A stretch of DNA of 64,000 nt. Source: an uncultured Alphaproteobacteria bacterium. GTDB taxonomy: Bacteria > Pseudomonadota > Alphaproteobacteria > HIMB59. Positions within the stretch are counted from its first letter, which is position 1. Each line of letters starts with the position of its first letter. The DNA is taken from contig CABYGG010000004.1 of the NCBI GenBank assembly GCA_902518505.1, positions 35,855 through 99,854 on the forward strand. The letters are read 5' to 3'. The position numbers and the translations under genes were made by a program. Below the pieces are notes generated by a model, which was not told the origin of the DNA, ran no database searches, and worked only from the letters and a program-made list of their open reading frames with translations. Positions 1-64,000 of the stretch are shown in pieces.

Positions 1-1541
1 AAAATAGATCACTGACTGGATCAACGTATAAGTTTGACTCTAAATAATCAAAGTCAACAAGATCCACAATATTCGTAAAATTTTCTTCAGTTAATTCAGA
101 GATGATATTTAATAGTTCTGTTTTATTTAAATTTTCAATTCCAATATTCAAAGAGGCATTATTAAAATTATTAAGATCTAAATTACCGTCAATCAATAAA
201 TTCGAACCTTGCAAATTAATAAATTGAAGATCTTCAATAGCTAAATTTGAGCCATTTATAAGGCCTCTCGCGCTGATATGTTCCGTATTTAATATATTTA
301 ATAACCTAATTAATGAGTTAGATGGAATTAACTCAAATTGTCTAAACCGGTTTAATTGAATATCTAATTGTAGACTACTGATATCATCAAGCCCATAAGT
401 GCCGCTAATTTGAATAATATTTTCATCCTTATTAGTTATATTTATTTGATCAATCGTAAAAATATTATTTGCGAAATTGCTGGATAGTTCAATTTCATCA
501 AATTCAAATTGCTTTACTAATTCCGAATAAGGTAAAAATTCTAATAATACTGATAAGTCATCTTTGGAACTAGAGTTAAGACTAGCATTAAAGTTAGCAT
601 TATAAAAATCAAGATTTTCAATACCTCCGTTTAAATCTAAGTTTGTTCCTTGATCAGAGACATACACGATTTTATTTATAGTTAGATTATTTGAATTGTA
701 GTTTAAATCAAAAGTTTCAATTATTCCTTGAGGAATCTCTATAATTTCATTTAAAATATTTATATTACTAATAATTTGAAATAAATTATCTGAAGAGATA
801 TTTTGACCTCTAATTGATAAATCAGAACTAATGAAATTGCTTAAATTGATATTCCCCTCAATATTAATTTGTGATTTGTCAGCTAAAGTAATTACTAGGT
901 ATTCGATATTTAAATTTTCTTTTACATATTCACCTTTTATGTCAAGACTTTGAAAATTTATTTTTTTTAAAACCTCCTGGTAATTTTCCCCTAAAAGCAA
1001 TACTAGTTCATCTATTTCAAGATTTTCTATGGAAAAATCAATTTTATTTATATCTAAGTCAGTTGTATAAATATCAAAATATAAATCAGAGCCTTTATAT
1101 TTAAATTTATTTGATATTATTCTTGTATTATTGCCCTCTTCAGAGATCTTTAATTTTAAATTATCGATATCACCTTCTAGTAAAATCGCATTATTAACAA
1201 AATTTGAATTTATATTTTCTATTCTTGCTTGGTTGAGTGTAATTGAAATATCATCTGAGTTAAAAATAGATCTAGAAATTTCAATATCAGAAGCTGCTAA
1301 ATCAGTTTGGATTAAATAATGATTAATTTTGAAATTTGAATTATCTATAGAGAGAATTGGTTTAGGCATAATTTTTAAAGTTTGATTTGATAAACTGTTC
1401 AATGTAACAAAACCTTTAGTTTCTCTTTCGACCATTTCTTTAGATAAAATATTCATAGGTAATCTTAGAAAACTAAGTCCAAATAAAATCACTAAAATTA
1501 AAAGTATTGCTATGGGTGTTAGGACTTTTAATTTTTTCATT
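1..1541 (-). CDS. AsmA-like / large repetitive envelope protein, partial (C-terminus runs off the window)
   Basis: Minus-strand frame stays open from ATG at 1541 (MKKLKVLTPIAILLILVILFGLSFLRLPMNIL...) to base 1. N-terminal TM helix followed by long repetitive Asn/Ile/Leu-rich beta-type sequence, as in AsmA-like proteins. Confidence 0.6.
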
Positions 1542-1549
1542 TATTCATT

Positions 1550-2476
1550 CTACAAATATAGGAACACAAAATAGATCATATACGCTAATATAAAGCCAAG
1601 AGAAATTAATTTTCCAGCCAATTTTAAAGAAATAATTATAAAAAATAATAAAGAAGTCACTAAAAATAGCCATTTATCAATCTGACCAAGTAATTCATAA
1701 AAATTTATACTTCCATTGATTAGCACAGCAATAATCGTTATTCCAAATATGTTGGCTATATTTGATCCAAGAATATTTCCAATTGCCAAATTATTTTGTT
1801 TTTTCACAATTGATAAAATTGTTGCAATTACCTCAGGCAAAGAAGTACCAAAAGCAACAATTGTTATTCCAATAGTAGTTTCTGCAACACCAAATATGCT
1901 AGTTAGATCTTTCGCATAAACAATAAAATACTTAGAACTAAAAAATAAAGCTATAAATGCTACTATTATTTTTAAAATAACAAAAAAAGATGAAGAATGT
2001 GTTATCTCGGATATTGTGTTAGCCTCATCAATTGGTTTTTTTAATTCAAAATAAATAAAAAAACAAAGTAATCCAAAAAGTAAAACACCGTACATGTAGC
2101 CAATATTAAAATTAAATATTATGAAAATAAAAAAAACGATTGAAAAAATTAAAAAAAATAAAAAAGTACTTTTATCCCTTTTATCAGTCACTAAGCTAGT
2201 AATGGGATATAGCATGATACCCCCTACCAATAAAATATTTGCTATATTACTTCCTACAAGATTACCTGCAACTATTCCCACAGAATTTAACTTTAATGCT
2301 TGAAATGTTGCTGCAAACTCAGGGAGGGAAGTGCCGATTGCTATAATAAATATTCCTACAAGGATAGGTCTTATTTTATAAACTTGTGAAATTAATATTG
2401 AATTTTTAATTGCAAAATCACATGACCATATTAATAGAGCAAGACTTATTAATACTCCTAATAAACTCTCAATCAA
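1550..2476 (-). CDS. Calcium/sodium antiporter family (CaCA, YrbG-like) membrane protein
   Basis: Two internally repeated '[10 protein letters not shown]...[11 protein letters not shown]' / '[11 protein letters not shown]...[14 protein letters not shown]' alpha-repeat motifs. Confidence 0.9.
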
Positions 2477-4455
2477 TTCACACCCATTTGATCTTTTTTA
2501 AGTTTCCTTATTTCGTCTCTGAACATTGCAGCTTTCTCAAAATCTAAATTTTCAGCTGCTGATAACATTTTTTTCTCTAATTTTTGAACATGCTTTTCAA
2601 ATTTATTAGGACTCAATTTATCAATTTCAGATGTACCCACAGTATAGCTATCTTTTTCATAGATGCTCTCGATAATTTCACCAATATTTCTTTTAACTGA
2701 TTGAGGGGTAATATTATTTTTCTTATTAAATTCAATTTGTTTATTTTTTCTGTATTTTGTTTCCTCAAGAGCTGCTTTAATACTTTTAGTCATCACATCT
2801 GCATACAAAATCACCTTTCCATCTATATTTCTGGCTGCACGACCTATAGTTTGTACTAAACTGGTTTTTGACCTTAAATAACCCTCTTTGTCAGCGTCAA
2901 GGATGGCTACTAAACCACACTCAGGAATATCTAGTCCTTCTCTGAGCAAATTAATACCAATCAAAATATCAATCTCCCCAATTCTTAAAGAGCGAATAAG
3001 TTTTATTCTATCGATAGTCTCAACATCAGAATGCATATATTCAGCCTTTAAATTATGTTCTTTCAAGTAATTGGTTAAGTCCTCAGCATTTTTTTTTGTA
3101 AGAGTTGTAATCAATACTCTATTTTTATTATTGAGTTTTATTTTAATTTCACCCATTAAATCTTCCACTTGATTGACAGTTGTTTTGATCACACACTCAG
3201 GATCAATTAGACCTGTGGGTCGTATGATTTGTTCAACATACTCATTTTCGACTTCATTCAATTCCCATGGGCCAGGAGTTGCAGATAAAAAAATAGTGGG
3301 GGGACGCATCATATTCCATTCTTCAAAAGTTAAAGGCCGATTATCCAATGCAGATGGAAGTCTAAATCCATAATCTGATAATGTTTTTTTTCTTGATCGG
3401 TCACCTTTATACATTCCATTTATTTGAGGTACGGATACATGAGATTCATCAATAATAAGTAGTGAGTTGTCTGGAATAAACTCGTATAGAGTTGGTGGTG
3501 CTTCACCAGGTTGTCTTCCGCTTAAATATCTCGAATAATTCTCAATTCCTGAGCATGTTCCAGTTGCCTGAATCATTTCCAAATCAAAATTAGTTCTCTC
3601 TTTTAATCTTTGAAATTCAAGTAACTTTTTTTCCTTATCAAACTCTTCTAGTCTTATTTTTAAATCTTTCTTAATTTCTTTAATAGCGTTCTCTAATCGT
3701 GGTTTTGGTGTAATGTAATGACTATTTGCAAAGATTTTTACTTCTTCGAAGCTTTGAATGAATTCACCTGTGAGAGGATCAAACTCTTTAATATCTTCAA
3801 CCTCGTCTCCAAAAAAACTTATCCTCCAAGCTATATCCTCTAAATGCGCAGGAAAAATATCAACTCGATCTCCAGTTACTCGAAACATACCTCTTCTAAA
3901 ATCAATATTGTTTCTTTTATACTGTAACTCTACCAATTCTCTAAGAAACTCCATTAAATTAATGTTTTGTCCTTTTTTTATTTCTAAAGTCATTTTAGAG
4001 TAAGAGTCAACAGACCCAATACCGTATATACATGAAACACTTGCTACAATAATTACATCTTCCCTTTCTACTAATGATCTAGTAGCTGAGTGTCTAAATC
4101 GATCTATTTGCTCATTTATAGAGGATTCTTTTTCTATAAATGTATCTGATCGAGGTACATAAGCTTCTGGTTGATAATAATCATAATAACTTACAAAATA
4201 CTCAACTGCATTATTAGGAAACAATACTTTTAGTTCTTCATATAATTGCGCAGCCAAAGTCTTATTTGGAGCCATAATCAATGTTGGTCTATTATATCTT
4301 TCAATAACATTAGCAATTGTAAAAGTTTTTCCAGAGCCGGTTACGCCCAATAATACTTGGCTTTGTTTTCTCTTTTCTAAACCATCAATCAATTTTTTGA
4401 TTGCTTGAGGTTGATCTCCTTTTGGTTTATTTTCACTTACTATTTTAAATGGCAT
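2473..4455 (-). CDS. uvrB: Excinuclease ABC subunit B
   Basis: [10 protein letters not shown] Walker [28 protein letters not shown] and C-terminal UVR motif; 660 aa. Confidence 0.98.
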
Positions 4456-4502
4456 ACTTGTAGAAATTTATAAATAAGTTTATAGATAACTAAATAAAAA
4501 AA

Positions 4503-5699
4503 ATGATTTCAAATAGAGTTAATAACATAAAACCATCTTTGACAATAGCCACCAATATGAAGGCTCAGGAACTGAAAAGAGCTGGTAAGGATGTGATTGT
4601 TTTAGCAGCTGGAGAACCAGATTTTGATACACCTGATCACATTAAAAGCGCAGCAATAGATGCCATAAATAAGGGTTTTACAAAGTATGTACCAGGTAAA
4701 GGAACTCCTGACTTGCAGGTTGCAATTCAAAAAAAATTTCAAAGAGATAATAACTTAGATTATGAACTTAGTAATATTACAGTTGGAGTTGGTGGAAAGC
4801 ATATAATTTATAATGCTTTCTCAGCAACAATTAATCAAGGTGATGAAGTTATTATCCCTGCTCCATATTGGGTGAGTTACCCCGACATTGTAATTTTAAA
4901 TGATGGAAAACCCATAATTGTTGAGTGTGGTGAGCAAAATGGTTTTAAAATTTCACCTGAGGATTTGGAAAAAAATATATCTTCAAAAACAAAATGGTTG
5001 ATGCTAAATAGCCCAAGTAATCCGACCGGATCTATGTATACAAAAGAGGAATTGTTAGCTTTAGGAGATGTTCTAAAAAGTTATGAAAATATTTTTATTT
5101 TATCAGATGATATTTATGAAAAGATCGTTTACGACACAAATGAGTTCAAAACAATAGCTGAAGTTTGCCCATTTTTAAAAGAAAGAACGTTGACGATGAA
5201 TGGATTATCCAAATCTTATTGTATGACAGGCTGGAGAGTAGGCTACGCAGCAGGTCCAATCAGTCTCATCAATGCAATGAACAAAGTTCAATCACAAAAC
5301 GTATCTTCAACAGCATCAATATCAATGGCAGCCTCTGTTGAGGCATTAAATGGAGATCAAAGTTTTATCTTGTCAAACAATGAATCTTTTCTTAGAAGAC
5401 GTAATTTAGTTGTAAAACATTTAAATGAAACACCTGGATTGTCTTGCAGAACTCCAGAGGGTGCTTTTTATGTTTTTGCTTCATGTAAAGATGTTTTAAA
5501 TAAGACAACGGAGTCTGGTAAAAAACTTTTAACTGATGGTGACTTTATGGATTATCTTCTTGAAGAAGTGGGTGTTGCAGGAGTACAAGGTTCTGCATTT
5601 GGATTAGAGGGTTTCTTTAGAATTTCTTATGCAACCTCTGACTCAATATTAGAGGATGCCTGCCAAAGAATTAAAACTGCTTGTTCTAAATTAAGTTAA
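4503..5699 (+). CDS. aatA: Aspartate aminotransferase (class I/II PLP-dependent)
   Basis: APYWVSYPD, NSPSNPTG, NGLSKSYCMTGWRVGY PLP-lysine motif. Confidence 0.93.
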   Translation: MISNRVNNIKPSLTIATNMKAQELKRAGKDVIVLAAGEPDFDTPDHIKSAAIDAINKGFTKYVPGKGTPDLQVAIQKKFQRDNNLDYELSNITVGVGGKHIIYNAFSATINQGDEVIIPAPYWVSYPDIVILNDGKPIIVECGEQNGFKISPEDLEKNISSKTKWLMLNSPSNPTGSMYTKEELLALGDVLKSYENIFILSDDIYEKIVYDTNEFKTIAEVCPFLKERTLTMNGLSKSYCMTGWRVGYAAGPISLINAMNKVQSQNVSSTASISMAASVEALNGDQSFILSNNESFLRRRNLVVKHLNETPGLSCRTPEGAFYVFASCKDVLNKTTESGKKLLTDGDFMDYLLEEVGVAGVQGSAFGLEGFFRISYATSDSILEDACQRIKTACSKLS

Positions 5700-7127
5700 T
5701 TTACTATTAGAAATAATTTTAGCTATTCGAAGAATATTTGTACTTCCAACTTTTCCAAAAGGTACTCCAGCAGTGATTATTATTTTTTCACCATGTTTTA
5801 GTATTTTTCTTACCTTTGCTATTTTACAGGCACGTTCAACCATCTCAGTTGACGATGAAATCTCATCCACAACATCCATAAAAGTACCCCAAGTTAAAGC
5901 ATTTTGACGAGCAACTTTTTTATTTGTTGTTAATCCTATTAATGTCACATCAGGCCTCATTCTTGCGACTCTTAAAACAGATCTTCCTGATTGAGAAAAT
6001 GTTGCGATACAATTGCATTCAGCAATTGTAGCTACTTCAAGTGCTGCAGTTGCAATAGCCTCTGTAGATGTTTTTACAATATTCAAATTGTAATTTTGAA
6101 TATTAGCTAAATATTTAGGATCACTTTCAACACGTTTAATTATTTTATCCATCATTTCTACAGACTCTTTGGGATAATTACCAGCAGCTGACTCTGCAGA
6201 TAGCATTACAGCGTCTACTCCTTGAAATACTGCTGTAGCAACATCAGAGGCTTCTGCTCTTGTTGGAGTAGGTGAGTCAATCATACTCTCAAGCATTTGC
6301 GTTGCAACAATACATGGCTTTCCATATTTTCTACATGCAGCTACCATTGTTCTTTGATGAATTGGCACATCTTCTGGATTAGTTTCTACACCTAGGTCTC
6401 CTCTAGCAACCATAATTCCATCAGAATTTTCAGTAATCGACTCAATTTCTTCCATAGCAGACGGTTTTTCTACTTTAACCATTACTTTAAATTTTGCAGG
6501 AATAAGTTTTTTTGCTGTTAGTAAATCTTTTGTAGTTTGAATAAATGAAAGAGCTATCCAATCAACATCAAGTTTAATAGCAAGCTCTAAATCTTTTTTA
6601 TCTTTTGGAGTAATTATTTTTAAATCAAGTTTTGTGTCTGGAATATTCAATCCTTTGTTATTAGAAATTTCTCCACCATCTGTAACAATGCATTTAATTG
6701 AAGAAGCAGATTTTGATTTTACTTTTAACCTTACCTTACCATCATTTACTAACAACCTTTGCCCTATTGCTATAGATTTGAATATTTCTTTATGAGGCAA
6801 GTAGACTCGAGAATTATCACCCTCTTTTTTATTTTGATCAAAAGTAAATATTTGGTTTTTTTTTAGTTGTTCTTTGACATTTATAAATCTACCAACTCTA
6901 AATTTTGGACCCTGCAAGTCACCTAAAATACAAATATAACGATTATGTTTTAATTCTAAATTTCGAATAATTTTAACTTTTTTTTTGTGATCCTCATGGT
7001 CACCATGACTAAAATTAAGACGAAATACGTCAGCACCAGATAAAAATAATTTCTCAATAGCTTTTTCAGTCTCACAGGCTGGTCCTAAAGTTGCAACAAT
7101 TTTAGCTTTACGGTTTCTAAGTTTCAT
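5691..7127 (-). CDS. pyk: Pyruvate kinase
   Basis: KIVATLGPACET, RLNFSHGDHEDH, VARGDLGVE, CIVATQMLESMI. Confidence 0.97.
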   Translation of the reverse strand: MKLRNRKAKIVATLGPACETEKAIEKLFLSGADVFRLNFSHGDHEDHKKKVKIIRNLELKHNRYICILGDLQGPKFRVGRFINVKEQLKKNQIFTFDQNKKEGDNSRVYLPHKEIFKSIAIGQRLLVNDGKVRLKVKSKSASSIKCIVTDGGEISNNKGLNIPDTKLDLKIITPKDKKDLELAIKLDVDWIALSFIQTTKDLLTAKKLIPAKFKVMVKVEKPSAMEEIESITENSDGIMVARGDLGVETNPEDVPIHQRTMVAACRKYGKPCIVATQMLESMIDSPTPTRAEASDVATAVFQGVDAVMLSAESAAGNYPKESVEMMDKIIKRVESDPKYLANIQNYNLNIVKTSTEAIATAALEVATIAECNCIATFSQSGRSVLRVARMRPDVTLIGLTTNKKVARQNALTWGTFMDVVDEISSSTEMVERACKIAKVRKILKHGEKIIITAGVPFGKVGSTNILRIAKIISNSKLT

Positions 7128-7174
7128 TTGATTTGTTTAGAAATTAATAAATAACATGATATTAGTAAATTACC

Positions 7175-7468
7175 ATGAGTAAAATATCAAAAGAACAAGA
7201 GTACAAAATTAAAGCTAACGTACTTGATCATTTAATTAATCATTTAAGAGATAGATCTGATGTACAAAATATTGACCTGATGAATCTGAGTGGATTTTGC
7301 AGAAATTGTTTATCAAAATGGTATGTAAAATATGCAAAAGAGGAAAACTATGATCTAGACTATGAGGAATCAAGAAAGATTATTTATGGAATGGCTTACT
7401 CTGAATGGAAAAGTAAATATCAATCAGAGGCAACAAAAGAACAAATAGAAAAATTTAAAAAAAAATAG
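7175..7468 (+). CDS. DUF1244-family protein
   Basis: HLRDRSDVQNIDLMNLSGFCRNCLSKWY signature. Confidence 0.88.
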   Translation: MSKISKEQEYKIKANVLDHLINHLRDRSDVQNIDLMNLSGFCRNCLSKWYVKYAKEENYDLDYEESRKIIYGMAYSEWKSKYQSEATKEQIEKFKKK

Positions 7469-7473
7469 TTTAG

Positions 7474-9225
7474 ATGACCGAAAAATTGCCGAATTGGAAT
7501 TTAGGAGATTTTTACTCTTCTATCAAAGATGAAGGAATTGATCTTGATCTCGAAAAATATGGAAATTTCTCTAAATCTTTTAACAAAAAATACAAAGGTC
7601 AATTAGTTAATCAAGCTCAAAACCTCGAAAGCATCATAAAAGAGTATGAAGACGGTAATGAACTTGGTGACAAGCTTGGTAATTTTGCTTTTTTGATATA
7701 CGCAACAAATATGAACGACCAAGAGACGGTTCAATTTTATCAAGGTATAAATGAAAAACTTACAGATATATCATCAAACTTGATTTTTTTTACAAACGAA
7801 ATAAATGCTACAAATGACTCAGAATTTGAAAATTTTTTATCAAATGCTGGTAAATATAAAAATTGGTTAACTAACATTCGTCGATATAAACAACATCAAC
7901 TTGATGAAAAGAGTGAGATGATTTTCCTTGATAAGAATTTAACCTCTAACTCTTCATGGGTAAGATTCTTTGAAGAACAAATAAATGATTTAAAATTTAA
8001 AATCGATGATAAAGATTTAAATAGTTCAGAAGCTTTGAATTTATTATCTGATCATAAATCAATAACCAGAAAAAAAGCAGCAAAAAGTATTGAAAATGTT
8101 TTTAAATCGAATGTAAAAACTTTTTCTTTTATTACTAACACTCTCGCAAAAGATAAAATTACTAATGATAAGTGGAGAAAATACAAATCTCCAATAGACT
8201 CAAGAAATTTAGCGAATAATGTTGAAAATAAAGTTGTCGAGGCACTAACTGAAAGTGTTACTTCCAATTACAAGAATATTTCACATAGATACTATAAAAT
8301 TAAGGCCAAACTTTTTAATCAAGAAAAACTTAATTATTGGGATAGAAATGCACCTTATCCTGACTCACATAATAAAAAGATAAATTGGTCTGAGGCAAAA
8401 GATATTGTAGTACGCTCATATGCTAACTTTGATAAAAGTTTTGAAGATATTGTATTATTATTTTTTAATAACAGTTGGATTGATGCAGAACTAAAATCAG
8501 GTAAATCTCCAGGAGCATTTGCAGCTTCTACAATTCCCTCAATACACCCTTACATTTTGACAAACTTCCACGGTAAAACCAGAGATGTAATGACATTAGC
8601 TCACGAACTTGGACATGGATGTCATCAATATTTATCTGCTAAACAAGGTTTATTGTTATCCAGCACTCCTCTTACTCTAGCTGAGACAGCAAGTGTTTTT
8701 GGAGAGATGATGACTTTTCGAACACTACTTGAAGAAAGTGATAAAAATGCCAGAAAATATCTTTTAGCATCAAAAATAGAAGACATGATTAACACTGTTG
8801 TCAGGCAAATATCATTTTTTGAATTTGAAAAGTTAGTTCACAATGAGAGAAAAAAAGGAGAGTTATCATCTGATCAACTTTGTGATTTTTGGATGAAAAC
8901 ACAATCTGAAAGTCTTGGGCCTAATATAGAATTAACAGATGGTTATAGATATTTTTGGACATACATACCTCATTTTATTCATACTCCTTTTTATGTTTAT
9001 GCATATGCTTTTGGAGATTGTTTAGTAAATATTTTGATTCAACTTTATGATGAGGGCCTACCAAACTTTAAAGAAAGTTACATTAATCTTTTAAAAAGTG
9101 GTGGCTCAAAACACTATAGTGAGGTTTTAAAACCATTTAACGTGGATTTAAAACAAAAAAATAGTTGGGAAAAGGGACTCTCAATGATTTCAGGTCTGAT
9201 AGATGAGTTTGAAAAAAGTATCTAG
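7474..9225 (+). CDS. M3 family oligoendopeptidase (PepF-like)
   Basis: HELGHGCHQ zinc motif and M3 C-terminal architecture; 583 aa. Confidence 0.93.
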   Translation: MTEKLPNWNLGDFYSSIKDEGIDLDLEKYGNFSKSFNKKYKGQLVNQAQNLESIIKEYEDGNELGDKLGNFAFLIYATNMNDQETVQFYQGINEKLTDISSNLIFFTNEINATNDSEFENFLSNAGKYKNWLTNIRRYKQHQLDEKSEMIFLDKNLTSNSSWVRFFEEQINDLKFKIDDKDLNSSEALNLLSDHKSITRKKAAKSIENVFKSNVKTFSFITNTLAKDKITNDKWRKYKSPIDSRNLANNVENKVVEALTESVTSNYKNISHRYYKIKAKLFNQEKLNYWDRNAPYPDSHNKKINWSEAKDIVVRSYANFDKSFEDIVLLFFNNSWIDAELKSGKSPGAFAASTIPSIHPYILTNFHGKTRDVMTLAHELGHGCHQYLSAKQGLLLSSTPLTLAETASVFGEMMTFRTLLEESDKNARKYLLASKIEDMINTVVRQISFFEFEKLVHNERKKGELSSDQLCDFWMKTQSESLGPNIELTDGYRYFWTYIPHFIHTPFYVYAYAFGDCLVNILIQLYDEGLPNFKESYINLLKSGGSKHYSEVLKPFNVDLKQKNSWEKGLSMISGLIDEFEKSI

Positions 9226-9231
9226 TTTAAA

Positions 9232-10560
9232 ATGAAAGAAGAAAATAATTTAGTATCAAGAGTAAAAAGGTACTCAAAAGTTACAACATCCATGACTTCT
9301 TTGGCTACAAAATTTGCAGGAAAAAAATATTTAAATTTTGATTTGAACGATCAAAAGTATGCGGCTCAAATCACAGAGATCTTGGGCAATTTAAAAGGAC
9401 CTTTGATGAAGGTGGCACAACTAAGCGCTACTATTCCTGATTTACTGCCTGAAGAGTATGCGAGAAAATTAGCTGAATTACAGTCAAATGCACCTCCGAT
9501 GTCATGGGTGTTTGTAAAAAGAAGAATGAAAGCTGAATTAGGTGAAAATTGGCAAAGTAACTTCAAAGAATTTAATCAAGAAGCAAGCTTTGCTGCCTCT
9601 TTAGGTCAGGTTCACAAGGCCAAATTGAAAACCAATGATTATGTTGCGTGTAAGCTACAATATCCTGATATGTCCTCAGCAGTAGAAGCTGACTTAAATC
9701 AATTAAAAATTATATTTAAGATTTACTCTAGTTATAATAAATCAATTCAAATTAGAGAGATCTATAAAGAAATAGAAGCAAGACTAAAAGAAGAATTAAA
9801 TTATAGTTTAGAAAATAAACATTTAAAAATTTTTAAATTTATTCATAAAAATAACTCTTATATCAAAATTCCAAATGTTTACGAAGAAATATCTACAAAC
9901 AGACTTTTAGTTATGGAATTTCTTAATGGCAAAAAATTAATTGAATACAAAAACGCACCACAAAAAACTAGAAATGAATTAGCAAAAAAATTATTTATGG
10001 CATGGTACTTACCATTTTATAAATACGGTATAATTCATGGAGATCCACATTTAGGTAATTACTCAGTAGATAATAAAAACAATATAAATTTATTTGATTA
10101 TGGCTGTGTAAGGATATTTCCACCTAAGTTTGTTAAAGGCGTAATAGACCTTTATTTTGCCCTTAAAGAAAAAGATAATAAGAAGATAAAAACCGCCTAT
10201 CAAGTATGGGGTTTTAAAGACATTGATGATAAATTAATGAATGTTTTAAATAAATGGGCTTTATTTTTGTATGATCCAATTTTAAAGAATGAAGTTCGAA
10301 AAATACAAGATTCAGATAGTGGTATTTATGGAGCTAAAATAGCTAGCGAAGTTCATAAAGAGCTTAAAAAATATGGAGGAGTCAAACCTCCAAGAGAGTT
10401 TGTATTTATGGATCGAGCAGCGGTTGGTCTAGGGTCAATCTTTATTCATTTGAAAGCTGAAATAAATTGGTACAAGCTTTTTCATGACTTAATTAAAGAT
10501 TTTTCAGTTAAAAATGTTGAAACCAATCAAAAAAAAGCATTCAAATTTGCCGGTTTATGA
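9232..10560 (+). CDS. ABC1/AarF/UbiB-family atypical kinase
   Basis: SFAASLGQVHKAKLK (A-rich loop replacement), GIIHGDPHLGNY, NLFDYGCVR. Confidence 0.92.
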   Translation: MKEENNLVSRVKRYSKVTTSMTSLATKFAGKKYLNFDLNDQKYAAQITEILGNLKGPLMKVAQLSATIPDLLPEEYARKLAELQSNAPPMSWVFVKRRMKAELGENWQSNFKEFNQEASFAASLGQVHKAKLKTNDYVACKLQYPDMSSAVEADLNQLKIIFKIYSSYNKSIQIREIYKEIEARLKEELNYSLENKHLKIFKFIHKNNSYIKIPNVYEEISTNRLLVMEFLNGKKLIEYKNAPQKTRNELAKKLFMAWYLPFYKYGIIHGDPHLGNYSVDNKNNINLFDYGCVRIFPPKFVKGVIDLYFALKEKDNKKIKTAYQVWGFKDIDDKLMNVLNKWALFLYDPILKNEVRKIQDSDSGIYGAKIASEVHKELKKYGGVKPPREFVFMDRAAVGLGSIFIHLKAEINWYKLFHDLIKDFSVKNVETNQKKAFKFAGL

Positions 10561-10656
10561 TAACTTTCAACAAATTTTTAATAAAATTTATAAATCTTAG
10601 ACTTAACAAATTAGATTTATCTGATATACAACATACCTTCTAAGAGGAACAAGTTA

Positions 10657-11772
10657 ATGATAATAGGCGCAGTTAAAGAGAAAAAAAAGTTTGAGAATAG
10701 AGTTTCGATTTCTCCTGATGATGTAAAAAACTATGTAAAAGCTGGTCACCAAGTATTTATTGAAAAGGGGGCAGGTTCACCTTCAGGTTTTAATGATAAA
10801 TCTTATAAAGAAGCTGGAGCGAGTCTAACTACCTCAAAAGAAGTTTTTAAGAATTCTGATATTATTTTAAAAATAAATTGCCCAACCCCAGACGAGTCTA
10901 AACTAATAAAAAATAATTCTATGGTTATTTCCCAAATCAGTATACAGAACAACCAAGACAGTATTAAAATTTTAAATTCTAAAAAAATATCAGCGTTTGC
11001 TTTAGAATTAGTTCCAAGAATTACTCGAGCTCAAGATATGGATATTTTGTCCTCTCAAGCAAATTTAGCTGGATATCATGCGGTTATAGATGCCGCTCAA
11101 GAATTTAACAGAGTATTACCATTATTTATGACTGCTGCTGGTAAAGTTACTCCGGCAAATGTTTTAGTTATAGGTGCAGGTGTTGCAGGTTTACAAGCAA
11201 TAGCAACTGCTAAACGATTAGGTGCTATTGTTTTTGCTACAGACGTAAGAATAGCCTCAAAAGAGCAAGTTGAAAGTCTTGGTGGTAAATTTGTTATGGT
11301 CGAGGATGAGGAGTCCAAGAATGCTGAAACAAAGGGTGGTTATGCAAAAGAAATGAGTGCAGAGTACCAAAAAAAACAGGAAGCTTTATTGGCCGAAACT
11401 TTAAAAACAATGGATATTGTAATATGTACTGCTCAAATACCAGGAAGAAAGGCACCTTTAATTTTAAAAAAAGAAATGTTGGAAAACATGCAAAATGGCT
11501 CAGTGATTGTTGATCTAGCTGTAGAATCAGGAGGGAACTGCGAATTTAGCCAAGTTGGAAAAGTCGTTTCAAAAAATGGTCTTAAGATTGTAGGTCATGC
11601 CAACGTTCCTGGCAGAGTAGCAAATAACGCCTCAAGCCTTTTTTCGAAAAATATTTCTAACTTTTTAAAATTAATGAACTTTGAAGATAAGAAAAAATCT
11701 ATGATTAATAAAAGTGATGAAATTATTAAAGCTACAATGATTTGCTCAGCTGGAAAGATTTTAATAAAATAA
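10657..11772 (+). CDS. pntAA: NAD(P) transhydrogenase subunit alpha part 1
   Basis: KEKKKFENRVSISPDDVKNYVKAGHQVFIEKGAG, VLVIGAGVAGLQAIATAKRLGA; followed by the AB and B subunits. Confidence 0.96.
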   Translation: MIIGAVKEKKKFENRVSISPDDVKNYVKAGHQVFIEKGAGSPSGFNDKSYKEAGASLTTSKEVFKNSDIILKINCPTPDESKLIKNNSMVISQISIQNNQDSIKILNSKKISAFALELVPRITRAQDMDILSSQANLAGYHAVIDAAQEFNRVLPLFMTAAGKVTPANVLVIGAGVAGLQAIATAKRLGAIVFATDVRIASKEQVESLGGKFVMVEDEESKNAETKGGYAKEMSAEYQKKQEALLAETLKTMDIVICTAQIPGRKAPLILKKEMLENMQNGSVIVDLAVESGGNCEFSQVGKVVSKNGLKIVGHANVPGRVANNASSLFSKNISNFLKLMNFEDKKKSMINKSDEIIKATMICSAGKILIK

Positions 11773-11784
11773 AAAGGAGTTACT

Positions 11785-12174
11785 ATGTCAGAAATTTCAA
11801 ATCAATTAGAAAATTTATCATACAAGGCACAACAAATTGCAAATGAAGCAAGCCAGTTAGCATCTAGTGTGACCGAAACATCTGGGGGCCATAGTGACTT
11901 TATTATTTTTGGTATAACTGTTTTGGTATTAGCTTGTTTTGTAGGTTATTATGTAGTTTGGTCGGTTACCCCAGCTTTACACAGTCCTTTAATGGGTGTC
12001 ACAAACGCTATTTCGTCCGTAATTATTGTTGGAGCTTTATTGGCCGCAGGCCCTGTTGATAGTAACATTTCTAAATATTTTGGTTTAGTTGCTGTTACTC
12101 TTGCTGCCGTTAACATATTTGGGGGGTTTGTTGTAACAAATCGAATGCTCTCCATGTTTAAAAAGAAACAATAG
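11785..12174 (+). CDS. pntAB: NAD(P) transhydrogenase subunit alpha part 2 (membrane)
   Basis: [29 protein letters not shown]. Confidence 0.96.
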
Positions 12175-12181
12175 GTAAAAA

Positions 12182-13573
12182 ATGTCTACTTTAACAACTG
12201 CAGCATATTTAGTTTCATCGGTTTTATTTATACTTTCTCTAAGAGGGTTGTCACATCCCTCCACTGCAAGGAGAGGAAATTTTTTAGGAATTTTAGGGAT
12301 GGCTATAGCCATAGTCACAACACTATCTAATCCTGGTGTGCTTAGCTATAAAGAAATTGGAATAGCTTTTTTAATAGGTGGTTTGATTGGAACATCAATA
12401 GCAGTTAAAATTCAAATGACTGCATTACCACAATTAGTTGCTGCTTTCCATAGCTTGGTAGGATTAGCTGCTGTGTTTGTTGCTGCATCTGCATATTACA
12501 ATCCTAGCGCATTTAATATAGGTGCCGTTGGATCTATTCCGATGGGAAGTTTAATAGAGATGTCAATTGGAACAGCAATAGGTGCTGTGACATTTACAGG
12601 ATCCATTATAGCTTTTGGAAAACTCCAAGGTTTTGTCTCAGGAAATCCTTTAGTTTTCAAAGGTCAACATTTTATTAACTTACTTTTGGGTTTAGGAATT
12701 ATTGCTTTAATTGTTAAGTTTTGCATCGATCAAAACCAAGAATTATTTTGGCTTATCGTTTTTGCCTCATTTGTTATCGGAGTGCTTTTAATTGTTCCAA
12801 TTGGAGGAGCGGATATGCCAGTTATTGTCTCAATGTTAAACTCATATTCTGGATGGGCCGCTGCTGGAATTGGTTTCACTCTATCCAATAACTTATTGAT
12901 TATTACTGGCGCTCTTGTTGGGTCGTCAGGAGCTATCTTGAGTTACATAATGTGTAAGGGAATGAATAGATCTTTCTTAAACGTTTTACTTGGAGGATTT
13001 GGTGGTGAACAAGCAGCTAGTGCTGGTGGAGTAAAAGATGATCGTCAAGCAAAACAAGGTAACGCTGCTGATGCTGCATTTATGATGAAAAATAGCAAAA
13101 CAATAATCATTGTTCCTGGTTACGGAATGGCTGTGGCTCAAGCACAACACGCACTGAGAGAGATGGGTGATTTACTTAAAGCTGCAGGTGCAGAAGTAAG
13201 ATACGCAATCCATCCTGTAGCTGGTAGAATGCCGGGACACATGAATGTGTTACTTGCAGAAGCAAATGTTCCCTATGATGAAGTTCTAGAACTCGATGAA
13301 ATTAATAGAGATTTCTCTGAGACTGATGTTGCATTTGTGATTGGTGCTAATGATGTAACTAACCCGGCTGCAAAAACTGATAAGACTAGTGCCATTTATG
13401 GTATGCCTATTTTAGATGTAGAAAATGCTGGACAAGTATTTTTCGTTAAAAGAGGTATGGCTAGTGGATATGCAGGTGTTCAAAATGAATTATTTTTCCG
13501 AGAAAACACCTTGATGTTATTTGGAGATGCTAAGAAAGTTTGTGAAGATATAATTAAAGGACTGGAGAATTAG
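12182..13573 (+). CDS. pntB: NAD(P) transhydrogenase subunit beta
   Basis: [48 protein letters not shown]. Confidence 0.97.
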
Positions 13574-13770
13574 TCAAATTTCTTCTTACGCATAAGTTTT
13601 TTAAATCTTTTAATTGATTCGGCTTTTTCACGAAGTTTTCTTTCTGATGGTTTTTCATAATTTTTTCTTAACTTTAATTCTTTGAAAATACCCTCTCTTA
13701 AAAGCTTTTTTTTGAGTACGCGTATAGCAGCCTCAACATTATTATCTCTGACTTGAACTTCTATTGCCAA
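13570..13770 (-). CDS. rpsU: 30S ribosomal protein S21, TTG start proposed
   Basis: ...[43 protein letters not shown]...; GAGGT SD-like sequence just upstream of TTG (rc of 13768-13770). The 133-aa track ORF is over-extended. Confidence 0.93.
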
Positions 13771-13807
13771 TCTAGTAACCTCATAAAGGCGTAATTTATA
13801 TATAAAT

Positions 13808-14434
13808 ATGAAGTCAAAGCAAGAAAAATTAGCTAACTTATTTATTAATGAAGTGCCTAAATTTGGTTGGTCCAGAGAAACTCTCTTACAATGTGCAAAA
13901 AAGCAAAGAATATCAACATCCGCTCTAGCAAAATTATTTCCATCTTTTGAATATGATGTCTTAAAATTCATAATTGCTCAAAATAACATTCAAGTTGAGA
14001 AGAACTACAACTCCTTCAACAACTCACGATTGAAAACTAGAGATAAAATTAAAACAATCATGGAGCTAAAATTTGAAAATAACAGCCATCTCAAAAAAGC
14101 ATTACCTGAAATGCTAAAATTTCTTTTGAGACCTGGTAACATATTAATGTCTATTAAAATGCTTCACGAAAATAGTGACTTTATATGGAGTTTATCAGGT
14201 GATAAATCAAATGATTTTAGTTACTATTCAAAGCGAGGTTTACTTTCAATGATTTATCTCGCCACATTAATTTATTGGCTTAACGATAAGTCAGAAAAAG
14301 ATATTGCTACCAAAAACTTTATCAGCAAATCAGTTGATGGAATAGTTGATGGAGTTTCAAGACTTAAACAATTAAGTTTACTCAAAGGCTTAGCTGAAAA
14401 TTTTATGTCTAGGTATGCTAAAAAGACATCTTAA
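13808..14434 (+). CDS. COQ9-family protein (ubiquinone biosynthesis accessory)
   Basis: [25 protein letters not shown]...; divergent from rpsU as in other alphaproteobacteria. Confidence 0.8.
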
Positions 14435-14528
14435 ATTTCTTTTAAAACATTTAATAAATCTCCAAAAAGTATAAGAATTTATTCTCATTTAAATTTTAAA
14501 TTTATTTTTGTTAATAGAAAGGCACATA

Positions 14529-14960
14529 ATGAATAAAATTTTTATTACTTTGATTTTTATGATTTTTTCATCATTAGCTTTTGCAAATGGACATATGCAG
14601 CCAAACTCTTTTGCTGTAACTTTAAAAGTTCCATCTGCAGATGTAGAGAAAGTTGAATCTATCTTACAAAGCCATCATAAGTTTTTGCATGATAAACATT
14701 CTTTATCTGGTGATGATAGATTAAACTCTTATTCTATCGTTAAAGGTTTTGAGCCTGTAGATTTAACTGACCCTTCGAAAGGTGTTACCGATAATGTCTT
14801 TTATTTTTTAAGCGAGCATTATCAAACTTCAGTTGGCTTGCAGCTTCATGGACAAGCATCTGAGACTTGGGAGGATGTACAAGAGTTTAGATCGATAATA
14901 TATCAGTATGGTATCGCAATTGCTTTTCCAGGCGAAGTCATAGCTAAGATGAATCGCTAA
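14529..14960 (+). CDS. Small secreted protein, unknown function (track start 14508; ATG at 14529 preferred)
   Basis: Signal peptide MNKIFITLIFMIFSSLAFANG; GAAAGG upstream of ATG 14529. Confidence 0.7.
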   Translation: MNKIFITLIFMIFSSLAFANGHMQPNSFAVTLKVPSADVEKVESILQSHHKFLHDKHSLSGDDRLNSYSIVKGFEPVDLTDPSKGVTDNVFYFLSEHYQTSVGLQLHGQASETWEDVQEFRSIIYQYGIAIAFPGEVIAKMNR

Positions 14961-14976
14961 GAAAAAATAATAAATA

Positions 14977-15002
14977 CTCGCGGTTATTAATTTAGCCGCG
15001 AG
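14977..15002. repeat. GC-rich inverted repeat CTCGCGG-N12-CCGCGAG in the intergenic region before the ALDH gene
   Basis: 7-bp perfect stem, unusually GC-rich for this window; AT-rich both sides. Confidence 0.8.
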
Positions 15003-15063
15003 AAAATAAAACCTCTTCAGGAACTCATCAAATACATTATAATAAATAATAATTGGAGGACTG

Positions 15064-16452
15064 ATGAGTATTCAAAAAACAATTACACCCATAAATAATA
15101 CTATTTATTTAGAGAGAGAATTAGCCTCAGATAGTAAAATTAATTCAGTCATAGATAAAGCCTCAACAAGTTTTGAAATTTGGAAAAACACATCTCTTGA
15201 TGACCGAATTAATATTGTTAATAAATTTATTGATAACTTAATCGCTCTCAAAGATGAAATATCAAAGGAAATTTGTTGGCAAATTGGAAGGCCCATATCT
15301 CAATGTGCAGGAGAATTAAGAGGCTTTGAAGAGCGCTCAAGACACATGGTAGATATTGCTAAAGACTCATTACAAAATCTTCCAGCCACTCAAAACGAAG
15401 AATTTGACAACTATATATATAAAACTCCTCTTGGGGTGATTTTTGTAATGGCCCCATGGAATTATCCGATTATTACTGCAACTAACACAATTGTTCCTGC
15501 TATAATTTCAGGTAATAGTTTAATTTTAAAACATTCATCTCAAACACCAAGATGTGCAGAACTAATTTTTCAAGCTTTTGAAAATACGGGGATACCTGAG
15601 GGTGTTTTCCAATTTATTCATACTGATCATAAAGCTTGTGAAAAAATAATCTCTGACTCAAGAATAGCTCACGTTGTTTTTACTGGCTCTGTAAGAGGAG
15701 GCCAGGAGGTGAAAAAATATATAGGAACACGATTTATTAATGCTGGTCTAGAATTAGGAGGGAAAGATCCTGCCTACGTCAGAGCAGATGCTGATTTAAA
15801 ACACGCAATTGAAAACCTTGCAGACGGTGCACTATTTAATTCTGGTCAATCTTGTTGTGGTATAGAAAGAATTTATGTAGATAAAAAAATTTATAAAGAA
15901 TTTATAGATGGCTTCAAAAGCATTACTGAAAATTATAATTTAAACGATCCCTCAAAACCTGACACAAATTTAGGCCCTGTGGTAAGACAATCAGCAGCTA
16001 ATTTTATTAGAGCTCAAATAAATGAAGCGGAGAGCAGCGGAGCAAAACGTCTTATTGATGAGAGTAAATTTACAATATCCAGAGAAGATAATTGTTATGT
16101 TAGCCCTCAAGTAATGGTTGATGTCAATCATGATATGAGATTCATGATGGAGGAAACTTTTGGTCCTGCTGTTGGAATTATGCCCGTAGATGACGATAAA
16201 GAAGCAAAAAATTTGATGAATGATAGCCCTTATGGACTAACTGCATCTATTTGGACAAAAGATTTGGAGTTTGCTAAAGAATTTGGAAAAAATGTTCAAA
16301 CAGGAACTTTCTTCATGAATAGATGTGATTACTTAGATCCGGCACTTGCATGGACGGGCGTAAAAGACACTGGTATCGGTTGCTCACTTTCAGTATTAGC
16401 ATTTGATCAATTTACAAGACCACAGAGTTTTCATATGCGTAAAGTAGTTTAG
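15064..16452 (+). CDS. NAD(P)-dependent aldehyde dehydrogenase
   Basis: MAPWNYPI, FTGSVRGGQEV, LELGGKDPAYV, NSGQSCCGIERIYV. Confidence 0.95.
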   Translation: MSIQKTITPINNTIYLERELASDSKINSVIDKASTSFEIWKNTSLDDRINIVNKFIDNLIALKDEISKEICWQIGRPISQCAGELRGFEERSRHMVDIAKDSLQNLPATQNEEFDNYIYKTPLGVIFVMAPWNYPIITATNTIVPAIISGNSLILKHSSQTPRCAELIFQAFENTGIPEGVFQFIHTDHKACEKIISDSRIAHVVFTGSVRGGQEVKKYIGTRFINAGLELGGKDPAYVRADADLKHAIENLADGALFNSGQSCCGIERIYVDKKIYKEFIDGFKSITENYNLNDPSKPDTNLGPVVRQSAANFIRAQINEAESSGAKRLIDESKFTISREDNCYVSPQVMVDVNHDMRFMMEETFGPAVGIMPVDDDKEAKNLMNDSPYGLTASIWTKDLEFAKEFGKNVQTGTFFMNRCDYLDPALAWTGVKDTGIGCSLSVLAFDQFTRPQSFHMRKVV

Positions 16453-16510
16453 AGCGATGGTCTACAAAGTTATTAATAAAATGTTAAAATATTTAATTTT
16501 TTAGTCGATT

Positions 16511-17872
16511 ATGAGCATTACTTTTAAAGAATTAGAAAAAAAAATAAAATCAAAAGAGATTGATACTGTTTTAGTCTCTCTATCCGATATGCAAGGTCGA
16601 CTAGTGGGAAAAAGAGTAACAGGTAAGGCTTTTTTAGACTACGTTCACAAAGAAACTCATTTTTGTGACTATCTTTATACGGTTGATATGGATATGTATA
16701 CAGTTCCTGGATTTAAATCATCCTCTTGGGAGACTGGCTACGGTGATATGACTGTAAAGCCTGACCAAAGAACCATCAAAGTTTTACCATGGTTAGAGAA
16801 AACAGCTTTAGTTCTCGGCGATGCTTTTCAACATGATGGAAAGACTCCTGTTTCGCATTCCACAAGACAAGTTTTAAGAGAGGCAATTATAAAAGCTAAT
16901 AAAATGGGATTTGAGCCGATGTTAGGTTCAGAATTAGAATTCTTTCTTTTCAAGCAAACTTATGAAGATATTCATTCTAGTTATTATAAAAATTTAAAAG
17001 AAACATCATGGTACATAGAAGATTATATGATATTTCAAACTTCAAAAGAGGAGCCTTTTAATCAAGAGTTAAGAAATAGTTTATTAGACTCCGGTATATA
17101 TGTTGAGTGCACTAAAGGGGAGGCCTCACCTGGTCAACAAGAAATTAATGTAGTTTTTACTGATGCTCTTAGTATGGCAGATAACCATATTTTAATAAAA
17201 AATGCTGCAAAAGAGATTGCTTTTAAACATAATCGTGCAGTTAGTTTTATGGCAAAATACAAACAAGATTTCTGCGGAAGTTCCTGTCATATTCATAATT
17301 CTTTATTCGATAAAAAAACAAAAAAAAATATTTTCTCTGATACCAAAGACAAATATGGAATGTCTAAAATTTTCAAAAGCTATGTAGCTGGACAAATTTT
17401 ATTTTTGAGGGATCTATCAATTTTTTTAGCTCCAAACGTAAATTCTTATAAAAGATTTCAAGAGTCCTCTTTTGCTCCAACATCTGCCGCCTGGGGAATT
17501 GATAATAGAACCGCTGGATTTAGATTAGCAGGACATGGAAGTTCAATAAGAATTGAATGCAGAGTTCCTGGGGCAGATGTTAATCCCTACCTTGCTTTTG
17601 CTGGATTGATTCAAGCAGGTCTGTATGGAATTGAGAATAAATTAGAACTTGAAGAGCCATTATCTGGAAATATATATCAAAATAGAAAGGCAAAAAATGT
17701 TCCTAGTACACTTTATGAAGCAATTGAACTCGCTAAGAAATCAAAATTATTACCAAAGATTTTCCATTCAGATGTTTTAGAACACTATATTCATGCTGCA
17801 AAATGGGAGCAGAGTGAATATGATAAGTCTGTAAATGACTGGGAGCACCGTCGTTATTTTGAGAGAGGATAA
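16511..17872 (+). CDS. Glutamine-synthetase-family enzyme (gamma-glutamyl-amine ligase-like)
   Basis: SEQEINVVF-like (SPGQQEINVVFTDAL), SCHIHNSLFD, NSYKRF, RIECRVPGADVNPYLAFAG. Confidence 0.9.
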   Translation: MSITFKELEKKIKSKEIDTVLVSLSDMQGRLVGKRVTGKAFLDYVHKETHFCDYLYTVDMDMYTVPGFKSSSWETGYGDMTVKPDQRTIKVLPWLEKTALVLGDAFQHDGKTPVSHSTRQVLREAIIKANKMGFEPMLGSELEFFLFKQTYEDIHSSYYKNLKETSWYIEDYMIFQTSKEEPFNQELRNSLLDSGIYVECTKGEASPGQQEINVVFTDALSMADNHILIKNAAKEIAFKHNRAVSFMAKYKQDFCGSSCHIHNSLFDKKTKKNIFSDTKDKYGMSKIFKSYVAGQILFLRDLSIFLAPNVNSYKRFQESSFAPTSAAWGIDNRTAGFRLAGHGSSIRIECRVPGADVNPYLAFAGLIQAGLYGIENKLELEEPLSGNIYQNRKAKNVPSTLYEAIELAKKSKLLPKIFHSDVLEHYIHAAKWEQSEYDKSVNDWEHRRYFERG

Positions 17873-17884
17873 ATAGGGTTATAA

Positions 17885-19030
17885 ATGCAAAATATGAATT
17901 GGAATTATCCAACAAACGTTTGGTTTGGAGTTGATAGATCAAAAGAAATACAAAAAGCTTGTGATACTTTAGGTATTAAAAATCCTTTAATTGTTACAGA
18001 TCCTGGATTATTGCAAACATCAATTATTGATGAAATCAATAGTAGTCTGTCATCAAATACACAAATTTACAGCGATGTTCAAGGAAACCCAACTGGTTCA
18101 AATGTAACTAATGGTGTAAAAGTTTTTTTAGAGGGTGATCACGATGGTGTCATAGCCATAGGTGGCGGATCTGGAATGGACGCTGGAAAAGGAATAGCTT
18201 TTTTAGCTCATCAATCAAGACCAATTTGGGATTTTGAAGATATTGGAGATTGGTGGACAAGAGCAGACTCAAGTGTAATCAAACCTATAATAGCTATACC
18301 TACGACTGCAGGAACAGGTTCCGAAGTGGGAAGAGCGGCTGTCTTTTTAAACGAAGAAAATCATAAAAAGAAAATAATTTTTCACCCAAAAATGTTACCA
18401 CAGATTGCGATACTAGACCCATCTTTGACATTAAATCTCCCAAAAAGTATTACAGCTGGAACAGGAATGGATGCATTGGCACACTGTATTGAAGCTTATT
18501 CATCTCCTTTTTATCACCCAATGGCAGAGGGCACAGCTTTAGAGGGTTTAAGACTAGTCAAAGAAAATATTCAAGAGGTTTATCATAATGGAAATAATGT
18601 TGAAGCAAGATCGCATATGTTAGTTGCTTCGATGATGGGTGCAGCTGCATTTCAAAAGGGTCTAGGTGCTATTCACTCTGTTACACACCCAGTAAATTCC
18701 TTATACAAGACTCATCATGGAACAACAAATGGTACAGTTATGCCATTTGTTTTGAATTATAACCGTAGCACTATTGAAGAAAAATTTACTAGATTGGCAA
18801 ATTTTCTAGATATTAAAAATGGCTTCGAGGGTATCGTTGATTGGATTATTGAATTAAAAAAAGATATGGAAATACCTGAAACACTTAAAGATATGGGTGT
18901 TATTGAGGGAGATGAGATTAAATTGGCGCCATTAGCACAAGAGGATCCAAGCACTGGCGCAAACCCACTAGAAATGACAGTAGAAAGATTTCAAGAATTA
19001 ATATTAAATTGTATTGCCGGAAAATATTAA
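17885..19030 (+). CDS. Iron-containing (group III) alcohol dehydrogenase
   Basis: AIGGGSGMDAGKGIA, IPTTAGTGSEVGRAAVF, GMDALAHCIEAY, GAIHSVTHPVN, HGTTNGTVMP. Confidence 0.96.
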   Translation: MQNMNWNYPTNVWFGVDRSKEIQKACDTLGIKNPLIVTDPGLLQTSIIDEINSSLSSNTQIYSDVQGNPTGSNVTNGVKVFLEGDHDGVIAIGGGSGMDAGKGIAFLAHQSRPIWDFEDIGDWWTRADSSVIKPIIAIPTTAGTGSEVGRAAVFLNEENHKKKIIFHPKMLPQIAILDPSLTLNLPKSITAGTGMDALAHCIEAYSSPFYHPMAEGTALEGLRLVKENIQEVYHNGNNVEARSHMLVASMMGAAAFQKGLGAIHSVTHPVNSLYKTHHGTTNGTVMPFVLNYNRSTIEEKFTRLANFLDIKNGFEGIVDWIIELKKDMEIPETLKDMGVIEGDEIKLAPLAQEDPSTGANPLEMTVERFQELILNCIAGKY

Positions 19031-19809
19031 ATTTTTAGAAATTGTTGGTGTGCTTTTTTTGAAATTGATGCAACAACATCACCATTTGATTGAAAATTTA
19101 GAGGATTTCCTCTCCAATCACTAATTATACCTCCGCTCTCTTCTACAATATTTACTAAAGGGATATAATCATAAGGTTTTAAGAAAGACTCTACTACTAA
19201 GGGTATTCTTTTTTCAGCCAAAAGCCCGTATTGTACACAATCACCACCAAAGGTTGCATATTTAGTTTTTTTAATCAGAGCATTATATTTTTTATTCTTA
19301 TTATTTGATTTGAAAGCTGTCATTCCAGAGGTACTAAAATATAATTTAGATAATTTTAAATTATTTTGAGATTTCTTAATTTTTTTTCCATTACAATAAG
19401 CACCATTGTCTCTAATTCCAATCCATGTTTTGTTTATATCAGGACAGTTAATAATTCCAATTACGGGTATTTTATCAATGCACAAAGAAATTAATGTGCC
19501 AAAATTACCATTTCCATTAATAAAATTTTTTGTACCATCTATTGGATCGATTACCCATACAAATGGAGAGTTATTTGATTTATTTTGGTATTCCTCTCCG
19601 TATATATCGTGTCCAGGATATTTTTTAGTGATCATCGATCGCAATTCTTTTTCAATTTTCATGTCTATTTTAGTTACTGGTGATTTATCTGATTTGAAAT
19701 CTATTTTTAGTCGATGAGATGGTGTTTTCTTTATTATTCTTTCTGACGCATTAACGAGTTTTTTAGCAAAGTTTAAATATTGAGATAAATCTTTAAGTTT
19801 TAAAGGCAT
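19027..19809 (-). CDS. Inositol monophosphatase family phosphatase (HisN-like)
   Basis: GEEYQNKSNNSPFVWVIDPIDGTKNFINGNGNFGTLISL. Confidence 0.9.
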   Translation of the reverse strand: MPLKLKDLSQYLNFAKKLVNASERIIKKTPSHRLKIDFKSDKSPVTKIDMKIEKELRSMITKKYPGHDIYGEEYQNKSNNSPFVWVIDPIDGTKNFINGNGNFGTLISLCIDKIPVIGIINCPDINKTWIGIRDNGAYCNGKKIKKSQNNLKLSKLYFSTSGMTAFKSNNKNKKYNALIKKTKYATFGGDCVQYGLLAEKRIPLVVESFLKPYDYIPLVNIVEESGGIISDWRGNPLNFQSNGDVVASISKKAHQQFLKI

Positions 19810-19850
19810 TTACAAAATATATAGAAAAAAAGCATTACTACTAATAATTT

Positions 19851-20486
19851 TTAATTTAAGCTATTTTTAAGCTTCTGAAAAATAATCTCAAAATTTTCTG
19901 ATGTCTGAGCGCCATTTATAACAATTTGTTTATTTATTATAAATGTAGGAACGCTATTTATACCCATCTTTCTAGCTTGAATTTCTTCATTAGCGAGTGG
20001 CTCAATATTTTCTTGATCTGACAAATAACTTTTAAAATCTTCAGCGTCAATTTTATGTTTTATAGCTATATCCAACAATACATTGGGGTCACCTATGTCT
20101 TCACCATTTAAGAAATAAGACTCAAATAAACTATCTAAAACATTTTCCTGTACACCCTGTTTGTATGCTAAAGCTAAAAGTCTATGTGAATTAAAGGAAT
20201 TTGGGGTTGTCATAATAGAGTCAAAGTTAAAATTAATTCCTTCTACAAGTCCTTCATCATAGATATTGTCATAAATCGTCTTTGCTGCATCAGCACTTCC
20301 AAATTTAGAAATTAAATATTCTTGCCTATCCATACCATCAGGTGGCATTCCCGGATTTAATTGAAAAGGTCTCCAAGTTTGTTTGAATTTTGTATCTTTG
20401 TGATTACTAATAGCTTTTTCTAATCTTTTTTTCCCAATATAGCACCACGGGCAAACAGTATCTGAAAATATATCTAGTTCGATCAT
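19851..20486 (-). CDS. DsbA-family oxidoreductase (FrnE-like)
   Basis: IFSDTVCPWCYIGKKRLEKAI; ...GINSVPTFIINKQIVINGAQ. Confidence 0.92.
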   Translation of the reverse strand: MIELDIFSDTVCPWCYIGKKRLEKAISNHKDTKFKQTWRPFQLNPGMPPDGMDRQEYLISKFGSADAAKTIYDNIYDEGLVEGINFNFDSIMTTPNSFNSHRLLALAYKQGVQENVLDSLFESYFLNGEDIGDPNVLLDIAIKHKIDAEDFKSYLSDQENIEPLANEEIQARKMGINSVPTFIINKQIVINGAQTSENFEIIFQKLKNSLN

Positions 20487-20576
20487 AAATTTATTTAAAT
20501 ATTCATGACATAAAAAAATAATAATTCATAGTTATTAAAGTTAAAAATCTGATAAAATAGAAAATGGGAGATTCAT

Positions 20577-20984
20577 ATGATAGGAAATTTTAACGGAATA
20601 TTTTATTTAGTAATTTTTTTAATTATTTTAGTGATGAATGCTTTTTACGGCTTTAACTGTTTGTTTAATACCAAAAATTTCATAAGCAAATATGGAATTG
20701 ATGTGACAGCAGCATTTTTTGCTAGGTTTGCTGGAGCAGTAATTGTAGGTGCTGTTTTAATGCAGTTATACATTTTATTTAGAGGCACAGAGGCTACATG
20801 GGCATTCTTTAATTTTATGTTTATAATCATGACCATTATAGCAATATCAGCTTTTTACACTGGTGAGATTGATAAATTAGGAAGAACTGACCAATATTCA
20901 AGAGAAGGATGGTTATCAACAGGAGGTCTAGCAATAGGTTGGGCTATTCTTTGTTTTGGACTTGCAGATAAGATTTATATTTAA
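20577..20984 (+). CDS. Small integral membrane protein, unknown function
   Basis: 135 aa with multiple hydrophobic segments. Confidence 0.7.
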   Translation: MIGNFNGIFYLVIFLIILVMNAFYGFNCLFNTKNFISKYGIDVTAAFFARFAGAVIVGAVLMQLYILFRGTEATWAFFNFMFIIMTIIAISAFYTGEIDKLGRTDQYSREGWLSTGGLAIGWAILCFGLADKIYI

Positions 20985-21826
20985 CGATTTCTGATAAAAT
21001 AAATAAAAATTAAAGAAGTTAAATACATTATGACGCTGTATGTGGCAGCTGGTATAATATACAGTCCACCACCAAAAACACTTGTGCCTACAAAAATAGC
21101 TAAAGTTCCGTTTTGAAGACCACACTCTATTGAAATAGCTTTTTGTTGTGAGGTTCCTGTTCCAAAAAACTTTGCCCAGTAAAAAGCAATTAACATCATT
21201 AATAAATTGAGAGAAAGGACTACCAATCCAGTTTGAGCAAAATACTCAACTAAATTTTCTCTCTCAGCTAAAATAGCTCCAATCAAAACTAAAACAAACA
21301 AAGCAGTTGAAAGTATTTTAGCAAAGTTCTCAATTCTCTTGGTTAAAAAAGATAAGTTAGCTCTGAAAGTCATTCCAATTAAAACAGGTAATGTTACTAT
21401 CAAAAACATACTTATAGCTATTCCTGTCAGTGAGATTGAGCCCAAAGAATTGTCAGAAATTAATCCCATCGATATCCCCAAAACTAAAGGTACAGAAATT
21501 ACACTTAAAAGGCTCATCACTGCAGTTAAAGATATTGATAGAGCAACATCCCCTTTAGCAAAAGAAGTAAGAATATTAGAAGTTACTCCACCTGGAGCAG
21601 CAGCGATTAATATTAAACCTATAGCTATTTCAGGTTGAAGTGGCCAAACCAAAACAATTATTAAAGCAACTATTGGTAGAAAAATTAATTGACTAATTAA
21701 ACCTATGATAAAATTTTTAGGTGCCTTCACTACTCTAGCAAAATCTGAAAACGTCAAACCCAAGCCTAAAGTGAACATAATAAAAGCTAAGGCTAATGGT
21801 AGAATTACATCAGTTATGAAATTCAT
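20981..21826 (-). CDS. Bile acid:sodium symporter (SBF/BASS) family protein
   Basis: LALAFIMFTLGLGLTFSDFARVV, AAAPGGVTSNILTSFAKGDVALSISLTAV. Confidence 0.93.
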   Translation of the reverse strand: MNFITDVILPLALAFIMFTLGLGLTFSDFARVVKAPKNFIIGLISQLIFLPIVALIIVLVWPLQPEIAIGLILIAAAPGGVTSNILTSFAKGDVALSISLTAVMSLLSVISVPLVLGISMGLISDNSLGSISLTGIAISMFLIVTLPVLIGMTFRANLSFLTKRIENFAKILSTALFVLVLIGAILAERENLVEYFAQTGLVVLSLNLLMMLIAFYWAKFFGTGTSQQKAISIECGLQNGTLAIFVGTSVFGGGLYIIPAATYSVIMYLTSLIFIYFIRNR

Positions 21827-21855
21827 AGATAAATATTAACAAAAACTCAAAATAA

Positions 21856-22800
21856 TCATATCTCATAACCAAGTTGTTTTTCCTCTAAGTCTAACAATTC
21901 TTCAGGAAATCCCTCAGCTCTAAATGCAGTATTATATTTATTTTCAAGCCTTTTTACGACCATTGAGGACCATGCACGATCACCAAAAGTCTTTTTTGCA
22001 TCTTTAATAATATCAAGAACCAAAGGTGATATTTCTAATTCGACCCCAAGTTTTGAGGCGAGATCCTGAAAAAGACCAACATCTTTCTCAACTAAGTCCA
22101 TTGTAAAATTTATATTATATGAACCGTTCAATATTACTTGACTCTCAGTTTCATGGACAAATGAGTTACCCGAAGAAGCTGCAATTCCTTTAAATGTTTT
22201 GTTCAAATCAAGATTTGATTTACTCGCAATAGTCCAAGCTTCTCCCAATGCAACTAAGTGAACAGTAGCTAAATAATTTGTAATAACTTTAAGAATAGAT
22301 GCACTTCCAAAGTCTCCAGTATACAAAATTTTTCTACCAAGACATTTTAATACTGGCATTGCTTTATCAAATCCCTCTCTACTTCCTCCAACAAAAATAG
22401 AAATGTTACCAGTTGCTGCCCTATGACAACCCCCACTTACAGGAGCTTCTAAAGCTATCGCATTTTTTTGCTGAATTAATGATGCGTGTTTTTTTAGTTG
22501 TTCATCTTCAGTTGTACTCATCTCAATCCAAATTTGATCTTTTTGTATAGTGTCAATAATACCATCTTTGGACTCTAAAACTTCTGCACATATCTTGGGA
22601 GAGGGAAGACAAGTTATTAAAATATCAGAATTCATCACAAGATCTTTTATTGATTTAGCTGTCTTAGCACCCTTTAAATTAAACTCCTCCATTAATATGT
22701 GATTTTTATCTAAAACTGATATTTGAAAATTATTTTCAAGAAGATTATTTGCTAGTTTTCCACCCACATTACCAAGTCCAACAAAACCTATTTTCATCAC
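21856..22800 (-). CDS. NAD(P)-dependent 3-hydroxyisobutyrate dehydrogenase-family protein
   Basis: MKIGFVGLGNVGGKLANNLL, EAPVSGGCHRAATGNISIFVGG. Confidence 0.93.
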   Translation of the reverse strand: MMKIGFVGLGNVGGKLANNLLENNFQISVLDKNHILMEEFNLKGAKTAKSIKDLVMNSDILITCLPSPKICAEVLESKDGIIDTIQKDQIWIEMSTTEDEQLKKHASLIQQKNAIALEAPVSGGCHRAATGNISIFVGGSREGFDKAMPVLKCLGRKILYTGDFGSASILKVITNYLATVHLVALGEAWTIASKSNLDLNKTFKGIAASSGNSFVHETESQVILNGSYNINFTMDLVEKDVGLFQDLASKLGVELEISPLVLDIIKDAKKTFGDRAWSSMVVKRLENKYNTAFRAEGFPEELLDLEEKQLGYEI

Positions 22801-22876
22801 TACCCCCTTTATTTAATAAAATACTATTACTTTATTTTTCAATGTTAATATTAAATAATTCTTATAAAATTAAATA

Positions 22877-23344
22877 ATGTCAATTTACCTTAGAACAGAA
22901 AAAATTATTTCAGATTGGACAGACTATAATGGTCATATGAATTTAGCCTTTTATATCCACTTATTCGATCAAGGTTGGGATGTGTTGCTTGATAGATTTC
23001 AAATGGGAGGAGAGTCAGCTAAAAATGAGAAAAGATCAACATTTGCTGTGGAATCCCACACTAAATATATTCAAGAGGTTAAAGAGGGAGATGAAGTTGA
23101 TATAAACTTACTATTCTTAGACCGTGATAAAAAAAGATTTGTATATCAATTGGAAATTGTAAGTAAAAGTGGGAATTTTAGAGCGGCTACATCTGAAGTT
23201 TGCTCTCTTTATGTTGACTTAAGTATCCGCAAAGTTATTGAAATGGAAGACCATAAATTAAAGTTAGTAGATGATTTCATAGTTGAAAATAAAAATCAAT
23301 TTTCACCAATAGAATTTTACCTTTTAGATAAATTAAAAAAGTAA
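22877..23344 (+). CDS. Thioesterase-family (hot-dog fold) protein
   Basis: DWTDYNGHMNLAFYIHLFDQGWDVLLDRF. Confidence 0.88.
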   Translation: MSIYLRTEKIISDWTDYNGHMNLAFYIHLFDQGWDVLLDRFQMGGESAKNEKRSTFAVESHTKYIQEVKEGDEVDINLLFLDRDKKRFVYQLEIVSKSGNFRAATSEVCSLYVDLSIRKVIEMEDHKLKLVDDFIVENKNQFSPIEFYLLDKLKK

Positions 23345-24541
23345 ATGAAAGTTGCTATCATTGGGTCGGGCATTGTTGGTCTCACAATTGCATATACCTT
23401 AAGTAAAGAAAATATCGACATAACTATTTTTGAGAAAGAGAGAGACTCACTATCACATGGAACTGGAAGAAATAGCGGTGTTATTCACTCTGGAATCTAC
23501 TATCAACCTAAAACCTTAAGGTCAACTCTCTGCATCAGAGGTTCAAAGTTAATGAAAAAATTTATTAGTGAGAACAATCTTTATATCAATAATTGTGGAA
23601 AGTTATTACTTCCAAAAACAAAAAAAGATATCGAAACACTTAATTTATTGTATGAGAGATCGAAGGAGGTAGGAGTCGAAACAATCAAGTTAAATAGTTT
23701 CGATGAGATTTTAAAAATAGAGCCAAACTGCAATCCCTTATTTAATGATGCTCTTTTTATTAAAGAAACAGCCATAGCTGATCCAAAAGAGGTATCAAAC
23801 AAATTGATTGAAATTTTAAAAAAAAGAGGCGTGATAATTAAATACGATACAAAAGTGGACTCAATTTCATCTGATAATACAACTATTATATCAAATAATA
23901 AAATTCATAATTTCGATCTTATTATTAACTCTGCTGGTTTACATGCAGACTATTTGGCAAATAAATCAAATTTAAAAACTAGATACACATCTTTACCTTT
24001 TAAAGGTAAATATTGGAAAATTAGTTTTGGAGATAAAAATGAAATTCCATATAGATTAATTTATCCAGTGCCAAATTTAGACCAACCTTTTTTAGGAGTC
24101 CACACTGTATACGATAAAGATGGAAACTTTTATTTAGGACCTAGTAGCACCCCTGTATTTGGAAGAGAAGCCTATAGGCCTTTTAAAAAATTTAATTTTT
24201 TAGAGTTTTGTGCCTTAAGTTATAAATTCATTTTGAAAATAATTTTTAATGAGAATAACCTTAGAAATTTAGCTATTAGTGAGTTTAAAAATCTATTTTT
24301 ATCTAGTGTCATGAAATCTTCTAATGTTTACTTTAAGCATAAACCAGTAAAAATTGAATTAAGTAGTAAAGCGGGGATTAGATCTCAAATGTTTGATAAA
24401 AATAGTAAAAAACTATTTAATGATTTTGTAGTTATTAAGCAAAATAACATTATACATATTCTTAATGCTATATCTCCAGCATGGACATCTTCTTTTGCTA
24501 TGGCCGAATTTATATGTGAAAAATATACTATAAAAAAATAG
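23345..24541 (+). CDS. lhgO: L-2-hydroxyglutarate oxidase (FAD)
   Basis: VAIIGSGIVGLTIAYTLS, GTGRNSGVIHSGIYYQPKTLRSTLCIRG, PFKGKYWKI. Confidence 0.9.
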   Translation: MKVAIIGSGIVGLTIAYTLSKENIDITIFEKERDSLSHGTGRNSGVIHSGIYYQPKTLRSTLCIRGSKLMKKFISENNLYINNCGKLLLPKTKKDIETLNLLYERSKEVGVETIKLNSFDEILKIEPNCNPLFNDALFIKETAIADPKEVSNKLIEILKKRGVIIKYDTKVDSISSDNTTIISNNKIHNFDLIINSAGLHADYLANKSNLKTRYTSLPFKGKYWKISFGDKNEIPYRLIYPVPNLDQPFLGVHTVYDKDGNFYLGPSSTPVFGREAYRPFKKFNFLEFCALSYKFILKIIFNENNLRNLAISEFKNLFLSSVMKSSNVYFKHKPVKIELSSKAGIRSQMFDKNSKKLFNDFVVIKQNNIIHILNAISPAWTSSFAMAEFICEKYTIKK

Positions 24542-24549
24542 AAATAATA

Positions 24550-24993
24550 ATGAAAGCGCCTAATTTTAAGTTGCCAAGCACATCTGGAATATTTCAACTA
24601 AGTGATTATTTAGGGAAAAACATAATTTTGTATTTTTACCCAAGAGACAATACAAAAGGATGTTCTTTAGAGGCAATTGATTTCAATAACTCTCTCAAAG
24701 CTATAAATAAATATAATTGCATTGTAGTAGGTGTTTCAAAAGACTCAATTGAAAGTCATCAAAAATTTAAAAAAAAAAATAAATTAAAATTTGATTTGTT
24801 ATTTGATGAAAAAATAAAGGTCTTAAAAAAATACAAAGCTTGGGGACTTAAGAAATTTTTAGGAAAAGAATATTATGGTATAATTAGAACTACAGTATTA
24901 ATTAATGAAAAAGGCAAAATTGTAAAAACTTGGAGTAATGTCAGAGTAAAAGATCATGTAAAAAATGTTATTAACGAACTATCTAATATTTAA
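24550..24993 (+). CDS. Peroxiredoxin (BCP/AhpC-TSA)
   Basis: NFKLPSTSGIFQLSDYLGKNIILYFYPRDNTKGCSLEAIDFN. Confidence 0.92.
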   Translation: MKAPNFKLPSTSGIFQLSDYLGKNIILYFYPRDNTKGCSLEAIDFNNSLKAINKYNCIVVGVSKDSIESHQKFKKKNKLKFDLLFDEKIKVLKKYKAWGLKKFLGKEYYGIIRTTVLINEKGKIVKTWSNVRVKDHVKNVINELSNI

Positions 24994-25084
24994 TTTAATC
25001 CAAAATACTTATTCACAAATTATAAACAGAAAAATTTATTTTTTTATCTTTTGTTATTGTCAAAAAAAATAATTTATTTTATGT

Positions 25085-25092
25085 TAGATAAT
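25085..25092 (+). promoter_or_regulatory. Candidate -10 element (TAGATAAT) of the putative small RNA
   Basis: TAGATAAT directly upstream of the G/C-richer segment. The nearest -35-like TTGTCA (25057-25062) is about 22 nt away, which is longer than usual. Confidence 0.4.
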
Positions 25093-25200
25093 GTAGAGGG
25101 TAGGAAACTTCCCAAAACAAAGAAAAGAGCCAAAGTAGTAGAGGCCTAGAGAAGGGAAACCAGAACTAAGCCGAGACAACCGAGGCTCTTTTCTGTTTTT
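25093..25200 (+). ncRNA. Candidate small non-coding RNA ending in an intrinsic terminator-like hairpin
   Basis: Locally GC-enriched, no convincing ORF. AAAAGAGCC (about 25123-25131) pairs with GGCTCTTTT near 25184-25192, followed by CTGTTTTT. Confidence 0.5.
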
Positions 25201-25252
25201 AGCCCCAGATTTAACGATTGTATTTCTTACATTAAATAGTTTATCATTACTC

Positions 25253-25696
25253 GTGAAAAAAATTTTCAAATACACTTTTATTTTTATTTTTGGTTTGAAT
25301 TTAAACTTATTTTCTGGACCGTTTACAGATGAGTTTGCTAAGTGCATTGTAATGAAAACAACAACACAAGAAAAAACTGATTTAGTAAGATGGATATATG
25401 TGACAATGTCATTTCACCCTCAACTGATGGATTTGTCTAATCTAACAGCTGATGATGTTGAAATGGTGAATATAAGAGTAGCTGACTACATGACCAATGT
25501 CTTTGCTTATAAGTGCAATGAAGAGTTAAATATGGCCATAGATTACGAGGGTGAAGAAAGTGTTTATTATGCATTTGAACTCTTGGGTGAAATAGCAATG
25601 ACAGAGTTAATGGAAGATCAAGGTGTTAGCGCTGCAAGTGAGCTATTTATTGATTATATAGATGTGTCAATTTTCGAACAAATACTAAATTACTAA
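25253..25696 (+). CDS. Small secreted/periplasmic protein of unknown function (GTG start)
   Basis: Signal peptide MKKIFKYTFIFIFGLNLNLFSG; 147 aa with two cysteines in the mature region. Confidence 0.65.
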   Translation: MKKIFKYTFIFIFGLNLNLFSGPFTDEFAKCIVMKTTTQEKTDLVRWIYVTMSFHPQLMDLSNLTADDVEMVNIRVADYMTNVFAYKCNEELNMAIDYEGEESVYYAFELLGEIAMTELMEDQGVSAASELFIDYIDVSIFEQILNY

Positions 25697-25730
25697 TTAA
25701 TAAAACCATTTTAAAGAAATTTAACTTATG

Positions 25731-25805
25731 TGGTGCCGCCGAGAAGAATTGAACTTCCGACCCCACCCTTACCAAGGGTGTGCTCTACCACTGAGCTACG
25801 GCGGC
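25731..25805 (-). tRNA. tRNA-Thr (anticodon GGT), CCA encoded
   Basis: rc: gccgccgtagctcagtggtagagcacacccttGGTaagggtggggtcggaagttcaattcttctcggcggcacca; full cloverleaf. Confidence 0.96.
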
Positions 25806-25825
25806 ATTTTTAAAATTATAGACTA

Positions 25826-26011
25826 TTAATACATATTAAAAAACATCAACAAAAGACACCCAGCTGTCAGGTATTTAGAGATTTCATAAATAATTTTCCA
25901 TTTATTATTATTTTGACTCACACGCCATGTAGCAAATGTAATTGCCAAAAAAACAAATGATACAAACCACATTAAATTAGGGTTTTTTGTTAATTCAATG
26001 ATAACTGACAT
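25826..26011 (-). CDS. Small two-helix membrane protein, unknown
   Basis: 61 aa with hydrophobic segments. Confidence 0.5.
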   Translation of the reverse strand: MSVIIELTKNPNLMWFVSFVFLAITFATWRVSQNNNKWKIIYEISKYLTAGCLLLMFFNMY

Positions 26012-26013
26012 TA

Positions 26014-26202
26014 TTAATTCACAAGATAAAACTTATCTACTAGATAGTTTATTAACAAGACTAATCCAATCATAAATACCCAATATAGTTTTTTGTTGTT
26101 TCTAATAAAGGGTATCCCGATAGCACTGTATCTAAATAATTTATGAAGTCCCCACACAATTAAGGGGATTAAAAACAACCAAAAAATAATTTCCCAAATC
26201 AT
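26014..26202 (-). CDS. Small membrane protein, unknown
   Basis: 62 aa hydrophobic, tightly packed with its neighbours. Confidence 0.5.
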   Translation of the reverse strand: MIWEIIFWLFLIPLIVWGLHKLFRYSAIGIPFIRNNKKLYWVFMIGLVLLINYLVDKFYLVN

Positions 26203-26215
26203 TTTCTAACTTTAA

Positions 26216-26827
26216 TTATTTCTTTTTTAATAAGACTATCCTAATTTTAATATCTGAACCAAAATCTTTATTGTTTGGAAGATAATTTAAAGGTCTTGAT
26301 ATATAGATTGAGTTAAAATCAGTTAATTTTTCCAGGATATTATCAAATTTTAATTCTTTCCATAAATCTACTCTATGTGTAAATATAAAATAACCATTTT
26401 TTGCAAGATAATAAGAAACTAGTTTAAAAAGTGTTTGATGATTTCTACAATATGTCATTGCACCAATAAGACTTACCACACTGTACTTATTTAATATCTG
26501 AATTTTATTCTCAAAACTTTTTTTATAAAGATATCTATATTTCCCATTTCTTTTAGATATATCTAATATTTTTCTGGAAATATCAGATCCATCACAAATA
26601 CAGTCAGGATAAACTTGTAAAAATTTATCAACAAAAAGTCCTGTGCCACATGCCAAATCTAAAATAAATTTTGGTTTAGTTTTGATATATTTTTTTAAGA
26701 TATTAACTGATTGCAATGGTGCTTTATAGTTCCATTTATATAATGTCTCATCATATGAACTTGACCAATTATCATAATAATTTTCAACGTCTTTTTTATT
26801 ACCAATGCCTTTACGAAGAGATTTCAT
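26216..26827 (-). CDS. Class I SAM-dependent methyltransferase
   Basis: YDNWSSSYDETLYKWNYKAP; ILDLACGTGLFVDKFLQ. Confidence 0.88.
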   Translation of the reverse strand: MKSLRKGIGNKKDVENYYDNWSSSYDETLYKWNYKAPLQSVNILKKYIKTKPKFILDLACGTGLFVDKFLQVYPDCICDGSDISRKILDISKRNGKYRYLYKKSFENKIQILNKYSVVSLIGAMTYCRNHQTLFKLVSYYLAKNGYFIFTHRVDLWKELKFDNILEKLTDFNSIYISRPLNYLPNNKDFGSDIKIRIVLLKKK

Positions 26828-26916
26828 TTATATTTAAAAACTAGCTAATTTAATATTATTTAACAATTAATCTTCATCATATTGTAATTTTTGTAAAATA
26901 ATGATATTTAAATTTT

Positions 26917-26997
26917 ATGGATAATAATAAGCCAAAACCTGATTGTGGTTGTTCTTGCTCATGCTGTTGCACTTGTGGTGACGGTTGTTGTCAATAA
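26917..26997 (+). CDS. 26-aa cysteine-rich microprotein (MDNNKPKPDCGCSCSCCCTCGDGCCQ), not in the ORF track
   Basis: ATG at 26917, TAA at 26995-26997; 9 Cys in residues 10-25. Confidence 0.5.
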   Translation: MDNNKPKPDCGCSCSCCCTCGDGCCQ

Positions 26998-27149
26998 ATA
27001 ATTTTAAGAAGAACAATTATTCCTAAAATAAAACCAAATATTATATCTACATATTTCCCTTTTTTTCTGGCCATAAGGTAAAAAGAGATTAAAGCTAAAC
27101 TAATTACTACAATACTTGATAAATTTGCTACAAAAGAAGAGGGCTCCAC
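26991..27149 (-). CDS. Small membrane protein (52 aa, GTG start), not in the ORF track
   Basis: VEPSSFVANLSSIVVISLALISFYLMARKKGKYVDIIFGFILGIIVLLKIIY; two hydrophobic helices; ends 7 nt into the Cys-rich ORF (convergent), immediately downstream of the peptidase. Confidence 0.4.
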   Translation of the reverse strand: MEPSSFVANLSSIVVISLALISFYLMARKKGKYVDIIFGFILGIIVLLKIIY

Positions 27150-27152
27150 TAA

Positions 27153-27878
27153 TTAATCTTCCCAATTAAAACGATTGAAAGATTTAAAAATTTCAAATAT
27201 TCCTCTTTCCCATTGTTTAGATATGTATTGATAATCTTCATCATTAATTTCAAGAGATTGTTGGTAAACTATTTTTGATAAATTATTTTTATAAACAACT
27301 AAGTCGATTGGAGGACCAACAGATAAATCTGCTTTCATTGTACTGTCCATACTTATTAACGCACATCTTGCTGCATCCCCAAGATAAGTGTCTGACTTTA
27401 CAACCCTGTCTAATATAGGCTTACCATACTTTATTTCTCCAATGACAAGGTAAGGTTTGAATTCACTTGATTTAATAAAGTTACCCTGCGGGTAAACCAA
27501 ATATAATTCTGACTCTTGATCTTTTATATGACCACCAACTATAAATGTAGAACCTAATTCAATAGTTTCTTGATTAATACCGTCTGGTGATGAGTGTTTA
27601 ACATTCAATCTTCCAATGTATTTAGCAATTTCATTTAAACTATATAAATTATTTAAATTATTCCCGTTTTTATCATCCTCTAAATCTTTTCCAATTGAAT
27701 TAAAAACTGCTTGAGAAGTAGCTAAGTTTCCCGATGTTAAAATTATAATATTTCTATCGATGCCATTATGGACATGCATTTTAGAGTAAGAATTAAAGTT
27801 ATCTAAACCCGCATTTGTTCTTCTATCAGATGCAAAAACCATCCCTTCGTTTACTTTAATTCCTACACAATAAGTCAT
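27153..27878 (-). CDS. Proteasome-type peptidase (Anbu/BPH-like)
   Basis: MTYCVGIKVNEGMVFASDRRTNAGLDNFNSYSKMHV: N-terminal Thr after Met, Ntn-hydrolase pattern. Confidence 0.9.
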   Translation of the reverse strand: MTYCVGIKVNEGMVFASDRRTNAGLDNFNSYSKMHVHNGIDRNIIILTSGNLATSQAVFNSIGKDLEDDKNGNNLNNLYSLNEIAKYIGRLNVKHSSPDGINQETIELGSTFIVGGHIKDQESELYLVYPQGNFIKSSEFKPYLVIGEIKYGKPILDRVVKSDTYLGDAARCALISMDSTMKADLSVGPPIDLVVYKNNLSKIVYQQSLEINDEDYQYISKQWERGIFEIFKSFNRFNWED

Positions 27879-27983
27879 ATTTTAATTAAATAGCTAATTT
27901 TTTAAAAATACAAACGAATATTTACATACCTTTAATCTAAACTATGCATAACTATTAACAGGCATTTATAGTATTTTTAAACA

Positions 27984-29429
27984 GTGAGTATAAATTGGAA
28001 AAATTACAATTCAAATAACAGTTATGATGAGTATTTAACTCCTGAAAAAAGTCTCAGAAAAGAGGCTAAAGTAATTTCTAAAATATTAAATAGTTACTCA
28101 GTCAAAGATTTAGAAAGAATTGAACAAAATTGTCAAAGCACAATAAGTTCTCGAGGTATTAATTTTAAAGTTTATTCAGCAGATAAAAAAGCTGCAGAGG
28201 AAAAAAAATGGCCATTAGATATCATTCCTAGGATCATACTGAAATCCCAATGGCTTAAGGTAAGAAAAGGGTTAATACAAAGGTGCAAAGCATTAAATCT
28301 TTTTATAAATGATGTCTATAATCAAAAAAAAATATTTAAGGACAATATCGTTCCAAAAGATCTGGTATTTAAATCTCAAAATTATCTAAAACAATGTGAA
28401 AGTTTTCAGCCCAAAAGAAAAATTTGGTCTCATATTTCAGGAATAGATTTAATAAGAAATATTGATGGAAAATTTTTAGTATTAGAAGATAACCTTCGTG
28501 TTCCTTCAGGTGTTTCATATATGCTTGAGAATAGAATGGTAATGGGGGAAGTTTTTCCTGAATTATTTACGCGTTATAGAGTTTCACCTATCAATCACTA
28601 TTGCAATAGACTCTATCATTGTATGTTAGATGCAATACCTTATAAAAAAAATAACCCAACAATGGTTGTATTAACACCAGGAGTTTATAATTCTGCATAC
28701 TTTGAACATTCATTTTTAGCACAGCAAATGGGAATTGCTCTTGTTGAGGGAAAAGATCTTTATGTCGAAAATGACAAAGTTTACGTAAAGACAGTTAAAG
28801 GGGGTTTAAGAGTTGATTGTATATACAGAAGGATTGATGATACTTTTTTAGATCCCAAAACATTTTTTAAAGGTTCTTTGTTAGGTGTAGCAGGTTTATA
28901 CAAATCTTACAGAAAAGGCAATGTTGGACTTCTAAATGCACCTGGAAGTGGGGTAGCAGATGATAAGGTTATTTACTCATATGTTCCTAAAATAATTAAA
29001 TATTATTTAGATGAAGAACCTAAATTGGATCAAGTAGAGACATATTTATGTCACAATAAATCCGAGAGAGATCACGTCATATCAAATATCTCAAAAATGA
29101 TAGTAAAACCAGCCGATGGATCTGGTGGTTATGGTATAATTGTAGGACCTAAATCTTCTAAATCTGAGAGAGAGGCATACATAAGAAAAATTTTACATAA
29201 CCCAAGAAATTTTATTGCTCAACCTTTAGAAATATTATCAACTACCCCAACTTTGCAGGGAAATTTAATTGAACCTCGACATCAAGATTTACGACCATTT
29301 ATTCTTTCTGGAAGAGAGACATATGTAACTATGGGTGGTTTGACGAGAGTTGCTCTTAAAAAGGGAAGCACGATAGTAAATAGCTCACAGGGTGGAGGTT
29401 CAAAAGACACTATGATCGTAGAAGATTAA
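27984..29429 (+). CDS. Circularly permuted type 2 ATP-grasp protein (GTG start)
   Basis: RISGIDLIR-like, LEDNLRVPSGVSYMLENR, IVKPADGSGGYGIIVGP, RHQDLRPFIL; 481 aa. Confidence 0.92.
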   Translation: MSINWKNYNSNNSYDEYLTPEKSLRKEAKVISKILNSYSVKDLERIEQNCQSTISSRGINFKVYSADKKAAEEKKWPLDIIPRIILKSQWLKVRKGLIQRCKALNLFINDVYNQKKIFKDNIVPKDLVFKSQNYLKQCESFQPKRKIWSHISGIDLIRNIDGKFLVLEDNLRVPSGVSYMLENRMVMGEVFPELFTRYRVSPINHYCNRLYHCMLDAIPYKKNNPTMVVLTPGVYNSAYFEHSFLAQQMGIALVEGKDLYVENDKVYVKTVKGGLRVDCIYRRIDDTFLDPKTFFKGSLLGVAGLYKSYRKGNVGLLNAPGSGVADDKVIYSYVPKIIKYYLDEEPKLDQVETYLCHNKSERDHVISNISKMIVKPADGSGGYGIIVGPKSSKSEREAYIRKILHNPRNFIAQPLEILSTTPTLQGNLIEPRHQDLRPFILSGRETYVTMGGLTRVALKKGSTIVNSSQGGGSKDTMIVED

Positions 29430-29431
29430 AT

Positions 29432-30868
29432 TTATATCTTCTGCTTCACAATTATAGTCTGATTTAAATTTTCAACCTCTAATAGTTCCTCATCCCCATT
29501 AGTCCATTTAATTTTAATCTTAAACTCATTTTCATTATCTCTAATTCCATAGTGAGCAACAGGCTCCATTTGACATAGATAACCTGATCCGGCATCGATT
29601 GTTTTAGAATGTGTTCTTTCATTTGTATATAAAGTTACAGTTGCGCCTCTTGCTGGTGCCCCGTAGAAGTTCAAAGGTCTAACCCTTAAAAAAGATCTTT
29701 GCTCATCATTATGATATTTAAATAGAGTCAACGGCTGAGCACCAGACTCACCATGAGATAAAAGAAGCTCTAGGACTCCATCATTATCAATATCTGCAAC
29801 TGCAGCTCCCGTTCCAAGACCATTTGGCTCTAGAGCTTGCTCTAGTTTAATTTCTTCAAAAACACCATTTTCAATTATTTTATAAAGTCTATTTGGCTCT
29901 CCTATATTATTCAGAAACACCTCATCATAACCATCATTATCAAAATCTGCCGAAATTACTGTTCTAATTTTTGATGGCTCGTCAAAAGTAGAATTAGCAA
30001 TATTTTTAAATTTATCGTTATCTAAAACGTAGGCTCTATTAAAACCTTCCCAATTACCGTTTAGAATATCTAGTCTTCCTCGATAAAGAATGTCAGATAA
30101 TGCTGTTCCTCTTCCATTTTGATAGATATCTTTGACATTCATTTGACTCGCCACATCTGAATACTTCCCGTTTTGATTAAAATAAAGAAAATTCGGACCT
30201 CTTTCATTAGCCGCAAACACATCTATTTGGTCAGATAAGATATGACCGGCAACTACAGCTCTACCTCCTGTAACTTTATCAAGTCCCAGGCTCGCAGCTA
30301 GATCTACAACCCTATTATCAATAAACTCATAGAATCTTGTTGGACCACCATAATTTGCAACATAAATTCCATAATTTCCTTTACCCTCTCTGTCGACGCA
30401 AACTACTGATCTTCCAGCTGTTAAATTTAATTCACTTTGATTTATTTCCTTTTCGAATAAGTCATCTATTACGTTCTGTGTATTTATTAAGAGTCTGTCT
30501 GAGTACATTTTCATCCCACTGTATGTATCTGTGTTGAGGAAATATATTTCTTCAGAGCCATCTTTATCTATATCGCATGCGGCAACCCCAATTGTAGATC
30601 TTTCTGGATCAGAAAATATGTTATCAGTAATTTTATTTTCAAGAGTTTCTCCATTAAAACCTAATGCTAGATTATTATATCTAAATCCAGTTACTATAAA
30701 TTCATCATTGCCGTCATTGTCAAAATCGGTTACAGCCACCCCGTAACTTAGTCTAGAACTTTGATCAGGTAATAAATTACTTATATTTTTGAAAAAGCTT
30801 TTTTCTGCAAATACATTCATAGAATAAAAAATAAATAAAAATAAAATCGGAATTTTATAAAATTTCAT
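29432..30868 (-). CDS. Secreted FG-GAP/VCBS repeat protein with ASPIC/UnbV C-terminus (CRTAC1-like)
   Basis: Repeated DFDNDGNDEF / DIDKDGSEEI / DFDNDGYDEV / DIDNDGVLEL; C-terminal RGATVTLYTNERTHSKTIDAGSGYLCQ. Confidence 0.88.
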   Translation of the reverse strand: MKFYKIPILFLFIFYSMNVFAEKSFFKNISNLLPDQSSRLSYGVAVTDFDNDGNDEFIVTGFRYNNLALGFNGETLENKITDNIFSDPERSTIGVAACDIDKDGSEEIYFLNTDTYSGMKMYSDRLLINTQNVIDDLFEKEINQSELNLTAGRSVVCVDREGKGNYGIYVANYGGPTRFYEFIDNRVVDLAASLGLDKVTGGRAVVAGHILSDQIDVFAANERGPNFLYFNQNGKYSDVASQMNVKDIYQNGRGTALSDILYRGRLDILNGNWEGFNRAYVLDNDKFKNIANSTFDEPSKIRTVISADFDNDGYDEVFLNNIGEPNRLYKIIENGVFEEIKLEQALEPNGLGTGAAVADIDNDGVLELLLSHGESGAQPLTLFKYHNDEQRSFLRVRPLNFYGAPARGATVTLYTNERTHSKTIDAGSGYLCQMEPVAHYGIRDNENEFKIKIKWTNGDEELLEVENLNQTIIVKQKI

Positions 30869-30911
30869 ATAATTAATACTATTTTTTTGATGATCTAGAT
30901 TTAGATATGAT

Positions 30912-31661
30912 TTGTACCACTATCAAGTGTATATAAAATTTATAACTTTTATTAAAAATAATATCATTTTAGCTGTTATCACTTTCTTACTTGTGTTGAT
31001 TGTTAATAAAAATTCTTATTCTACTGAAATTACAAAAAATGAATCTTACTACTATGATACACTAGCCAAAAACTGGATTAATATATTTCCAGATGGAAAT
31101 AGGAATGCTGCAGGACCAAAGTTTTTTAAATATCTTATAGATCAAGACCTTAGTTTTGACGATTTTGTTGAATTCAATAAAAGATATTGCCCAGTATCTG
31201 GTTCATTGATAGCTCCTGGGTCTGAGCCTGCATTTATAAGTATGAATGAGGTTGACTCGGATAATAAAGTATGTGGTGATATGTATCGCTGTTGTTGGCC
31301 ATGTGTTTGTGATTCAATGAAATATGCTAAGGCTATGGAAATATCACATAAATTTCAAGGTATTGAAAAAAAATTTACTGTTATGACTATTGATAACCCC
31401 TGTGGTAAAGAGGAATTTCCACTTGAGGTAAATCGAGATTATTTTTGTATTGGCGAAAAGATGAATTTAGATCAAGTCTTTGCAGTTGATCAAAAAATGA
31501 TAATTGGCTTATTGCACAAACCAACTAGTTGTAATAGCAGTGATCTTTTAGCAATTAACAACCACCCTGTAGTTGGGCAACAATGTAAGATTAGAAACTC
31601 TACTAAAGAAGAAGAACTTATTTCTGGGATGGGTGATATATTTATAAAGCTATCCAAATAA
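30912..31661 (+). CDS. Cysteine-rich exported/membrane-anchored protein of unknown function (TTG start)
   Basis: N-terminal hydrophobic anchor; 10 Cys including VCGDMYRCCWPCVCDSM. Confidence 0.65.
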   Translation: MYHYQVYIKFITFIKNNIILAVITFLLVLIVNKNSYSTEITKNESYYYDTLAKNWINIFPDGNRNAAGPKFFKYLIDQDLSFDDFVEFNKRYCPVSGSLIAPGSEPAFISMNEVDSDNKVCGDMYRCCWPCVCDSMKYAKAMEISHKFQGIEKKFTVMTIDNPCGKEEFPLEVNRDYFCIGEKMNLDQVFAVDQKMIIGLLHKPTSCNSSDLLAINNHPVVGQQCKIRNSTKEEELISGMGDIFIKLSK

Positions 31662-31674
31662 CTTTACAAAAAAA

Positions 31675-31860
31675 TTAATTTTTTAAAGCATAATCACCGT
31701 ATATAATTGTATTACTACTGTTTAGTCTATATTTTTTTAAAACTCTTACTGACTTATATTTATTTCTTAGTTTTCTTAACTCTATAGAGGCCTCTTTTCT
31801 GTATTTTTTATTTTTCCACCAAGATGAATTACCAATCTCTAAAGTAATTATTTTAATCAT
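31675..31860 (-). CDS. Small basic hypothetical protein
   Basis: 61 aa ORF overlapping the next gene by 4 nt. Confidence 0.45.
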   Translation of the reverse strand: MIKIITLEIGNSSWWKNKKYRKEASIELRKLRNKYKSVRVLKKYRLNSSNTIIYGDYALKN

Positions 31861-32288
31861 TTAAAAATAATAAATATTAAAAAAATATACCTAGATATTT
31901 TTGAGATACTAACAAGAAGTAAAAAAGTGAAAAATTTTACTCTTAATATTCCTGCTACTATAGTAAGAGGATCTCCAATGATTGGTACCCATGCCAATAA
32001 CAATGACCAAATGCCATATTTTTTAAAATAAATTTCACCCTTTGCAATTTGCCTCTCATTGGCTGGGAACCACTTCTTATCTTTAAAAATTAATATTTTT
32101 TTTCCTAAATACCAATTAACTGATGAACCAAGAATATTTCCAAAACTTGCAACAACCAAAAGTAAATATTTATCAAATGAGTCTGTTAATAGCATTGTTG
32201 ATAAAACTAATTCAGAGGAGAGCGGGAGAATTGTAGCTGCTAAAAAACTTATTATAAATAATTGAAAATATGAAATTAATATTATCAC
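31857..32288 (-). CDS. DedA/YqaA-like (SNARE-associated) membrane protein
   Basis: FGNILGSSVNWYLGKK; KYGIWSLLLAWVPIIGDPLTIVAGILRV. Confidence 0.85.
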   Translation of the reverse strand: MIILISYFQLFIISFLAATILPLSSELVLSTMLLTDSFDKYLLLVVASFGNILGSSVNWYLGKKILIFKDKKWFPANERQIAKGEIYFKKYGIWSLLLAWVPIIGDPLTIVAGILRVKFFTFLLLVSISKISRYIFLIFIIFK

Positions 32289-32299
32289 ATTACTAACAT

Positions 32300-32713
32300 T
32301 TAAATATAAGTTTCAGCTTTTAAAATATCTAATATTAACATAAAGGTAAAATAACCTGCATTTATGAATACAATAAAACTAAACATATAAACAATTTCTT
32401 TAGAAACATTTTCACTTACAAAATTAGGGAAAAAATATTTTCCAAGAAGAAAACTTATTTCCGAATATATTATTGTTATTGTAGCTGCAATAAAAAGAAC
32501 GTAAGTAAATTTACCAAAAAAATTTACAACAAATAAGCTAGCAAAAGCAATAAATAATAAAAAAAGAGAAGAATATATTGATAAATTTGAAACTGTTAAT
32601 TTTTTTTTATAAATTTTTCTTGTTAAAAGTAGAATAAAAAAAATTATTGTTAAAATAATCGAAACTATAAAAACCTTCGTGCTATAAAGAGAGTCTGTAA
32701 AAAAAAGGTCCAA
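32300..32713 (-). CDS. Multi-pass membrane protein, unknown
   Basis: 137 aa with about 4 hydrophobic helices. Confidence 0.6.
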   Translation of the reverse strand: MDLFFTDSLYSTKVFIVSIILTIIFFILLLTRKIYKKKLTVSNLSIYSSLFLLFIAFASLFVVNFFGKFTYVLFIAATITIIYSEISFLLGKYFFPNFVSENVSKEIVYMFSFIVFINAGYFTFMLILDILKAETYI

Positions 32714-32716
32714 AAA

Positions 32717-32809
32717 TTATTTTTTTCTAATTTTTCTGATAGTCATTATTGAAATGAACAATACAAAGAATATTAAAGCAAATGCTCCAATTAAAAATAT
32801 CCATTTCAT
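32717..32809 (-). CDS. 30-aa single-helix microprotein (MKWIFLIGAFALIFFVLFISIMTIRKIRKK), not in the ORF track
   Basis: Hydrophobic helix plus basic tail; fills the gap between clpB and 32300..32713. Confidence 0.35.
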   Translation of the reverse strand: MKWIFLIGAFALIFFVLFISIMTIRKIRKK

Positions 32810-32844
32810 AAATTAATTATACAAATTTTGCTTTAAGTTGAAAG

Positions 32845-35424
32845 TTATGATCTCAAAACCCTAAGGTTTTTATTAGCAATTACTAATCCGTATTTATCTT
32901 TAGTGAAAATTAATTTATCTTCAATATTCTCGCCTATATCTAAAATTACCTCTGATAAGGGGTTTAAAACTTCATCCTGTAATAATCTTTTCAAAGGTCT
33001 GGCCCCAAATAATGGATCAAAACCTTTTTCTTTCAAATAGTTAAAGGCTTCATCAGTAAAACCAATTGAAATACCTTTTGAAGAGATTCTTTGTTCAATT
33101 AATTGAATTTGGTTATTTAAAATCGCACTAATATTTTCTTTTGATAATTTGTTAAAGAGTATTATGTCATCAATTCGATTTAAAAATTCTAGTCGAAAAT
33201 GATTTTTAAGCTCTTCAAGGGCTAAGTTCTTTTTTGTTGTATAGTCAAAATTGTCATCAATAGGAATTTGTGAGCCAATGTTAGAAGTCATAATGATAAG
33301 GGTATTTTTAAAATTTACTATTTTTCCTTTTGAATCTGTTAACCTACCATCATCTAAAATTTGTAGTAGAATATTAAATACATCAGGGTGCGCTTTTTCA
33401 ATTTCATCAAACAAAATTACTTGGTAGGGGCGTCTGCGAATAGAGTCAGTTAACTTCCCACCATCATCGTAACCAACATAACCTGGAGGAGATCCAATAA
33501 GCTTACTAACCGAGTGTTTTTCCATATACTCGGACATGTCAAGTCTTAGCATTTGCTTTTCGTTATCAAAAACATACTCAGCTAGTGCTTTTGATAATTC
33601 AGTTTTTCCTACACCAGTTGGGCCTAAAAATAGGAAGGACCCCAAAGGTTTATCAGGATCTTGAAGACCTGCTTTTGAAATCTTAATTGCCTTAGATACT
33701 TTCTCAATAGCATCTTGTTGGCCAATAACTCTTTTTTCTAAATGTTTTTCTATGTTTATTAACTTATCTTTTTCGCCTCCGATGAGTTTTTCTAAAGGTA
33801 TACCCGTCCACTTTGATACCACACTTGCGATATCTTCAGCATTAATCACTTCATTAATTATTGTAGCCTGCTCTTTTTTATTCAATTCTTCATATTCTTT
33901 TTGAAGACTAGGGAGCAAGCCATACATGATTTCACTTGCTTTTGTTAAATCACCACTTCTTTGAGCACCCTCGAGGTCTTCTTTTGCTTGATCAATTCGT
34001 TCATTTAAATTTCTTTTTGTGTCTAGTATCTTTTTTTCTGACTCCCAAGTGCTATTGAGTATATTTAGTTTTTCTTGAATATCTGATATTTGACTTTCAA
34101 TTTTTTCATTTTTTTTCTCATCTTTTTCATTATCTTTTGAAAGAACGTTTTTTTCCATCTGTAGTTTAATAAGATCTCTGTCAAGCTGGTCTATTTCCTC
34201 AGGTTTACTGTCAATTTCCATTTTAACTTTACTCGCAGCCTCATCCATTAAATCAATCGCTTTATCTGGCAAAAAACGATCAGTTATATATCGATCAGAT
34301 AATTGAACTGATGATAAAATAGCCTCATCACTAATTCTTATTCCATGATGAATTTCATATTTTTCTTTTAGACCTCTTAAAATAGCAACAGCATCCGTTG
34401 AAGAAGGCTCATTAACAAAAACTGGTTGAAAACGTCTAGTTAAAGCTGCATCTTTCTCAAAATATTTTTTATACTCATCTAAAGTTGTTGCACCAACGCA
34501 ATGTAATTCACCTCTAGCTAATGCTGGCTTTAACATGTTGGATGCATCCATCGCTCCATCTGTCTTTCCAGCACCAACAAGCGTATGAATTTCATCTATA
34601 AATAAAATAATTGAACCATTTTGTTTATGAATTTCTTTTAAAACGTTTTGAAGTCTTTCTTCAAATTCTCCACGATACTTGGCACCAGCAAGCAATAATC
34701 CAAGATCAAGAATACGAATAACTTTATTTTCTAATGAGCGTGGAACATCTTTATTCGCTATTCTTTGTGCTAAACCCTCTATCAATGCAGTTTTACCTAC
34801 ACCAGGGTCTCCAATTAATATTGGATTATTTTTAGTTCTCCTTGATAAAACTTGAATAGTTCTTCTAATTTCCTCATCTCTTCCAATAACCGGATCTAAC
34901 TCTCTTTTTTGTGCCTTTTGAGTAACATTGATTGTATACTTTTCTAAAGCGTTAAAATTATCATCAGAATTTTCACTTTCAGATTTTCCGTCTTTTCTAA
35001 ACTCTTGAATTTTTGTTTTAACTAATCCAAGACTTAGTCCATTTTTTTTTAATATTTTTTCAATTTGGTCATCTGACTTTATACAACTTAAAAATAAAGA
35101 GTCGATCGATACAAAACTATCTTGATTAGACTTTGCAATTTTTTCTGCATCTTCAAAAAGACTCAATAATTTAGGATCAGCATAAATTTGATTACTGTTT
35201 GAGTTATTTACTTGTTCTTTAGATAATATTTCAGAAATAGTTGCTTTAATTATACTGGTGTTAATTTTCTCAAAAATTTTGTTAATTAATTCATGATTGG
35301 AATTTAATAATTCATTAAAAATATGAATAGGGGCAATTTTTTGATGTTTTTTACTTAATGCTAAATTTTGTGCAGAATTAATAATTTTTTTTGAACTATT
35401 AGTATATTTTTCAAAATTCATCAT
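32845..35424 (-). CDS. clpB: ATP-dependent chaperone ClpB
   Basis: [39 protein letters not shown], 859 aa with M-domain. Confidence 0.98.
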
Positions 35425-35446
35425 ATAACTTATTTGGTAATAATTT

Positions 35447-35554
35447 ATGAAGAAACAAGACCTAATAAAAAAAAATTTTGAACAACAAAAAAAAGATAAA
35501 TTAGCTCAAAAATTAAGAGAAAATCTAAAAAAAAGAAAAAAAATTAAGAAATAA
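35447..35554 (+). CDS. Short Lys-rich protein upstream of murA (35 aa), not in the ORF track
   Basis: MKKQDLIKKNFEQQKKDKLAQKLRENLKKRKKIKK; stop 3 nt before murA ATG. 'xLRENLKKRK' resembles short conserved proteins next to murA in other alphaproteobacteria. Confidence 0.55.
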   Translation: MKKQDLIKKNFEQQKKDKLAQKLRENLKKRKKIKK

Positions 35555-35557
35555 ATA

Positions 35558-36814
35558 ATGCAAACGGTAGTTATAAAAGGTCCTTCAACCTTGAAAGGGC
35601 AAATAAAAATCTCTGGTTCAAAAAATGCTTCTTTGCCTATTATCATTTCGACTCTCTTGGCAAAAGATCAGTGTCTCATTCATAATGTACCTAACCTTAG
35701 AGACACAAGATTTTTAATCTCAATTTTAAGAGATTTAGGTTGTGATCTTGATTTTCAAAAAAACACTTTATTTATTAGAAGTTCTGCCATAACAAAAAAA
35801 TCAGCTGATTACGAATATGTTCGTCAAATGAGAGCATCTATTGTTATTTTAGGACCTGCGATTTCAAGATATAAAAAATTTAAAATAGCTCTTCCTGGTG
35901 GTTGCTCAATTGGCACTAGAGGTATTGATTTGCACTTAAATGCTCTAAAGTTAATGGGTGTAAAAATCTCAATAAAAAATGGTTATGTAATAGCTGAGAG
36001 AAAAAAAAATAATTTAAACTCAATTGACCATAAATTTCCAAAAATTAGCGTAGGTGCAACACAAAATATTTTAATGGCAGCAAGCCTTGCGAATGGAAAA
36101 AGTACATTAAAAAATTGTGCCATCGAGCCCGAAGTCATAGATTTAATTAATTTTTTAAATAAATGTGGTGCACTTATAAAAGTAAAAAATAGGACAATTA
36201 CAGTTAGAGGTGTAGAAGAATTAAAACTTCAGGATTACAAAGTAATACCTGACAGAATAGAAGCTGGTTCATATATTTTAGCAACTATGGCAACAAAAGG
36301 GAGACTCAAATTGAATAACTTCAATCCAAAAGACCTAGCTCTTCCTTTGAAAGTTTACAAAGAAATGGGTCTAAAAATAAAAAAGCTATCTAATTCCTCT
36401 TATGAAATTTACTGTAAAAAACTTAAATCAATAAAAAAAATTTCTACTAAAGAATTCCCAGGATACCCTACAGATTTACAGGCTCAGCTAATAGCAACGC
36501 AACTTAAGTCTGGTTTAAATTCGAAAGTAGTCGAAAATATATTTGAAAATAGATTTATCCATATACCAGAGCTAAGAAGATTTGGTGCCAATTTATCAAT
36601 TAAAGGAAAAACAGTAACAATTGATAAAACATCTGATTTACTGGGCGCAGAGGTCATGGCGACAGATATAAGGGCTAGTTTTTCTCTTATAATCGCAGCA
36701 ATGATGTCCAAGGGAAAAACCGTAATTAATAGAATTTACCACCTTGATAGAGGATATGAAGATTTTGATTTAAAATTAAAAAAATGTGGCGTAAACATTA
36801 TTAGAAAAAAATGA
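35558..36814 (+). CDS. murA: UDP-N-acetylglucosamine 1-carboxyvinyltransferase
   Basis: KISGSKNASLPII, RQMRASIVILGP, PGGCSIGTRGIDLHL, PDRIEAGSYI, EFPGYPTDLQAQ. Confidence 0.97.
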   Translation: MQTVVIKGPSTLKGQIKISGSKNASLPIIISTLLAKDQCLIHNVPNLRDTRFLISILRDLGCDLDFQKNTLFIRSSAITKKSADYEYVRQMRASIVILGPAISRYKKFKIALPGGCSIGTRGIDLHLNALKLMGVKISIKNGYVIAERKKNNLNSIDHKFPKISVGATQNILMAASLANGKSTLKNCAIEPEVIDLINFLNKCGALIKVKNRTITVRGVEELKLQDYKVIPDRIEAGSYILATMATKGRLKLNNFNPKDLALPLKVYKEMGLKIKKLSNSSYEIYCKKLKSIKKISTKEFPGYPTDLQAQLIATQLKSGLNSKVVENIFENRFIHIPELRRFGANLSIKGKTVTIDKTSDLLGAEVMATDIRASFSLIIAAMMSKGKTVINRIYHLDRGYEDFDLKLKKCGVNIIRKK

Positions 36815-37446
36815 AAAATCAAAATTTAATAATTGCCTGCCCTAAAGGGAGGTTAGAAGAAAAAGTTGTAAAATTTCTATCAGACAAAGGCTTGAGAATC
36901 GAAGAAGCTTTCTTTAATGATAGTGTTAGAAAATTAACTTTTGATACAAATCTTAACGAGATAAAAGTAATAAAGTTAAAACCATCTGATATTCGATCTT
37001 ATATTATGCTAGGTGCAGCTGATATTGGATTTGTTGGATATGACGAGATTCTTGAAAACAGCTCAGAAAATATTGTTCTTTTAAAAAAAACCAATATAGG
37101 AAAGTGCAGAATATCTATAGCTTCAAATAAAAAAAAGATTAATTTTTCGGAAAAGAAAATTTTTAAAGTTGCAACAAAATTTAAAAATATTTCTGAGAAT
37201 TATTTTAAATATTTAAACATACAGACTGAAACAATAAAATTAAATGGTTCTATCGAGCTTGCAGTAAAATATGGAATAGCTGATTTCATCTTAGATTTAG
37301 TTCAATCAGGCAAGACATTAAAAGACAATCAGCTTTATGAAAATGTAGTAATAAACAATGATATCTCAACTGTAATAATTAGTAGCTATTTTGCATACGA
37401 TCTAAAAAAAAAATTTATTAAAAAAATTTTAATGCAAGGTTTATAG
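36811..37446 (+). CDS. hisG: ATP phosphoribosyltransferase, short form
   Basis: IACPKGRLEEKV, DIGFVGYDEI, GIADFILDLVQSGKTLK; 211 aa. Confidence 0.93.
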   Translation: MKNQNLIIACPKGRLEEKVVKFLSDKGLRIEEAFFNDSVRKLTFDTNLNEIKVIKLKPSDIRSYIMLGAADIGFVGYDEILENSSENIVLLKKTNIGKCRISIASNKKKINFSEKKIFKVATKFKNISENYFKYLNIQTETIKLNGSIELAVKYGIADFILDLVQSGKTLKDNQLYENVVINNDISTVIISSYFAYDLKKKFIKKILMQGL

Positions 37447-38717
37447 TGAAAGTTGTAAATAAAAAATGGATTTTTGATAATCTCAACTCATCTGTAAATA
37501 CAAATTCTACTGTAAGTTTAACTGTAAAAAAAATTATACAGGACATAAAAAAAAATAAGGATGTAGCTTTATTAAAGTATGTAAAAAAGTTTGAGAACAA
37601 AAAAGCAAATTTAAAAAGTATAATTATTCCAAAAAAAACTTTAAAAAATGCTTATAATTCTCTTTCAAATGAAAGTAAAAAATCTCTTAGATTAGCCTAC
37701 AAAAGAATTTTTTATTATCACTCAAAACAAAAAAAAACATCATATTCTTTTAAAGATCAACTCGACTCGAAGTTTTATATTGAATGGAAACCAATTGAAA
37801 ATGTTGGTTTATACATCCCTGGTGGGTTAGCTTCTTATCCATCAACTGTTTTAATGACAGCTATACCTGCAAAAATAGCCGAGGTCCCAAATATTATGAT
37901 TTGTGTTCCTTCTCAAAATGGTCAAACATCAAAACTAACTCTTGCAGCTGCATATTTATGTGGTGTAAATGTTGTTTACAACGTTGGTGGTGCTCAAGCA
38001 ATCGCAGCTCTCGCTTTTGGCACAAAAATAATAAAAAAGGCAGATAAAGTATTTGGCCCAGGAAACCAATACGTAGCTGAAGCAAAAAAACAATTATTTG
38101 GAGTTATAGGAATAGATTTACCAGCTGGTCCATCTGAGGTCTTAGTAATAGCAAATAATAATTCTAATCCTACTTGGATAGCCTACGATGTTCTCGCCCA
38201 AGGCGAACATGACCCTAATGCAAAAACGTATGTTTTATCTAAATCCAAAAATATTCTAATTAAAGTTAAAAATGAACTTAAAAGAATTATGGAAGAGACA
38301 AAATTTAAAAATGTTGATCAATCTATAAAAAATAATTGCAATTTAATTTTAGCTAAGAGTCAAAAAGAGATATATGAAATTTCAAATTTTATTGCTCCAG
38401 AACATCTTCATATTCATGAAAAATTTAATAAAAATATATTAAAAAATATTAAAAACGCTGGATCAGTATTTTTAGGTGAAAAATCCCCTGTTGCTTTGGG
38501 AGATTATACAATTGGAACTAATCACGTATTACCCACAGATCAAACTGCAAAATTTTCATCTGGTTTGGGTGTTGAAGATTACACTAAAAAAACAGTTTTC
38601 ATTGACCCTAGAAAAAAAACTTTAAAGAAAATCGCAAATCACACAATTAATCTTGCAAGACAAGAAGGGCTTGAGGCACACGCTTTATCAGTTGAAATTA
38701 GAAAGATCAAACCATAA
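37446..38717 (+). CDS. hisD: Histidinol dehydrogenase
   Basis: YIPGGLASYPSTVLMTAIPAK, NVGGAQAIAALAFGT, DLPAGPSEVLVIA, PEHLHIH. Confidence 0.97.
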   Translation: MKVVNKKWIFDNLNSSVNTNSTVSLTVKKIIQDIKKNKDVALLKYVKKFENKKANLKSIIIPKKTLKNAYNSLSNESKKSLRLAYKRIFYYHSKQKKTSYSFKDQLDSKFYIEWKPIENVGLYIPGGLASYPSTVLMTAIPAKIAEVPNIMICVPSQNGQTSKLTLAAAYLCGVNVVYNVGGAQAIAALAFGTKIIKKADKVFGPGNQYVAEAKKQLFGVIGIDLPAGPSEVLVIANNNSNPTWIAYDVLAQGEHDPNAKTYVLSKSKNILIKVKNELKRIMEETKFKNVDQSIKNNCNLILAKSQKEIYEISNFIAPEHLHIHEKFNKNILKNIKNAGSVFLGEKSPVALGDYTIGTNHVLPTDQTAKFSSGLGVEDYTKKTVFIDPRKKTLKKIANHTINLARQEGLEAHALSVEIRKIKP

Positions 38718-38728
38718 TATAGAACTTT

Positions 38729-38950
38729 ATGTCCAAAGAAGATGCGATAGAATTTCAAGGTGTAGTTTCAGAGCTACTTCCAAATGCTATGTTTAAAGTA
38801 AAGCTTGATAATGACCATGAAGTCATAGCCCATACATCTGGAAAAATGAGAAAAAATAGAATTAGAGTGCTCGCAGGAGACCGAGTAACAGTTGAAATGA
38901 CACCATATGATTTAACTAAGGGCAGAATAACATTTAGGTCGAAGAACTAA
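38729..38950 (+). CDS. infA: Translation initiation factor IF-1
   Basis: [53 protein letters not shown]. Confidence 0.98.
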
Positions 38951-38978
38951 TGAATAATTTTTTAAAAGGAGCAATGTC

Positions 38979-40106
38979 ATGTCTACAAAACTTATTGTTA
39001 CAAACTACAAAAATTTTAAGTGCGGAGTTAAACTAAATGAAGGGGAATTGGTTAATATTCGTTTTCAACCCAACGAAGATGTTAAGATAGGTGATATCTA
39101 TAAAGTAAAAATTACAGAAATTTTACCTAATGATAGTGGAGCATTCGTATCTTACGGTAACGGAGATCAAAGAGGTTTCTTTAAAAGAATAAACTTTCCT
39201 AATGGCGATAAGGCGCATGAAGGACAATTTTTATTACTTCAAGTAAGAAGCATAGGCTCAAAAGATAAAGTCCATCTTTTTACGAACAATGTAATTTTAA
39301 CTGGTAAATTTATAAATTTATTACCATATGGTGATGAAATTATTCTAAGTAGAAGAACTAGAAAAAATTTAGACACAAATCAACAAGATAAAATTATGGA
39401 TGCTCTGAGTGAATCTGAAGTGGGATTGATCGCTAGGCATAATCTTATTCCCGAAAACATTGAAATAGCTCAATCCGAGTTAAGCGATTTAAATAGCCAA
39501 TGGAAAGAGATAGAGTTAAATGCAAAAGAATTAAGTGATGAGGGTCTTGTATTCCAAAATACATATTTTGATCAAAACTTTGTTTGTGATTATTCCGATA
39601 AAAATACTGATCAAATAATTTTTAGTGAAAACGATCGATTTGAAAGAGTAAAAAACTGGGATGAAAAACTAGACTCTACTTTTGCAAAACTATGTGAAGA
39701 GATGTCCAATGAACAAATTGAAGAGGTCTTTAATTTAAGTGAAAAAATAGATTATTTAATTGGTCACAATTACGATTTGCCTAGCGGGGGTAATATTATG
39801 ATTGGTAAAACAGATGCTCTTACAGCCATTGATGTTAATACAGGTTCAGCTAAAAGATTTGATACAAATAGAGAGGCTATTCAATTAATTTCCAAACTCA
39901 TAAAATTAAAAAATATATCTGGGAAAGTAGTTATTGACCCAGTAGCAAGTGATCAAAATACACTCAGAAAACTTGTAGGTATGTTAAAGAATGAATTTAA
40001 AGATGATTTAAGTATTACAAATGTTTATGGCTACACAAGGGGCGGGCTTTTAGAGTTGAGCAGATCAAGAAACGATCGCTCTATTGATGAATTAAACCTT
40101 CAATAG
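38979..40106 (+). CDS. Ribonuclease E/G family protein, short form
   Basis: ALTAIDVNTGSAKR, GKVVIDPVASDQ, YGYTRGGLLELSRSR; ends at the position of the canonical Zn-link. Confidence 0.88.
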   Translation: MSTKLIVTNYKNFKCGVKLNEGELVNIRFQPNEDVKIGDIYKVKITEILPNDSGAFVSYGNGDQRGFFKRINFPNGDKAHEGQFLLLQVRSIGSKDKVHLFTNNVILTGKFINLLPYGDEIILSRRTRKNLDTNQQDKIMDALSESEVGLIARHNLIPENIEIAQSELSDLNSQWKEIELNAKELSDEGLVFQNTYFDQNFVCDYSDKNTDQIIFSENDRFERVKNWDEKLDSTFAKLCEEMSNEQIEEVFNLSEKIDYLIGHNYDLPSGGNIMIGKTDALTAIDVNTGSAKRFDTNREAIQLISKLIKLKNISGKVVIDPVASDQNTLRKLVGMLKNEFKDDLSITNVYGYTRGGLLELSRSRNDRSIDELNLQ

Positions 40107-40116
40107 TCTCTGAAAG

Positions 40117-40192
<76 letters not shown>

Positions 40193-40239
40193 GTAGCGCA
40201 TAATTCTTATTACAAATAGTTTCTTTTTACTAGTAAAAA

Positions 40240-40437
40240 TTAGTTATCTGCTGAACAGGACATATCATTTCCACAACAGGTTGGAGATTTGATTTTACCG
40301 TGATCATTTGGGCACTTGGATATTTGCACTTTTGATCCATTATCTAGCTTTAGCACATCATCAACTAAAGGTGCATCACATTTTCCACATGTTGCATTTA
40401 CTGACATTCCACAATTTGAACATTCGTAAGTTGCCAT
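40240..40437 (-). CDS. Small zinc-ribbon-like protein
   Basis: CSNCG...CGKC pair plus a C-terminal CC/C cluster; 65 aa. Confidence 0.7.
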   Translation of the reverse strand: MATYECSNCGMSVNATCGKCDAPLVDDVLKLDNGSKVQISKCPNDHGKIKSPTCCGNDMSCSADN

Positions 40438-40524
40438 ATTTTCTCCTATAATAAGATCCTATAAATTTAAAATGAAAATGAAATAAAATTATTTTCAACT
40501 ATATATAAAGATTAGAGGTTATTA

Positions 40525-40896
40525 ATGACAAATTTTGAAAAAGTTAGGTTATTTATGAAAACATACGGTCAAGAGGTTAAAGATAAAGCTGGATTTAGTG
40601 ACGCAAAGACCAACAAGTTGAGAATAGACCTTATCAAAGAAGAATTAGAAGAATTAACTGAAGCAATGCAGGATAAAAATTTACTTGAGGTGGCAGATGC
40701 ATTGACTGACATACTTTATGTCACTTATGGAGCAGGTCATGCTTTTGGTATTGATTTAGATAAATGTTTTGAGGAAGTTCAAAACTCTAACATGAGTAAA
40801 TTAGGTGAGGATGGGAAACCTATATTTAATGAGGCTGGAAAAGTGATGAAAGGCCCAAATTATTTTAAACCAGACCTTTCAAAATATTTAAATTAA
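40525..40896 (+). CDS. MazG-like / phosphoribosyl-ATP pyrophosphohydrolase-like protein
   Basis: LIKEELEELTEAMQDKNLLEVADALTDILYVTYGAGHAFGID. Confidence 0.88.
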   Translation: MTNFEKVRLFMKTYGQEVKDKAGFSDAKTNKLRIDLIKEELEELTEAMQDKNLLEVADALTDILYVTYGAGHAFGIDLDKCFEEVQNSNMSKLGEDGKPIFNEAGKVMKGPNYFKPDLSKYLN

Positions 40897-41217
40897 TTAC
40901 TTTGGCATATTTGTAGCACCAGTTTCTAAAGAAAAGATTTTACCATCTTTGAAAGTGAATACCGCCATAACTGCCTGTGTATTACCATCTGAAAAAGTTA
41001 CAAATGAGTGCTCAATCCCAATTTCATCATTTTCATAAATAATTCTAACCTTGTCTCTATTGATATCGTCACTCATTGCCCACTGTATAACATCTTGTTT
41101 GGTTAAAACTTTTCCAGAGGCATGCATTGTGAATTTATAATCATCATGAAGCACCTCATTCATTCCAGCTTCATCTTTATTCATAAAGACCTCATCGTAT
41201 TTTTTTAATATTGACAT
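40897..41217 (-). CDS. NTF2-like / SnoaL-like small protein
   Basis: YDEVFMNKDEAGMNEVLHDDYKFTMHASGKVLTKQDVIQWA pattern. Confidence 0.7.
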   Translation of the reverse strand: MSILKKYDEVFMNKDEAGMNEVLHDDYKFTMHASGKVLTKQDVIQWAMSDDINRDKVRIIYENDEIGIEHSFVTFSDGNTQAVMAVFTFKDGKIFSLETGATNMPK

Positions 41218-41231
41218 TTTTGATCCTTTTT

Positions 41232-41534
41232 TTATTCGTCTAATGAGACTTGCGTTAATTCAAACAATTCAATACTTTGTATACATTCATCATAAATTGG
41301 CTTCATCACTGGGTTAGTTCCTTTAACGATACCCATCATTTCCTCTTCATTATGAACATGAACTTTAAACATGATACCGCTTTTATCAGGTAAAATTCCA
41401 GGAACTGTTTTTTCTACATGTGCTGCAGCTTTCCTCATTGCCATCCCCTCTTCAGATTGAAAAAAAGCCATAAATTTTTCAAATTTACCCTCACCTTCTT
41501 TTAATCTACCAATTGCTAACATCATTTTTTCCAT
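41232..41534 (-). CDS. Hypothetical small protein (possible ferredoxin-like alpha/beta barrel)
   Basis: 100 aa ORF with good SD (ggagagtg) upstream. Confidence 0.55.
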   Translation of the reverse strand: MEKMMLAIGRLKEGEGKFEKFMAFFQSEEGMAMRKAAAHVEKTVPGILPDKSGIMFKVHVHNEEEMMGIVKGTNPVMKPIYDECIQSIELFELTQVSLDE

Positions 41535-41666
41535 GATTACACTCTCCTTTGTTAAGTTTACTTTAGCTTATTATTTAAAAAAAATATTAATTTTTTATTA
41601 ATACCATTATGCAAATAAATCATAATTTAGTTTCATCCAGCATAATTCAAAGTCGTAATAACAATT

Positions 41667-41858
41667 ATGAAAACTATTTTTAAAATTGGTTCCAAAAGTT
41701 ACACACTTAAATATCAAAGAAAAATGTCAGAGGGTGAAGTAAATAAAATGAAGTCTTTTGTTACTAATAAAGGTGAAAAATTACAAAAGAGCAGTAAATT
41801 TAAAATTGTTGATATCCAAGACTCAAATGATCAGAAAATATACAAAATAAATTTGTAA
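41667..41858 (+). CDS. Hypothetical small basic protein
   Basis: 63 aa ORF, no recognised family. Confidence 0.4.
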   Translation: MKTIFKIGSKSYTLKYQRKMSEGEVNKMKSFVTNKGEKLQKSSKFKIVDIQDSNDQKIYKINL

Positions 41859-42030
41859 TTTTTATATTTATTATTGTAGGATTTATTTAATTAAATTAAA
41901 ATTTTTTTAAAGTAAAATAAGATCTACCATAATAGCCCTAGTCTTTAGTGTGAGTCATAGATATGCTATTTTTATCTATAGTCTAAATATATTCTATTCT
42001 TAAAAGATTTTATCCCCTTTTTAATCTAAT

Positions 42031-43341
42031 GTGTTAGATTTTAATGTGAGTTTAAAAAAATATTATAATATTGCTAAGACCAAACTTTTCCCGATTAATA
42101 GAAGCCTAACCGGTAGAGGTGTAATTGATACTCTAAAAATTATAAAGAAAGAATTTCCTAGACTTAAAATTAAAAATTTAAATTCCGGTACAAAAGTTTT
42201 TGATTGGAAAATCCCACCGGAATGGAATGTAAAAGATGCCTACGTAATTGATAAGTATGGTAAAAAAATTATTGATTTCAAAAATAATAATTTACATTTA
42301 GTTGGATACTCTACCCCCATTAATAAAAATATCTCAAAAAAAGAATTATTCAAAAATATATACTTTTTAAAAAATCAACCTAATGCTATTCCATATATTA
42401 CCTCATATTATGAAAAAAGATGGGGCTTTTGTATTTCTTTTGAAGAATTTCAAATTTTTAATAAACGTTATACCTCTAAAGATAAATTTAAAGTGGTTAT
42501 TAACTCTAATTTAAATAGTAAAGGTAAATTATGTTATGGAGAAATAATATTAAAAGGCAAATCTAAAGAAGAAATACTTATCTCTACATACATTTGCCAT
42601 CCTTCAATGGCAAATAATGAATTATCCGGTCCTATAGTATCTATGAGTTTGATAAAATATTTTCAAAATAAAAATTTAAATAAAACGCTTAGATTTATTT
42701 TTATTCCAGAAACAATTGGAGCAATATCTTATTTACATAGAAATATCGAATATTTAAAAAAAAATGTGATCGGAGGATACATTCTCTCATGTATTGGAGA
42801 TGAAAGAGAACACTCTTGCATGTTTTCAAAATACCAAAACTCTCCATCTGATGAAGCTTTAATTGAAGCATACAAATCATTAAATATTAAAAATTATAGA
42901 GTTTATTCTTTCTTAAAGAGAGGCTCAGATGAAAGGCAATATAATTCACCTAATGTAGATTTAAAAATTACATCTATTTTCAGAACAAAATATCTTGAAT
43001 ATCCTGAGTACCATACCTCATTAGATAATTTTAATCTTGTGACTTTTAAAGGCTGCCTTGGAGGTTTTAGAGTTGCAAAAAAATCAATTGAAATATTATT
43101 AGAAAGAATTTACCCAAAAAGTAAAATAATTGCAGAACCACAAATGGGGAAAAGAGGATTATATCCAAATATTTCTAATAAAACTCAGAACAATTTAATA
43201 AATAGTTATATGGATTTTCTTCAATATGCAGATGGAACAAATTCTTTAGAAAAAATAGCCACTCTGATAAAGGTAGATTTAAAGACTGTAAGAAAAATTT
43301 ATAGAGTTTTACATAAAAATAGCTTATTTAATAACTCATGA
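42031..43341 (+). CDS. DUF4910-type aminopeptidase-like protein with C-terminal winged helix (GTG start)
   Basis: LFPINRSLTGRGVIDTL, PPEWNVKDAYV, ISTYICHPSMANNELSGPIVSM (M28-like metal site). Confidence 0.88.
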   Translation: MLDFNVSLKKYYNIAKTKLFPINRSLTGRGVIDTLKIIKKEFPRLKIKNLNSGTKVFDWKIPPEWNVKDAYVIDKYGKKIIDFKNNNLHLVGYSTPINKNISKKELFKNIYFLKNQPNAIPYITSYYEKRWGFCISFEEFQIFNKRYTSKDKFKVVINSNLNSKGKLCYGEIILKGKSKEEILISTYICHPSMANNELSGPIVSMSLIKYFQNKNLNKTLRFIFIPETIGAISYLHRNIEYLKKNVIGGYILSCIGDEREHSCMFSKYQNSPSDEALIEAYKSLNIKNYRVYSFLKRGSDERQYNSPNVDLKITSIFRTKYLEYPEYHTSLDNFNLVTFKGCLGGFRVAKKSIEILLERIYPKSKIIAEPQMGKRGLYPNISNKTQNNLINSYMDFLQYADGTNSLEKIATLIKVDLKTVRKIYRVLHKNSLFNNS

Positions 43342-44204
43342 AAAAAACTAAAGCTTTTCAGTTTTTTAATAAGAGCTTTTCAGTAAATGATTACTCTGAT
43401 ATGTATAAAAAATTAAGGTTAGATATTAGGTATCCAGCCAATGTCAAGAGAGAACAAATATTTATCAAACTCCTCAAAGAGCATAAACCAAAAAAAATTG
43501 TGGATGCCGGTTGTGGAGCTGGAATGCCATTAATACACATAAAAAAACAAGGTTTTAATATTATTGGCTATGACAAAGCAGAAAATATGATTTTAGAGGC
43601 AAAAAAAAATCTTGAATTATATAGACTACCCTCTGATTTAGTTTTTATCGATGATTTTGAAAATCCAAAAAAAATAAAAAATAATTCAGTTGATTGCATT
43701 CTTGGTATGGGAGCATTTTATTATGCAAAAAATGTAAAAAAAACTCTTCTTAACCAGAAAAAAAAACTAAAGAAAAATGGTAGATTAATTTTTTCATTAA
43801 GAAATAGATTATTTGATATAGTCACTTTAAATAATTACACTAAATCATTTTTAGATGAAATTTATGAAGTAAAAAAATTAAAGAAAGAATGGAAAAATCA
43901 ATATAAACATTTAACTAAGAATTTTACTGATAGAAAAATAACTAAGTTAGAAAAAAATATAGATGAGGAGGGTGTATATAACCACATTCCTCATAATCCT
44001 ATAACTATAAGTGACGAAATGTCAAAGTTAGGCTTATCTGTTGAGGGTATTTATTTTTATCATTACCACGCATTTCCCCCCGTATTTGAAACTTATGATA
44101 GTCTACATTTTAGAAAAAATTCCTGGAAAATAGAAAACCCAATAGATTGGAGAGGCTACTTCTTAGCCTCTACATTCATTGTTGATTGTAAAAAAGTTTC
44201 ATAA
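43338..44204 (+). CDS. Class I SAM-dependent methyltransferase
   Basis: KKIVDAGCGAGMPLIHIKKQGFNIIGYDKAENMI; overlaps the upstream gene by 4 nt. Confidence 0.88.
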   Translation: MKKTKAFQFFNKSFSVNDYSDMYKKLRLDIRYPANVKREQIFIKLLKEHKPKKIVDAGCGAGMPLIHIKKQGFNIIGYDKAENMILEAKKNLELYRLPSDLVFIDDFENPKKIKNNSVDCILGMGAFYYAKNVKKTLLNQKKKLKKNGRLIFSLRNRLFDIVTLNNYTKSFLDEIYEVKKLKKEWKNQYKHLTKNFTDRKITKLEKNIDEEGVYNHIPHNPITISDEMSKLGLSVEGIYFYHYHAFPPVFETYDSLHFRKNSWKIENPIDWRGYFLASTFIVDCKKVS

Positions 44205-44350
44205 GTTTTACACAATATTTTTTAAATTAATTTTTTTATGAATTTTAATAAATATTAATAATCTTTATCAACAATATTCCGATTATTTAAAAATACAAAT
44301 TTTTGATAATTGATTTAAGAATTTCATTGGAATTTTTTTGCCGTCAAGTA

Positions 44351-45394
44351 TTATAATTTTTTGTAGATATACTCTCTATATCTACCACTACCTCCAGTAA
44401 ATGGTGTTAAATACTTGCTTAATAAACTGTATTTTTTCTTATCTATCGGAAAATTATCTGCCACTACCTCAACATGTCTTTCTGATTTTGGAAAGAGAAG
44501 GTAATTTGAATTCTCATGATAAAAAAACTTTGTTTTACCTAAATTGATGAGGTTAAAATATTCTAAAATTGTATTTTGATCCATTTCACAAAGCGAGCGA
44601 CTATTAAAAATTAAATCGCTTTTTGGTATCATCTTCCATATGCTTTTTACTTCATCTGCCAAAATAAGGTTAACCATTTTTTCCTTTATCTTACTTTTTT
44701 TCTCAGTAATTAAGTTCACAGGTATTCCGTTTTTCACTAGATAAAAATAAGTTACTATGAGTGCTGGAAATAAATCCATGTTCACTACTGTACAGTTTCC
44801 TTCGAAACGCTTCCAATTTTGAAGACATAGCCCACCATAACCACCACCTATCTCAATTATGAAAGGAGCAATTGCATTTTCTAATAATTTACAAATTTTA
44901 AAACTGTAATAATAATGACGTGGAGTATCCGGTAAAATAAAATGTCCATCTATTTTTAAACCATAAGGATTTCCGAAATCAGATGTTAAATCTAAAATAT
45001 TATTGATATCAGAAAACTCAAAACAACTGTCAACGTTGCACAATATATCTGATTTAACTGAGTCTGGTGAAGATACAGCATCTAAAAAGGAAGGGCTCAA
45101 ATAACCATAAGTCGCTTCATTTCTGAACATATTTGTTAAAAATTTAGAAATAACATCTATTTTTCCTTTATATAATGCATCTATAAAGTTATTTTGTTTC
45201 TGCTTTTGTAACCATTCCCACTCCCCTGTTCCATCATTATCCTTAGGAATTTTTTCAGAAAAAACACCCATAATTTCCTCAACAATATGCTCATTTACTT
45301 TACTATCTAGACTTGTATTTTTAAAATCAAAGACGCAATCGTTAATGCTAGGATGAGCTTTTATTTCTATTGATGCAAAAGATTTTCTTTCCAT
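44351..45394 (-). CDS. Putative sugar O-methyltransferase
   Basis: LPDTPRHYYYSFKICKLLENAIAPFIIEIGGGYGGLCLQNWKR; FNSRSLCEMD. Confidence 0.75.
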   Translation of the reverse strand: MERKSFASIEIKAHPSINDCVFDFKNTSLDSKVNEHIVEEIMGVFSEKIPKDNDGTGEWEWLQKQKQNNFIDALYKGKIDVISKFLTNMFRNEATYGYLSPSFLDAVSSPDSVKSDILCNVDSCFEFSDINNILDLTSDFGNPYGLKIDGHFILPDTPRHYYYSFKICKLLENAIAPFIIEIGGGYGGLCLQNWKRFEGNCTVVNMDLFPALIVTYFYLVKNGIPVNLITEKKSKIKEKMVNLILADEVKSIWKMIPKSDLIFNSRSLCEMDQNTILEYFNLINLGKTKFFYHENSNYLLFPKSERHVEVVADNFPIDKKKYSLLSKYLTPFTGGSGRYREYIYKKL

Positions 45395-45617
45395 TTTTTC
45401 AAATACCTTTAATTGTTAATTATTAACAGAAAATAACATTTTTTTGTAATAATTCATTGTGTAACTCACTTAGAGCTTAAAAAATAAATTATCAAATATG
45501 CTATATTATTCTTAACAGTTGTTCTTTTAAATAACCTTTTTCGTAAATAAACAAGATTTGTAGTATATTTCGAAGACGTTTTTAAAAAAATTATTCATAT
45601 CATTAGAAAATATTAAA

Positions 45618-45848
45618 AAGGTGGGGCGTTCTGTTGCCCGGCCGCCCCAAAGCCGCGCTTACCTAATTAGATTAAGCAGCGAGTGCTAATTCATTATCGT
45701 TAGCAATTATTTTAAGTTTCTATGTCGAAGAAACGCTTACAACGAGCAAAAACTATATCCTTCAGAGCACGTCAAACCTATATCACCCCCATAAAAATTT
45801 TATGGTGGAGGTGTCGGGTACCGCCCCCGAGTCCGATACACCTATTAC
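45618..45848 (-). ncRNA. ssrA: tmRNA, circularly permuted two-piece alphaproteobacterial type; ends approximate
   Basis: Minus strand: acceptor piece ...CGGGGGCGGTACCCGACACCTCCACCA, short intervening loop, then GGGGGTGATATAGGTTTGACG... 5' piece. Tag reading frame GCTAACGATAATGAATTAGCACTCGCTGCTTAA = ANDNELALAA* at 45672-45704. Terminal GGGGCG...CGCCCC hairpin followed by CTTTTT. Confidence 0.95.
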
Positions 45849-45921
45849 ATATAGCGTTTATTGCTATAGTTGATAAACAACGTAGATAATATAGTCTAAT
45901 AAATGAATCCTTTAAACACCT

Positions 45922-46848
45922 ATGAAGAAAAAAATCATTAAAGTACCAAAATTTAAAGATTTTAAAACTACAAGGGCCACATCATCTTCTTTAGAAAAAA
46001 TACTTTATAAACAAATCCCAATTTTAGACCATGGTTTTATAAGGGTTATTGATTATATGGGAACAGATCAGTCTATAGTCCAAGCAGCCAGAGTTTCTTA
46101 TGGAGAGGGAACAAAAAAATTACGTGAAGACCGAGGTCTTATTAGATATCTTTTAAGTCACTGGCATACAACTCCCTTTGAGATGTGTGAAATTAAGTTT
46201 CATATTAAACTCCCTATTTTTGTTGCTAGACAATGGATTAGACACAGAACTGCAAATGTAAATGAATACTCTGCGAGATATTCAGTATTAGACAAAGAGT
46301 TTTACGTTCCAGAGATGGATCAACTTGGATCTCAATCCACTACAAACAAGCAGGGGAGATCAAATACTTTAGATAAAAATTTTGCAAAACAAGCCCAAGA
46401 TTTAATTCAAAAGAATTCCGAACAACTCTATGATGACTACCAAAATTTATTGAATGGTAAGCTTTTGAATAATGATGAATACGTAGAAGGGGAGGGATTA
46501 GCCAGAGAACTAGCTCGAACAACTCTTCCATTAAATTATTACACACAGTGGTATTGGAAAGTAGACCTTCATAATCTTATGCATTTTTTAAGATTACGAG
46601 CAGATAGTCATGCTCAGTATGAAATACAAATTTATGCTGAAAAAATGGTTGAAATTTTAAAAAAGTGGGTACCTTTAACATACGAAGCTTTTGAAGATTA
46701 CCGTTCGAACTCATTCCAACTCTCTAAAGAGGCTATGAAAATTGTTAAAGATAAATTAGCGAATAAAAAAATTAAGAAGTCTAATTATAAACTATCACCT
46801 AGAGAGCTTAGAGAATTAGAAATAAATTTTAATATTAAATTATCTTAA
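45922..46848 (+). CDS. thyX: FAD-dependent thymidylate synthase
   Basis: ARQWIRHRTANVNEYSARYS; LRLRADSHAQYEIQIYA. Confidence 0.97.
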   Translation: MKKKIIKVPKFKDFKTTRATSSSLEKILYKQIPILDHGFIRVIDYMGTDQSIVQAARVSYGEGTKKLREDRGLIRYLLSHWHTTPFEMCEIKFHIKLPIFVARQWIRHRTANVNEYSARYSVLDKEFYVPEMDQLGSQSTTNKQGRSNTLDKNFAKQAQDLIQKNSEQLYDDYQNLLNGKLLNNDEYVEGEGLARELARTTLPLNYYTQWYWKVDLHNLMHFLRLRADSHAQYEIQIYAEKMVEILKKWVPLTYEAFEDYRSNSFQLSKEAMKIVKDKLANKKIKKSNYKLSPRELRELEINFNIKLS

Positions 46849-47591
46849 CTTTGAAATTTTTTTGTAATTGCGTTTGTTATATTTTCAAATTTTAGAGAAT
46901 AATCATCTTTATAATCAAAACAATAAGGCTTTCCGTCATCACAACTTTTAGGGATATTTAAATTAAAAGGAAGTTCTTCAATTAAATTTATATTTTCTTT
47001 GAGTAGTAGAGACTTAGTCTTAGACTCACCAAAAATATATTTTTTTTCATTTTGTTCTTCTAAATAAGACATATTCTCAACTACACCAAGTATTGGAACA
47101 TTAACTTTGATAAACATATTAATACCTCTGATGACATCTTTTAAAGATAGAAGCTGTGGAGTTGTAATAATAAGAGTTCCATCTAGTTTGAGTTTTTGAG
47201 ACATTGATATTTGTACATCTCCAGTACCAGGAGGAAAATCAACAATTAAATAGTCTAAATCACCCCAAATTGTCTTGTTAATAAGCCCATCAAGTCCTTT
47301 TGCTAACATTGGTCCTCGCCAAACAATTGCTTGTTCTTCATTGACAAGAAAACCTATCGACATTGCCTTAATACCAAATACTTCAAATGGTAAAAACTTC
47401 CCATCTTCAACTTTAGGTTCCTTATCTCCGATGCCGAGTAATGTTGGGACACTAGGTCCATAAATGTCTGCGTCTAAAAGGCCAACTTTGTATCCTTGGT
47501 TTGCTAAAGTTATAGCGATATTGCAAGCAACGGTTGATTTACCAACACCACCTTTACAGCTTGATATTCCAAAACAAGTCTTGATATTCAT
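46845..47591 (-). CDS. Mrp/NBP35-type P-loop ATPase (Fe-S carrier)
   Basis: SCKGGVGKSTVACNIA, LLDADIYGPSVP, VDFPPGTGDVQ. Confidence 0.95.
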   Translation of the reverse strand: MNIKTCFGISSCKGGVGKSTVACNIAITLANQGYKVGLLDADIYGPSVPTLLGIGDKEPKVEDGKFLPFEVFGIKAMSIGFLVNEEQAIVWRGPMLAKGLDGLINKTIWGDLDYLIVDFPPGTGDVQISMSQKLKLDGTLIITTPQLLSLKDVIRGINMFIKVNVPILGVVENMSYLEEQNEKKYIFGESKTKSLLLKENINLIEELPFNLNIPKSCDDGKPYCFDYKDDYSLKFENITNAITKKFQS

Positions 47592-47617
47592 ATATTAAAC
47601 ACTACATATAATGTATC

Positions 47618-48715
47618 GTGAACAAAAACAAATTTAAAATTTTTGCACTTGATGGCCCATGGGGACCTTCATCAGGGAATAATAATAGAGGCTCCGGCGG
47701 TTTCTCAGGCGGTAACAATGACTCAATTGATGACCTTCTTAAAGATTTAAAGAATAAATACAAAATTAAAATGCCTTTTAAAGGTGGTTTTAGGGGTGTT
47801 TCATTTTTAATATTAATAGCTTTTGTAATCTGGCTTGCGACAGGTTTTTATAGAGTTGAGCCTGATGAACAAGGGGTTGAACTACTTTTTGGTAAATGGA
47901 ATGAAAGTACAACAGATCCAGGGCTACATTATTTTTTCCCAACACCTATAGGAAAAGTTTTAACTCCAAAAGTTGAGGCAATCAGGAAAATTAATGTTGG
48001 TTTTAGATCCAATGGTAATTCTACTAGAGATGTACTAGAAGAAAGTATGATGTTAACATCCGACCAAAATATATCTGATTTAGATTATACAGTCCTTTAT
48101 AGAATTAAAGATGCAGGGCAATTCTTATTTAATTTAAGGGATCCAGAAGAAACTGTAAAAGTTATATCTGAAAGTGTGCTAAGAGAGGTTGTTGGTCAAA
48201 CTAACTTAGAGGGACTATTAACCGTTTCTAGACAATCCGTTGAGAGAGACTCAAGATCTTTACTACAAGAGCTCTTGGATGAATATGAAGTTGGAATACT
48301 AATTCAATCTATACAATTACAAGACGTTAACCCCCCAAGAGAGGTTATAGATGCATTTGATGATGTTCAAAAAGCAAGACAGGATAAAGAGAGAACAGTC
48401 AACCAAGCAGAGGCTTACAGTAACAGAATTGTGCCTGAGGCAAGAGGTGAGGCTGAAAAAATACTTCAAGAGGCAGAGGGTTATAAAAATAAATTAATTA
48501 AACAAGCTGAAGGTGAAGCAAGTAGATTCCTCCAAGTGTTAGACACATATGAGCAATCTAAAGAGACAACCAAAAAAAGAATTTATTTAGAAACATTAAG
48601 AGACGTCCTCTCAGGATCTAGTAAAATAATGATTGATCAGAATTCTGGCAACGGAGTTGTTCCGTATTTGCCTTTAAACGAGTTAAACAAGAGTAAGCAG
48701 ACAGGTAACAACTAA
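47618..48715 (+). CDS. hflK: FtsH protease activity modulator HflK
   Basis: N-terminal DGPWGPSSGNN; FYRVEPDEQGVELLFGKW; SPFH domain; paired with hflC. Confidence 0.95.
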   Translation: MNKNKFKIFALDGPWGPSSGNNNRGSGGFSGGNNDSIDDLLKDLKNKYKIKMPFKGGFRGVSFLILIAFVIWLATGFYRVEPDEQGVELLFGKWNESTTDPGLHYFFPTPIGKVLTPKVEAIRKINVGFRSNGNSTRDVLEESMMLTSDQNISDLDYTVLYRIKDAGQFLFNLRDPEETVKVISESVLREVVGQTNLEGLLTVSRQSVERDSRSLLQELLDEYEVGILIQSIQLQDVNPPREVIDAFDDVQKARQDKERTVNQAEAYSNRIVPEARGEAEKILQEAEGYKNKLIKQAEGEASRFLQVLDTYEQSKETTKKRIYLETLRDVLSGSSKIMIDQNSGNGVVPYLPLNELNKSKQTGNN

Positions 48716-49584
48716 TGAAAATGAGAAACTATTTTATTGTTGGATTATCTTTCTTTTTTATCTTGTTTGCGTCAGGCTTTTTCTTTGTTGTTGATCAAAC
48801 AAAACAAGTAATTGTTTTACAATTTGGTGAACCGCGTGCTGTGCATCAATCACCTGGTTTGAAATTTAAACTACCATTTATCCAAAACGTTGTTTACTAC
48901 GATAGTAGGGTTTTAAACTTAGATCCTGCTCAAGAAGAGGTAATACTAAGAGACCAAAAGCGTATTGTGGTCGATTCAATAGTTAGATATATGATTAAAG
49001 ATCCTCTAAAGTTTTTTCAAACAACTAGAACAGAGTTAGCCCTTAATGATCGTTTGGGTAGAATAGTTAACTCATCTGTAAGGGGTGTAATTGCACAGTA
49101 TCAATTAAATGATTTGCTATCAGATGATCGTGATAAAATTATGTCTGAGATTTTTGATAATGTTCGTGAAGATCAAGATACCTTTGGTATTGAGATTGTT
49201 GACCTGAGGTTAAAAAGAACAGAACTTACACCAGAAGTTCAATCTAACGTGTTTGACAGGATGAGAACTGAAAGAGAAAGAGAAGCAAATTTATTAAGAG
49301 CGGAAGGTCAAGAGATCTCACAAAAAATTAAGGCTACCGCAGATAGAGAGAAAATTGAAATTATAGCTGAAGCAGAAAAGCAATCTAATATCTTAAAAGG
49401 TGAAGGTGAAGCAGCAAGAAACCAAATTTTAAATGAGGCCTTTGCAAAAGACCCTGAGTTTTTTGAATTTATTAGATCAATGGAAGCTTATGCAGATACT
49501 TTTAAAGACGGAACAACTACCATGGTTATATCTCCTGATAGTGATTTCTTTGAATATTTTGAAAACTCTGAGGGCTCCAACTAA
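48715..49584 (+). CDS. hflC: Protease modulator HflC
   Basis: VDQTKQVIVLQFGEPRAVHQSPGLKFKLPFIQNVVYYDSRVL. Confidence 0.95.
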   Translation: MKMRNYFIVGLSFFFILFASGFFFVVDQTKQVIVLQFGEPRAVHQSPGLKFKLPFIQNVVYYDSRVLNLDPAQEEVILRDQKRIVVDSIVRYMIKDPLKFFQTTRTELALNDRLGRIVNSSVRGVIAQYQLNDLLSDDRDKIMSEIFDNVREDQDTFGIEIVDLRLKRTELTPEVQSNVFDRMRTEREREANLLRAEGQEISQKIKATADREKIEIIAEAEKQSNILKGEGEAARNQILNEAFAKDPEFFEFIRSMEAYADTFKDGTTTMVISPDSDFFEYFENSEGSN

Positions 49585-49599
49585 ATATAATTTTTTATA

Positions 49600-50988
49600 A
49601 TGAAAAGACTTTTTGTTTTATTTCTTTTCAGTATTTTTTTTACTATCCAGAGTGCATCAGCACAATTTGAGAGAGGATATGCAGATTTAGTTGATTTACT
49701 TCTTCCTTCAGTTGTAAGTATTGCCACTAGTCAAACTGTAGAAAGACAAACGAGGCAGTTACCTGAATTGCCAGAAGGCCATCCTTTCAATGATATGTTT
49801 GATGATTTTTTTGGTAATCAAATGCCAAAACGTGAAAATCTAACTGGTCTTGGGTCAGGCTTCATAATTAGTGATGAAGGTTATGTGGTAACAAATAATC
49901 ACGTAATAAGCGGAGCAGATCAAATTACTGTAATTTTCAATAATGGAATCGATGAAGTTCCTGCAGAACTTGTTGGAACTGACCCTAAAACTGACATAGC
50001 TGTTTTAAAAATTGACCCTTCATCTGTTGATATACAAAGTGTTAATTGGGGAGACTCGGATTTGTCAAGAGTTGGAGATATTGTACTAGCAATTGGTAAC
50101 CCTCTGGGTTTAGGTGGAACTGTAACTTCAGGAATAATATCATCTATAAATAGAGATATAGGCGGCGGCCCTTACGTTGACTTTATACAAACTGATGCAC
50201 CAATCAATAGAGGCAATTCCGGTGGACCCTTATTTAATTTAGATGGAGAGGTAATTGGAATTAATTCAATGATTATCTCTCAAACAGGAGGTAGTGTTGG
50301 CTTAGGTTTTTCTATTCCCTCTCAAACAGCAAAATTAATTGTTGATCAAATAATCTCATTTGGTCAGGCTAAAAGAGGAAGACTTGGTGTTCAAATTCAA
50401 GATTTAACTGAAGAATTTTCTGAGAGTTTAGGCTATGACTCAACAGAGGGAGCGTTTGTTGCTTCTGTCGAACCAAATAGCCCTGCTGCGTTATCAAACA
50501 TTCAAGCTGGCGATATAATAATTGAGTTTAATAATCAAAAAATCACATCATTTAAAGATTTGCCTAAAGTTGTTGCAGAAACTCCAATAGATAGTGAAGT
50601 AATTGTTAAAGTTTGGAGAAACGGAGAAATTATAGATATACAGGTAAAGGTAGGTGAATTAGAAGAAGGTCGCAAACTCGCTAAAAATGATGGAGTTTAT
50701 ATAGAAGAGTTAGATATTACTGTTCTTGATTTGACAATAGATGCTATAAATTCTTTAGGGTTAGACTCAAAAACTAAAGGTATTTTGGTCACAGAAGTAG
50801 GAGATAATAACGAAAATCTTTTAAAGAATGATGTTATTATCCAAGTATCCAGTGAAAAAATTGCAGATATTAGATCTTTCAAGAATATTATATCTAATAG
50901 TATTAATTTGAGTCGAGATAAATTGTTATTAAGAGTTATTAGAGATGGTAATGAATTTTGGTTAATAAACCCATTCGTTATTGAATAA
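49600..50988 (+). CDS. Do/DegP-like periplasmic serine protease with PDZ domains
   Basis: VVTNNHVI, TDIAVLKID, QTDAPINRGNSGGPLFN; signal peptide. Confidence 0.96.
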   Translation: MKRLFVLFLFSIFFTIQSASAQFERGYADLVDLLLPSVVSIATSQTVERQTRQLPELPEGHPFNDMFDDFFGNQMPKRENLTGLGSGFIISDEGYVVTNNHVISGADQITVIFNNGIDEVPAELVGTDPKTDIAVLKIDPSSVDIQSVNWGDSDLSRVGDIVLAIGNPLGLGGTVTSGIISSINRDIGGGPYVDFIQTDAPINRGNSGGPLFNLDGEVIGINSMIISQTGGSVGLGFSIPSQTAKLIVDQIISFGQAKRGRLGVQIQDLTEEFSESLGYDSTEGAFVASVEPNSPAALSNIQAGDIIIEFNNQKITSFKDLPKVVAETPIDSEVIVKVWRNGEIIDIQVKVGELEEGRKLAKNDGVYIEELDITVLDLTIDAINSLGLDSKTKGILVTEVGDNNENLLKNDVIIQVSSEKIADIRSFKNIISNSINLSRDKLLLRVIRDGNEFWLINPFVIE

Positions 50989-51889
50989 ATTTCTTTTTGT
51001 TGTAGGTCCTACTTGTTCAGGTAAAAATGATTACACATATGAGTTATCAAAATTAATAGACTTAGAAGTTATTAATGCCGATAGTATACAAGTATATAAA
51101 CAACTAAAGATTTTATCAAATAGACCCACAGAACGAGAATTAAAGATAGTACCTCATCATCTCTATGGGCATGTAAATAATAAAGAATATTCAGTCAATC
51201 ATTGGATAGATGAAGTTAAACAAGTAATCAAAAATATTCAAAGTAGAAATAAAATACCTGTGTTTGTTGGTGGTACTGGATTTTATATTCAATCACTAAT
51301 AGAGGGATTATCAATGATGCCTTCAATTAGTCATAAATTTAAAAAACATGCTGAGGATTTATTTTTAGAAAAAGGCCCTGATCATTGTCTTAATATTTTA
51401 GAAAAATATTATAAAGAAAAAATTTTCCCAAAAGATAAACAAAGATTGTTAAGCCGTTTAGCTTTTTGCTTAGAGTATGATGATACAATGGAAAATAATT
51501 ATGGTAGTAAAGTACCAATCACTCCTAATTCACTTGTCATTCAAGTTACAAAACCCAAGAAAGATCTTTACGAAAAAGCAGAATTAAGATTTCATCAAAT
51601 GATAAAGAAGGGAGCTTTAGAAGAGGTTAAATCACTTTATGAAAATAAAAAAATATCAAAAACTCTCTATAAAGCTCATGGTTTACCAGAATTGCTATCT
51701 TGTGTTAGAAATAAATTAAGTTTAGATGAGGCTATCTATTTAGGAATTAAAAATACTAAGAGGTACATTAAAAGACAGTTTACATGGTGGAATAACCAAA
51801 AATTCAGCCAACTTAATTTGAGAATAAACCATAAAAAAAGCTTCCCTAAAGATTCAATTGAAAATATAAGTATATACCTAAATGAATAA
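50981..51889 (+). CDS. miaA: tRNA dimethylallyltransferase
   Basis: VVGPTCSGKNDYTYEL, NADSIQVYKQLKILSNRPT, PVFVGGTGFYIQSL, IKRQFTWW. Confidence 0.95.
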   Translation: MNKFLFVVGPTCSGKNDYTYELSKLIDLEVINADSIQVYKQLKILSNRPTERELKIVPHHLYGHVNNKEYSVNHWIDEVKQVIKNIQSRNKIPVFVGGTGFYIQSLIEGLSMMPSISHKFKKHAEDLFLEKGPDHCLNILEKYYKEKIFPKDKQRLLSRLAFCLEYDDTMENNYGSKVPITPNSLVIQVTKPKKDLYEKAELRFHQMIKKGALEEVKSLYENKKISKTLYKAHGLPELLSCVRNKLSLDEAIYLGIKNTKRYIKRQFTWWNNQKFSQLNLRINHKKSFPKDSIENISIYLNE

Positions 51890-53654
51890 TGAAAACGAAT
51901 TCACTGGAGCAGACATTTTATTAAAAGCCCTTAAAGATCAAGAGGTTGATACTATCTTCGGTTATCCAGGTGGAGCTGTTCTTCCAATTTATGATGCAAT
52001 ATTTGGCCAAAACTTTTTAAAACATGTTTTAGTAAGGCAAGAGGCTGGTGCAGTTCATGCAGCTGAGGGCTATGCTAGATCAAGTGGTAAAGTGGGTGTG
52101 TTATTAGTAACTTCTGGTCCAGGTGTGACCAATGTTGTTACTGGATTAACTGATGCATTGATGGATAGCATTCCAATTGTCTGTATTAGTGGACAAGTCC
52201 CATCACATTTAATTGGTACAGATGCATTTCAGGAATGTGATACAACTGGAATCACAAGACCTTGTACTAAACACAACTATTTAGTTAAGGACGTTACTAA
52301 ACTCTCTGAGACTATTCATGAGGCATTTAAAATTGCTAACTCTGGCAGACCTGGACCTGTTTTAATTGATATTCCTAAAGATGTTCAGTTCGCAAAGGCG
52401 AAATATATACCAAAGAAAGATATTAGTTTCAGAGAGCACAGAATTAAAGCTGGTTCTAAAAGTGTTGATAAAAATTTTGTCGAAGAGCTGGTAAATCATA
52501 TTAAAAAATCTGACAGACCTATATTTTATGTTGGAGGTGGTTGTTTGAACTCAGGCCATCAAGCTAGTCAAGAGCTTATTAAACTTGTAAACAAAACTAA
52601 CATTCCAATTACAACAACCCTTCATGGATTAGGGTGCTTTCCAGGAGAAGATAAAAGTTCACTAGGTATGCTAGGTATGCACGGTAATTATGAAGCAAAC
52701 TTAGCTATGAACAAATGTGATTTAATGATTAATGTTGGTGCAAGATTTGATGACCGTGTTACAGGCAGATTAGATGCTTTTTCTCCAGACTCTATAAAAT
52801 TCCATATAGATATTGATCAAAGTTCAATCAATAAAAATGTAAAAGTCAATTTTCATACTAATACTGACATTACTTTAACACTTAAAGAAATTAATTCATT
52901 TATAGAGTCCAATAACATTGATTTCAGCGATAAAGATTATAGTCATTGGTGGGGTCAAATTAATGAATGGAGAAAGAAAGATTGTCTCCACTACGAACAA
53001 GGTGATGAAGTGATCAAACCACAACATGCTATTTCCAGACTTTATGAATTAACAAAACAAAAAGACACTTTTGTTACCACAGAAGTTGGCCAGCATCAAA
53101 TGTGGGCAGCTCAATATTATAAGTTTTCAAAACCAAACAGATGGATTACATCAGGTGGTTTAGGTACAATGGGTTTTGGCATGCCTGCCGCTGTTGGTGC
53201 ACAAATGGCAAATCCAGACTCACTAGTTATAGATATAGCAGGTGAGGCATCTTTTCTTATGAACATTCAAGAAATAGCTACAGCTGTTCAATATAAGTTA
53301 CCTATCAAAATTTTTATCCTAAATAATGAATATATGGGAATGGTTAGACAGTGGCAGGAACTATTACATGGTAGTAGATATTCAGAGAGTTACGTGGACG
53401 CTCTTCCTGATTTTAAAAAATTAGCTGAGAGTTTCAATGCTGTTGGAGTCAGGGCAAAAAATATTTCTGAATTAGACGATACAATTAATGAAATGATTTC
53501 AATTGACAGGCCAGTTATAGCCGATATTTGGGTCGATAAAAAAGAAAATTGTTTTCCTATGATACCGAGTGGAGCTGCGCATCACGAAATGTTACTCTCT
53601 AAATACGATAAAGAAAACCCTGAAAATCAGGAAAAAGGAAAAGTACTAGTTTAA
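51882..53654 (+). CDS. ilvB: Acetolactate synthase large subunit
   Basis: GYPGGAVLPIYDA, VRQEAGAVHAAEGYARSSGKVGVLLVTSGPGVTN, TPP-binding motif. Confidence 0.97.
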   Translation: MNNENEFTGADILLKALKDQEVDTIFGYPGGAVLPIYDAIFGQNFLKHVLVRQEAGAVHAAEGYARSSGKVGVLLVTSGPGVTNVVTGLTDALMDSIPIVCISGQVPSHLIGTDAFQECDTTGITRPCTKHNYLVKDVTKLSETIHEAFKIANSGRPGPVLIDIPKDVQFAKAKYIPKKDISFREHRIKAGSKSVDKNFVEELVNHIKKSDRPIFYVGGGCLNSGHQASQELIKLVNKTNIPITTTLHGLGCFPGEDKSSLGMLGMHGNYEANLAMNKCDLMINVGARFDDRVTGRLDAFSPDSIKFHIDIDQSSINKNVKVNFHTNTDITLTLKEINSFIESNNIDFSDKDYSHWWGQINEWRKKDCLHYEQGDEVIKPQHAISRLYELTKQKDTFVTTEVGQHQMWAAQYYKFSKPNRWITSGGLGTMGFGMPAAVGAQMANPDSLVIDIAGEASFLMNIQEIATAVQYKLPIKIFILNNEYMGMVRQWQELLHGSRYSESYVDALPDFKKLAESFNAVGVRAKNISELDDTINEMISIDRPVIADIWVDKKENCFPMIPSGAAHHEMLLSKYDKENPENQEKGKVLV

Positions 53655-53667
53655 AAATTTTTTCATA

Positions 53668-54204
53668 ATGTCCTCTACTTCAGTTTATCCTACACCTATA
53701 AACGCTTTTAAACAGTCCAAGAGAAGTGTTCTTTCTGTTATCGTTGATAACGAACCTGGCATTCTTGCACGTATAGTAGGTTTATTTTCAGGAAGAGGTT
53801 ATAATATTGAAGCATTAAATGTAACAGTTGTAGATGTTAAGAAAAATCTTTCTCGAATTACTATAGAAACTTTAGGAGAAGAAAGAGTAATTAGTCAAAT
53901 TATAGCACAATTAGAAAAACTTGTTCCCGTTCATAGCGCTACTAATTTAGCAAATTTAAGTGAGTCTTATGAAGCAGAAATTTGCCTAGTTAAAATTGAA
54001 TTTGAAAATGAGGAACAAGATCAAAAAATACTCAATTTTGCAGATATTTATCGTTCAAGAACTGTTCAAAAAAGAGAAAATATTGTTGTTTATGAAATAT
54101 CAGGCACAAGCGAGCGAATAAACAAATTTTTAGATGACTTAGACACAATCGGTGGTATAAAAGTCGAATTAGTTCGAAGTGGGCCTATAGGGCTCGGAAT
54201 ATAA
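53668..54204 (+). CDS. ilvH: Acetolactate synthase small subunit
   Basis: ACT domain [29 protein letters not shown]. Confidence 0.96.
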
Positions 54205-54221
54205 CGTTTTTAGGGGGTAAT

Positions 54222-55238
54222 ATGAAGGTTTATTACGAACAAGATGCTGATTTTAACATAATTAAAGACAAAAAAATTGTAATAATAGGTTTTGGATCGC
54301 AAGGTCATGCACATGCATTAAATTTAAAAGACTCTGGGGCATCTAATGTAGTTGTGGGATTGAGAGAGGGTTCTTCATCAATTGAAAAAGCAAAAAATGT
54401 GGGTCTAAAAACTCAAACACCTGCAGATGCAGTGAAGGATGCAGATATTGTAATGTTCTTAGCCCCTGATGAAAATCAACAAGAAATTTATCAAACTCAA
54501 ATCCACGACAATATAAAGAACGGTGCTGCTTTAGCATTTGCTCATGGTTTAAATATTCATTTTCAACTTATTACAGCAAGAGAAGATTTAGATGTTTTTA
54601 TGGTCGCTCCAAAAGGCCCAGGTCATACAGTAAGAGGAGAGTATCTTAAAGGTGGTGGAGTACCATGTTTACTAGCAGTAGACAAAAATGTAAGTGGTAA
54701 TGCAAAAGAAATTGGTCTTGCTTATGCTTCTGCTTTAGGTGGAGGTAAATCAGGTATAATTGAAACGACATTTAAAGAGGAATGCGAAACAGATTTATTT
54801 GGCGAGCAAACAGTTCTTTGTGGAGGATTAATGTCTCTTGTAAGAAACGGTTTTGAAACTCTTGTTGAGGCTGGTTATGCGCCTGAAATGGCCTATTTCG
54901 AATGTTTACATGAAGTAAAATTAATTGTTGATCTGATGTATGAGGGTGGCATGGCTAATATGAGGTATTCTATATCTAATACAGCTGAATACGGTGATTA
55001 TACCAGAGGCCCAAGAGTAGTTCCTAACGAAGCTACTAAAGCTGAAATGAAAAAAGTTCTTAGTGAAATACAAGATGGTACTTTCACAAAAGAATGGATG
55101 GCTGAACATAAGTCAGGGCAAATTAAGTTTAAACAAATGAGAGACCAAGGTGCAAAACACCAAATTGAAGAAGTAGGAGCTAAATTAAGGTCTATGATGC
55201 CATGGATTGCATCTAATAAACTTGTAAAGGATATCTAG
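54222..55238 (+). CDS. ilvC: Ketol-acid reductoisomerase
   Basis: [49 protein letters not shown]. Confidence 0.98.
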
Positions 55239-55240
55239 TA

Positions 55241-56809
55241 TTGCCAGATAAAGTTTTAATATTTGATACTACTCTTAGAGACGGAGAGCAGTCTCCTGGG
55301 GCTTCGATGAATCAAGAAGAAAAACTCTCTATTGCGAGACTATTAGAGGAGTTAAAGGTTGATATAATTGAGGCTGGTTTTCCTATAGCATCAAAAGGTG
55401 ACTTTAACTCAGTTCAAGCAATTGCTGGTGAAATTAAGGACTGCCAGATAGCAGGATTAGCAAGAGCAAAATATGAGGATATTGAAACAGCTTGGAATGC
55501 TGTTAGAAAAGCAAAAAATCCAAGAATTCATACCTTCATAGCTACAAGTCCAATTCATATGAAATTTAAACTTAAGTTAACCGAAGAAGAGGTATTATAT
55601 AAAATTAAAGATAGTGTCACATATGCAAGAAATTTATGCCCTAATATTGAGTGGAGTTGTGAAGATGGAGGAAGATCCTCGATAGATTTTCTCTATAAAT
55701 GTATTGAATTAGCTATTGAAAGTGGTGCGACTACGATAAATATTCCTGATACTGTTGGATACACTTTACCGTATGAATTTGGAGAAATTATAAAAAAAGT
55801 TAAAAATAATGTTCCTAATATTGATAAGGCAATAATTTCTGTTCATTGTCATAATGATCTAGGTTTAGCTGTCGCAAATTCTCTGAATGCAGTTGAAAAT
55901 GGTGCAAGGCAAATTGAATGTACTATTAATGGACTAGGAGAAAGAGCTGGCAATGCTGCTCTAGAGGAAGTAGTAATGGCTATGAAAGTTAGATCAGATC
56001 TTTTAAAAGTAGAGTCTAACATCAACACAAGTGCTTTATCTAAAACATCAAAACTTGTATCTTCTGTTACAGGTTTTCCTGTACAGCCTAATAAAGCGAT
56101 TGTTGGTGCCAATGCTTTTGCTCATGAGTCAGGAATTCACCAAGATGGAGTATTAAAAAATGTTCAAACTTATGAGATTATGTCACCAGAGACAATTGGA
56201 TTAAAGAAATCAAGTTTGGTGCTTGGTAAGCACTCTGGCAAACATGCATTTAAAGAAAAATTAAAAATTTTAGGATATGAAGTAGGTGATAATTATATCA
56301 GTGAGATTTTCGAAAAATTTAAGCTTTTAGCTGATAAGAAAAAAGATGTTTATGATGAGGATATAATTGCCCTTGTTGATGACACTTATTTAAACCAATC
56401 CAATACTTTAAAACTTAAAAATCTAAGCATCATGTCTGGTACCAACTCTAAACATGTTGCCTCTTTGGAGTTAAACTTTAAAGATGAACTTAAAGAGGTA
56501 AGTGGATCTGGAAACGGTCCTGTTGATGCAGTCTTTAGTTGTATATCTAAAGTGATTGGTTTTTCTCCAAAATTAGTTTTGTATAATATTAACGCTATAA
56601 CACCAGACTCTGATGCACAAGGAGAAGTTGCAGTCAAACTTGAGTATTTTAATAAAGAATTTATTGGTAAAGCTTCTGATATAGATATTATTGTTGCCTC
56701 TGCAAAATCTTATATCAATGCATGTAATAAAATATTAAACTTTGAAAAGAACTCAAATATGCAAGAAGGGGTTTCAGAGATAAGTATCTCAAATATAAAG
56801 GGAATATAA
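55241..56809 (+). CDS. leuA: 2-isopropylmalate synthase
   Basis: IFDTTLRDGEQSPGASMN; SVHCHNDLGLAVANSL; HQDGVLKN. Confidence 0.98.
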   Translation: MPDKVLIFDTTLRDGEQSPGASMNQEEKLSIARLLEELKVDIIEAGFPIASKGDFNSVQAIAGEIKDCQIAGLARAKYEDIETAWNAVRKAKNPRIHTFIATSPIHMKFKLKLTEEEVLYKIKDSVTYARNLCPNIEWSCEDGGRSSIDFLYKCIELAIESGATTINIPDTVGYTLPYEFGEIIKKVKNNVPNIDKAIISVHCHNDLGLAVANSLNAVENGARQIECTINGLGERAGNAALEEVVMAMKVRSDLLKVESNINTSALSKTSKLVSSVTGFPVQPNKAIVGANAFAHESGIHQDGVLKNVQTYEIMSPETIGLKKSSLVLGKHSGKHAFKEKLKILGYEVGDNYISEIFEKFKLLADKKKDVYDEDIIALVDDTYLNQSNTLKLKNLSIMSGTNSKHVASLELNFKDELKEVSGSGNGPVDAVFSCISKVIGFSPKLVLYNINAITPDSDAQGEVAVKLEYFNKEFIGKASDIDIIVASAKSYINACNKILNFEKNSNMQEGVSEISISNIKGI

Positions 56810-58596
<1,787 letters not shown>

Positions 58597-58604
<8 letters not shown>

Positions 58605-59025
58605 AATATTTTTTGTAATAATTTTATTTTTAATATACGGAAACTTTAATTTTGTTATAAATGATATTGTTGTTTTTTCTTTGATAAATATAGCGATTTA
58701 TACAGTTCTTAAGGAAAAAAATATTAAAATTATTGATGTTTTTATATTCATTTTATCAACTTTCGTTATAGAGGTTTTTGTAGGATTGCCAATATTAATT
58801 GGCATTGTGGTTCTGTTTATACCTCTTATTCTGATAAATTATTTTATTAATAATTACAATTTTGCACCATTTATAAAGTCATCAATTATTTTTTTACTTA
58901 GTTTTGTTGCCTTCTGTATATTTGATCAAACAATCGTTTTTAGATTGTTTAATTTGCTATATTTCATAAGTATACTTATCTTAATTTTAATATTTTTTGG
59001 AATTTCAAATCATGGAAAAGAATAA
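58597..59025 (+). CDS. mreD: Rod shape-determining protein MreD (by position and hydrophobicity)
   Basis: Polytopic, between mreC and mrdA. Confidence 0.75.
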
Positions 59026-60784
59026 GACTAGTGAAGATAGTATAAAAATATTAAATAGAAGATCATTCATCATAATTATAGTTGGTGCTATTTTATCGTT
59101 TATTGTTTCTATAAGATTATTTTCGTTGCAGGTTATCAATTATAAATTTTATAAAAAAAAATCAGTTGAAAATAAGCTTTCTATAAAACTTACTCCTCCT
59201 TTAAGAGGGGATATCTATGACTCTAAAAAAAATTTACTAGCTGGTAGCTCTTCATTATATGAATTTGTTGTTTTTAAAAATCTAAGTAAAGATCATTTTC
59301 AGGAAATTATAAAACTCGATGGTCTTATTAAACTTAATTTAAATTTTGATGAAATATCAAAACAATTAAAAAAATATAATGAATATACTGGTTTTAGTTT
59401 AAGTAGAGCTTCATGGAAACAAATAGTAGAATTTGAAAAAAATAAATTTTTATTTAATTCAATAAAAATTATAGAGTCAAAAAAAAGATATTATCCATAT
59501 AAAAATTTTTCACAAATAATTGGTTATATGGGACAACCAACTCAATCTCCCGAACCTTATTCTAAAGGTATATTTCATTTAGAAAAAAGTTATGAAAAAT
59601 ATTTAAGAGGCATACCAGGTAAAATATTTAATGAGGTAAACTCTAGAGGTAGAACTATTAGAGAAATATCTATAGAAAAATCAATTAAAGGCAATGATTT
59701 AGACTTAACAATAGATTTAACTCTTCAAAATTACGCTCAATCTCAGCTTCCATTAGACAAAAAAGGATCCATTGTTGTTATAAGTGTTTTAGATGGATCA
59801 ATCCTCTCGATGAATTCTAACCCTACTTTTGATGCACAAATCTTTGAGGATAGAGAAAATAATAAAATTAAAGATTTACTCAATGACGGTCAGAAACCGC
59901 TTTTTAATAGGGCATTTTCTGGCTTTTACCCTCCGGGTTCTGTATTTAAACCTATCTCTGCTTTAGTTGGTCTTCAACGTAATTTAATTAACCCCCAAAA
60001 AGAAGTTTTTTGCAAAGGGCATTCCACACTAGGTGATAGGAATTATTATTGTTGGAAAAAAAAGGGACATGGAAAAGTTAATCTTAAAAGAGCCATTAAA
60101 GAGTCTTGTGATGTATATTTTTATGAATTAGCTAAAAAAACAAATATTGATGATATTGCCAGCTTATCTAGTGATCTAGGCTTATATACAGAGTACGATA
60201 TAGGTCTATCAAATAAAGGAAAAGGACTTGTACCCAGTAAAAAATGGAAAAAAGCGTTTTTAGACGAAAGTTGGTATCAAGGTGAGACATTAATTACATG
60301 TATCGGACAAGGATACAATCAAACATCTCCATTACAGCTTGCTATACTTTATTCTGCGATATTAAACGGAGGAAAATATCCAATACCTAAGCTTGATAAA
60401 AAAGTGCCTACAAAATTTACAGGTAAATCACTAAACAATGAACATCAAAAAATCATAGTTAACTCTCTAAATGCTGTCGTTCAAGAGCCAAGAGGAACAG
60501 CACATAAATTGAGTATTTCTAATCCAGAATTTGTAAAAATAGGAGGCAAAACAGGAACTTCTCAAGTAATAAGAATTAAAGAAAGTGAAAGAGAAGACGA
60601 TCAGTATAAATCAAAAGAAATAGAAGAAAGATTTAAAGACCACTCAGTATTTGTAGGATATGCTCCTTATGATAAGCCAAAATATATAGCATCAGTTATA
60701 ATAGAGAATGGTGGATCTGGATCAGCGGTAGCCGCACCAATTGCCCATAAGGTCCTAGATTTTGCATACAAAAATAATGTTTAG
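58997..60784 (+). CDS. mrdA: Penicillin-binding protein 2
   Basis: PPLRGDIYDSKKNLLA, NRAFSGFYPPGSVFKP (SxxK region), GGKTGTSQ. Confidence 0.96.
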   Translation: MEFQIMEKNKTSEDSIKILNRRSFIIIIVGAILSFIVSIRLFSLQVINYKFYKKKSVENKLSIKLTPPLRGDIYDSKKNLLAGSSSLYEFVVFKNLSKDHFQEIIKLDGLIKLNLNFDEISKQLKKYNEYTGFSLSRASWKQIVEFEKNKFLFNSIKIIESKKRYYPYKNFSQIIGYMGQPTQSPEPYSKGIFHLEKSYEKYLRGIPGKIFNEVNSRGRTIREISIEKSIKGNDLDLTIDLTLQNYAQSQLPLDKKGSIVVISVLDGSILSMNSNPTFDAQIFEDRENNKIKDLLNDGQKPLFNRAFSGFYPPGSVFKPISALVGLQRNLINPQKEVFCKGHSTLGDRNYYCWKKKGHGKVNLKRAIKESCDVYFYELAKKTNIDDIASLSSDLGLYTEYDIGLSNKGKGLVPSKKWKKAFLDESWYQGETLITCIGQGYNQTSPLQLAILYSAILNGGKYPIPKLDKKVPTKFTGKSLNNEHQKIIVNSLNAVVQEPRGTAHKLSISNPEFVKIGGKTGTSQVIRIKESEREDDQYKSKEIEERFKDHSVFVGYAPYDKPKYIASVIIENGGSGSAVAAPIAHKVLDFAYKNNV

Positions 60785-61880
60785 AGAATTTAAAAGTATA
60801 TATAATTTAAATTGGATTTACTTTTTTATACTTTTGATAATTTTTTGGATTGGAGAGATCAATCTTTACTCAGCTGCTGGTGGTTCTTTTGATCCATGGG
60901 CATCAAATCAGCTAATAAGATTTTTATTTTTTTTACCTTTATTTTTTTTAGTAACAATGTTGGAGCCAAAGTTTATTTATAATTTTGCAGAGATTTTTTT
61001 AATTTTAGTTTTGATTGGGCTGATAACAACATTAGTATTTGGTTATACAGGTATGGGTGCCACAAGATGGATAAGAATTGCCGGATTTAATTTACAAGTA
61101 TCAGAATTTACAAAAATAGCTTTAGTCATATTCATGGCAAAATACTTCCACAAACTCAATGCAGAAAAAACCATAGGCCTTTTTAAATCAATACTACCTC
61201 TTTTTGTATCAATAATATTTTTCATATTAGTTGCTATTCAACCAGATTTAGGAACTGCTGCAATTATTTTAGCTTTAGGTCTGGTTGTTATTTTTTATGC
61301 AGGCATTAAACTAATTTATCCTTTATTGTCATTAGGCATTATTTTTTCTATGAGTCCAATTTTATGGACATTTTTAAAGCCCTACCAACAAAATAGGATA
61401 CAAATTTTTCTTAACCCTGACATAGACCCACTTGGGAAAGGATATCATATTATTCAATCCAAGATTGCAATAGGTTCTGGTGGACTTCAAGGCAATGGTT
61501 TTCTTGAGGGCTCCCAAAGTAGCTTAGATTTTCTTCCAGAAAAAGAGACAGATTTTGTTTTTGCAATTTTTTCTGAACAGTTTGGTTTTACTGGATCTAT
61601 ATTACTAATTTCACTTTTCTTTATTATGTTTTTAATTCCTGTTTTTAAAACATACAAACTGACACAAGTTTTTAATAAAATAATCTTATTTGTACTATCA
61701 TTTAAAATTTTTTTTGAATTTCTTATAAATATATCTATGACTATTGGTATTTTACCAGTAGTTGGAGTGGCGTTACCATTTATGTCTTATGGGGGAAGTT
61801 CTTTGTTGAGTAATTTACTTATTTGTGCACTATTACTAAACTTTATGTCTATCAGCGAAAAAAAGAGAATGTTTTCATGA
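60780..61880 (+). CDS. rodA: Rod shape-determining protein RodA (track start 60762; ATG at 60780 also plausible)
   Basis: FTKIALVIFMAKYFHK, QPDLGTAAIILALG, LPFMSYGGSSLLSNL. Confidence 0.95.
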   Translation, partial: FREFKSIYNLNWIYFFILLIIFWIGEINLYSAAGGSFDPWASNQLIRFLFFLPLFFLVTMLEPKFIYNFAEIFLILVLIGLITTLVFGYTGMGATRWIRIAGFNLQVSEFTKIALVIFMAKYFHKLNAEKTIGLFKSILPLFVSIIFFILVAIQPDLGTAAIILALGLVVIFYAGIKLIYPLLSLGIIFSMSPILWTFLKPYQQNRIQIFLNPDIDPLGKGYHIIQSKIAIGSGGLQGNGFLEGSQSSLDFLPEKETDFVFAIFSEQFGFTGSILLISLFFIMFLIPVFKTYKLTQVFNKIILFVLSFKIFFEFLINISMTIGILPVVGVALPFMSYGGSSLLSNLLICALLLNFMSISEKKRMFS

Positions 61881-62227
61881 TAAGATCTATCAAAAAACCG
61901 TGGGGTTCATATAATATACTAAATAAATCGAAAGATTTTTTAATAAAAAAAATTGTTGTAAAACCGGAAGGTGTTTTATCTTATCAATCTCATAATTTTA
62001 GATCAGAACACTGGATAATTATTGAGGGTAAAGCAACTGTGATTATTAACAATCGTACATTTTATAGATCAGAAAATGAAAATATATTCATACCTAAAAA
62101 AGCAAAACACAGAGTTTTAAATGAGAGTTCAAAAAAGAAATTAGTTTTAATTGAAGTGCAAACAGGAACTAAATTTTTAGAGTCAGATATAAAAAGATAT
62201 TCAGATATTTATGGAAGAAAAAATTGA
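61877..62227 (+). CDS. Mannose-6-phosphate isomerase type II-like cupin (ATG overlapping the rodA stop)
   Basis: RSIKKPWGSYNIL...KPEGVLSYQSHNFRSEHWIIIEGKATVIINN...FIPKKAKHRVLN. Confidence 0.88.
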   Translation: MIRSIKKPWGSYNILNKSKDFLIKKIVVKPEGVLSYQSHNFRSEHWIIIEGKATVIINNRTFYRSENENIFIPKKAKHRVLNESSKKKLVLIEVQTGTKFLESDIKRYSDIYGRKN

Positions 62228-62613
62228 AAATATTAGCTGAAATTTCTGTTGGAGAGCTTTATGATAAAATTACTATATTAAATATCAAATTAAAAAAAAT
62301 TAATAATCCTAACAAATTAAAGAACATCAAAATTGAGTTAAATGCTCTATCAGAGCAAAGTAATAAAATAGTTATAAAAGATGATAAAATTTTAAAAAAA
62401 TATGTTCAAGAACTGCAAGAAATAAATGAAGAGCTCTGGGATATAGAAAATACTAAAAGAGAGTGTGAGGCTAATAAAGAATTTGGAGATATTTTTATTA
62501 AAATATCAAGAGATGTGCATTTTAAAAATGATATAAGGGCGTCAATAAAAAAAGAAATTAATCTTTTGACTGACTCAAAAATTACAGAAGAAAAAGAATA
62601 TTCTAAGTATTAA
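62224..62613 (+). CDS. DUF6165-like protein
   Basis: MKILAEISVGELYDKITILNIKLKKI...ELWDIENTKRECEANKEFGDIFIKISRDVHFKND. Confidence 0.7.
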   Translation: MKILAEISVGELYDKITILNIKLKKINNPNKLKNIKIELNALSEQSNKIVIKDDKILKKYVQELQEINEELWDIENTKRECEANKEFGDIFIKISRDVHFKNDIRASIKKEINLLTDSKITEEKEYSKY

Positions 62614-63121
62614 CTTTATTTAAACTTATTAGTTTATTTTTAATTTTAGATCTTCCGTTGAGAAAACTTAATTCTAGAAGAACTACAATACCTTTAATTT
62701 TAGCTTTAGTTTTTTTAATTAATTTCATTGATGCACGTATTGTTCCACTTGTGGCAAAAATATCGTCAACAATAACAATATTGTCAGAATTTTTTATCAT
62801 ATCACTCTGAATTTCTAATTGATTAGAGCCATACTCAAGTTTATAGCTTGTATAAAAAGTTTTGCCTGGAAGCTTCCCTTTTTTCCTTATCATTACTAAC
62901 TTTTTTTTTAATTTGTAAGCAATAGCTGAAGCAAAAATAAATCCTCTTGAGTCTATCCCAACTACAGTATTAGCATTTAATTTAATTACCTCTTTTGACA
63001 TTGAGTTAACAACCCTGTTAAAAACTTTTGGATTTGATAATATTGTTGAGATATCGTAAAAAGCGATACCTTTTTTTGGAAAGTCTTTTATAATTCGAAT
63101 ATTTTTTAAACTATTATTCAT
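62603..63121 (-). CDS. apt: Adenine phosphoribosyltransferase (ATG at 63121 preferred over track start 63160)
   Basis: IRIIKDFPKKGIAFYDISTIL, VVGIDSRGFIFASAIAYKL, VIVDDIFATSGTIRAS. Confidence 0.92.
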   Translation of the reverse strand: MNNSLKNIRIIKDFPKKGIAFYDISTILSNPKVFNRVVNSMSKEVIKLNANTVVGIDSRGFIFASAIAYKLKKKLVMIRKKGKLPGKTFYTSYKLEYGSNQLEIQSDMIKNSDNIVIVDDIFATSGTIRASMKLIKKTKAKIKGIVVLLELSFLNGRSKIKNKLISLNKVNT

Positions 63122-63908
63122 GAAAAGAACAATTAAATCAGTATTTAATAAAAAAAACAAAAAAAAAATTATTTGTCTGACGTCTTATACTTATAATTAC
63201 ACAAAAATTATTGACGATCTCGTTGATGTAGTTCTAGTTGGTGATTCAATGAGTAACGTGCTGTATGGGATGGACTCTACTAGAACTATTGACGATCAAA
63301 TAATGATTAATCATGCTACTGCAGTAAAAAAAGGTGCAGAGAAATCACTAGTTTTTTTTGATTTGCCTTACAACAAAGACTCTAGTGAGTCCAATACTGT
63401 AAAAAGAGTTTTATCAGTTATGAAAAAAACTTCTTGTGACGGTGTCAAAATCGAGGGTAATACTGAATTAGAGGATGTAATAAAGTATTTAAAGAAAAAA
63501 AAAGTTCCAGTTATGGCGCATTTGGGTTTACAACCACAGAAATTTAGTTCTACAAAAAAGTTTAAGATATATGGAAAAAAGAAAGAGGATTTAAATAAAA
63601 TTATTTCGGACTCATTATGTTTAGAAAAGGCAGGTGCTGTATCCATACTATTGGAGGGAATGTTAACAAAAATAGCAAAACAAGTTACTGAAGTCTTATC
63701 AATACCTACAATTGGAATTGGTGCATCCGAGTATTGTGACGGTCAAATATTAGTATCGGAGGATATGCTTGGGATGTATGGAAATAAATATCCAAAATTT
63801 GTTAAAAAATATGATGATTTATCAAAAAATATCAAAATTGCTGTTAAAAAGTTCTCTAAAGAAGTTAATAGTAATAAATTTCCTAATAAAAAATATAGAT
63901 ATGACTAG
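63120..63908 (+). CDS. panB: 3-methyl-2-oxobutanoate hydroxymethyltransferase
   Basis: ICLTSYTYNYTKIIDDLVDVVLVGDSMSNVLYGMDSTRTI; VPVMAHLGLQPQ; GIGASEYCDGQILVSEDMLGMY. Confidence 0.95.
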   Translation: MKRTIKSVFNKKNKKKIICLTSYTYNYTKIIDDLVDVVLVGDSMSNVLYGMDSTRTIDDQIMINHATAVKKGAEKSLVFFDLPYNKDSSESNTVKRVLSVMKKTSCDGVKIEGNTELEDVIKYLKKKKVPVMAHLGLQPQKFSSTKKFKIYGKKKEDLNKIISDSLCLEKAGAVSILLEGMLTKIAKQVTEVLSIPTIGIGASEYCDGQILVSEDMLGMYGNKYPKFVKKYDDLSKNIKIAVKKFSKEVNSNKFPNKKYRYD

Positions 63909-63930
63909 TAAGTTCTATTAATAGAACTTA
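63909..63930. repeat. 22-bp perfect palindrome (TAAGTTCTATTAATAGAACTTA) immediately after panB
   Basis: Direct self-reverse-complement match. Confidence 0.85.
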
Positions 63931-64000
63931 TAAGAAGATTTATAAAAAGATCTTTTTGATAGCCCTTAAATAGTTTCAATATTTTCAAAGATTTTTTATT

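Follow-up and report, generated by a model that had tools for sequence, protein, structure and literature searches.

A conserved nine-cysteine peptide gene in the HIMB59 (AEGEAN-169) order and its candidacy as a zinc-buffering mini-metallothionein

A gene for a 26-residue peptide with nine cysteines, located at positions 26917-26997 (+ strand) of the 64,000-nucleotide stretch of alphaproteobacterial DNA analysed in this study (the window), is a genuine single-copy protein-coding gene. Its product is probably a one-domain, metallothionein-like store or buffer for metal, with zinc as the favoured ion. More tentatively, it may be the first representative of a previously unrecognised class of bacterial micro-metallothioneins, free-standing and of independent evolutionary origin, and serve as a zinc store that would lie beside but outside the Zur-ZnuABC system. 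If so, it would rank among the smallest metallothioneins known.

Translation of the window places the ATG start codon at 26917-26919 and the TAA stop codon at 26995-26997 of the + strand. The encoded peptide, MDNNKPKPDCGCSCSCCCTCGDGCCQ, carries its nine Cys within residues 10-25. A sequence-only reading of this DNA had described a 26-residue, nine-cysteine microprotein here, and its coordinates, translation and cysteine count agree with ours. Among the 272 ATG-initiated ORFs of 20-60 amino acids in the window, this one reaches nine Cys per 17 residues and the runner-up four, and Markov-1 shuffling of the window, repeated 60 times, gave no more than five. The same reading had proposed conservation of the Cys pattern and a comparison of synonymous with non-synonymous substitutions as the check on coding, and both favour a gene. 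In the family to which the window belongs (f1), the variable columns of 22 distinct nucleotide sequences are distributed 2/2/22 over the three codon positions (pN/pS 0.067); for 26 nucleotide sequences of the sister family (f2) the distribution is 4/3/18 (pN/pS 0.058). Moreover, Ser residues common to both families are encoded by TCN codons in f1 and by AGY codons in f2, a difference that requires selection at the amino-acid level. The f1 peptides are MDNNKPKPDCGCSCSCCCTCGDGCCQ or near variants of it, and those of f2 are MKNQNPNPPKCGCSCSCCCTCEGGDCC or near variants. Across relatives the peptide is 26-27 residues long and follows the pattern C-G-C-S-C-[SP]-C-C-C-x-C-x(3-4)-C-C; none of the aligned variants contains His, and the nine Cys are invariant in all of them except one frame-altered sequence. 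In that sequence, from an f2 genome (G099; L035, approximately 3981-4142, - strand), the frame is altered after CEGGG, the final CC is lost and about 20 residues are gained, which reflects either genuine variation or a fault of the assembly.

When 100 relatives were searched at the protein level, the peptide turned up in 74 genomes, with one copy in each. A profile search detected it in 111 of 162 genomes of the order, again as a single copy, in two genera belonging to two families. The order HIMB59 also goes by the names AEGEAN-169 and SAR11 subclade V, and the GTDB families HIMB59 and GCA-002718135 belong to it (PMC10308909, PMC10734472); presumably these are the two peptide-bearing families. 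The "SAR11-like" label of the sequence-only reading was therefore close, the subclade name being a former one. Completeness-corrected genome sizes of the two families are near 1.5 and 1.7 Mb. Outside the order, profile searches across the class (337 genomes) and the phylum (399 genomes) gave just weak matches, with per-genome E values of 0.005 or worse, and these were taken as chance matches and not as relatives. A loose DNA pattern (CGCxCxCCCxC) was also scanned against the whole collection, genome and viral contigs included. Among the matches listed, most are other Cys-rich or repeat-like frames from unrelated taxa, and the true ones lie in alphaproteobacterial SAGs and MAGs of the two families and in one contig labelled Flavobacteriales. 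A tighter DNA pattern for the peptide had zero matches in viral contigs. The Flavobacteriales-labelled contig (L170, JABICI010000125.1) carries znuB-znuC-znuA and the peptide gene arranged as in the sister family, and is probably mis-binned or mislabelled. A 52-aa poly-Cys ORF of Tenebrionibacter intestinalis, ending in VCGCGCDCCCGCGHDF (L128, 2867-3025, + strand), was set aside as unrelated; it lies near another small, bacteriocin-like ORF and is possibly a Cys-rich RiPP precursor.

Nine variants of the peptide gave no match to Pfam at E<=10, peptide variants gave none to NCBIfam at E<=10, and the peptide profile matched no PDB chain at the same threshold. As its size also lies under the usual limits of gene finders, the peptide is probably missing from most annotations. 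The literature searched contains no paper joining HIMB59 with metallothioneins, and those papers in it that mention both SAR11 and metallothionein are, by title and abstract, unrelated.

The window peptide has the broad features of a metallothionein: it is small, very rich in Cys in a CxC/CC arrangement, and devoid of aromatic residues. SmtA-type proteins bind zinc within the range of free zinc of bacterial cells, and the known bacterial metallothioneins depend on a GATA-type zinc-finger fold (PMC10612145) and count His among their ligands. Like SmtA, BmtA and PflQ2MT (PF02069), the peptide is a small Cys-rich bacterial protein and is presumed to be a metal buffer. However, it is roughly half as long, has no His and lacks the residues for the GATA-type fold, for which 26-27 residues would be too few. 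A PF02069 search of 40 genomes of the order gave no match above the cut-off, whereas control genomes did give matches, and judged by this profile the peptide is not a member of that family. The fungal family-I copper thioneins, about 25 residues long (Neurospora crassa, Agaricus bisporus), share with the peptide a very small size and Cys-only ligands. The peptide differs from them in having nine Cys rather than seven, with a CCC and a terminal CC, in being bacterial, and in lying near zinc genes in one family; homology is not demonstrable. Seven-Cys fungal metallothioneins bind approximately six Cu(I), and in the fungal-IV metallothionein of Yarrowia lipolytica, which has a central CCC motif, all Cys join a Cu4 cluster (PMC13107397). 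The latter protein resembles the peptide in its central CCC and its Cys-only, His-free ligand set, but it is roughly twice as long, has a long Cys-free N-terminal region and is eukaryotic; members of its family are copper-induced. Domains with nine Cys accommodate Zn3Cys9 or Cu(I) clusters (PMC13107397). The beta-domain of animal metallothioneins (M3Cys9) likewise packs nine Cys with CxC and CC motifs into a short domain, although it is part of a larger protein with other Cys spacing and the peptide matches no PDB chain sequence.

The preference for zinc comes from the sister family. In f2 the peptide gene and znuA converge, 47-2851 bp apart, in 36 of the 36 genomes in which both were located. 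On this side of the peptide gene lies either znuA alone or znuA followed by genes for a COG0523/CobW-type GTPase, a WD40-like protein and an 84-aa protein, and in many f2 genomes these three genes separate znuA from the peptide gene; znuC-znuB-zur is divergent from znuA. The far flank varies, being a pirin-like gene or MurJ, while the znu side is constant. This linkage favours zinc as the ligand. The 84-aa protein (L038, 4101-4355, - strand), which follows the CobW/COG0523 and WD40 genes in the f2 zinc operon, has no NCBIfam match. The window's own genome also encodes znuA, znuC, znuB and zur. Its ZnuA (L294, 5588-6757, - strand) has a long His/Asp/Glu-rich insert with DDDHDGHEDEHEGHEDEDDHGHK-type repeats, and this insert differs in length among genomes.

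In the mechanism that we propose, the nine invariant Cys would jointly enclose soft metal ions as one thiolate cluster. The predicted stoichiometry is M3Cys9 for Zn(II) or Cd(II) (about three Zn(II)) or, with copper instead, some four to six Cu(I). The peptide's role would be that of a small store and buffer for marine bacteria with streamlined genomes, which take up scarce zinc by way of Zur/ZnuABC. It is predicted to bind zinc in preference to copper and to be cytosolic, as a signal-peptide-like stretch is absent, and it would be expressed independently of Zur. The metallothionein-like function suggested earlier from composition thus gains circumstantial support from absolute Cys conservation and from the constant terminal position of the f2 gene in the zinc-uptake locus. 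Several observations count against a zinc buffer: the zinc linkage is confined to f2, the f1 gene being located elsewhere and tracking an Anbu/ATP-grasp block (see below); the peptide gene has no Zur box; and the peptide is missing from many close relatives, among them G030, a complete genome from the window's genus. The position beside znuA could also be inherited rather than functional.

In both families, palindromes of the Zur-box type (GTTATANTATAAC) lie in the znuA-znuC interval, and none was found at the promoter of the peptide gene in either. By this promoter comparison, the peptide gene does not appear to be a member of the Zur regulon, which suggests that the buffer is supplied independently of zinc starvation. 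The intergenic region between the peptide gene and the divergent methyltransferase gene (26828-26916, + strand) contains a putative f1 promoter, TTGTAA - 17 nt - TATTTA, with TG before the second hexamer. Among 22 distinct f1 upstream sequences that were aligned, this arrangement, read by eye, is largely kept; scanning against a promoter consensus did not recover the hexamer pair. As the promoter ends 6 nt before the ATG, it would possibly yield a leaderless mRNA. A TAGCTAAT motif upstream of the peptide region and of Anbu was discarded, being no more frequent in the window than expected by chance.

The same thiolate peptide might instead sequester copper (or cadmium or mercury) or act as a thiol redox reserve, which we regard as unlikely. 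The ligands are Cys-only without His, and CxC/CCC-rich fungal peptides of similar size are copper thioneins (PMC13107397); the lack of a Zur box and the distance of the f1 gene from zinc genes point the same way. Against these stand the fixed f2 position beside the zinc-uptake locus and the neighbourhoods that we read, in which no recognised copper gene adjoins the peptide gene.

In f1 the surroundings are different. The window peptide gene is flanked by a gene for a SAM-dependent methyltransferase (26216-26827, - strand; PF13649) and, on the other side, by one for an Anbu-type proteasome-fold protein (27153-27878, - strand; PF00227), as the sequence-only reading had recognised. Beyond Anbu lies the gene for a circularly permuted ATP-grasp protein (27984-29429, + strand; PF14403, PF04174). 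A 52-aa membrane-type ORF (26991-27149, - strand), matched in 30 of 30 f1 loci tested, follows Anbu and lies between it and the peptide gene, whose 3' end it overlaps by 7 nt; its start codon is GTG in the window and ATG in most relatives. The order methyltransferase - peptide - Anbu - ATP-grasp is kept in most f1 loci read, although the methyltransferase gene is not always adjacent, since in some loci a SulP transporter gene and another gene put about 3 kb between it and the peptide gene. None of these three neighbours is near the peptide gene in f2, and as a clue to the peptide the methyltransferase/Anbu context noted earlier is misleading.

The f1 arrangement raises the notion that the peptide is a substrate, tag or partner of an Anbu/ATP-grasp system, and a part in peptide tagging has been suspected for Anbu operons (PMC6376114). 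In f1 the peptide is absent wherever the ATP-grasp protein is absent, and 11 of the 12 peptide-lacking f1 genomes have no Anbu, and in the twelfth the Anbu match is truncated, seemingly by the end of a contig. In one genome (G045; L368, 941-4521) an FG-GAP gene is followed directly by SulP, and ATP-grasp, Anbu and the peptide gene are all gone; this locus fits a block deletion, which falls short of proof of joint function. Other peptide-lacking genomes of the genus do not have the FG-GAP gene either. One of them, G030, is a complete one-contig genome (1,410,127 bp) from the same genus as the window that has znuA, znuB, znuC and zur and none of the peptide, Anbu, ATP-grasp and FG-GAP proteins. 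A single block deletion explains the f1 pattern, and the co-localisation of peptide and Anbu operon that holds in f1 fails in f2: there, no ATP-grasp protein was detected in 11 peptide-bearing genomes, and three show the reverse (these genomes being incomplete). Further, in G052, the sole f2 genome examined in this respect, ATP-grasp is encoded at a separate locus lacking both peptide and Anbu. Partnership with Anbu is therefore quite improbable. The usual Anbu operon has four genes, and in this order it is split: in f1 (window 27153-29429) Anbu and the divergent ATP-grasp gene have neither alphaE nor transglutaminase beside them, and at the G052 locus (L374, 5179-8374) an ATP-grasp ORF is grouped with alphaE-like and transglutaminase-like ORFs.

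The sequence-only reading had also offered a RiPP precursor. In that case an enzyme, for example the methyltransferase encoded next to it, would convert the Cys/Ser-rich part to a metallophore or an antibiotic. In its favour, the window pairs a short Cys-rich peptide with a neighbouring SAM methyltransferase gene. Yet the methyltransferase gene is absent from the f2 neighbourhood and lies some 3 kb off in several f1 genomes, and its best scores, weak ones, are to small-molecule methyltransferase models. The neighbourhoods of the two families have no maturase or other enzyme gene in common, which makes a RiPP unlikely, and the first Cys is preceded by only 9-10 residues (nine in the window peptide), so that the usual leader is absent. 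We consider this origin very improbable.

Mycobacterial leaderless poly-Cys ORFs, which act as cysteine-responsive attenuators, are short as the peptide is, and the poly-Cys run and the possibly leaderless f1 start recall them. However, the peptide gene has no downstream gene on the same strand to attenuate, the genes beyond it being convergent (Anbu and the 52-aa gene in f1, znuA or the 84-aa gene in f2), and the protein is under purifying selection that is also strong in residues beyond the Cys run. An attenuator role is thus highly improbable. That the frame is a chance Cys-rich one and no gene, as its length below the usual size limits and the lack of library matches might suggest, is practically ruled out by the substitution pattern, with pN/pS near 0.06 in both families and a Ser codon set that switches between them, and by its standing as an outlier against the Markov-1 shuffles.

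Bacteria of the HIMB59/AEGEAN-169 group are widespread in the sunlit ocean, an environment with very little zinc and copper. For a genome so streamlined, a peptide dedicated to metal buffering would be notable, and because the gene is present in some close relatives and absent from others, the trait can be tested against environmental metal gradients. If the predicted metal binding is true, the peptide would provide: a minimal model of a thiolate cluster; a missing piece in the metal budgeting of abundant plankton; and an example of a microprotein that alters a trait assignment.
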